DNA from: Parcubacteria group bacterium Athens0714_12
GTDB lineage: Bacteria > Patescibacteriota > Patescibacteriia > UBA2591 > VMGY01
Assembly: GCA_007378955.1 (NCBI GenBank)
Contig: VMGY01000009.1
Coordinates: forward strand, 1-40,021
Length of the DNA stretch: 40,021 nucleotides
Reading direction: 5' to 3'
In this document: positions 1-40,021 of the stretch, piece after piece
Layout of the letters: the number at the start of each line of letters is the position of its first letter
Numbering within the stretch: position 1 is the stretch's first letter
Made by a program: the position numbers and the translations under genes
Notes under the pieces: generated by a model
The model's database searches: none
Told to the model about the DNA's origin: nothing
Seen by the model: only the letters and a program-made list of their open reading frames with translations

Positions 1-57
1 TTGCATAGATTGTATAGAGTTAATTTTAGCTCTATACCTTAATTCATCCAGCCGCAT
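1..57 (-). CDS. 5' end of a CDS running off the left edge (MRLDELRYRAKINSIQSMQ...), product unknown
   Basis: On the - strand, ATG at 57..55 preceded by AGAAAGGATTGACT (SD-like AAAGGA); open to the window edge. Only 19 codons visible. Confidence 0.35.
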   Translation of the reverse strand, partial: MRLDELRYRAKINSIQSMQ

Positions 58-140
58 AGTCAATCCTTTCTAGTGTCAAGTGTATCATGAACGAGTGCAG
101 GGGCTTGCAAAAAAAAGAAAATTATTATAATATAAAAAAT

Positions 141-1277
141 ATGAAAACTAAAAAAAGTAAAAATCCGAAAGCAGTTTTAAAGGAAATGGAAAAAATTTTA
201 AAAAGTAAGGAGTGCAAACCCATCCCCGCGGTAGGAGATTTGATTGAAGGGAATATAATAAATCTCTCTAAAAATGAAGTCCATGTTGATATAGAAGGGT
301 TGACCACCGGCGTAATAAGGGGGCCCGAGCTTTTTGATGAATTGGGAGAGTATAAAAATATAAAAATGGGAGATAAAATATTAACCACTATTTTAGAATT
401 GGAAAACGAAAAAGGAGAAATGGAATTAAGCCTCAAAGAAGCAAGCCATAAAAAAGCCTGGGAAAATTTATCCGAAATAATGAAAAAGGGTGAAATAACC
501 GAAGTAAAGGTTTCTGACGCCAATAAAGGCGGTTTAATCGTGAAATTAGGCCAAATCGTGAGTTTTTTACCCACTTCCCAACTTTCTCCGCAATATTATC
601 CAAGAGTTGAGGATGGCAATAAAAATAAAATTTTAGAAAAATTAAAAGCCTTAGTTAATAAAACCTTAAAAGTTAAAATCATCGGCGTGGATGAAAAAGA
701 AAATAAATTAATTGTTTCAGAAAAAGAAGTTTGGAAAGAAAAACAAAAAAATACTTTAGAAAACTATAAAATAGGAGATGTGGTGGAGGGGACGGTGTCC
801 GGAATAATTGATTTTGGCATTTTTGTTAAATTTGGAAAAAACCTAGAAGGATTAATCCATATTTCTGAATTAGGCTGGCAAAGAATCAGCCATCCTAAAA
901 ATCTATTTAAAGATGGCGACAAGGTAAAAGCAAAAATTATTGACATTGAAGGAGAAAAAATATCTCTTTCCATTAAACAATTAATTCTTGATCCTTGGAA
1001 AAAGGCGGTAGAAAAATATAAAGAGGGAGATGTGGTAAAAGGCAAGGTTTTAAAAGTTAATCCGTTCGGACTTTTTGTGGAATTAGACGAATTTATCCAC
1101 GGCTTGGCGCATATCAGCGAACTTTCCAATAAGGTAATAAAAAATCCCAATGAAATAGCGAAAAAGGGGGATGTCCTTGATTTTAAAATCTTATCCATTG
1201 AATCAGGCGACCATCGCTTGGGATTAAGCTTGAAGGCTTTAGAAAATAATCAAGACGAAAAAAAAGAAAATAATTAA
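141..1277 (+). CDS. rpsA: S1 RNA-binding domain protein (30S ribosomal protein S1-like, multiple S1 repeats)
   Basis: Repeated S1 motifs, e.g. GDVVEGTVSGIIDFGIFVKFGKNLEGLIHISEL and GDVVKGKVLKVNPFGLFVELDEFIHGLAHISEL. Start placed at ATG 141 (MKTKKSKNPKAV). Confidence 0.88.
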   Translation: MKTKKSKNPKAVLKEMEKILKSKECKPIPAVGDLIEGNIINLSKNEVHVDIEGLTTGVIRGPELFDELGEYKNIKMGDKILTTILELENEKGEMELSLKEASHKKAWENLSEIMKKGEITEVKVSDANKGGLIVKLGQIVSFLPTSQLSPQYYPRVEDGNKNKILEKLKALVNKTLKVKIIGVDEKENKLIVSEKEVWKEKQKNTLENYKIGDVVEGTVSGIIDFGIFVKFGKNLEGLIHISELGWQRISHPKNLFKDGDKVKAKIIDIEGEKISLSIKQLILDPWKKAVEKYKEGDVVKGKVLKVNPFGLFVELDEFIHGLAHISELSNKVIKNPNEIAKKGDVLDFKILSIESGDHRLGLSLKALENNQDEKKENN

Positions 1278-1328
1278 TTTTAATTATCGTGAATTTACAA
1301 ATTTTTTATTGATAATTTTTAAGGTAAT

Positions 1329-3140
1329 ATGAGGAATTTAGTTAAAAATTTTCTAACCCTATTTTTAATATTTCTTATTTTAGCCAGTTTTTTTAGTCTT
1401 TTTGTCCAAAATCAAACTGAAATAAAAGAAATCAGTATTAGCGAATTAGTCCAGCGAATTAATGAAAATAAAGTAAAAAAAATTGAAGTGGAGGGAACTA
1501 AGTTAAACATTCTTTTAATTGATGAAACTAAAGAAACCTCGCTTAAAGAACCAAATGAAACCATTTCTAATCTGCTTAAAAATTACGGCCTTGAGCCGCA
1601 AAAAATACAAAATTTGAATATTGCCATTACCGAACCATCCGGGCTTGATTTTTGGCTCGCTAATTTATTGCCTTTTCTTATTCCTTTTTTAATTATCGGG
1701 GTTTTTATTTTTTTAATGAGCCGCCAATTCCAGAAAGCTAATATTAAAGCAATGATGTTTGGCGAAAGCAAAGCGAAAGAAGTCAATCCTAAAGAACAAA
1801 AAATAACTTTTAAAGATGTCGCTGATTTAAAAGAGGCCAAGGAAGAATTAAAGGAAATAGTGGAATTTTTGCGCAATCCCAAAAAATTTACCAACTTAGG
1901 CGCTAAAATACCCAAAGGCGTTTTATTAATGGGGCCAGCCGGCTGCGGCAAGACTTTATTGGCCAGAGCAGTGGCTGGAGAGAGCAAAGTCCCCTTTTTC
2001 CATATTTCAGGCTCTGAATTTATAGAATTATTTGTCGGAGTTGGAAGCGCCAGGGTTAGATCATTATTCCAAAAAGCTAAAAAAAGCCTGCCTTCTATTA
2101 TTTTTATTGATGAACTTGACGCTATCGGCAAGCAAAGGGGAACCGGCTTAACCGGCTCGCACGAGGAAAGAGAACAAACCTTAAATCAAATTTTAGTGGA
2201 AATGGACGGTTTTGAGCCAAATATCGGACTTGTTATTCTCGCGGCTACTAATAGGCCAGATGTTTTAGATTTTGCCTTGCTAAGACCTGGGAGATTTGAC
2301 AGGCGGATATTTTTAGACGCGCCTGATAAAAAAGGAAGGGAAGCTATTTTAAAAATCCATACCAAAAACAAACCCTTAGATTCTTCTGTGAACCTAAAAA
2401 GAATCGCCGAAAGAACACCCGGTTTCAGCGGCGCGGACTTAGCCAATTTAGCTAATGAAGCGGCGATTTTAACCGCGCGCAAAAATAAAAAAGAAATCAG
2501 CCAATTAGAAATTGAGGAAAGCGTGGAAAAAGTTTTATTAGGGCCGGAAAGAAAAAGCCATCTTTTAAGTGAAAAAGAAAAAGAAATCACCGCCTATCAT
2601 GAAGCAGGACACGCTTTAGTGGCGCATGAACTGCCTCAATGCGACCCGGTGCAAAAAATTTCCATTATTTCTCGGGGAAGGGCGGCTGGCTATACTTTAA
2701 AATTGCCGATTGAGGACAGGTATTTATATCCTAAGTCAAAATTTTTAGATGAGCTCGCCGCTTTTTTAGCCGGCTATGCCGCGGAAAAAGAAATTTTCCA
2801 CGAAGTAACGACTGGCGCCACCAATGATTTAAAACAAGCGACTAATTTAGCGAAAAAATTAGTTATGGAATACGGGATGAGCTCCTTAGGTCCTAGAACT
2901 TTTGGAGTAAATGAAGAAATATCTTTATTTAATAAAGAATTTGGGAGTGGAAAAGATTATTCAGAAAAAATAGCCCAACTTATAGATAATGAGGTTTTTA
3001 AATTTATTAATGAAGCTTATAAAAAAGCTTTGGAAATTATTAATAACAAGAGAACTTTTTTGGAAAAAATAGCGAAATTATTATTAGAAAAGGAAAATAT
3101 AGAAAAAAAAGAATTTAATTTATTATTTAAATCTAATTAA
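1329..3140 (+). CDS. ftsH: ATP-dependent zinc metalloprotease FtsH
   Basis: N-terminal TM segments, Walker A GPAGCGKT, AAA+ SRH region ATNRPDVLDFALLRPGRFDRR, zinc motif HEAGH. Confidence 0.97.
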   Translation: MRNLVKNFLTLFLIFLILASFFSLFVQNQTEIKEISISELVQRINENKVKKIEVEGTKLNILLIDETKETSLKEPNETISNLLKNYGLEPQKIQNLNIAITEPSGLDFWLANLLPFLIPFLIIGVFIFLMSRQFQKANIKAMMFGESKAKEVNPKEQKITFKDVADLKEAKEELKEIVEFLRNPKKFTNLGAKIPKGVLLMGPAGCGKTLLARAVAGESKVPFFHISGSEFIELFVGVGSARVRSLFQKAKKSLPSIIFIDELDAIGKQRGTGLTGSHEEREQTLNQILVEMDGFEPNIGLVILAATNRPDVLDFALLRPGRFDRRIFLDAPDKKGREAILKIHTKNKPLDSSVNLKRIAERTPGFSGADLANLANEAAILTARKNKKEISQLEIEESVEKVLLGPERKSHLLSEKEKEITAYHEAGHALVAHELPQCDPVQKISIISRGRAAGYTLKLPIEDRYLYPKSKFLDELAAFLAGYAAEKEIFHEVTTGATNDLKQATNLAKKLVMEYGMSSLGPRTFGVNEEISLFNKEFGSGKDYSEKIAQLIDNEVFKFINEAYKKALEIINNKRTFLEKIAKLLLEKENIEKKEFNLLFKSN

Positions 3141-3162
3141 AATATTATTTAAATTTATTAAA

Positions 3163-4122
3163 ATGATTAAAGAAATCTTTAAAAAATCATGGGAAGTTAC
3201 TTGGAAAAATAAATTTCTTTGGCTTTTCGGCTTATTAATTTTTTTATTCAGCCAAGGAGGGGAAGTGAATCTTTTTTTAAATAATTTTAAAATAATTGGC
3301 AATCAATTAAATAATCTTTTATATTTTAAAAATTTTTTAAGTAATAATAAATTCTCAATTTTAATAGAAAATTTAAAAAATTCATTTTTTTTACACCCTT
3401 TTCAAGTTTTTATTTTTCTTTTCTTTTGTTTTATTATTATTATTTCCATTATTTTTATCAACTTATCTTCCCAGGGCGGAATGATTTATTGCTCTAAAAA
3501 ATTATTCCAAAACAAGAAATCGGATTTTAAAGAGGGATTTATTATTGGTATTAAAAATTTTTGGGCGCTATTAGAAATATTTATTTTAAATAATTTACTT
3601 ATCTTAGCTTCATTTCTAATCTTTGTTCTGCCCTTTGTCGCGCTTTTCATTAAAAATAGTTCTCCTCAATGGTTTTTTACCGCGTTATTATTATTTTTAT
3701 TGGTTTTCCTGCCGATAAATGTTTTTATTTATATCATCACTCGCTTTAGTTATTGTTATTTAATAATAAAAAATAATAAGCCGCTTAATTCAATTAAAAA
3801 TAGCTTTAAACTTTTTTTAAAAAACTGGCTTTTTATATTAAAAATTATTTTTCTATTATTTTTTATCTATTTTATTAGTTTAACTTTAATTACCATACTT
3901 TTATTTTTAATTAATTTACCGATTATTTTAATAGGAATGATTTTAAATTATATAATCTCTTTTAATCTTTTTTGGTTTATAATTATCTTTGATTTATTTT
4001 TAATAATCGCTCTTAGTTTAACTATTATAAGTATTTTAACAACTTTTAAATATAATCTTTTAGTGAATTTATTTAATGAATTAATTGTTGATAAAAAAGT
4101 TGATAAAATGGGTAAAATTTAA
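3163..4122 (+). CDS. Multi-pass integral membrane protein, function unknown
   Basis: Several long hydrophobic helices; begins MIKEIFKKSWEVTWKNKFLWLFGLL; directly follows ftsH. Confidence 0.75.
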   Translation: MIKEIFKKSWEVTWKNKFLWLFGLLIFLFSQGGEVNLFLNNFKIIGNQLNNLLYFKNFLSNNKFSILIENLKNSFFLHPFQVFIFLFFCFIIIISIIFINLSSQGGMIYCSKKLFQNKKSDFKEGFIIGIKNFWALLEIFILNNLLILASFLIFVLPFVALFIKNSSPQWFFTALLLFLLVFLPINVFIYIITRFSYCYLIIKNNKPLNSIKNSFKLFLKNWLFILKIIFLLFFIYFISLTLITILLFLINLPIILIGMILNYIISFNLFWFIIIFDLFLIIALSLTIISILTTFKYNLLVNLFNELIVDKKVDKMGKI

Positions 4123-4240
4123 ATTTAAAAACTTATCTACTTTTTATTAAATTTTATTCAACTCTTTATTAACATTTTATTATTTAAAAAAGCCTTTATT
4201 TATTAAGAATAAATTAATAAAATAAAGTTATCAACTATCT
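4086..4240. promoter_or_regulatory. Candidate DnaA-box cluster / AT-rich unwinding region upstream of dnaN
   Basis: TTATCAACA (4086-4094, - strand), TTATCAACT (4098-4106, - strand), TTATCTACT (4133-4141, +), TTATCAACT (4228-4236, +), in a very AT-rich spacer immediately 5' of dnaN. Confidence 0.4.
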
Positions 4241-4288
4241 TATTATAATTATTTTTTATATATATTTAATAATAATTAAATTACTTTT

Positions 4289-5404
4289 ATGAAAATAACT
4301 TGTTTGCAAGAAAATTTAAACAATGGGTTATTTATTGTTAATCATTTAGCTACTGGAAATACCACTTTACCAATATTAAATAATATTCTTTTAAAAACAG
4401 AAAAAGGAAATTTAACTTTAACCAGCACTAATTTAGAAATCGGCATCCATACTCAAGTTAGAGGAAAAGTGGAAAAAGAGGGTAGTTTTACAATTCCTTC
4501 GCAAATTTTAAATAATTACATAAATCTCCTGCCAAAAGATCAAGTAATTTTAGAGTTAGTGGAAAATGAATTAATTGTAAAATGTAAAAATTCAAAAACT
4601 AAAATTAAAGGAATATCAGTAGAGGATTTTCCTTTAATCCCAAAAATAGAAAAAAGAAATGGTTTTAAAATAAAAGCGATTGATTTTAAAAAAGCGCTGC
4701 AACAAGTAATTTTTTCAGTTTATCAAGATGAATCAAGACCGGAAATTAGCGGGGTTTTATTTAATTTTAATTATCCTCAAATTGGTAAACTCACTTTAAC
4801 TGGGACGGATAGTTATCGGTTGTCGGAAAAAAACATAGATTTAAAAGAATTTAATATTAAAGAGAATATTAAAATAATAGTGCCAAGAAACACAATTCAA
4901 GAATTATTAAGAATTTTAACTCAAGAAAATGAGATTATAGAAATTTACTTCACGGAAAACCAAATCCTCTTTATTTACAAGGAAACGGAGATAATTTCCC
5001 GCCTTATTTCAGGACAATACCCAGATTATCAACAGATTATCCCCGAAAATCATAAAACAAAAGTATTAATAAATAAAAATAATTTTATTAAAGTAATAAA
5101 AGGAGCAAGTATTTTCTCACAATCAGGTATTAATGATATAAATTTAGAAATACTGCCAAAAGATAATAAAATCATTATTCATTCCCTTAATAATCAATTA
5201 GGGGAATATAAAGCGGAGATAGAGGGAGAAATAGAAGGAATAGAAAATAAAATCGTTTTTAATTATAAATATTTATTAGATGGCTTATTGGGAATAGAAG
5301 AAGATGAGATTAGTTTAGAGATAATTAATGATACTTTGCCGGGAATTTTAAGGTTGGTGAATAATAAAAGTTATTTATATTTAATAATGCCGATTAAGCA
5401 GTAA
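4289..5404 (+). CDS. dnaN: DNA polymerase III subunit beta (sliding clamp)
   Basis: MKITCLQENLNNGL..., TLPILNNILLKTEKGNLTLTSTNLEIGI, C-terminal YLYLIMPIKQ; full-length three-domain clamp. Confidence 0.95.
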   Translation: MKITCLQENLNNGLFIVNHLATGNTTLPILNNILLKTEKGNLTLTSTNLEIGIHTQVRGKVEKEGSFTIPSQILNNYINLLPKDQVILELVENELIVKCKNSKTKIKGISVEDFPLIPKIEKRNGFKIKAIDFKKALQQVIFSVYQDESRPEISGVLFNFNYPQIGKLTLTGTDSYRLSEKNIDLKEFNIKENIKIIVPRNTIQELLRILTQENEIIEIYFTENQILFIYKETEIISRLISGQYPDYQQIIPENHKTKVLINKNNFIKVIKGASIFSQSGINDINLEILPKDNKIIIHSLNNQLGEYKAEIEGEIEGIENKIVFNYKYLLDGLLGIEEDEISLEIINDTLPGILRLVNNKSYLYLIMPIKQ

Positions 5405-5418
5405 AAATTTATTAAAAA

Positions 5419-8301
5419 TTAATTAATATTAATATTTAAATTTTCACTGTTTAATAAATTATTTTCCTCGTCTATCGCCTCGCAAAAAAGATTATAATTT
5501 TCAACCTCCAAATCAATAGGCATTAACCATGAAAAAGATAAATTAAGGTTTTCGGGTTGGGTAATAGTAGCGATTAAATGCTTTTTATCATCCGAAGATT
5601 TTTGATAATAAAATTTAACCAAAGAAATTTTCTTTAAAGATGAAATAGATATATTTAAAGCGATAGGGAAATCACTTGAATATTTAGTGGTATTATTTTC
5701 AGGCGCCAGCCAGATAATCGGCGCTTTCCTATTCTCTAAATTAAGGTTAAAATTAATTTCTTTTTCTCCCGCGTTGTCTATGTCGTCATACGCGATAACT
5801 TTAAGCGAATGTGACCCATTTTTTAAGCCATTAAGGTTGGTTAAGATAGTGAATGGATGTTTCGCCGTGTCTATTTTTTGCTGATTAATAAAAAAGTCTA
5901 TTTTACTGATTATTCCTCGCGGCGCGCTTCCACTAGCCTTTAATTCTATTAGATCAATATTGATTTCTTTATTTTCTTCCGGAAATATAATTTGCGCCGT
6001 CGGGCGGTTTTCTGGTATATGTAAATCATCGTATTCAGCCGGTGGCTTCTCTGTTAAATAACCTTGTTTATCAACCCATTTTTTTATAGGTTCTTCCCAT
6101 CTTTCATATTGAAAATCGGAATAAGGGTTTTCCGGCGCAGGGCCTAAAGGGTCTTCTTTATTTAAATAATGCAAAATATTATGGACTTCTTTGTAAATTT
6201 TTTCTTCAATAAAAGTTTGAGGGGTTAAGTCAGTGGCTATTTTACCCGAAGCTTTGTCTATATTAATTTTAATTTCATTTCCTATTTCTCCTTTTAAGAC
6301 CGGCTTATTCACTTCAATTTGTTGCGGGGTGGTAAAAAATTCAATTGGTTCGTTTTTTAGAGATTCAACCATGAATTGATGCCAGATAGGCGCGGCAACA
6401 ACAGATCCGTCCGCTCCTTTTGACATGGGCGTATAATCATTATTACCCACCCAGACGCCGCAGGCGAGTGAGGGGGTATATCCTACTGTCCACGCGTCCC
6501 TAAAATCATTTGTCGTTCCTGTTTTGGCGGCTACTGGCCTGTCTCCTAAAAAGAGCGCGCTATTTTCTCCGAAAACAAAACTTCTTGCTTGATTGTCAGA
6601 AAGAATGCTATTTATTTCTTGGGCTGTTTGTTCATCTAAAATTCTTTCACCTTGGTCTAATTTATTTTCTTCAATTAATTTTCCCTGGCTGTCTTCTATT
6701 TTTAAAACCGCCCTGATTTTATATTTAATTCCATTTTGGCTAAAAATTCCAAAAGCAACGATATGTTCTAATAATTTAACTTCCCCTCCTCCTAAAACCA
6801 AAGATAGTCCATACCTGCTTCTATCTTGCAGGGTGGTATAACCCATTTTCTCCGCTAAATTTAAAACATTATTAATTCCGGCGAGGTAGAGGGTTTTTAC
6901 CGCAGGGATATTTAAGGAACCAGCCAAGGCTTGGCGCATACTGACCGGACCGTAAGTTTTAAGATTATAGTTTCCAGGGATATAATCCTTGCCGTCGCCG
7001 CTGGGTCCGAAATTGGTTTCTAAATCAAAAAGGATTGTTTCAGGAGTATAGCCTTTTTGAAAGGCAGACGCGTAGGCAACCGGCTTAAAAGAAGAGCCGG
7101 GCTGCCTTAAGCCAAGGCTGGCGTTAAATTGCCCGTCTATTTCTTCGTCAAAAAAATTTCTTGAACCGACCATGACTAAAATTTCCCCGCTTCTCGGATC
7201 TATTGCCGCCAATGAAACATTGCTTGCTTTATAATTTTTTTTATTTTTTTCTACCCTTTCTTTGATAATTTTTTCCGCGATTTTTTGTTTATCCAGATCA
7301 AGAGTTGTGTAGACTTTTAAGCCGCCTTGCTCTACCATTTTTTCTCCATATTTATCACTTAAAAGCTCTTTAAGATACATTATAAAATGAGGCGCGACAA
7401 TATTTTCTCTTTTGGGAACGACTTTTTCTAAGGTTTTTTCTTTTTTAGCATCCTCGGCGTCTGCTTCGCTGATATAACCTTGCTCAACCATTAAATCTAA
7501 AATATGATATTGCCTTTTTATCAATTCATCTTTATGGCTGCCATAAGGAGAGAGGCGCGTTGGCGCTTGAACCAGGGCAGCGATTAATGTTGATTCATCT
7601 AAAGTTAAATCTTTGGCGTTTTTATTAAAATAAAGCTGGGCCGCGGCTTCAGCGCCGTAAGCTTGAGAACCATAAGGAATTTCATTAAAATACATTTTTA
7701 GAATTTGGTCTTTGGTAAATTCTTTTTCTATGCGATAAGAAAGAATAAGCTCCTTTATTTTTCTTGAATAAGTTTTTTCAGGGTTTAAAATAGCGTTTTT
7801 GACTAATTGCTGGGTAATCGTGGACCCTCCTTGTGTTTTGCCGCCCTTTCTTAAATTGGCGATCACCGCTCTTATTAAAGCGGTTAAATCAAACCCTTGG
7901 TGCTGATAAAAATCTTTATCTTCAGTAACAATAGTGGCGTATTTCAGATAATCAGGGATTTGATTGAGCCCGATTAAAGTCCTTCTTTCATCGCCATGAA
8001 TTTCATAGAGCAGGTTTTTTCCCGTTCGGTCATAAATTTTAGTGCTCTGGGCGATTTTTCTTTCCATCAGCTTATCGGGATTCGGCAAACCATAAGAAAA
8101 AAAACTTATAATAATAAAAAAAGACAAAATTAAAAAAATAATAGCAAAAAAGGCGAAAGTAAATAAGATTTTGCTGAAATTTTTTCTTTCTTTTTGTTTT
8201 TTATTATTAGAAAGAAAATATCTGCCTTTTTTGACTAAAACTTTTTTATATGGTTTGCGCCAGCTTTGAGGCGAAACAACCCTTAAATTTTTTATGGGCA
8301 T
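5419..8301 (-). CDS. Class A penicillin-binding protein (PBP1A-type transglycosylase/transpeptidase)
   Basis: GT51 motif EDKDFYQHQGFD, GGSTITQQLVKN; transpeptidase motifs RQPGSSFKP and KTGTT. ATG at 8301 (MPIKNLRV) preferred over the TTG at 8325 of the supplied ORF. Confidence 0.93.
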   Translation of the reverse strand: MPIKNLRVVSPQSWRKPYKKVLVKKGRYFLSNNKKQKERKNFSKILFTFAFFAIIFLILSFFIIISFFSYGLPNPDKLMERKIAQSTKIYDRTGKNLLYEIHGDERRTLIGLNQIPDYLKYATIVTEDKDFYQHQGFDLTALIRAVIANLRKGGKTQGGSTITQQLVKNAILNPEKTYSRKIKELILSYRIEKEFTKDQILKMYFNEIPYGSQAYGAEAAAQLYFNKNAKDLTLDESTLIAALVQAPTRLSPYGSHKDELIKRQYHILDLMVEQGYISEADAEDAKKEKTLEKVVPKRENIVAPHFIMYLKELLSDKYGEKMVEQGGLKVYTTLDLDKQKIAEKIIKERVEKNKKNYKASNVSLAAIDPRSGEILVMVGSRNFFDEEIDGQFNASLGLRQPGSSFKPVAYASAFQKGYTPETILFDLETNFGPSGDGKDYIPGNYNLKTYGPVSMRQALAGSLNIPAVKTLYLAGINNVLNLAEKMGYTTLQDRSRYGLSLVLGGGEVKLLEHIVAFGIFSQNGIKYKIRAVLKIEDSQGKLIEENKLDQGERILDEQTAQEINSILSDNQARSFVFGENSALFLGDRPVAAKTGTTNDFRDAWTVGYTPSLACGVWVGNNDYTPMSKGADGSVVAAPIWHQFMVESLKNEPIEFFTTPQQIEVNKPVLKGEIGNEIKINIDKASGKIATDLTPQTFIEEKIYKEVHNILHYLNKEDPLGPAPENPYSDFQYERWEEPIKKWVDKQGYLTEKPPAEYDDLHIPENRPTAQIIFPEENKEINIDLIELKASGSAPRGIISKIDFFINQQKIDTAKHPFTILTNLNGLKNGSHSLKVIAYDDIDNAGEKEINFNLNLENRKAPIIWLAPENNTTKYSSDFPIALNISISSLKKISLVKFYYQKSSDDKKHLIATITQPENLNLSFSWLMPIDLEVENYNLFCEAIDEENNLLNSENLNININ

Positions 8302-8322
8302 AAAATTATAAATCACAAGCGC

Positions 8323-8392
8323 CAAATTCCAAATAACAAACCCCAGTAGCGAAATAAAGTTTCTGCTACCGGGGTTTGTTATTTGGAATTTG
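8323..8392. repeat. Long near-perfect inverted repeat (28-bp arms)
   Basis: CAAATTCCAAATAACAAACCCCAGTAGC (8323-8350) pairs with GCTACCGGGGTTTGTTATTTGGAATTTG (8365-8392), one mismatch; 14-nt loop. Confidence 0.9.
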
Positions 8393-9289
8393 AAATTTGG
8401 ATTTTTCGTTTAATAAGGCGGCGCCTATTAACCCGGCGTCATCGCCGAGTTTAGAAATAAGGATAGGCGTTTTTTGCAAATCAGGAGTTAAGACAATTTT
8501 TTTTACTTCCTTTTTGGCTAATTCAATAAATTCTTTAAAATTACTTAAGCCGCCGCCCAAAATAATAACTTCCGGGTTTAAAATATTTATTAAATTGGAC
8601 AAACCTATGGCCAAATAATTCGCGGTTTGCTCAACCGCTTCCTTTGATTCTTTTTTATTATTTAAAAAATCTTTTTGTATTTCAAGAGCATTTTTATTTT
8701 TGCCGGTTATTTTATGGTAAGATTTAATCATTGCCATGCCGGAAGCATAAGCTTCCCAGCATCCTTTTTTGCCGCAGCCGCATTGCCGGCCATTTATTTC
8801 TATGATTTGATGCCCGATTTCTCCCGCGATATTGTCTTTACCCCTTAAAATTTTTTTATCAATTATTATCCCGCCGCCGATGCCAGTGCCTAAAGTAACG
8901 CCCAAAATAAAATTATATTTTTTTCCATGGCCAGCCAATGCTTCGCCTAAAGAAAAACAATGCGCGTCATTATCTATCGCCGTCGGTTTTTTAAATTTTT
9001 TTTCTAAAATTTTTTCAAGAGGGATGTTTTTTAATTCTTGAGAAAAATTAGGGCCGAAATTTACTAATCTTTTTTTTAAATCTATTTGGCCGGCGATTCC
9101 CAGGCCGATTTTTTTTATTTCACCGAAAGAGCGAAAATTTTCTATTTCCTGATAAATTAAACTTAAAATTTCTTTTGCTTTTTTCGGCGTGGCAAAAGTT
9201 TCTTTTTTAATAATTTTATAATCTTCCGTTAAGAGCCCGACTCTGGTTTTAGTCGCCCCGACATCAAAACTGATAATATTTTTAGGCAT
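8366..9289 (-). CDS. ROK family sugar kinase (glucokinase-like)
   Basis: DVGATKTRVGLL, GVTLGTGIGGGIIID, zinc motif CGCGKKGCWEAYASG, GGGLSNF. Confidence 0.93.
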   Translation of the reverse strand: MPKNIISFDVGATKTRVGLLTEDYKIIKKETFATPKKAKEILSLIYQEIENFRSFGEIKKIGLGIAGQIDLKKRLVNFGPNFSQELKNIPLEKILEKKFKKPTAIDNDAHCFSLGEALAGHGKKYNFILGVTLGTGIGGGIIIDKKILRGKDNIAGEIGHQIIEINGRQCGCGKKGCWEAYASGMAMIKSYHKITGKNKNALEIQKDFLNNKKESKEAVEQTANYLAIGLSNLINILNPEVIILGGGLSNFKEFIELAKKEVKKIVLTPDLQKTPILISKLGDDAGLIGAALLNEKSKFQIPNNKPR

Positions 9290-9325
9290 ATTTATATTAT
9301 ATCAAATTTAGTATAAGATATAAAG

Positions 9326-9700
9326 ATGTGGCAAAAGCAAAAAATTGGCAAGACAGGGGAAGAAATAGCAAAAAAATATTTTAAGAAAAAGGGGTATAAA
9401 ATTTTAGAACAGCATTATTGTTTAAGGGGAGGCGAAATTGATTTAATAGTTCAAAAAGAAGAAAAAATAATTTTCGTGGAAGTCAAAACCAGAACATCGG
9501 ATGAATTCGGCAATCCGGAAGAGTCAATTAATTATTACAAGCAAAAAAGTTTGAACAGAGCGATTAATAATTATTTTTTTAAAAAGCGAATAGAAAATAA
9601 TGATTATCAATTTGACGTGGTTAGCATAATGTTAGATAAAAAAGAAAGAAAGGCGCTGATAAAACATTTTAAAAATGTCCAGCTCGCCCAACTAAATTAA
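9326..9700 (+). CDS. YraN/UPF0102 family nuclease-like protein
   Basis: GKTGEEIAKKYFKKKGYKILEQHYCLRGGEIDLIVQ...IIFVEVKTRT matches the UPF0102 pattern. Confidence 0.93.
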   Translation: MWQKQKIGKTGEEIAKKYFKKKGYKILEQHYCLRGGEIDLIVQKEEKIIFVEVKTRTSDEFGNPEESINYYKQKSLNRAINNYFFKKRIENNDYQFDVVSIMLDKKERKALIKHFKNVQLAQLN

Positions 9701-9704
9701 ACTT

Positions 9705-9852
9705 AATTACTTTGAATTACGAAATGCGCTTTTTAAAACAAAAAGAGTAGGGCGCGCGCTCATATCTTTTTTGCGCTGCGGACTTATGACGGGCGTCTGC
9801 AAAAAAGATATGAGCGCGCCCCGAATAATGAATTTCGTAATTCAAAGTAATT
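9705..9852. mobile_element. Palindromic family 1, copy 1 (MITE-like, 21-bp perfect TIRs)
   Basis: AATTACTTTGAATTACGAAAT ... ATTTCGTAATTCAAAGTAATT; central stem-loop CATATCTTTTTTGCGCTGCGGACTTATGACGGGCGTCTGCAAAAAAGATATG. Confidence 0.85.
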
Positions 9853-9948
9853 ATTAACCTTGAATATTACCATAAATTTCGGTGTCATTTTAGATGATTT
9901 GATGCGGAGGATTGACTTTTAATTTTTTGGTGTGATAGAATGAATTAT

Positions 9949-10122
9949 ATGATTGCTATTACTATCCTTAAAAAATTAATAAAAAATGATGATTTGGTAG
10001 TTTTGCCTCGTAAGGAGTACGAGCGGCTTTTTCATTTTTGGGCAAACGCCGAACCTATGTCTTAACGCACTAAAAAAGCATTGAAAAAGGACCCAAGAAG
10101 ATTGCCGAAGGAAATTTTTTAA
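9949..10122 (+). pseudogene. Antitoxin-like remnant with internal stop
   Basis: Translation MIAITILKKLIKNDDLVVLPRKEYERLFHFWANAEPMS*RTKKALKKDPRRLPKEIF*; the (L/V)V(L/I)PRKEYE motif and basic tail resemble small Phd/AbrB-type antitoxins. In-frame TAA at 10063. Confidence 0.5.
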
Positions 10123-10156
10123 CTTCTAATCAATAGCAATATTATTTTATTAAATT

Positions 10157-10229
10157 ATTACGAGTTAACGAGTTTTCGAGTTGATGAAGTTATAAAAAAT
10201 TTTAACCCACTAACTCGTTAACCCGTAAT
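10157..10229. repeat. Inverted repeat, ATTACGAGTTAACGAGTT / AACTCGTTAACCCGTAAT
   Basis: 18-bp arms with one mismatch; a degenerate related stretch follows at about 10257-10298. Confidence 0.8.
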
Positions 10230-10310
10230 AAAATAATAAAAGAATAATTTGATTTATTACAATCTGTTAATTCGTAATTCGTTAATTTGTAATAATTAAG
10301 AGAGAATTTA

Positions 10311-12257
10311 ATGAATAAAAAACTTGTTTTCTTGATTTCAATAGTTTTTGCTTTATTTATTCTTGTTTTACCAAGGGGTTTTGCCGCGGCGGCGACGTAT
10401 TATGTTTCTCCTTCGGGAAATAACACTACAGGTAATGGCACAAGAGTAAATCCTTGGCAAACGCCTTACTATGGTTGCACTCATATGTCCGGGGGCGATA
10501 CTTTGATATTGATGGACGGAACTTACTCATACATTTCTGGGGGAGCCAGGACTTGGAGTAATCAAATAAGACCGCCATCAGGACCGGACGCAAATCATTA
10601 CACAATAGTAAAAGCAGAAAACGATTGGCAAGCAATAATTAATTTTGCTGGTGAGGGGGCTGACATGACAGGTGGTGATGCTGCAATTGCCATATGGGGC
10701 GGATGGGGCGGCACTGCAAGATATATCCAGGTGGAAGGCATTAAAGTCATCAATACTACTGGAGCTTTAACTACCTCTGATTGTCAGTATATAAAGATAA
10801 AAAGAATAGCGCATATTTCTTCACCTGGGAATGGAGCAGATAATAGTGGATATGGCGAGCCTTATCTAATAATGCGAGGCAGCGACCATGTTCTGCTTGA
10901 AGATAGCTGGACAAGCGGGTGTATTCGTTATGGAGTATTGGTTGTTGGAGATAATGACGACCCTTACGCGGACACTACAAATATAATTATTCGCAGGGTT
11001 GTAGTTAGAATGGACTATAAAGCTCCTGGTCAGCCCAAGGCGTGTTTTGCCGCTTATGGCGGAAATGACACTGGTTTGAGTTCTGTTGATAATATTCTCT
11101 TTCAAAATGATATTTGTATAGACTGGAATCCGGCGAGTCCCGGGATGACAGAAGTGTATGGTGGTTTTTATAACCCTAAATTTACGAAATCAGTTAAATA
11201 CCAAGGTTGTATAGCGTTAAACCTTAAACCGGCTGGAGGTATGCATGCTGCTTTTTATACTCTTGATAATTACTATCAGAATATCGGTCCGAGTATTCTG
11301 GAAAATTGCGTAGCCTGGGATTGTGATGGTCGCGCTATTTACTGGAATAGAGGTGGAGCCGTTGGTATTAGGTCGGTTACTGCAACAGCGAATCAATGTA
11401 CTTTTGGAAATTTAAGAATTGCTTCCCCGTATGCCTATGTGAACGATGGATATAGTCCGACTTCTGCCGGATGGATTATTTCGACGTTATCCAATTCGAT
11501 TATTGACTCGGCGAACGCAACAAATATTACTTATTTTGATAGTGAAAAATATAATTCCTATAATATTATTTCTCCTCCATCCGGGGCGACTAATGCAATT
11601 ACTACGGACAATAGACTGCTTTACATAACAAGGGTGGAGAACGGTTCAACTTGTAAAGGAACCGGGGAGGGTGGAGTAGATAGAGGGGCTACGATTCAAT
11701 ATCGCTATGGAGTGGATGGAACGCTTTGGGGAGAAACTGGATATAATACCTTGACTTCAACTAACCTTTGGCCTTATCCATATGAAGATAATATTAGATT
11801 AGATTTCAGGATGACAAACAACCCAACAGGGACCGCGCTTCCTACGACCAATAATGCAACCCGCGGATTTTGTGCGGATGGACAAACTTTAACTAAATAT
11901 ATCTGGGAATATCTCGGCAATCCTTGCCCATTTAATATTTGCAATTACGGTTCAACCCCAGAACCCGAACCGGAACCAGTAATCCCGCCCTCTATTACTC
12001 TTGCCAAACAAGTAGATAAATCTCAAGCTTCGGCGGGAGCTCTTCTCACTTACACTTTAACCTTTCAAAACACCTCTGTCGCAGAAGCAAAGAATATTGT
12101 CATCACCGACGAAATCCCCGAAGGAACAACCTATGTCGCGAACAGCGCCACTAATGGAGGAATATATAACTCGGGAGCAAACGAACTCACATGGACTATT
12201 CCTTCTATAGTCGCAGGCGCTTCCGGCCAAGTAAGCTTTCAGGCGAGAATAGAGTAA
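10311..12257 (+). CDS. Secreted right-handed beta-helix-like protein with C-terminal DUF11-type domain
   Basis: Signal peptide MNKKLVFLISIVFALFILVLPRGFAAA; TYYVSPSGN...NPWQT...GDTLILMDGTY typical of parallel beta-helix/polysaccharide-lyase-like proteins; PEPEPEP linker; SITLAKQVDKSQASAGALLTYTLTFQNTS...ITDEIPEGTTYV resembles DUF11. Confidence 0.8.
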   Translation: MNKKLVFLISIVFALFILVLPRGFAAAATYYVSPSGNNTTGNGTRVNPWQTPYYGCTHMSGGDTLILMDGTYSYISGGARTWSNQIRPPSGPDANHYTIVKAENDWQAIINFAGEGADMTGGDAAIAIWGGWGGTARYIQVEGIKVINTTGALTTSDCQYIKIKRIAHISSPGNGADNSGYGEPYLIMRGSDHVLLEDSWTSGCIRYGVLVVGDNDDPYADTTNIIIRRVVVRMDYKAPGQPKACFAAYGGNDTGLSSVDNILFQNDICIDWNPASPGMTEVYGGFYNPKFTKSVKYQGCIALNLKPAGGMHAAFYTLDNYYQNIGPSILENCVAWDCDGRAIYWNRGGAVGIRSVTATANQCTFGNLRIASPYAYVNDGYSPTSAGWIISTLSNSIIDSANATNITYFDSEKYNSYNIISPPSGATNAITTDNRLLYITRVENGSTCKGTGEGGVDRGATIQYRYGVDGTLWGETGYNTLTSTNLWPYPYEDNIRLDFRMTNNPTGTALPTTNNATRGFCADGQTLTKYIWEYLGNPCPFNICNYGSTPEPEPEPVIPPSITLAKQVDKSQASAGALLTYTLTFQNTSVAEAKNIVITDEIPEGTTYVANSATNGGIYNSGANELTWTIPSIVAGASGQVSFQARIE

Positions 12258-12268
12258 ATAATCAAATA

Positions 12269-12314
12269 ATAATTAGCCCATCAAAATTTTTAAAAATTTT
12301 GATGGGCTAATTAT
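12269..12314. terminator. Strong intrinsic terminator hairpin
   Basis: ATAATTAGCCCATCAAAATTTTTAAAAATTTTGATGGGCTAATTAT, nearly perfect palindrome just after the stop at 12257. Confidence 0.8.
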
Positions 12315-12424
12315 TTGGCTATTAAGTAAGAGATATGATTGACATAATTGCTGATTTTTTATAAGATAAGAATATAATAAATAAAGATAGTGAAAATTAT
12401 CTTTTAAAATAATCTTATAACAAA

Positions 12425-13708
12425 ATGAGTGAAGTTTTAGACGCGATTAAACAAATTTGCAAGGAAAAAGGGCTTTCAGTTGAAGCTGTTTTAGGAACGA
12501 TTGAACAGGCTTTGGCGGCCGCTTATCGTAAAGATTTTGGCCAGAAAGACCAAAATATCAGAGTTAATTTTGACCCGACGACAGGTAAAATTAAAGCTTT
12601 TGACGTTAAGACGGTGGTTGATTATGGTCCGGAAGAAGAGGAAGAAGAAGTAGCGGAAAAAAAAGAAGTTAAAAAAGATAATAAAAAAAAGACTTCAAAA
12701 AAAGAAAAAATAGAAAAAATTAAGCTTTCTAATAATCCCGCAGCGGTTGAAGAGGAAAAAAAGAGATTTAATCCTAAATATCATCTTACTTTGGAAGACG
12801 CGAAAAAAATAAAAAAAGGCGCGAAAATTGACGAAGAAATAATTACTGAACTGGAAGTTTCCGCGCCCTTTGGCAGAATGGCCGCTCAAACAGCCAAGCA
12901 AGTGATTATCCAGCGCTTAAGAGAAGCGGAAAGAGACGCTTTACTGAAAGAATATAAAGAAAAAGAAGGAAGAATTGTCAGCGGGATAATTCAAAGAAGA
13001 GAAGGTAGGAATTTTTTAATTGACTTGGGAAAAGCCACGGCAATTCTTCCCATAGAAGAACAAATAAAGGAAGAATATTATAATTCCGGACAAAGGATAA
13101 AAGTTTTTATCGTTTCCGCGAATCAGACTTTTAGGGGGCCGGAAATCATAGTTTCCCGCACTCATCCGGAAATCATCAGAGAATTATTTGCTTTGGAAAT
13201 ACCGGAAATAAATAATAAAACAATGGAAATAAAGGCGATTGCCAGAGAAGCCGGCGCGAGATCCAAGGTTGCCGTGATTTCAAATCAAGAAAATCTTGAC
13301 CCGATTGGCGCTTGCATTGGCCAAAGAGGGGCAAGAATACAAACGATTATCGCTGAATTAGGCGGGGAAAAAGTTGACGTGGTGGAATACAGCGAAGACC
13401 AGAAAGTTTTTATCACCAACGCTCTTTCTCCGGCTAAAGTTTTAAAAATAGAAATAAATAAGAAAACTAAAGTAGCGCAAGTAGAAGTTAAAGACGACCA
13501 ATTTTCTTTAGCGATCGGCAAGGGTGGCCGAAATGTCAGATTAGCAAGCAACTTAACGGGTTGGAAGATTGAAATTAAGGAAGATTCCGAATCTAAAGAA
13601 AAAGAGAAAGACAAGAATAGTAAAGAAAAAGAAAAAAAGGAAGTTAGTAAAAAAGAAGATAAGAAAGAAGAAAAGAAAAAAAATAAGAAAAAAGAAAAGA
13701 AAGAGTAG
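12425..13708 (+). CDS. nusA: Transcription termination/antitermination factor NusA
   Basis: NTD LDAIKQICKEKGLSVEAVLGTIEQALAAAYRKDFG, S1 and KH domains (DPIGACIGQRGARIQTIIAELGGEKVDVVEYS), Lys/Glu-rich tail. Confidence 0.95.
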   Translation: MSEVLDAIKQICKEKGLSVEAVLGTIEQALAAAYRKDFGQKDQNIRVNFDPTTGKIKAFDVKTVVDYGPEEEEEEVAEKKEVKKDNKKKTSKKEKIEKIKLSNNPAAVEEEKKRFNPKYHLTLEDAKKIKKGAKIDEEIITELEVSAPFGRMAAQTAKQVIIQRLREAERDALLKEYKEKEGRIVSGIIQRREGRNFLIDLGKATAILPIEEQIKEEYYNSGQRIKVFIVSANQTFRGPEIIVSRTHPEIIRELFALEIPEINNKTMEIKAIAREAGARSKVAVISNQENLDPIGACIGQRGARIQTIIAELGGEKVDVVEYSEDQKVFITNALSPAKVLKIEINKKTKVAQVEVKDDQFSLAIGKGGRNVRLASNLTGWKIEIKEDSESKEKEKDKNSKEKEKKEVSKKEDKKEEKKKNKKKEKKE

Positions 13709-13718
13709 TATTATTTTT

Positions 13719-14219
13719 ATGATTGAACAAACGCTTGTTTTAATAAAACCGGACGGCTTATTAAAATCACTGACAGGCAATATCATCACCACGCTTTCTG
13801 AAACAAAATTGGATATTGTTGGCGTGAAAATGGTTCAAGTTACGAAAGAGCTGGCAAAAGAGCATTATAGCAGCTATAAAGAAAAATCATTTTTTCCAGA
13901 ATTAGTAAGTTATATCACCGGGGAATTGCATGGAAAGAAAAAAGTTTTGGCGATGGTTTATCATGGCGAAGACGCGATTAAAAAAATAAAAGAATTAGTT
14001 GGCGACACAAATCCGGAAAAAGCGCATTTTTTAAGCATCAGGGGAAAATACGGGAGAGTTTTAACCTCGGGGGTTTTTGAAAACGCGATTCATGCTTCCG
14101 CTGCACCGGAAGAAGCGGAAAAGGAAATAAAGCTTTGGTTTAATCCAAGCGAATTAATCGTTAATATTTATCCCACTGAAGCAAAAGAATTAAAAAAAGA
14201 AGAATTAGTTTGGAAATAA
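13719..14219 (+). CDS. ndk: Nucleoside-diphosphate kinase
   Basis: EQTLVLIKPDGLLKSLTGNII, catalytic-His region GVFENAIHASAAPEEAEKEI. Start at ATG 13719, inside the longer supplied ORF. Confidence 0.9.
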   Translation: MIEQTLVLIKPDGLLKSLTGNIITTLSETKLDIVGVKMVQVTKELAKEHYSSYKEKSFFPELVSYITGELHGKKKVLAMVYHGEDAIKKIKELVGDTNPEKAHFLSIRGKYGRVLTSGVFENAIHASAAPEEAEKEIKLWFNPSELIVNIYPTEAKELKKEELVWK

Positions 14220-14254
14220 ATAAGACCCGCCGAGCAAAAAACTCAAACAGAAGC

Positions 14255-14284
14255 GGTTCTTAATCTTTTAAGAACCATTTTTTT
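14255..14284 (+). terminator. Intrinsic terminator after ndk
   Basis: GGTTCTTAA-TCTT-TTAAGAACC followed by ATTTTTTTT. Confidence 0.85.
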
Positions 14285-14300
14285 ATGCTAAAATTAAAAT

Positions 14301-16004
14301 ATGCCTAATAAATTACAACTTTCCTCGCCGGAAGCAGAAAAAGTTTTTAAAGATAAAATGGCGAAAATGGAGCTTCAAGAAAAAGAAAAAGTGAGCCAAA
14401 AAAAAGCGGAAAGCTTGGGCTTTAGATATATTAACTTAAAAGGATTTCCTATCGGCGATGAAACATTAATTTTAATTCCCGAAAAAAAAGCCCAAGAAGC
14501 AAAAGCCATTTGCTTTTTTAAATCAGGGCAGAATATTAAAATTGGCGCTTTAAATCCGGAAAATAAAAAATTAAAAGAATTAATAAAAGATTTAAAAAAG
14601 AAAGAAGATTATAATATAGAAATTTATTTAATTTCAGAAGAGAGTTTGAAAAATCGTTTAAAATTATATGAAAAAATTTTCAAAATCAGAAAGATTGTCA
14701 GGGGCATAGAAATTAGCCAGGAAGATTTGGAAAAATTTAAAAAGAAAATCAAAGTTTTAAAAGACGTGAATAAGGAAATACAAAAAGGTTCTATTACTGA
14801 TTTTATAGCTTTAATTATCGCTTCGGCTTTGAAATTTTCGGCGTCTGATGTCCATCTAGAAACCGAAGAAAATGATGTTAAAATTAGATTTAGAATTGAC
14901 GGGGTTTTGCATCAAGCGGCTTCATTGCCTATAAAGATTTGGCCGCAGATTATTTCCCGCGTTAAACTTATTTCAAAATTGAAATTAAATATTGTTAATA
15001 GGCCGCAAGACGGCAGATTTTCAATTTTTTTAACCAAAGAAGAATTAGATGTCAGAGTCTCCACCATCCCCACAAACTACGGGGAGAGCGCGGTTATCAG
15101 ATTATTCAGTGGCTCAGCCGCTAATTTGTCTTTTGATGATTTAGGATTAAGTGGCGGCGCTTACGAGCAATTAAAAGAACAGATTTCCAAGCCAAATGGC
15201 ATGGTGATTGTTACCGGACCGACGGGCAGCGGAAAAACTACGACTCTTTACGCTATTTTGAATAAATTAAATAAGCCTGATATTAAAATAATTACCTTGG
15301 AGGACCCGATTGAATATAAATTAGAAGGGATTATCCAAAGCCATATTGAATCTTCAAAGGACTATACTTTCGCGAGCGGTTTAAAATCAATTTTAAGGCA
15401 AGACCCGGATATTATCATGGTGGGAGAAATAAGGGATTTGGACACGGCTGAAATCAGTATTCAGGCGGCACTAACCGGTCATTTAGTGATTTCTTCTTTA
15501 CATGCTAATGGCGCCGCCGCCGCCATTCCAAGGCTTTTATCTTTAGGCGCTAAGCCTTTTTTAATCGCGCCTGCTTTAAACGCCGTTATCGCCCAACGTT
15601 TAGTGAGAAGGCTTTGTTTAAAGTGCAGGGAAGAAATAAAACTTGATGAGGAAACTTTAAAAAAAGTCAAAGTTCTTTTAAAGCCGATATCTTTATCACG
15701 CCAAGATGAAAATAATAATGATAAATCAGAAAAAGAAAAAATTAATTTAGAGGAATTGAAATTTTATCAATCCAAAGGATGCAAAGAATGCCAAGGCATC
15801 GGTTATAAAGGCAGGATAGGAATTTTTGAAGTTTTTGTCATAGATTCTGAAACAGAAAAAATAATTTTAAGGAGTGAAATTTCCGAATATAAAATGAAAG
15901 AAATATCCGAGAAAAAAGGAATGATTACCATGGCGCAAGACGGATTGCTGAAAGCCTTAGACGGTATTACCAGCGTGGAAGAAGTCTTTAGAGTGACAGG
16001 GTAA
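14301..16004 (+). CDS. GspE/PulE/PilB family type II/IV pilus assembly ATPase
   Basis: Walker A GPTGSGKTTTLYA, LEDPIEY, RQDPDIIMVGEIRD, ALTGHLVISSLHAN; tetracysteine CLKC...CKEC. Confidence 0.95.
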   Translation: MPNKLQLSSPEAEKVFKDKMAKMELQEKEKVSQKKAESLGFRYINLKGFPIGDETLILIPEKKAQEAKAICFFKSGQNIKIGALNPENKKLKELIKDLKKKEDYNIEIYLISEESLKNRLKLYEKIFKIRKIVRGIEISQEDLEKFKKKIKVLKDVNKEIQKGSITDFIALIIASALKFSASDVHLETEENDVKIRFRIDGVLHQAASLPIKIWPQIISRVKLISKLKLNIVNRPQDGRFSIFLTKEELDVRVSTIPTNYGESAVIRLFSGSAANLSFDDLGLSGGAYEQLKEQISKPNGMVIVTGPTGSGKTTTLYAILNKLNKPDIKIITLEDPIEYKLEGIIQSHIESSKDYTFASGLKSILRQDPDIIMVGEIRDLDTAEISIQAALTGHLVISSLHANGAAAAIPRLLSLGAKPFLIAPALNAVIAQRLVRRLCLKCREEIKLDEETLKKVKVLLKPISLSRQDENNNDKSEKEKINLEELKFYQSKGCKECQGIGYKGRIGIFEVFVIDSETEKIILRSEISEYKMKEISEKKGMITMAQDGLLKALDGITSVEEVFRVTG

Positions 16005-16068
16005 GTTTTCTTATAAAATATGCTCAATCAGCATAATAAAATAAATTTATTAACTTAAATAAAAAACT

Positions 16069-16317
16069 ATGCGCAATCAAGAAATGGGCGGCTTTACGCC
16101 CGAAAGTGAAAAGAAAGAAGGATTAACAGAAAAAGAAAAATTAGAATGGGATGAATTACGAAAGGATCCAGATGTAATAAAATATTACAAGGATAAGGAC
16201 AAGAAGGGATTGGAAGATAGTCACCCAATTAATCATCCAGATTTACAAGAAAAGTTTGGGATAATAGAAATGTTAGAAAGAAAAGCCGGCGTTGAATTTA
16301 TTCCTGAAGAAGAATAA
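16069..16317 (+). CDS. Small hydrophilic hypothetical protein (82 aa)
   Basis: Intact ORF with an intrinsic terminator downstream. Confidence 0.6.
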   Translation: MRNQEMGGFTPESEKKEGLTEKEKLEWDELRKDPDVIKYYKDKDKKGLEDSHPINHPDLQEKFGIIEMLERKAGVEFIPEEE

Positions 16318-16372
16318 TTTATTTTCACTAAATAATTTTTTTACTTACTATAGTTGGTAGGTCAAAATTATT

Positions 16373-16403
16373 TAAAAAAGATGCTTTTGAGCATCTTTTT
16401 TTT
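16373..16403 (+). terminator. Intrinsic terminator
   Basis: AAAAAAGATGC-TTTTGA-GCATCTTTTTTTT. Confidence 0.85.
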
Positions 16404-16418
16404 ATTAACCTTAATTTA

Positions 16419-16431
16419 TGAATTACGAAAT
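16419..16431. repeat. Solo terminus of palindromic family 1
   Basis: TGAATTACGAAAT, identical to the core TIR at 9705-9852, 24479-24612 and 25603-25721. Confidence 0.55.
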
Positions 16432-16478
16432 TTAGTTATGTTCTACACAAGGTTGAATAATAACCAAATTTTTTAATT

Positions 16479-16506
16479 TTTTGGTCAGCTGGCGACGATT
16501 AGAATT
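16479..16506. repeat. Direct repeat matching the 3' end of valS (left copy)
   Basis: TTTTGGTCAGCTGGCGACGATTAGAATT versus TTTTGGCCAGCTGGCGACGATTAGCATT at 17949-17976; 26/28 identical. Confidence 0.85.
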
Positions 16507-16610
16507 TTTTTTCTTTGGCAATTTATTTTTATTAGGTCAACGCAATATGTGATATAATTAAAACAGTTGAATAAATTACCAAAATATATTAAGGAATTTA
16601 ATAGATAATT

Positions 16611-16663
16611 TTTGTATACATTCATTGACATAATATATACAAATTGATATACTTTGTATACAT
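16611..16663 (+). promoter_or_regulatory. Promoter with overlapping operator-like repeats upstream of the Fic gene
   Basis: TTGACA (16625-16630), 17-bp spacer, TATACT (16648-16653); TTTGTATACA at 16611 and 16653, inverted TATACAAA between. Confidence 0.7.
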
Positions 16664-16699
16664 CATAAATAAGATGTAAACAAACTATATCTATTGATT

Positions 16700-17842
16700 A
16701 TGGAAAATACTAAAATAGGCGAGTTTAAGACACAAAAAGCCGGATTTAAAGCTTTTATTCCTAATCCTTTCCCCCCAAAGGAAAGTTTTAATTTTGCCGC
16801 AAAAATTTTAAAGAAGAACGATGAAGCCACCCATTTGCTTGGTAAGCTGGACGGAATAACAAAACTGCTTCCCGATTCAGATTTTTTTCTTCTGATGTAT
16901 TTGCGAAAAGATGCGGCTTCTTCAAGCCAGATTGAAGGAACAAGAGCGACGATGATTGACGCTATTATGGCGGAAGCGAAGATAAATGCCAACATTCCGG
17001 AAGATGTTGATGATATTCTGCATTATATTAAAGCTTTAAACTTTGGTATGAAGCGGATGACGAATGATAATTTTCCGATGATTTTACGTTTTATCAGGGA
17101 ATTGCATAAGCAACTTATGCAGACGGCTCGCGCCACTCATTTTTCTAATCCCGGAGAATTTAGAAAAAGCCAAAATTGGATTGGCGGCACGAGGCCAGAT
17201 AACGCGCGTTTTGTCCCGCCGCCGATTAATGAAATGAATTTCGCCCTTAATGATCTCGAGAGGTTTATTCATAAAGAGGATACAATTCCGACAGTAATAA
17301 AAGCGGGGATTATACATGCACAATTTGAAACAATTCACCCATTTTTAGATGGCAACGGAAGAACAGGAAGAATGCTTATTACTTTTTATCTTTGGAAGGA
17401 GGGTTATCTGGAAAAACCGGTTTTATTTTTGTCGTCTTTTTTCAAAAAACATCAAAAATTATATTACGAAAAATTATTCGGTTATCATAGCGGAAATGTA
17501 TCAGAATGGGTAGATTTTTTTCTTGATGGTGTCATAGAGATTGCTAATGAAGCTATAGATATTGTCGGAAAAATTATAGCTTTGTGCGAAAAGGATATTC
17601 TGAAAATTCAAAAACTAGGGAAACGCGCTTCAGAAAGTGCTGCTTTAGTGTTGCCAAAACTTTATGCCCAACCGGTTGTAAATATTAGCGTGATTCAAAA
17701 ATGGACCGGCTTTACCCGCGCTGGATCGCAGACGGTTGTTGATAGATTTATTAAGCTCGGGATCCTAACGCAAAAAGACAAAGACAAAAGATATGGCCAA
17801 TCCTACATTTATAAAGAATATATAGACATATTCAGCGAGTAA
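16700..17842 (+). CDS. Fic family protein (class II-type, N-terminal inhibitory motif, C-terminal winged-helix)
   Basis: Fic motif HPFLDGNGRTGRML; upstream SSQIEG fits (S/T)xxxE(G/N); C-terminal HTH-like VISVIQKWTGFTRAGSQTVVDRFIKLGILTQ (approximate). Confidence 0.93.
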   Translation: MENTKIGEFKTQKAGFKAFIPNPFPPKESFNFAAKILKKNDEATHLLGKLDGITKLLPDSDFFLLMYLRKDAASSSQIEGTRATMIDAIMAEAKINANIPEDVDDILHYIKALNFGMKRMTNDNFPMILRFIRELHKQLMQTARATHFSNPGEFRKSQNWIGGTRPDNARFVPPPINEMNFALNDLERFIHKEDTIPTVIKAGIIHAQFETIHPFLDGNGRTGRMLITFYLWKEGYLEKPVLFLSSFFKKHQKLYYEKLFGYHSGNVSEWVDFFLDGVIEIANEAIDIVGKIIALCEKDILKIQKLGKRASESAALVLPKLYAQPVVNISVIQKWTGFTRAGSQTVVDRFIKLGILTQKDKDKRYGQSYIYKEYIDIFSE

Positions 17843-17945
17843 TAGGAGCTTTGGGATTCGAATACTCTCCTCTATCTCGCTTGTCTTCCACCCAAATTAA
17901 AAAACAGATTTTTAGAGAGCCTGTTTTTATTTTTTAGTTTCTAAT

Positions 17946-20030
17946 TTATTTTGGCCAGCTGGCGACGATTAGCATTCCATCTTCATGAGGCAGTTTCTGC
18001 CAGATTTCCTCGGTGATAAAAGGGATAAAAGGGTGAAGAAGTTTTAGAGAATTTGATAAAATATGCCAAAGGAGATATTGAGTGGATAATTTTTGTTTTT
18101 CGTTTTTAAGCTGATTTTTGGCGATTTCAATGTATTTGTCGCAGAATTCATGCCAAAAAAAATCATAAATTATTTCCGCTGATTGGGAAAAGCGGTATTT
18201 TTCTAAATTTTCAGAAACTTTTTTAATCGCGCTTTCTAATTTTTTAAGGATTAGTTTGTCTTCTTTGCTTAAATTTTTAAATTTTTTCAATTTTAATTCA
18301 GGAAAATTTTTAGATTCCATTCCAAGATTAAACATTACAAATCTACTGGCGTTCCAGATTTTGTTGCAGAATTTTTTGCCCATCACAATATTATCTTCAA
18401 TAAAATGAATATCTTGATTTCCCGTAATTTGCCAGGCAAGGCCGAAGCGAACGGCATCGGCGCCGTATTTTCCAATTAATTCTAAAGGGTCAACGCCAGT
18501 GCCCAAAGATTTTGACATTCTTTTGCCGTCAATATTAAGAACCGTGGGGTGGACAAAAACTTCTTTAAAGGGAATTTTTTTTGTAAATTCTAAACTGGAA
18601 AAAATCATTCTCGCCACCCATAAGTTAATAATATCTCTAGCAGTGGAAAGAACAGTGGTCGGATAATATTCTTTTAAAAGCTCTGTTTTTTCCGGCCAGC
18701 CAAGTGTGGCGAAAGGCCAGAGAGCGGAACTAAACCAAGTATCCAAAACATCATCAACTCCTTCCAAAGGAATTTTATGTCCCCACCAGATTTGCCGGGA
18801 AATACACCAATCTTTAATATTATTAAGCCAGTCAAAATACGACTTTTCAAATCTTTTGGGAATAAATTTTATTTCTCCGCTTTTTACGGCTTTAATCGCT
18901 TTTTTCGCCAACTCATCCATTTTTAAAAACCATTGGTGGCTTGGCATCGGCTCAATCAAAGAAGAGCATCGGTAGCAGTATGGCCGAGAATGGGTGTATT
19001 CTTCGGTTTTTTCCAAAAGTCCCTGTTTTTCCAATTCTTCCAATACTTTCGCGCGGCATTGCAGAGGAGTCATTCCGGAACAAATTTTTGACTCATCGGT
19101 CATTAAGCCGTCTTGGCCGATAATTTTCGGCGCCTCCAAATTATGTCTTTGGCCGATTTCCCAGTCAGCCGGGTCGTGGCTCGGCGTTACTTTAACCGCG
19201 CCGGTGCCGAAATTCAAATCAACCGCCCGGTCGGCGATAATGGGAATTTCTTTGTTTAAAATCGGCAGGATTAGTTTTTCTCCAACCAAATCTTTATATC
19301 TTTTATCTTTCGGGTTGACGGCCACGGCCGTGTCGCCCAGCATGGTTTCCGGCCGGGTGGTGGCGACGATGACACATTTATTCGGCGAAGATTTCAGTAA
19401 ATATTTAATGTGCCATAATTTCCCCTTTTCCTCTTTATAATTCAATTCCAAATCAGACAAGCTTGTTCGGCATCTCGGGCACCAGTTAACCACTCTTTCT
19501 CCTTCGTAAATCCAGCCTTTTTTGTAATAATATTTAAAAGCGATTTCTACCGCTTTCGCGTAGTCTTTATCCATGGTGAATCTTGTTTTTGACCAATCGC
19601 AGGAACAGCCTAATTTTTTAAATTGATTTAAAATAATATCCCCGTATTCTTTTTTCCATTGCCAAACTTTTTCAATAAATTTTTCTTTTCCCAAATCAAA
19701 TCTAGTCAACCCCTCTTTTTTTAATTGTTTTTCCACCACGTTTTGCGTGGCAATGCCGGCATGGTCAGTGCCAGGGATCCATAAAGTTTTAAAGCCGCGC
19801 ATTCTTTTGTAGCGGATTAAAGTATCCTGGATGATCGCGTTTAAAGCATGTCCCATATGCAAAGAGCCGGTGATGTTCGGCGGCGGGATGGCGATTGTAA
19901 AAGATTTTTTATTTTTTTTGGCCGGCAAATTTTCCGGATTAAAATAACCGGACTTTTCCCAAAGCCGGTATATTTTTTCTTCGGTTAAATTCGGCTGATA
20001 TGTTTTTTCTAATTCGCTTGACATAAACAA
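17946..20030 (-). CDS. valS: Valyl-tRNA synthetase (compact form)
   Basis: PPPNITGSLHMGHALN (HIGH motif), TTRPETMLGDTAVAVNP, VLDTWFSSALWPFATLGWPEKT, DGKRMSKSLGTGVDP (KMSKS). Confidence 0.93.
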   Translation of the reverse strand: MFMSSELEKTYQPNLTEEKIYRLWEKSGYFNPENLPAKKNKKSFTIAIPPPNITGSLHMGHALNAIIQDTLIRYKRMRGFKTLWIPGTDHAGIATQNVVEKQLKKEGLTRFDLGKEKFIEKVWQWKKEYGDIILNQFKKLGCSCDWSKTRFTMDKDYAKAVEIAFKYYYKKGWIYEGERVVNWCPRCRTSLSDLELNYKEEKGKLWHIKYLLKSSPNKCVIVATTRPETMLGDTAVAVNPKDKRYKDLVGEKLILPILNKEIPIIADRAVDLNFGTGAVKVTPSHDPADWEIGQRHNLEAPKIIGQDGLMTDESKICSGMTPLQCRAKVLEELEKQGLLEKTEEYTHSRPYCYRCSSLIEPMPSHQWFLKMDELAKKAIKAVKSGEIKFIPKRFEKSYFDWLNNIKDWCISRQIWWGHKIPLEGVDDVLDTWFSSALWPFATLGWPEKTELLKEYYPTTVLSTARDIINLWVARMIFSSLEFTKKIPFKEVFVHPTVLNIDGKRMSKSLGTGVDPLELIGKYGADAVRFGLAWQITGNQDIHFIEDNIVMGKKFCNKIWNASRFVMFNLGMESKNFPELKLKKFKNLSKEDKLILKKLESAIKKVSENLEKYRFSQSAEIIYDFFWHEFCDKYIEIAKNQLKNEKQKLSTQYLLWHILSNSLKLLHPFIPFITEEIWQKLPHEDGMLIVASWPK
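17949..17976. repeat. Direct repeat at the valS 3' end (right copy)
   Basis: See 16479-16506; encodes the C-terminal MLIVASWPK of ValS. Confidence 0.85.
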
Positions 20031-20097
20031 TGATTAGTTCTAAGCTAAAATATTATTTATTTTAACACATTAACAAATAAAAGAAAAGGGGGGCGCC

Positions 20098-20382
20098 ATG
20101 ATGGATTGCATGGGAGTTTTTAATTTTTTAAAGGAGGGATTTGCTTATAGCTCTAAAACAGAAGAAGTTTTAAAGCATGTTTTAGGGTGCCAGGATGATT
20201 TATGCAGTGAAGTAGAAACGGCTCTAATGGAGTTTTTTGAGGCAGTTTCTTGGGATATCAGAGGAGAAAAAGGGCAGGCAAAAAGAGTAGCTTATGAAGC
20301 GGCGCAAAGACTGAGTAAAACCATAAAAGCTATTGAAGGAGACCAACAAAAAACAAAAGAACAAAATGCCGTGAAAGTTTAA
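20098..20382 (+). CDS. Small hypothetical protein (about 94 aa), helical
   Basis: AAAAGGGGGGCGCC upstream of ATGATG; terminator hairpin after the stop. Confidence 0.65.
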   Translation: MMDCMGVFNFLKEGFAYSSKTEEVLKHVLGCQDDLCSEVETALMEFFEAVSWDIRGEKGQAKRVAYEAAQRLSKTIKAIEGDQQKTKEQNAVKV

Positions 20383-20395
20383 AATTAATTAAACG

Positions 20396-20430
20396 GGCTC
20401 GCGCAAATATACGCGAGCCTTTTTATTTTA
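20396..20430 (+). terminator. Intrinsic terminator
   Basis: GGCTCGCG-CAAATATA-CGCGAGCC followed by TTTTTATTTTA. Confidence 0.85.
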
Positions 20431-20863
20431 GAAAATTAATAAAAACATCCCGTCGATTTTCTTTTTTGCCGGTTTTTAAATTTATTTCAATTCTGTTTTT
20501 AGGCAGAATTTTTTTTATTTTTTCCGCCCATTCAATGGCGCAAGTAGTATTTTTTTGCCCTAAAAATTCTAAAACGCCGATATTTAGCAAGTCTTGGAAA
20601 TTTTCAATTCTATAAGCGTCTATATGGCATAATCGTTTGATATTGGATTTGGGATTTTTGGTTTGATAAATTTTCATTAAAACAAAAGTCGGGCTGTTAA
20701 CATTTTTTTTGACGCCTAAAGATTTTGCCAAACTTTTAACAAAAACTGTTTTACCCGCTCCTAATTCGCCTGATAAAGCGATTACCTCCCCGCCTTTTAA
20801 TTTTTTGGCTATTTCGCCGGCTATTTTTTGAGTTTGTTTTATGTTTTTATTTAAGTGTTTCAT
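20423..20863 (-). CDS. tsaE: tRNA t6A biosynthesis ATPase TsaE
   Basis: [39 protein letters not shown]. Confidence 0.93.
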
Positions 20864-21993
20864 AATTCTAAATTAGGGTCGGTTTTTATTTTTTGCCAAT
20901 CAGAAAAATCTTTTTTTGCGATATGGAAATAAGCGGCCGCGCCGATCATTGCCGCGTTGTCAGTGCAAAATTTTAATTCAGGAATAAATAAATTTACTTC
21001 AGGCAAATTTATTGCGGTTTGTTTTTTTAAATCCTCGCGCAGTTTTTTATTGGCCACCACGCCGCCGCCTAAAATAATACTTTTGACTTTATATTCTTTG
21101 GCCGCCCTAATAGTTTTTTCTATTAAAACATCAACAACTGCCTGTTGAAAAGACGCGCAAAAATCCTCCAAAAAATTTTTCGGCTTTGATTTTATTTTTC
21201 GCGATTGGTAAAGCGCCGCGGTTTTCAGGCCGGAAAAACTGAAATTATAATTTTTTGTTTTTGACATCGGTCGGGGCAAGTTGTATTTATAAGGATTTCC
21301 GCTTTCAGCCAATTTAGAAATAATCGGACCGCCCGGGTAGCCGATATTTAATAGCTTGGCAACTTTATCAAAGCATTCGCCGGCTGCGTCGTCTAAAGTT
21401 TGCCCGATTTTTTGATACTTTAAATGATTTTTCATTAAAACTAATTCCGTATGCCCGCCGGAAACAACTAAGCAAAGAGCGGGAAATTTAACATTTTTGT
21501 CATTGCGAGGAGTGATGACTTTTTCTTTGTCATTGCGAGGAGCCTCAGCAGAGGCGACGAAGCAATCCCGAGGATGAGCGAAGAGGATTACTCCGTCGCG
21601 CGGTTTGCCATCTCCTCTGTCTGTCAGCCAATTGGCGTAGATATGTCCTTCTAAGTGATTTACCGCGATTAAAGGTTTTTGCCAAACATAAGACAATGTT
21701 TTCGCGGTTTCCACGCCGACTAAAAGAGAAGTGATTAAGCCCGGACCGTTTGTCACGGCCAAATAATCTATTTTTAAATTTTTAGGCAAATTTTTTAAAG
21801 ATTTTTCTATTAAAGGAATAATAATTTCAAGATGTTTTCTGGCCGCGACTTCCGGCACGATACCACCATATTTTCTATGGATATTAGTTTGCGAAGAAAC
21901 TAAATTAGATAAAATATTAAAAGAGCCGTTTTTCGCTTCCAATAAGCAAAGAGCTGTTTCGTCACAGGATGTTTCTATGGCTAAAATAATCAT
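20860..21993 (-). CDS. tsaD: tRNA N6-adenosine threonylcarbamoyltransferase TsaD, with repeat-derived insertion
   Basis: AIETSCDETA, NHLEGHIYAN, VVSGGHTELV, LDDAAGECFDKVAKLL, FSFSGLKTA, CTDNAAMIG. Confidence 0.96.
   Translation of the reverse strand: MIILAIETSCDETALCLLEAKNGSFNILSNLVSSQTNIHRKYGGIVPEVAARKHLEIIIPLIEKSLKNLPKNLKIDYLAVTNGPGLITSLLVGVETAKTLSYVWQKPLIAVNHLEGHIYANWLTDRGDGKPRDGVILFAHPRDCFVASAEAPRNDKEKVITPRNDKNVKFPALCLVVSGGHTELVLMKNHLKYQKIGQTLDDAAGECFDKVAKLLNIGYPGGPIISKLAESGNPYKYNLPRPMSKTKNYNFSFSGLKTAALYQSRKIKSKPKNFLEDFCASFQQAVVDVLIEKTIRAAKEYKVKSIILGGGVVANKKLREDLKKQTAINLPEVNLFIPELKFCTDNAAMIGAAAYFHIAKKDFSDWQKIKTDPNLEL
21490..21624. repeat. In-frame repeat-derived insertion within tsaD (about 45 codons)
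   Basis: Contains TTTGTCATTGCGAGGAG twice 30 bp apart and CATTGCGAGGAGCCTCAGCAGAGGCGACGAAGCAATCCCGAGG, a CATTGCGAGGAGC...GCGACGAAGCAATC-type dispersed repeat. Confidence 0.85.
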
Positions 21994-22023
21994 ATTTGTT
22001 CATCATAGCATATTATTTTGGAG

Positions 22024-22052
22024 TTGACAAAATCAAAAAAATCTGTTATGTT
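22024..22052 (+). promoter_or_regulatory. Extended -10 promoter for the SPFH operon
   Basis: TTGACA (22024-22029), 17-bp spacer, TGT-TATGTT (-10 at 22047-22052). Confidence 0.65.
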
Positions 22053-22120
22053 TTATGAATAAAAAAGGAGGGAGGTTCTTTACAATTAAATTTAAACCGT
22101 AAAACGAGAAGGAGGTTGAA

Positions 22121-23386
22121 ATGTTGATTTTTGAATTATTTTTGATTATCGGTTCGGTTGTTTTGATTTGGGTTGATTGCGAAATTCTGATTAGAAAATG
22201 GGCTGATAAAGGAATTTTTTCTGTCAGAATTCCCCAAAATACAGTTTTGGCTATTATGCGGGATAAAAAGTTGCTTTTAATGTTATTTGCTCCTACGGGG
22301 AAATTAGACTACTGGCGAGATTTTTGTCTTAAAAAAAACAAAGAAGCGGGAAGAGAAAAGTTTGTCATAGTGGATAAACCTGGCGGGCTTGTCGCGATTG
22401 GTTGGCCATGGAAAAATTCTGTTTATGAATGGTACAAGACAAAAACAGATAAAGATAGAATAGTGAATGCTCTTCATTCTGTTGATTTGGCTGAATTTAT
22501 TTTAATTTGGCCGTCTGCTGATCCAGCCGCGAAAGTTAATGACCCAAATGGAATACCAAATTATGAATCAGGCGATCGAATTGAGATAAGATCTAGTTTG
22601 ATATACACCGGAGCCGTGAGGGATCCTGAAAAATTTCTTTTCAACATAGGAAATCCTCCCCATGACGCGTTAAAAGACACAATTCGACCTATTTGGTTGG
22701 AAACAATCGGAGGGATGACTTTTTATAAGTATGCGCAACAAGTAGAGAGTGAAAAAAAGATTGCCGAAGAATTAAAGCCCGAGATAATACAATTATGCAA
22801 TAGAAATTTAAGAATCGCCTTAGGAATTTTAACGAAAAAAGGCGAGGAATGGGCAGATCCTGCCGCCGAAGAATACAAAAAAACTATCATAGCAAAAATT
22901 GAGGAAAGTTGGGGAATATGGAGTAAGGACATCAGGGTGGGAGACATAGAAGAAGTTAATAAAGCCATACGCGATGCTATGGCTGGGCAGGTAGTGGAAA
23001 GAGCGGGAGCGATAGCAACAGTGGAGAGGGCCCAGGGACAAGCAAGGTCGAGAGAAATTTTGGCGGATGTCGGCCTGTACGAACGTAAAAAAGAAGGAGA
23101 AGGAATAGCAGCCATTATTAGCAGTAGAATAGAAGCTTATGCTGGTGGTGATAAAAGTGTCTTAGCAAAAGAGCGGGCATCGGAAAGAGTTTTGACGGAT
23201 AGATACTACGAACTATTAAAAGGAATGTCCGCTGAAGGCAGGCAACTTTTTTATCAAATTCCTAACTTGCCCCAAAGAGACCAGAATATAATGTATGATT
23301 TTTTGGAAAAAGCCAAGAAAAATCCCGCGTTAGCTGAAATAATTCCTGAATTTATCACGAAGTTTTTCGAGAAAGGGGGTAAGTGA
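22121..23386 (+). CDS. Membrane-anchored SPFH/Band-7 (flotillin/prohibitin)-like protein
   Basis: N-terminal TM, band-7-like central region, then VGDIEEVNKAIRDAMAGQVVERAGAIATVERAQGQARSREILAD (flotillin-like helical region); SD AGAAGGAGG. Confidence 0.65.
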   Translation: MLIFELFLIIGSVVLIWVDCEILIRKWADKGIFSVRIPQNTVLAIMRDKKLLLMLFAPTGKLDYWRDFCLKKNKEAGREKFVIVDKPGGLVAIGWPWKNSVYEWYKTKTDKDRIVNALHSVDLAEFILIWPSADPAAKVNDPNGIPNYESGDRIEIRSSLIYTGAVRDPEKFLFNIGNPPHDALKDTIRPIWLETIGGMTFYKYAQQVESEKKIAEELKPEIIQLCNRNLRIALGILTKKGEEWADPAAEEYKKTIIAKIEESWGIWSKDIRVGDIEEVNKAIRDAMAGQVVERAGAIATVERAQGQARSREILADVGLYERKKEGEGIAAIISSRIEAYAGGDKSVLAKERASERVLTDRYYELLKGMSAEGRQLFYQIPNLPQRDQNIMYDFLEKAKKNPALAEIIPEFITKFFEKGGK

Positions 23387-24003
23387 TGGAATTAATATTG
23401 ATTTGGGAGTGGATTAAGGTAAGAATTGGCGCGGTAAAAATTTATTTAAAAAGAAAGGCGATAGAAACCGCGGCAGAGATTAATAAATTTTTACCCGGGA
23501 TGAAATTTTTTCCGGCAATAAAGGAAAAAATAAAAAAAGTTGGCTTGGTAAAAATTTACTTTACGGCGGCAATTGTTTTGTTTATTAGCTTGTTTTTAGT
23601 CGTCGGTGAAAAAGTATTTTTTTGGGGAATTGTTTTTATGGTTTTGACTTTAATTATTTTGAGCCAGTTGATAAGAACTTTTTCCGAAAAAAAAGTGGAA
23701 GACGGGAAAACGAAATATGAAAACAGTATGCTAGTAAAAATCAATCTATGCGTCGTAGCAAGCTCACTTTTTTTTATCACCTTTTTTATTTTACAGGAAA
23801 AAGGAGGCGTGGATTGGCTCAAAGAAATGATGCCTATGTTTAACTCCTCGGTGATTGAAAGGCCTTTAATAACAGCCATTAGAAACGAGGAAAAAAAAGA
23901 GCTTTTAAGGGCGGCAAGTCCGGCAGTATTGGTTGTTATCGGCATAATTATTTTTTATGCCATAAAATACGGCATAAAAAAGAAAGAAAGGAAAAAGAAC
24001 TAA
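23386..24003 (+). CDS. Multi-pass membrane protein, translationally coupled to the SPFH-like gene
   Basis: Stop/start overlap (AAGTGATGGAA); several hydrophobic segments. Confidence 0.7.
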   Translation: MELILIWEWIKVRIGAVKIYLKRKAIETAAEINKFLPGMKFFPAIKEKIKKVGLVKIYFTAAIVLFISLFLVVGEKVFFWGIVFMVLTLIILSQLIRTFSEKKVEDGKTKYENSMLVKINLCVVASSLFFITFFILQEKGGVDWLKEMMPMFNSSVIERPLITAIRNEEKKELLRAASPAVLVVIGIIIFYAIKYGIKKKERKKN

Positions 24004-24010
24004 AACAAAA

Positions 24011-24045
24011 AAAGAGCAGGTGAAAATAGCCTGCCCTTTTTATTT
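24011..24045 (+). terminator. Intrinsic terminator
   Basis: AAAGAGCAGG-TGAAAATAG-CCTGCCCTTTTT. Confidence 0.75.
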
Positions 24046-24069
24046 ATTATTACAAGAAATAATGTTTTT

Positions 24070-24471
24070 CTATCTTCCTTCCTTAATCGCTTTTTTAACC
24101 AAAGCGTCCGCTTCTTTATTTTTTTCTCTGGGGATATGATGAAAATTTATTTTCTTGAAACCTTGGCTCAAATTCCACGCTTTAATAAATAACAGTCCCA
24201 AATCTTTGTCTTTAACTTTATATTCCCTGTTTAATTGCTTGACTACTAATTCGCTGTCCAAATAACAATCTATTTCTTGCGCTTCCATTTTTTTCGCTTT
24301 TTCCAGCGCTAAAATTAATGCCTGATATTCCGCTTGATTATTGGTTGTTTCGCCGATATATTTTGAATATTCAGCGATGATTTTATTTTCTTGGTCGCGG
24401 ATAACAACGCCAATACCCGCTGGTCCCGGATTGCCTGAAGCGCCTCCATCAGTATATGTTTTTAGTTTCAT
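24070..24471 (-). CDS. Ribonuclease HI-like protein
   Basis: YTDGGASGNPGPAGIGVVI, TTNNQAEYQALILALEKA, YLDSELVVKQLNREYKVK. Confidence 0.92.
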   Translation of the reverse strand: MKLKTYTDGGASGNPGPAGIGVVIRDQENKIIAEYSKYIGETTNNQAEYQALILALEKAKKMEAQEIDCYLDSELVVKQLNREYKVKDKDLGLLFIKAWNLSQGFKKINFHHIPREKNKEADALVKKAIKEGR

Positions 24472-24478
24472 ATTATTT

Positions 24479-24612
24479 AATTAGCTTGAATTACGAAATT
24501 TATTATTCGGGGCGCGCTCATATCTTTTTTGCGCTGCGGACTAATGACGGGCGTCTGCAAAAAAGATATGAGTGCGCCCCCTACTCAGCCTATTTCGTAA
24601 TTCAAAGTAATT
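24479..24612. mobile_element. Palindromic family 1, copy 2
   Basis: TTGAATTACGAAAT ... ATTTCGTAATTCAA; GGGGCGCGCTCATATCTTTTTTGCGCTGCGGACTAATGACGGGCGTCTGCAAAAAAGATATGAGTGCGCCCC. Confidence 0.85.
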
Positions 24613-24621
24613 AATATTATT

Positions 24622-25437
24622 TTATTTTTGGCACTCGGGGCAAAAACTTGTTCCCCTGCCGGCTAATTTAATTTCTTTAATTATTTCGCCGCATCTGAAA
24701 CATTTTTTTCCTTCTCTTTGATAAACTTTTAGAAAAGGGACGTAATTTCCTTTTTTGCCGTAGATATCAAGATAACTATCAATTGATGTCCCTTTACGCT
24801 TTATTGCCGCGGACAGAATTTTTTTAATGCCATGAAAAAGTTTTTCAATTTCATTTTCTTTTAAGGTTTCTTTTTTTCGGTCCGGCCGGACTCGCGCGTA
24901 GAAACAAATTTCCTGGGCATAAATATTGCCAAGGCCGGCAATGAAATTCTGCTCCATCAGCAAAGGCTTTATTTTTTTATTTTTCTTTTTGAATAATAAA
25001 TTTTTGAAAATTTTTAAGGTAAAATTTTTTTCTAATGGTTCGGGCCCGTATTTTTCTTTAATTAATAATTTTTCCAAATCATTATTTTTTAAAAGTTTTA
25101 TCCAGCCGAATTTCCGCAAATCATTGAATAAAAGATTATTGCCGCCGTTAAAATAAAAAATCAGATGAGTATGTTTTTCCGGCTTGGCATTATAAATCAA
25201 TTGGCCGGTTAATTTTAAATGAATGATTAAATTCCAATTATCGGAAAGATTGATAATTAATAATTTAGCTCTTCTTTTTATTTGTTCTATTTTTAATCCC
25301 CGAAGAATGCTTTGAAATTTTTTAACTGAAAGATTGATGATTTTTGGCAATTTTATTTTTATCTCTTTAATTTTTTTGCCTTTTATTTTTCCTTCCAGTT
25401 CTAATTTAATTGTTTCTACTTCCGGCAGTTCTGGCAT
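24622..25437 (-). CDS. mutM: Formamidopyrimidine-DNA glycosylase (MutM/Fpg)
   Basis: N-terminal PELPEVET; zinc finger CFRCGEIIKEIKLAGRGTSFCPECQ. Confidence 0.96.
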   Translation of the reverse strand: MPELPEVETIKLELEGKIKGKKIKEIKIKLPKIINLSVKKFQSILRGLKIEQIKRRAKLLIINLSDNWNLIIHLKLTGQLIYNAKPEKHTHLIFYFNGGNNLLFNDLRKFGWIKLLKNNDLEKLLIKEKYGPEPLEKNFTLKIFKNLLFKKKNKKIKPLLMEQNFIAGLGNIYAQEICFYARVRPDRKKETLKENEIEKLFHGIKKILSAAIKRKGTSIDSYLDIYGKKGNYVPFLKVYQREGKKCFRCGEIIKEIKLAGRGTSFCPECQK

Positions 25438-25456
25438 AGAATTTATAAATTATAAG

Positions 25457-25596
25457 TACCAAATTCCAAAACACAAACAAATTCCAAATTTTAATGTTCA
25501 AAATTCTAAACAGATAGCAGATTTAAGGTTTGGGATTTAAAATTTTGAATTTAGATATTGTTTGTGATTTGTAATTTAAGATTTGGAATTTTATAT
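25457..25596. repeat. Imperfect inverted repeat of AAATTCCAAA-type sequence
   Basis: ACCAAATTCCAAAACACAAACAAATTCC... versus ...TTGTTTGTGATTTGTAATTTAAGATTTGGAATTT; shares AAATTCCAAA motif with 8323-8392. Confidence 0.6.
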
Positions 25597-25602
25597 TATT
25601 CC

Positions 25603-25721
25603 TTGAATTACGAAATGGATAATCGGGTGAGTAGATATGTCTTTTTTGCGCTGCGGACTTGTCGCCGCGTCTGCAAAAAAGACATATTTACTCACCCTTG
25701 AAATCGTTATTTCGTAATTCA
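25603..25721. mobile_element. Palindromic family 1, copy 3 (divergent stem)
   Basis: TTGAATTACGAAAT ... ATTTCGTAATTCA; stem GGGTGAGTAGATATGTC / GACATATTTACTCACCC around TTTTTTGCGCTGCGGACTTGTCGCCGCGTCTGCAAAAAA. Confidence 0.85.
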
Positions 25722-25728
25722 GACATTA

Positions 25729-27309
25729 TTATATTAATGAAATTCCTGTCATTTCTTTTGGTTTTTCCAAGCTCATTATTTTAAGAATCGTGGGGGCAAT
25801 GTCCGCTAAAACTCCGGAGGGCGTCAAGGCGGCTAAATTTACATCTTCTTCTTTTGCTTTTTTCCATTTTTTGCCTATTAAAATAAAAGGGACGGGATTA
25901 ACGCTGTGTTCTTTATCTATTTCTCCGGTAAAAAGATTCATTGTTTCTTCAGCATTGCCATGGTCGGCGGTAAGGATAGCAACTCCCTTTTTATTTAAAA
26001 TAGTTTTTACTATAATTTCTACGCATTCGTCGATTGCTTCCGCGGCTTTGATTGCCGCCTGCAAATTTCCTGTGTGGCCAATCATATCAAGATTGGCAAA
26101 ATTAGCCAAGATGAAATCATATTCATCTTTTTCTATTTCTTCTATAATTTTATTAGCGATTTGGCGGGCGCTCATTTCCGGTTTTTGGTCGTAAGCAGGG
26201 ACTCGAGGAGAAGGAATCATTAACCATTTTTCATTGGGATGCGGCTTTTCTTTGCCGTTATTGAAAAAATAAGTGACATGGGCGTATTTTTCTGTTTCTG
26301 CGATATGAAGCTGCTTTAAGCCATTCTGGCTGATTATTTCGGATAAAGTTGTTAAGCCCTCTTTAAAATAAAAAGCTGTTTTGGCGGGCAATCCTTCTTC
26401 ATATCCCACAAAAGTAACAAAAAATAAATTTTGCAGATATCTCGGCCTTTTAAATGATTCAAAATTAGATAAAACAAAAGCTTTTGTTAATTGCCTGGCG
26501 CGGTCTTCTCTGAAGTTAAAAAATATTACCGCGTCATCATCTTCTATTTTGGCTATTGGCTGGTTATTTTTATCAATAATTACCGCGGGGATAAAGTTTT
26601 CGTCAAATATTTTTTTGCCATAAGAATCTTCAATCGCCGCTCGAGAATTTTCATATTTTTTTTCTGAAATTCCTTGAGCCATGGCCAAGTAGGATTTTTC
26701 CGTTCTTTCCCAGTACTGGTCTCTGTCCATGGCGTAAAATCTGCCGCTTAAAGTGGCGATTTTTCCCATGACGGTCATTTTTAATCTTTCTTCCAAATGA
26801 TTAATAATATTAAGCGCTTCATTGTATTTTGTGTCTCTGCCATCTAAAATAGCATGAATATAAATTTGCCCCACTTTTTCTTTTTTAGCTAATTCTAAAA
26901 GAGCGTAAAGATGGTCAATGTAGCTATGAATGCCGCCATAAGAAATTAAACCAATCAAATGAAGTTTTGATTTATTTATTTTTGAATGTTCTATTGCTTT
27001 TAAGAAAGTTTCATTTTTAAAAAAAGTTCCTTCCCAGATAGTTTTATTAATTTTAGGCAAAGTTTGGTAAATAATTTTTCCGGCTCCGATATTACTATGT
27101 CCGACTTCGGAATTTCCTCTTTCTCCCCAAGGCAAGCCTACCGCTTCGCCCGAAGCTTGCAGAGATAAGCTCAGGTAGTTTTTTGTTAAATAATCAAAAT
27201 TTGGCGTATTAGCCAAATCAATCGCGTTGCTTTTGGAAGGAGGGGCTATTCCCCAGCCGTCTAAAATCAGGAGAGCTACCGGTTTAGGCCTTTTAGTTTG
27301 GTTTATCAT
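25729..27309 (-). CDS. gpmI: 2,3-bisphosphoglycerate-independent phosphoglycerate mutase, paralog 1
   Basis: LILDGWG, GNSEVGHSNIGAG, DGRDT, SGRFYAMDRDQYWER, FFNFREDRARQ, ADHGNAE, EHSVNPVPF. Confidence 0.95.
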   Translation of the reverse strand: MINQTKRPKPVALLILDGWGIAPPSKSNAIDLANTPNFDYLTKNYLSLSLQASGEAVGLPWGERGNSEVGHSNIGAGKIIYQTLPKINKTIWEGTFFKNETFLKAIEHSKINKSKLHLIGLISYGGIHSYIDHLYALLELAKKEKVGQIYIHAILDGRDTKYNEALNIINHLEERLKMTVMGKIATLSGRFYAMDRDQYWERTEKSYLAMAQGISEKKYENSRAAIEDSYGKKIFDENFIPAVIIDKNNQPIAKIEDDDAVIFFNFREDRARQLTKAFVLSNFESFKRPRYLQNLFFVTFVGYEEGLPAKTAFYFKEGLTTLSEIISQNGLKQLHIAETEKYAHVTYFFNNGKEKPHPNEKWLMIPSPRVPAYDQKPEMSARQIANKIIEEIEKDEYDFILANFANLDMIGHTGNLQAAIKAAEAIDECVEIIVKTILNKKGVAILTADHGNAEETMNLFTGEIDKEHSVNPVPFILIGKKWKKAKEEDVNLAALTPSGVLADIAPTILKIMSLEKPKEMTGISLI

Positions 27310-27318
27310 TGTTATTTA

Positions 27319-28893
27319 TTAGATATTAGGATTTAACAAAGATTTTCCTTTCATTTCTTTTGGCTTATTAATTCCCATTAAATCAAGAATCGTTGGCGCG
27401 ACATCGCCCAAAGTCCCTTCAGTTAGTTTAATTTTTTTATTTTTTAATCCTTTTTTTACGATAATAAAAGGGACAAGATTGGCAGAGTGCCCGGTATCTA
27501 TTTCATTTGTTTTTAAATCAATCATTTCTTCGGCATTGCCATGGTCGGCGGTAATAATAGCTGTTCCATTTTTTTCTAAAACTTTTCTTGCTATTTCGCC
27601 CGCGCATTCATCTGTTATTTTGCAGGCTTTTATGCCCGCTTCTAAATTTCCCGTGTGACCGATCATGTCAGGGTTGGCGAAATTTATTAAAATAAAGTCA
27701 TATTCGTCAATTTTTATTTTTTCTTTGACTGTTTTGGTAATTTCATAAGCGCTCATTTCCGGTTTTTGGTCATAATGATTAATTTTTAAGGAAGGAATTT
27801 TTATTCTTTCTTCTCCAGCCACCGGATCGGCATAGCCGCCGTTAAAAAAGTAAGTAACATGAGCAAATTTTTCTGTTTCCGCGATATAAAGCTGTTTCAA
27901 TCCATTTAAGGCAAATGGCAGACTATTAATAACATCCCTGCTTGGAAAAGCGGAAAAAACATCGGGCAAATCAGGGCCAAAATCCGTCATCGCCACAAAC
28001 CTGATATTTTGCGGTATTTTTTTTCGTTTAAACGCGTCGGGGTTTAATTGATTAAAATTTTTTTGAACAAATGCCTTGGTTAATTCTCTGGCTCTATCAG
28101 ACCTTAGGTTGAAAAATATTATCGCGTCGTTATCCTCTATCAATCCAACCGGCTTATTATTTTTTACCACGATGGAGGGAGGGACATATTCATCGGTTAA
28201 TCCTTTGTTGTAAGCGTGAAGTAGCGCCTCTTCAGGGCTTTCAACTTTTTCACCTTCGCCTAAAACAAGGGCGTTGTAAACTTTTTCAATATTATTCCAA
28301 TCTTTTTTTCTATCCATGGCGTAAAATCTGCCGGAAACAGAAGAAATAACTTCCCCATTTTTAAAACCATCTTTTAATTTTTTTAGAAATTTTATCGCTC
28401 CATGTTGGGAGGAGTCTCGGCCGTCAGTAAATAGATGAAGGCAGACTGGCTCAAGTTTGTTAATTTTTACTAATTCCAATAAAGAGAGCAAATGGTCCAA
28501 AGAAGCGTGCGGGCTTTGTTCCTCCGTCAACAAACCCATTAAATGAATTTTTGTTTTATGTTTTTTTAAATGACTAATCGCTTCTATAAAGGCGGCATTT
28601 TTAAAAAATGTGCCATCTTTAATGCTTTGAAAAATATAAACCGAATCTTGCAAAACCGTTCTTCCGGCGCCTAAATTTAAATGGCCGGCTTCTGAATTGC
28701 CATCTTGCTCATCGGGCAAACCAACATATTTGCCATGCGCCTTTAAGGTTGTGTGAGGATAATTGTCCCAAAAATAATCCGTATTTTCAGGCTTAGCCAA
28801 GGAAATGGCATTGCCTTTGCTCGCCGGCGCCAAGCCCCAGCCGTCCAAAATTATAAGAACGACTGGCTTAGGTCTTTTAGTTTGATTTATCAT
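27319..28893 (-). CDS. gpmI: 2,3-bisphosphoglycerate-independent phosphoglycerate mutase, paralog 2
   Basis: IILDGWG, GNSEAGHLNLGAG, DGRDS, SGRFYAMDRKKDWN, FFNLRSDRARE, ADHGNAEE, GHSANLVPF. Confidence 0.95.
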   Translation of the reverse strand: MINQTKRPKPVVLIILDGWGLAPASKGNAISLAKPENTDYFWDNYPHTTLKAHGKYVGLPDEQDGNSEAGHLNLGAGRTVLQDSVYIFQSIKDGTFFKNAAFIEAISHLKKHKTKIHLMGLLTEEQSPHASLDHLLSLLELVKINKLEPVCLHLFTDGRDSSQHGAIKFLKKLKDGFKNGEVISSVSGRFYAMDRKKDWNNIEKVYNALVLGEGEKVESPEEALLHAYNKGLTDEYVPPSIVVKNNKPVGLIEDNDAIIFFNLRSDRARELTKAFVQKNFNQLNPDAFKRKKIPQNIRFVAMTDFGPDLPDVFSAFPSRDVINSLPFALNGLKQLYIAETEKFAHVTYFFNGGYADPVAGEERIKIPSLKINHYDQKPEMSAYEITKTVKEKIKIDEYDFILINFANPDMIGHTGNLEAGIKACKITDECAGEIARKVLEKNGTAIITADHGNAEEMIDLKTNEIDTGHSANLVPFIIVKKGLKNKKIKLTEGTLGDVAPTILDLMGINKPKEMKGKSLLNPNI

Positions 28894-28923
28894 GATTATT
28901 TATTTGTTATTAGATATAAGGAT

Positions 28924-30210
28924 TTAGACATTTTTTTGCAATTCTTCTTCTATCTCCAATAATCTATTATATTTCGCGATTCTTTCTCCTCTAGATGGCG
29001 CTCCTGTTTTGATGAAATCGGCATTTACCGCCACGGCTAAATCAGCGATAAAATCATCAATTGTTTCTCCTGACCGATGGGAAATAATTATTTTGTAATC
29101 ATTCTCCCGCGCCAATTTAATGCAATCTAAAGTCTCAGTCAGCGTTCCAATTTGATTTGGTTTAATTAAAATAGCATTGGCAATGCTCATTTCAACGCCT
29201 TTTTTTAATTTTTCAGTATCAGTGACAAATAAATCATCGCCGACTATCAATAAATCTTTGTTTTGAATTTTCATTTTTTCTGTTAACGCTTTCCAGCCCA
29301 TCCAATCATCTTCAGCCAACCCGTCTTCTATGGAAATAATGGGATGTTTTAATGCCCAATCTTGGTAAAGATTGATAATCTCCAAAAATGACCATTCTTT
29401 TCCTTCTAATTTATATTTTTTTGTTTTTTCATCATAAAATTCAGAAGCCGCGGCATCAAGCGCGATAAAAGCGTCTTTTCCCGCTTTATAGCCGACAGAA
29501 TTAATCGCTTCTTCTATCAGTTTTATCGCTTCCTCGTTATTTTTTAAAGCAGGCGCGAAACCTCCCTCATCTCCCACCGCGGTTGTATAGCCCTTTATGC
29601 CTTTTAAAATATTTTTTAAAATATAAAAAATTTCCACGCCAGTCCGAAGCATTTTTTCAAAATTATTTTTAGCGGGGACAACCATAAATTCTTGGATTTC
29701 CGCTTTTGAACTTTCAACATGCTTGCCGGCGTTAATAATATTAAACATCGGTTGCGGCAGAGCAAAATTTTTATTTTCTATTCCATAAAGTTTTCTTAAA
29801 TATTCATATAAAGGAATTTTTTTTGACATCGCTCCCAATCGGGCGCAGGCTAAAGACACTCCCAAGATAGCGTTTGCTCCCAAATTAGATTTATTTTTTG
29901 TCGCGTCCAAATCGAGCATTATTTGGTCGATTTTTTTTTGGTCGGTTATTTCCATGCCTTTCAAGGCATTATTAATTTTTGTTTTTACGTTTTCGCGCGC
30001 CTTTAAAACTCCTTTTCCCTTGTAGCGATTCAGGTCATTATCTCTTAATTCCAAGACTTCATATTTTCCTTTTGAGGCGCCGGAAGGAACTTGCGCTTTT
30101 GCCCTTAATCCATTTTCTGAAATTATTTCCACTTCTAAAGTCGGCTCTCCTCGCGAATCCAATATCTCCCGCGCGGAAATGTTTTTAATTTTTGTTGTTT
30201 CATTCGCCAT
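28924..30210 (-). CDS. eno: Enolase
   Basis: ISAREILDSRGEPTLEVEI, GDEGGFAP, SIEDGLAEDDW, GDDLFVTD, ILIKPNQIGTLTETL, SHRSGET. Confidence 0.97.
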   Translation of the reverse strand: MANETTKIKNISAREILDSRGEPTLEVEIISENGLRAKAQVPSGASKGKYEVLELRDNDLNRYKGKGVLKARENVKTKINNALKGMEITDQKKIDQIMLDLDATKNKSNLGANAILGVSLACARLGAMSKKIPLYEYLRKLYGIENKNFALPQPMFNIINAGKHVESSKAEIQEFMVVPAKNNFEKMLRTGVEIFYILKNILKGIKGYTTAVGDEGGFAPALKNNEEAIKLIEEAINSVGYKAGKDAFIALDAAASEFYDEKTKKYKLEGKEWSFLEIINLYQDWALKHPIISIEDGLAEDDWMGWKALTEKMKIQNKDLLIVGDDLFVTDTEKLKKGVEMSIANAILIKPNQIGTLTETLDCIKLARENDYKIIISHRSGETIDDFIADLAVAVNADFIKTGAPSRGERIAKYNRLLEIEEELQKNV

Positions 30211-30238
30211 ATAATTTTATTAGGTGATTTGTAATATT

Positions 30239-30391
30239 GAGATGGTTACAAAACTCTTTCGTCGCGAAATTTTAGATTTTCTGGCGAGACAAGGAAGACA
30301 AGTAAAAAGATTTGAAACGTAGCAAAGCGACGGTGAAAATCTTTTTATGAAAAGATAAAATTGCAGCAGAAATGAGTTTTGTAACCATCTC
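30239..30391. mobile_element. Palindromic family 2 (MITE-like), copy A
   Basis: 18-bp perfect TIRs GAGATGGTTACAAAACTC ... GAGTTTTGTAACCATCTC; flanked by ATT on both sides; internal AAAAAGATTT...AAATCTTTTT hairpin. Confidence 0.88.
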
Positions 30392-30407
30392 ATTATAATA
30401 TAATAAC

Positions 30408-31529
30408 TTATTTAATCAAGGGCTTAACGCCCGGCAAGACATTTCCTTCTAAAAATTTCAGCATCGCGCCTCCTCCCGTGGAAATAAAAACATTTTTACC
30501 TTTTTTTTGATTTTTTAAAGCAACGATAGTTTCTCCGCCGCCAATAATAATTTTCGCCTTTTTATTGTTTAAAACAGCTTCGGCTATTTTTTTTGTGCCT
30601 TGGGCAAAGCCGTTTTTTTCAAACATTCCCATCGGCCCGTTCCAAACAATCATTTTAGCTTTTTTTATATAATTTGAAAATAGCTTCGCGGTTTTTGGGC
30701 CGATGTCTAAAATAATTTCATTTTTATCCGCCTCGTTTATATTTTTTGGTTTTTTATTTTCAACAACGATGTCTATCGGCAGAACTATTTTTTTTTCTTT
30801 TAGTATTTTTTTTGCTTCACCCAGCACTTCTTCTTCTATTAATGATTTGCCTGTTTCATAGCCGGAAACTTTAAAAAAATTATTAGCCAAGGCGCCGCCA
30901 ACCAATAAATAGTCAATTTTTTTTAAAAGATTTTTTATTACTTTTATCTTGGTGGAAATTTTAGCGCCGCCAATGATCGCGATAAAGGGGCGATCAGGAT
31001 TTTCTAAAATCTTGCTTAATTCTTTTATTTCCTTTTCTAATAAAAAGCCGGCGCAACTGGGCAGAAATTTAGTGATTGCCGAAACCGAACTATGCTCGCG
31101 GTGGCAAACGGAAAAAGCGTCGTTAACATAAATATCCGCCAAATCAGCCAATTTTTTGGCAAAAGCCGGGTCATTTTTTTCTTCTTCAGGATAAAAACGG
31201 AGATTTTCCAATAAAATTATTTGACTTGGCTTCATCGCTTGTATTGTTTTTTGGGTTTTTTTTCCCAGGCAATCATCCAGAAATTTAATTTTTAAATAAT
31301 CAGCAATCAGCTTTAAGCTGTATTTTTTATCTTTTGTCCCCTTGGGTTGCCCTAAATGGCTGATTAAAATTATTTTGGCTTTATTTTTAACCAAATATTC
31401 AATAGTCGGCATAACAGCCTTAATCCGGCTATTGTCGGTTATTTTACCATTTTTTATCGGCACATTAAAATCCGCCCTTAATAAAACTTTTTTATTTTTA
31501 ACATTGATTTTTTTAACTGATTTTAGCAT
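30408..31529 (-). CDS. pgk: Phosphoglycerate kinase
   Basis: VLLRADFNVPIKNGKITDNSRI, LISHLGQPKG, LLENLRFYPEE, GGAKISTKI, WNGPMGMFE, GGGETI. Confidence 0.97.
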   Translation of the reverse strand: MLKSVKKINVKNKKVLLRADFNVPIKNGKITDNSRIKAVMPTIEYLVKNKAKIILISHLGQPKGTKDKKYSLKLIADYLKIKFLDDCLGKKTQKTIQAMKPSQIILLENLRFYPEEEKNDPAFAKKLADLADIYVNDAFSVCHREHSSVSAITKFLPSCAGFLLEKEIKELSKILENPDRPFIAIIGGAKISTKIKVIKNLLKKIDYLLVGGALANNFFKVSGYETGKSLIEEEVLGEAKKILKEKKIVLPIDIVVENKKPKNINEADKNEIILDIGPKTAKLFSNYIKKAKMIVWNGPMGMFEKNGFAQGTKKIAEAVLNNKKAKIIIGGGETIVALKNQKKGKNVFISTGGGAMLKFLEGNVLPGVKPLIK

Positions 31530-31680
31530 ACCCGGTAGTACAACTTTGACATTATTGTTTTGATCAAAGTTTTTAGATTAATTATTATTCTTTTAATAAA
31601 ATTATAAATTCTTTTAAAGCTCGATAGATTTTAGATTTTTCTGAAAGAAAAATCTTAGTCAAAGTTATCCTACCGGGCAT
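31528..31680. repeat. Long inverted repeat at the pgk start (candidate third palindromic family)
   Basis: ATACCCGGTAGTACAACTTTGAC (31528-31550) versus revcomp of GTCAAAGTTATCCTACCGGGCAT (31658-31680); 19/23 arm identity. Confidence 0.75.
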
Positions 31681-31717
31681 ATTATTAATTTTAACATATT
31701 AAAAGGTTAATAAAAAG

Positions 31718-31752
31718 AAAAACGGTGATTTTTTAAATCACCGTTTTTTAAT
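31718..31752. terminator. Bidirectional intrinsic terminator
   Basis: AAAAACGGTGATT...AATCACCGTTTTTT. Confidence 0.85.
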
Positions 31753-31756
31753 TTTT

Positions 31757-32116
31757 TTACCGCTTTGTCAACAAACACATTTCATAGTGACAAATTTCGC
31801 ATATTTTTGCCAAAGGATTTTTTTTAAGGATACTGTCCTCAATATCCTCAAAACAATTTTCACAAATTCCGTATGTTCCGTAATGGAATTTGTCAATTAT
31901 TTCGCTCACCTCCTTTTCTGTTTTCGCCGTTACTTCAATAAGACAACAGAGTAATTCTTTTTCCCGAGAAATTACCGCCAAATCCCCTTTGTCGCAGATT
32001 TCAGTTGGTTGCAAAGATCTGAAATCTCTTTCCTTTGATAAAAGGGTCGCCCTTTTATCCTCTTGTTTTTTCAACAAAAAAGATTTGTTTCTGATTTTCA
32101 GTGCTTCCTTACACAT
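31757..32116 (-). CDS. DksA/TraR-type C4 zinc-finger protein
   Basis: YGTYGICENCFEDIEDSILKKNPLAKICEICHYEM (CxxC...CxxC); SD AGGGGAGGGG upstream of ATG. Confidence 0.8.
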   Translation of the reverse strand: MCKEALKIRNKSFLLKKQEDKRATLLSKERDFRSLQPTEICDKGDLAVISREKELLCCLIEVTAKTEKEVSEIIDKFHYGTYGICENCFEDIEDSILKKNPLAKICEICHYEMCLLTKR

Positions 32117-32276
32117 GAATCCCCTCCCCTTATTTTCAGATTAACAAAACATCCGTTTTTTAAGAATAACAAAACAATAAATTGTTTTTTCACCCCCTTT
32201 CTTCCGTGATTTTGCCCCCTCTTCCCTCCTTCCAAGGGGCATTTAAAGAGCTGTTGTTTATTATTTAATAGTCTAT

Positions 32277-32304
32277 ATTATATCAAATTTTGGGAATTTG
32301 TCAA
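32277..32304 (-). promoter_or_regulatory. Perfect-consensus sigma70-type promoter for the DksA/TraR-like gene
   Basis: On the - strand: TTGACA-N16-TATAAT (TTGACAAATTCCCAAAATTTGATATAAT). Confidence 0.8.
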
Positions 32305-32376
32305 CTCTATGTACAAGATGAGCGCATAGGTGATAATTTAGTGAATTCTGCCGGCATTAAAATCGTTTTTTTATTA

Positions 32377-33126
32377 TTATTTTGCCAGCCAACCGCCGTC
32401 TATTGCCAAAGCTTCGCCGTTGACAAAATCAGATTCATCAGAAGCAAGATAAACCGCAGCGTGAGCAATGTCTTCCGGCTCGCCCAAACGGGGATAAGGA
32501 GTTTGCGTTTCAAAACCTTTTTTCGTCGCTGGATCGCTTATCATATCTTTGGTCATCGCTGTTTTTATCACTCCCGGACAGATGCAATTAACATTTATTT
32601 TTTTAGGAGCGTATTCTACAGCCATTTCTTTTGTCAAAGTAATTATTCCTCCTTTAGAAGCGCAATAAGCCCCGATTTGAGCAAAGCCGACTAAACCGGC
32701 GATTGAAGCCATATTGATAATTTTTCCTTTGCTTTGTTTGAGCATTTGAGGGATTATTTTTTTACTGGCTAAAAAAACGCTTTTTAAATTGACATTCAAG
32801 ACCAAATCCCAATCGCTTTCCAGAGTTTCGTGGAGCGCTCCGAATCTGACAATGCCGGCATTATTGACCAAAATATCAACTCGGCCAAATTTTTTTAAAC
32901 AAGTATTAGCCATTTGTTCTATATCCTTAGATTTAGAAACATCAGTTTTGATAAAGACCGCCTCGCCTTTTAATTTTTTAATCAGCTTAATTGTTTCCTC
33001 GCCGCCTTTTTCCGACCAATCAGCGATTACTAATTTAGCCCCTTCTTTAATAAAAGACAGGGCGATTGCCCGGCCGATGCCCGAGCCGGCGCCGGTAATA
33101 ATGGCAATTTTGTTTTTTAAACGCAT
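32377..33126 (-). CDS. SDR family NAD(P)-dependent oxidoreductase (FabG-like)
   Basis: TGAGSGIGRAIA, NNAG, YCASKGG, PGVIKTAM, C-terminal NGEALAIDGGW. Confidence 0.95.
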   Translation of the reverse strand: MRLKNKIAIITGAGSGIGRAIALSFIKEGAKLVIADWSEKGGEETIKLIKKLKGEAVFIKTDVSKSKDIEQMANTCLKKFGRVDILVNNAGIVRFGALHETLESDWDLVLNVNLKSVFLASKKIIPQMLKQSKGKIINMASIAGLVGFAQIGAYCASKGGIITLTKEMAVEYAPKKINVNCICPGVIKTAMTKDMISDPATKKGFETQTPYPRLGEPEDIAHAAVYLASDESDFVNGEALAIDGGWLAK

Positions 33127-33168
33127 AGTTTTTTTTGATTTAAATTATATTATGTAGTAAGATTTTGA

Positions 33169-33369
33169 TTATTTTTCTATTGCCTCATTGAGTTCTTTGA
33201 CGAATTTATCAATATTAACGCCGAACTCTTGCGATATCGCTTCTAAATTTTCAAAATGGGCCGCGCTGCAGCCAAAGCAAAATAAATTGTATTTTTTGAA
33301 TACTTCAATCGCGGCGGGATATTTTTCCACTATTTCAGCGATATTCGTTTCTTTGGTTATTTTAGGCAT
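33169..33369 (-). CDS. DUF1858-type small protein
   Basis: TNIAEIVEKYPAAIEVFKKYNLFCFGCSAAHFENLEAISQEFGV. Confidence 0.85.
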   Translation of the reverse strand: MPKITKETNIAEIVEKYPAAIEVFKKYNLFCFGCSAAHFENLEAISQEFGVNIDKFVKELNEAIEK

Positions 33370-33464
33370 GCTGATATTTTAACATAGAAAAATAATTTGT
33401 TAAATAAGGCGAAAATTGTTAAGATAAATTAACAGATTTATTTTTTGAATATTTTAAATAAAAC

Positions 33465-34655
33465 ATGTCTAAAAAAATTTATTTTATCTTTTTAATTTTA
33501 TTTTTTTTCACCCCCTGTTTTTTAAAGGCGGAAAACCCGAAAAACGCGGAAATTTATTTTTTTTGGCGGATTGGCTGTCCTCATTGCGAGCATGAAAAAT
33601 TGTTTTTGGAAAAATTGAAAGAAAAATATCCAGAAATAGAAATAAAAGATTTTGAAATATCGGCTTCAGCGGAAAATGTGGAATTGTTTAAAAAAATATC
33701 AAAAACATATAATGAAAATGTTATTGGCGTGCCCGCGACTTTCATCGGCGATAAAGCGATTATTGGCTATCTGAACGACGAGACTTCGGGAAAAGAGATT
33801 GAAGCGGCAATTATTAATTGTTTGGAAAAAGAATGCTCTAGTCCTTCGGAAAAATTAAAATCCGAGACTGGCGCGAAGGCGGCATGCAAGGCGGGGAAGG
33901 GATGGATTATTAATTGCCCATTGGTGGGCGAAGTAGACCTTTCTAAAATGTCATTGCCTGTTTTGACTGTTGTTATCGGTTTGCTTGACGGTTTTAATCC
34001 TTGCGCGATGTGGGTTTTAGTCTTTTTAATCAGCCTTTTGCTCAACACTAAATCAAGAAAAAGAATGTGGCAGGTGGGCGGAATTTTTATTTTGGCTTCA
34101 GGCATTCTTTATTATATTTTTATGGCTGCCTGGCTGAATTTTTTTCTGGCTGTCAGTTATTTTAATTTAATCAGAATCATTGTCGGCGGTTTGGCGATTG
34201 GCGTCGGCGTTTGGCGGATTAGAGATTTTTTTGTTTATCAGCCCGGTGTCTGCAAAGTTGCCGAGAGCAGTCAAACAAGAAAGCAAAAATTAGTGGAAAG
34301 AATTAAAAAAGTTGTCCAGCCAACAGCCCTGCCCGCGACTTTGCTGGGCGTGATTGTTTTAGCTTTCGGCGTAAATTTAATTGAATTATTTTGCTCCGCC
34401 GGCTTGCCGGCGATTTATACCCAAATTTTGGCTCTTAGCAATTTAAATACCCTTTCTTATTATGGGCATATTTTTGTTTATACTTTTTTCTTTATGCTTG
34501 ATGATATGATTATTTTCGCGATTGCGATTATCACTTTAAGTAAAATCGGCTTTACTGACAAATACAATAAATACAGCGCGATTTTCGGCGGTATTTTGAT
34601 TTTATTAATAGGATTCCTTTTAATTTTTAAGCCGGAATTTTTAATGTTTGACTAA
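33465..34655 (+). CDS. Thioredoxin-like domain fused to DsbD/CcdA-like membrane domain
   Basis: Signal/TM N-terminus; FFWRIGCPHCEHEKLFLEKL (CPHC) and VPATFIGD; multi-TM region with GLLDGFNPCAMWVLVFLISLLL and a later ELFCSAGLPAIYT half. Confidence 0.85.
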   Translation: MSKKIYFIFLILFFFTPCFLKAENPKNAEIYFFWRIGCPHCEHEKLFLEKLKEKYPEIEIKDFEISASAENVELFKKISKTYNENVIGVPATFIGDKAIIGYLNDETSGKEIEAAIINCLEKECSSPSEKLKSETGAKAACKAGKGWIINCPLVGEVDLSKMSLPVLTVVIGLLDGFNPCAMWVLVFLISLLLNTKSRKRMWQVGGIFILASGILYYIFMAAWLNFFLAVSYFNLIRIIVGGLAIGVGVWRIRDFFVYQPGVCKVAESSQTRKQKLVERIKKVVQPTALPATLLGVIVLAFGVNLIELFCSAGLPAIYTQILALSNLNTLSYYGHIFVYTFFFMLDDMIIFAIAIITLSKIGFTDKYNKYSAIFGGILILLIGFLLIFKPEFLMFD

Positions 34656-34664
34656 AATTTATTT

Positions 34665-35651
34665 ATGAAATTATCTTCGCGGCAAATTATCAATAAAATA
34701 AAAAAATCCCGATTAGTCGGTATGGGCGGGGCTGGTTTTCCTACTGGCTTAAAATGGGAAATAGTTAAAAATGCAAAAGCAAATCAAAAATACATTATTT
34801 GCAACGCGTCCGAGGGCGAGCCAGATGTTTTTAAAGACGGATATCTTTTGGAAAATTATCCGCAAGAAGTGATAGAAGGAATAAAAATAGCTTTATCGGT
34901 TTTTGAAAACAGCTTTGCTTATATTTATCTTCGCAAGGATTATTACCAGAGATTTAAAAATAAATTGGAAAAATTGATTAAGGGTTTGCCGATTGTTTTA
35001 TTTAAAGAAACCGGCGGTTATCTTTGCGGCGAAGAAACGACTTTAATTGAATCTATTGAAGGCCAGAGAGAAGAGCCGAGAATCAGGCCGCCTTTCCCAT
35101 GCCGCAAAGGCCTCTTTAATTGCCCAACCTTAATTAACAACGCGGAAACATTTTATTATGTCGCTAAAGTTATTGAGAATAAATACGAGCAGACCCGTTT
35201 TTATTGCTTGAGCGGCGATCTAAAAAAACCGGGTATTTACGAGATGCCTTTGAGTTTCACGATAAAAAAGATTTTAGAAGAAACGGGCAATTTTCCCGAA
35301 TTTGATTTTTTTGTCCAGGCAGGCGGCGGCGCGAGCGGCGAAATTTTAACCTCGCGAGAATTAGGCCGGCCGGTTAATGGTTCGGGCGCGATTATCGTCT
35401 ACAATCTCAAAAAAACCAAACCGATTTTATTGATGAAAAAATGGATAAATTTTTATTTTGAACAAAATTGCGGAAAATGCGTTCCCTGCCGCGAGGGGAT
35501 TTATCGGATTAAAGAACTTTTAGATAAAAATAAAATAGACAAGGAAATTTTAGATGATTTATTATTTATTTTGGAAGAAACAAGTTTTTGCGCTTTGGGT
35601 AAAAACGTAACATTGCCATTTAAAAGTTTAATAGAAAAAATTTATAAATAA
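34665..35651 (+). CDS. NuoF/HydB-like FMN- and NAD-binding diaphorase subunit (short form)
   Basis: GMGGAGFPTGLKWE, CNASEGEPDVFKDGYLLEN, GGYLCGEETTLIESIEG, CGKCVPCREG Fe-S motif. Confidence 0.92.
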   Translation: MKLSSRQIINKIKKSRLVGMGGAGFPTGLKWEIVKNAKANQKYIICNASEGEPDVFKDGYLLENYPQEVIEGIKIALSVFENSFAYIYLRKDYYQRFKNKLEKLIKGLPIVLFKETGGYLCGEETTLIESIEGQREEPRIRPPFPCRKGLFNCPTLINNAETFYYVAKVIENKYEQTRFYCLSGDLKKPGIYEMPLSFTIKKILEETGNFPEFDFFVQAGGGASGEILTSRELGRPVNGSGAIIVYNLKKTKPILLMKKWINFYFEQNCGKCVPCREGIYRIKELLDKNKIDKEILDDLLFILEETSFCALGKNVTLPFKSLIEKIYK

Positions 35652-35652
35652 A

Positions 35653-37362
35653 ATGAAACAGAAAAAAATAAAAATTATCATCAATGGCCGAAAAATTGAA
35701 ACCAATGAAGGTAAAACAATTTTAGAAGCGGCGCGTGAAAATAAAATAGAAATTCCCGCCTTATGCTTCCATTCGGATTTGAAAGTAAAAGCTAATTGCC
35801 GGATATGCACGGTGGAAATAAAAGGAATAAAGGGTTTGCAAACAGCTTGTTCAACTGAAGCGAAAAAGGGAATGGAAATTATCACTGATTCGCCAAAAAT
35901 CAGCAAAGCCAGAAAGATTAATTTAGAATTAATATTTTCCCAGCATACCGAAGAGTGCGATGATTGCGTTTGGGATTTTAATTGCCAAATTTTAAAATTA
36001 GCCAAAAAATATAAAGCGGAGATTACCCGTTTTGCCGACCGGAAAAAGGATTATCCTCTTTATCGCTTCGGGCCATCAATTGATTTTGACAATACTAAGT
36101 GCATTATTTGCCGAAATTGCGCGGAGGTTTGCCCGGTAGATTTTTTAGAAATTAAAAACAAGGGCGCGGAAATTCAGATTACTCCTTCAAAAGATAAAAA
36201 TAAAGATTGTATTTATTGCGGCCAATGCGTTACCCATTGCCCGGTCGGCGCGATAGAAGGTGTTGGCGAGTTTGAAGATATTGAAAAACCGTTGCAGGAA
36301 AAAGATAAGATTGTTGTTGCCCAATTCGCTCCATCTATTAGAACGAGTATCGGCGAGGAATTTGGTTTGCCTTATGGCGAAATTGTCACGGAAAAATTAG
36401 CTGCGGGGATTAAAAAATTGGGATTTGACAAAGTTTTTGACGTGAGTTTTGGCGCTGATTTTACGACCATGGAAGAATCCGAGGAGTTGATTGAAAAATT
36501 GGCAAAAAAAGAAAACTTGCCAATAATGACTGCCTGCTGTCCAGCATGGGTTAAATTTATAGAATTTTATTATCCGGAATTTATTCCTAATTTAACTTCA
36601 GTCCGCTCGCCGCAGATTATTTTAGGCGGTTTAATAAAAACTTATTGGGCGGAAAAGCATAATATTGATCCCAAAAAAATCGTGGTTGTTTCCATAATGC
36701 CTTGCGTGGCAAAAAAATATGAAATCACCAGAAAAGAATTTAATCTTAACGGCTTAAGGCCAGTTGATTATGTTTTGACTACCCGGGAATTGGCGTATCT
36801 TTTAATTAAAAATAAAATAAATTTTAAAACCATTAAGCCGCAGTTGCCGGACGCGCCTTTGGGGGTAGCTTCCGGCGCCGGTGTGATTTACGGCGTTTCG
36901 GGCGGAGTAATGGAATCAGCTTTGCGGACGGCTTATGAAAAAATGACCGGCAAAAAATTATTAAAGATAGATTTTAAAAAAATCAGAGGAATGGAAGGAA
37001 TTAAAAAAGCGGAAATAAAGATTAATGGCAGTAAAATTAAAGTTGGCGCCATAAGCGGCATTAAGAACGCGAAAAATATCTTAGAAGAATTAAAGAGAAA
37101 TCCGCAGTCTTATGATTATTTAGAGGTGATGGCTTGTCCCGGCGGCTGTATCGGCGGCGGTGGACAGCCCGTGCCGACTGATGCTAAAATTAGAGCGGAA
37201 AGAGCAAAGAGCCTTTATAAAATTGACCTTAAAAAAGAAGTAAGATTGGCGCATCAAAATCCCGCTTTACAAAAAATTTATAAAGAATTTCTTAATAGCA
37301 AAGAAAAAATTCATTCTATTTGCCATACTGAATATAAATATAAAAAAAGAATAAAGACATAG
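35653..37362 (+). CDS. hydA: [FeFe]-hydrogenase catalytic subunit (NuoG-like N-terminus + H-cluster domain)
   Basis: 2Fe-2S CFHSDLKVKANCRIC; HTEECDDCVWDFNC; two 4Fe-4S motifs (CIICRNCAEVCP, CIYCGQCVTHCP); H-cluster motifs TACCPAW, MPCVAKKYE, EVMACPGGCIGGGGQP. Confidence 0.96.
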   Translation: MKQKKIKIIINGRKIETNEGKTILEAARENKIEIPALCFHSDLKVKANCRICTVEIKGIKGLQTACSTEAKKGMEIITDSPKISKARKINLELIFSQHTEECDDCVWDFNCQILKLAKKYKAEITRFADRKKDYPLYRFGPSIDFDNTKCIICRNCAEVCPVDFLEIKNKGAEIQITPSKDKNKDCIYCGQCVTHCPVGAIEGVGEFEDIEKPLQEKDKIVVAQFAPSIRTSIGEEFGLPYGEIVTEKLAAGIKKLGFDKVFDVSFGADFTTMEESEELIEKLAKKENLPIMTACCPAWVKFIEFYYPEFIPNLTSVRSPQIILGGLIKTYWAEKHNIDPKKIVVVSIMPCVAKKYEITRKEFNLNGLRPVDYVLTTRELAYLLIKNKINFKTIKPQLPDAPLGVASGAGVIYGVSGGVMESALRTAYEKMTGKKLLKIDFKKIRGMEGIKKAEIKINGSKIKVGAISGIKNAKNILEELKRNPQSYDYLEVMACPGGCIGGGGQPVPTDAKIRAERAKSLYKIDLKKEVRLAHQNPALQKIYKEFLNSKEKIHSICHTEYKYKKRIKT

Positions 37363-37536
37363 AGATGGTTACAAAACTCTTTCGTGGCGAAATTTTAGAT
37401 TTTCGGACGAGACAAGGAAGACAAGTAAAAAGATTTGAAACGTAGCAAAGCTACGGTGAAAATCTTTTTACGCTGGCTGACGAAGTCGCAGCCGAAAAGA
37501 TAAAATTGCAGCAGAAATGAGTTTTGTAACCATCTC
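37362..37536. mobile_element. Palindromic family 2 (MITE-like), copy B
   Basis: GAGATGGTTACAAAACTC ... GAGTTTTGTAACCATCTC; flanked by ATA on both sides; internal similarity to copy A plus an extra segment CGCTGGCTGACGAAGTCGCAGCC. Confidence 0.88.
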
Positions 37537-37544
37537 ATAGTACC

Positions 37545-38052
37545 ATGAATACAAAAATAAAAATTTTAATAATTGAGAATAAGGCGATTTTTACCTTGGT
37601 TAAAATTTTTTTATTAGTTTCTGCCGCCACTTTGGCGCCTTTGTTCAATCAGCAATTTATCGCCGGACCACGCGCTTTTTATCTCTGTTTTTTTATTGGA
37701 TAAGCATAATGCGATTTTAATCGGTTTGATTCCAAGTTTAATCGCTTTATCCACCGGACTTTTGCCCCCTGTTTTAGCTCCGATGATCCCCTTTATAATG
37801 GCGGGCAATACAATTTTAATTTTAACTTTTAGTTATTTAAAAGAGAAAAATTTTTGGCTTGGCGTCATTTCAGCCAGTTTTTTAAAATTTATATTTTTAT
37901 TCAGCGCAAGTTCTATTGTGATAAATCTTCTTTTAAAAAAAGAAATTGCCGCCAAAGTCGCGCTAATGATGAGCTGGCCGCAATTATTAACCGCTCTCTC
38001 GGGCGGCCTACTCGCTTATTTATTTTTAAAATTTTTTAAAAATAATTTGTGA
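37545..38052 (+). pseudogene. Multi-pass membrane protein gene split by a frameshift
   Basis: Frame 1: MNTKIKILIIENKAIFTLVKIFLLVSAATLAPLFNQQFIAGP... stops at 37701; the other frame continues ...ALFISVFLLDKHNAILIGLIPSLIALSTGLLPPVLAPMIPFIMAGNTILI to 38052. Confidence 0.65.
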
Positions 38053-39860
38053 AAAAAAAGTCAATCATAATTTTCATTATTATCGTTATTATAGGTTTTG
38101 CGGTCTATAAAATTTTTAGCAAGCCCAAAGAAGCCGGGTATGATTTTGTTATTGTAGAAAGAGGCGATGTGATTCAGGAAGTTTCCGTAACCGGCGCAGT
38201 GGCGCCGGCGAAAAAGATTGATTTGCAGTTCCAGTCGCAAGGGGAGATAAAAGAAATTAACATTAAAGTCGGCGACCAAGTGAAAACCGGCCAAGAGTTG
38301 GTCAAATTAGATGTCGCGGAATTAAATACCCAGCTTTTTGAAAAGCAGGCAAGCTTGGAATTAGCCCAAGCCAAACTTAATCAGCTTTTAGCCGGCGCCA
38401 GTTCAGAAGATATAAAATTGGCGGAAACCGCGGTTTCAAACGCTGAAGATAATTTAGCCAAGGCCAAAGAAAGCGCGGCTAAGGATATCGCCAGCTCCGA
38501 GGCATCGGTGAAGTCAGCTCAAATTTCTTTGAATAATAACAATCAAAATTTAATTGACGTTAAAATTAGCGCCGAACAGGATTTAGCCAATGATTACCAA
38601 AGCGCTTTAGATGAACTTGACAGCGCTTATTCTTGCGCGGACAAAGCAATGACTTATTTGGACGATGTTTTTGAAGATTACCCGAGTGGCTGCAATCTGG
38701 AATCTTGTTTCAGTTGCAATGATTCGCAAATTAAAAACAGCGCCGAGGAACAAAAATTTAAAGCTAATAACGCCTTGAAAAAAATCAGCGAAATACGCGT
38801 CAATCTTTTAATGGATTCAGGCAGGGAAAAAATTGACAAAGCCCTGGCTGATTATAAAGAGCAATTGGAAATAATAAGAGCATCTTTAAGTTCGGCCTCC
38901 GATGTTTTGGATTCAAGCAGTGTTAATTATAATCTTTGCCCGAGCAAGAGTTTGAGTACGGTTAAAACAAACATCAATACCGGCTGGACGAATTTAAACA
39001 CTTCAACCGCTGATATCAGAAGTGCGGAACAAGATATAGCTTCCACTAAAATTACTAATCAAACAAACATCAATACCGCTCAAGCGAAAGTTGATGTCAG
39101 TTTGGCCTCTTTGGACAGCGCTGAACAAAGTTTGGCGGCAGTTAAAGCCAAAGCTGATGGTCAGATTTCAAGCGCTGAAGGAAGCCTTAAAACCGCTCAA
39201 GACCAGTTGGCTTTGAAAAAAGCGCCGGCGCGCCAGACTGACATCGCTTTATACCAAGCGCAGATTAAGCAGGCGCAGGCGAATGTTTCCTATCTTTTGG
39301 AACAAATGAATAAAAATATTTTATTATCGCCGATTGACGGCCTTATTACTAATCTTGACGGCGAAGTCGGCGAAGTCGCCAAAGCCGGGCAAAATGTGAT
39401 TTCTTTAATCAGTTTAAATAATTTTCAGATTGAGGCCGATGTTTCTGAAGCGGATATCGCTAAAATTTCTTTAAATAATCCCGTGAAAATAACTTTAGAC
39501 GCTTTTGGCGATGAACAAGAATGGAATGGAAGAGTTATCAGTATTGATCCCGCGGAAAAATTAATTTCCGGCGTGGTTTATTATAAGACGACTTTTAATT
39601 TTGATAATTTTGATAAAAAAATCAGTTCCGGTATGACAGCCAATTTAGTAATTACCACCGCCACCAGAGAAAATGTTTTGACGGTCCCGCAGCGCGCGGT
39701 GATAGAAAAAAACAGCCATAAAGCAGTCAGGGTTTTAATCAATAAAGAAATGAAAGAACAAATCGTCCAGACCGGCCTCCGCGGCAGACAAGGCGAAATT
39801 GAAATTATTTCCGGCCTTAAAGAAGGGGATAAAGTGATTACGTTCATGAAAGAGAAATAA
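38049..39860 (+). CDS. HlyD-like/RND-type periplasmic adaptor (membrane fusion) protein
   Basis: N-terminal TM; biotinyl-lipoyl-like EIKEINIKVGDQVKTGQELVKLD; long coiled coil; ILLSPIDGLITNLDGEVGEVAKAGQNVISLI. Confidence 0.9.
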   Translation: MKKKSIIIFIIIVIIGFAVYKIFSKPKEAGYDFVIVERGDVIQEVSVTGAVAPAKKIDLQFQSQGEIKEINIKVGDQVKTGQELVKLDVAELNTQLFEKQASLELAQAKLNQLLAGASSEDIKLAETAVSNAEDNLAKAKESAAKDIASSEASVKSAQISLNNNNQNLIDVKISAEQDLANDYQSALDELDSAYSCADKAMTYLDDVFEDYPSGCNLESCFSCNDSQIKNSAEEQKFKANNALKKISEIRVNLLMDSGREKIDKALADYKEQLEIIRASLSSASDVLDSSSVNYNLCPSKSLSTVKTNINTGWTNLNTSTADIRSAEQDIASTKITNQTNINTAQAKVDVSLASLDSAEQSLAAVKAKADGQISSAEGSLKTAQDQLALKKAPARQTDIALYQAQIKQAQANVSYLLEQMNKNILLSPIDGLITNLDGEVGEVAKAGQNVISLISLNNFQIEADVSEADIAKISLNNPVKITLDAFGDEQEWNGRVISIDPAEKLISGVVYYKTTFNFDNFDKKISSGMTANLVITTATRENVLTVPQRAVIEKNSHKAVRVLINKEMKEQIVQTGLRGRQGEIEIISGLKEGDKVITFMKEK

Positions 39861-39887
39861 AATAATTTTTTTACTGAAATAATATTA

Positions 39888-40021
39888 TTACGAGAACTGT
39901 TCATGCCTTCGGGCAAGGGCAGTGCATAATGCCAGAAACATATTAGACTCCATAAGGCCATAAACCTTATGACATTCCATAATCACTGGCATTGCAAATT
40001 TAAGGGCATCAAAGGATTTGT
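39888..40021 (-). CDS. C-terminal fragment of a CDS running off the right edge, product unknown
   Basis: Open - strand frame ...KSFDALKFAMPVIMECHKVYGLMESNMFLALCTALARRHEQFS* ; composition less AT-rich than neighbours. Confidence 0.3.
   Translation of the reverse strand, partial: KSFDALKFAMPVIMECHKVYGLMESNMFLALCTALARRHEQFS

What the first reader, a model, noticed from the sequence alone, without database searches (positions are those of the whole stretch)
21490..21624. Repeat-derived palindromic sequence inserted in frame inside the conserved core of tsaD
TsaD normally passes from NHxxGHxYAN to FP(A/F)LxLxVSGGHT through a short linker. Here about 45 codons (TDRGDGKPRDGVILFAHPRDCFVASAEAPRNDKEKVITPRNDKN) lie between them. 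The DNA is built from CATTGCGAGGAGC...GCGACGAAGCAATCC-type dispersed repeat modules, including two TTTGTCATTGCGAGGAG copies 30 bp apart. The frame stays open and motifs on both sides are intact. This is analogous to Rickettsia palindromic elements (RPE) that add peptides to functional proteins, here in a t6A-synthesis gene.
Basis: partly seen in the sequence, partly recalled or inferred. Interest (0 to 1): 0.85.

Follow-up and report, generated by a model that had tools for sequence, protein, structure and literature searches.

The report
Repeat-built loop in essential tsaD gene
A small mobile palindromic repeat has landed in frame inside the essential tRNA-modification gene tsaD of a tiny-genome Patescibacteria bacterium, adding a floppy surface loop of about 40 residues, and unrelated repeats have repeatedly landed in the same loop in relatives, which makes this loop a natural record of where an essential enzyme tolerates junk DNA.

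Summary
In the only tsaD of a complete 827-kb Patescibacteria genome, 45 codons (window 21490-21624, minus strand, residues 124-168) lie between HLEGHIYANWL and KFPALCLVVSGGHT. Most of this DNA is dispersed repeat. CATTGCGAGGAG occurs 61 times exactly in the genome (78 with up to one mismatch; reversed control 1). A 72-bp composite unit recurs at 93% identity on another contig. The same family sits in frame in isoleucyl-tRNA synthetase. AlphaFold folds TsaD confidently except residues 129-165, essentially the insert, which is predicted disordered.

The loop is usually about 16 residues. In many Patescibacteria it is 28-59 residues and made of different repeats, several of which are dispersed in their own genomes. 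I count at least 11 long/short changes on a TsaD tree. So the loop is a recurrent, tolerated landing site for REP/RPE-like elements, most likely near-neutral insertion filtered by selection.

Protein-coding palindromes are known (Rickettsia RPE, intragenic REPs). I found no earlier report of them in Patescibacteria, in t6A synthesis, or of one loop filled repeatedly by unrelated repeats. There are no expression or activity data.

The parts
20860..21993 (-). tsaD, 377 aa, only copy in the genome; all invariant motifs intact on both sides of the insert
21490..21624 (-). in-frame insert, 45 codons (TsaD residues 124-168, TDRGDGKPRDGVILFAHPRDCFVASAEAPRNDKEKVITPRNDKNV)
   Evidence: AlphaFold pLDDT below 50 for residues 129-165
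21528..21569 (+). complete repeat unit TGTC-ATTGCGAGGAGCCTCAGCAGAGGCGACGAAGCAAT-CCC (hairpin with TGTC tag and CCC tail)
   Evidence: about 95 units of the same form in about 330 kb of this genome
21498..21512 (+). second, truncated repeat unit TGTCATTGCGAGGAG, 30 bp from the first
21570..21601 (-). reverse-oriented partner arm (GACGGAGTAATCC...), making a composite; 21528-21599 recurs at 93% identity at C12:6937-7008 and, more weakly, elsewhere
21602..21624 (-). non-repeat part of the insert (unique or decayed)
   Evidence: no BLAST match beyond query position 110
20423..20863 (-). tsaE, the ATPase partner of TsaD, directly downstream and overlapping by 4 bp
   Evidence: TIGR00150 and PF02367

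Best explanation
A small non-autonomous palindromic repeat of the REP/RPE kind (form TGTC-ATTGCGAG...GCAAT-CCC, often in composites of opposite orientation) was copied into the tsaD coding sequence at a surface loop between the metal-binding HxEGH helix and the following beta strand. Most frames of the repeat unit are open, and it entered in a polar, charged frame (NPRDCFVASxxxPRND) without shifting the reading frame. It therefore makes a disordered, solvent-exposed loop, and the enzyme is kept because its core is untouched. The same loop in other Patescibacteria has absorbed other repeat families several times, because it is one of the few places in TsaD where length is not constrained. Shown: repeat origin, dispersal, intact core motifs, predicted disorder, recurrence. 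Inferred: translation with the insert, near-neutrality, and mobilisation in trans (possibly by one of three Y1/RAYT-like transposases in the genome).
For: 61 exact copies of the 12-mer against 1 in the control. The 72-bp composite recurs at 93% identity. About 95 units share one form, with TGTC before the core in 70 of 73. The same repeat peptide lies in frame in ileS (NPRDCRVASGKALRND), where order relatives mostly have a short linker. AlphaFold is confident for TsaD except residues 129-165, and the model matches solved TsaD structures. Loop lengths: about 16 aa in most relatives, 28-59 in many Patescibacteria. Loop DNA of L036, L040, L045, L048, L118, L123 and L130 has further copies in each one's own genome. 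At least 11 long/short changes on the tree. Close sisters differ by an insertion: L129 against L132, and L080 against L082, L072, L087. In the TsaD alignment, insertions of 10 aa or more concentrate in this loop (24 rows), then three or four others.
Against: No expression, proteomics or activity data. Only one genome of this genus and family is held, so the exact empty site cannot be seen for this species. The count of 11 changes depends on a length threshold (28 aa) and on a quick tree with many weak branches, and it cannot tell gain from loss. Long loops of one clade (ISNFQFxISKxIQN type) are probably inherited and then re-invaded. No transposition was shown, and none of the three RAYT-like genes is flanked by the repeats in the usual way.
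Confidence: 0.88

Rival explanations
1. The extra loop is a selected, functional addition (for example it tunes docking of TsaE, TsaB or tRNA), domesticated from a repeat.
For: It sits directly after the HxEGH helix. TsaE contacts alpha1, alpha2, alpha4 and alpha6 of T. maritima TsaD (PMC11648230), and this helix may be alpha4 by my own count. Long loops recur in this place.
Against: Loops in different lineages share no common sequence or length; in this genome the loop is predicted disordered. They are whatever repeat is common in each genome. Close sisters do without.
Confidence: 0.07
2. The loop is a true insertion hot spot: the DNA at the ANW codons (AATTGGC) is a preferred target of the mobilising enzyme or of template switching, and tolerance alone does not explain the recurrence.
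For: In one group of loops (L035, L036, L040, L041, L046, L049, L052, L129) the insert starts with an inverted copy of the host codons (AATTGGC...GCCAAT), making a palindrome at the junction. This loop has more long inserts than any other TsaD loop.
Against: Most of those loops are one clade, so the junction may be inherited. Other TsaD loops also take inserts. The insert in this window shows no such junction.
Confidence: 0.12
3. Assembly or binning artefact: a repeat array wrongly placed inside tsaD.
For: Draft genome of 27 contigs with many copies of the repeat; reads not available.
Against: Both flanks are consecutive halves of one gene in one frame, 135 bp is a multiple of three with no stop, and the genome is rated 100% complete with a single TsaD. 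A false join at a repeat would bring unrelated flanks together.
Confidence: 0.02
4. tsaD is a decaying pseudogene and the insert is an early lesion.
For: Insertion in a conserved core.
Against: All invariant residues are present, the frame is open, tsaE is intact next to it, there is no other TsaD in the genome, and t6A is near-universal.
Confidence: 0.02

Closest known systems
Rickettsia palindromic elements (RPE-1; RPE-4 and RPE-6)
   Same: Palindromic dispersed repeats with open frames, inserted in frame into conserved genes. One such protein, guanylate kinase, was shown to be translated and active (reviewed in PMC2229807). RPE-4 and RPE-6 are CGTC-type repeats (PMC3733652).
   Different: Different host division, and not shown to be homologous in sequence. 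RPEs of that review are 105-146 bp; the units here are about 37-53 bp, in composites.
CGTC-tagged REPs (families CGTC-1 to CGTC-4)
   Same: Tag before an AT-starting palindrome (TGTC is a described variant of CGTC), a CC-type tail, dimers of opposite orientation, intragenic copies, no dedicated transposase next to them (PMC3733652).
   Different: The palindrome is longer than the 8-9 bp stem and 4-5 nt loop described. Patescibacteria are not among the phyla listed for CGTC repeats.
Different REPs at the same site of recB in Xanthomonas campestris and X. oryzae
   Same: Nearest precedent for different repeats at one site of one gene (PMC3733652).
   Different: Two species of one genus; here many lineages of Patescibacteria and several repeat families.
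Wolbachia palindromic elements and ERIC/RU MITE protein fusions
   Same: Repeat-encoded peptides fused in frame to conserved genes (PMC2229807).
   Different: Other repeat families and hosts.

Membership tests
Protein-coding palindromic repeat (RPE-like insertion, as a kind) | dispersed palindromic repeat present in many copies in the genome | tested here: met
Protein-coding palindromic repeat (RPE-like insertion, as a kind) | in-frame insertion in conserved genes, homologues lack it | tested here: met
   tsaD and ileS
Protein-coding palindromic repeat (RPE-like insertion, as a kind) | insert at surface, fold preserved | tested here: met
   AlphaFold and fold search, predicted only
Protein-coding palindromic repeat (RPE-like insertion, as a kind) | translated and enzyme active | not testable with these tools
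   needs proteomics or complementation
Rickettsia RPE families by homology | sequence homology to RPE-1/4/6 | not tested
   RPE sequences were not retrieved; the key RPE paper was not held
CGTC-type REP superfamily | CGTC/TGTC/CCTC tag at one end and CCA-like tail | tested here: met
   TGTC before 70 of 73 cores; CCCG after 40 of the GAAGCAAT ends, a near match to CCA
CGTC-type REP superfamily | 8-9 bp stem with 4-5 nt loop | tested here: not met
   units are mostly 37-48 nt with a longer, interrupted stem; so it resembles but is not filed as CGTC-1 to CGTC-4
GTAG REP/REPtron with RAYT | repeat flanks its RAYT gene | tested here: not met
   3 Y1_Tnp genes, all below the NCBIfam REP_Tyr_transpos cut-off; repeats absent around two, and only inside the next gene for the third

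The most novel reading that the evidence does not exclude
The TsaD loop after the HxEGH helix is a preferred, not merely tolerated, landing site for palindromic repeats across Patescibacteria, either because the DNA there is a target or because a long disordered loop changes t6A synthesis in these bacteria.
Probability: 0.13. Interest if true: 0.75.

Novelty: new variant of a known kind. Interest (0 to 1): 0.55.

Why it matters
It extends protein-coding palindromes to Patescibacteria and to the near-universal t6A pathway. It also offers one loop of one essential enzyme that several lineages have filled with unrelated repeats, a natural insertion experiment that can separate tolerance from targeting. 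Repeat-derived inserts also break domain models and structure predictions, so they matter for annotating these genomes.

Tried and rejected
Genus and family searches returned only this genome. Text search for the repeat sequence found only unrelated papers. Rfam had no family in the window. The ORF on C12 with the closest repeat copy first looked like a reverse transcriptase, but it has no Pfam or NCBIfam match and its upstream frames are broken, so it is probably a gene remnant and is not counted as a conserved gene. Conserved functional loop: rejected for lack of shared sequence. Intron, intein or bypassing element: not needed, since the length is a multiple of three and the frame is open. 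Low-complexity loops (NFQFxISK, KSKVYKV types) were not counted as clear palindromic repeats.

Full report
Observation. The minus-strand ORF 20860-21993 encodes a 377-aa TsaD that matches TIGR03723 at 397.6 bits against a cut-off of 296.1 and PF00814. The match is broken in two by 45 codons at 21490-21624 (residues 124-168), between HLEGHIYANWL and KFPALCLVVSGGHT. All invariant TsaD columns are present on both sides, and no second TsaD was found in the genome, which is rated 100% complete. tsaE follows directly.

Repeat origin. CATTGCGAGGAG occurs 61 times exactly and 78 times with up to one mismatch in 827 kb, against one match for the reversed control. In about 330 kb fetched around the copies, window included, I find about 95 units of the form TGTC-ATTGCGAG(...)GCAAT-CCC, mostly 37-48 nt long. 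TGTC precedes the core in 70 of 73 cases and CCCG is the commonest tail. In tsaD there is one complete unit (21528-21569), a truncated unit 30 bp away (21498-21512) and a reverse-oriented partner arm (21570-21601). The composite 21528-21599 recurs at 93% identity at C12:6937-7008, in the same peptide frame, and more weakly elsewhere. The last 25 bp of the insert (21600-21624) have no match in the DNA examined. The insert as RNA folds better than shuffles (z -3.7).

Other genes. Of the 47 repeat clusters in the examined DNA, most lie outside long ORFs although about 89% of that DNA is covered by ORFs of 100 codons or more. This is depletion inside genes, as expected if most insertions are removed; part of the 27 of 95 units counted inside ORFs will be in spurious ORFs. 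The clearest second case is isoleucyl-tRNA synthetase (TIGR00392, 901 bits), where KRHPEGISATKGSRVNPRDCRVASGKALRND lies just before FLVWTTTPWTLPAN. Order relatives mostly have a short linker there; of about 23 genomes only this one and G006 have a clearly long one. Large surface-type proteins on C7 and C12 and an ORF on C27 also carry repeat peptides. The whole insert is free of stops in two of six frames (one per strand); the stops in several of the other frames fall outside the single complete unit, for which I count five open frames of six by eye. In the conserved genes the frame used is the polar PRND frame. That choice is a small-number observation.

Structure. AlphaFold2 with 41 TsaD sequences gives mean pLDDT 88.8 and pTM 0.86. 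The only segment below 50 is residues 129-165, between helix 113-122 and strand 172-177. The model matches solved TsaD structures (E. coli, Salmonella, Aquifex). The insert is thus predicted to be a disordered loop that leaves the core intact. TsaE contacts alpha1, alpha2, alpha4 and alpha6 of T. maritima TsaD (PMC11648230), so an effect on docking is not excluded.

Recurrence. In 80 relatives from genome contigs and 25 further genomes of the same order the stretch between HxxGHxxA and the residue before SGGH is most often 16 aa, but 28-59 aa in many Patescibacteria. In the order sample, which was not chosen by loop, 7 of 23 measurable TsaDs, this one included, have 28 aa or more. A concatenated query of nine loop inserts against 14 genomes and a second query show further dispersed copies in the loop's own genome: L036 in G026, L040 in G027, L045 in G028 (two at 100% over 37-41 nt), L048 in G029 (three other places), L123 in G014, L130 in G005 (95% over 42-43 nt), L118 in G019 (four other places); for L080 in G030 the copies are short or partial. 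The repeats of L031, L045, L048, L118 and L130 look unrelated to each other by eye. On a TsaD tree built without the loop, long and short states change at least 11 times (quick tree, threshold 28 aa, gains and losses not separated). Close sisters differ by an insertion: L129 (30) against L132 (16), L080 (52) against L082, L072 and L087 (16). Across the TsaD alignment, insertions of 10 aa or more fall in this loop (24 of 104 rows) and in a few others near residues 70-72, 234 and 270. So this loop is the main, though not the only, landing site. The first relatives' sample was picked with peptide patterns that include EGHIYANW, so its proportions are not unbiased.

Mechanism. The best reading is insertion of a non-autonomous palindromic repeat followed by purifying selection that removes all but in-frame, surface-loop copies. 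Three Y1_Tnp (IS200/RAYT-like) genes are present, but they score below the REP-associated cut-off and the repeats do not flank them, so the mobilising enzyme is unknown. The same was reported for CGTC repeats in general (PMC3733652). In one group of loops the insert begins with an inverted copy of the ANW codons (AATTGGC...GCCAAT), which hints at fold-back copying, but this may be mostly one inherited event.

Known context. Rickettsia palindromic elements were found in frame in 19 protein genes, and guanylate kinase with its insert was translated and active (PMC2229807). CGTC and GTAG REPs lie inside genes in several species, including tRNA synthetases, and two Xanthomonas recB genes carry different REPs at about the same site (PMC3733652). 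I found no paper on such inserts in Patescibacteria or in tsaD in the open library, which lacks the main RPE papers. The kind is therefore known; the host group, the pathway and the repeated use of one loop by unrelated repeats are the new part.

Noticed in passing
window 9751-9822, 24509-24580, 25602-25698: A second dispersed palindromic family (GGGGCGCGCTCATATCTTTTTTGC...GCAAAAAAGATATGAGCGCGCCCC), two copies 96% identical plus a diverged one, two of them next to the mutM-like and RNase H-like genes.
   Followed up: no
window 30209-30416 and 37332-37538: A repeat of about 200 bp in two copies with internal inverted symmetry and a perfectly conserved 45-bp end.
   Followed up: no
L162:7039-10062 (G000 C16:27039-30062): ileS carries the same repeat family in frame before the WTTTPWTLP motif.
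   Followed up: yes
L120 (G007 C62) and L126 (G010 C9): TsaD matches in two order relatives read through one in-frame stop codon; G007 has two TsaD genes.
   Followed up: no
L185/L193 (G017 C21): The open frame holding IleRS in G017 is 1202 aa, suggesting large extra sequence elsewhere in the enzyme.
   Followed up: no
L035, L036, L040, L041, L046, L049, L052, L129 TsaD loops: The insert begins with an inverted copy of the preceding ANW codons, giving a junction palindrome AATTGGC...GCCAAT.
   Followed up: partly
L148, L151, L163 (G000 C5, C7, C23): The repeats also form dense clusters of up to about 270 bp on C5, C7 and C23.
   Followed up: no
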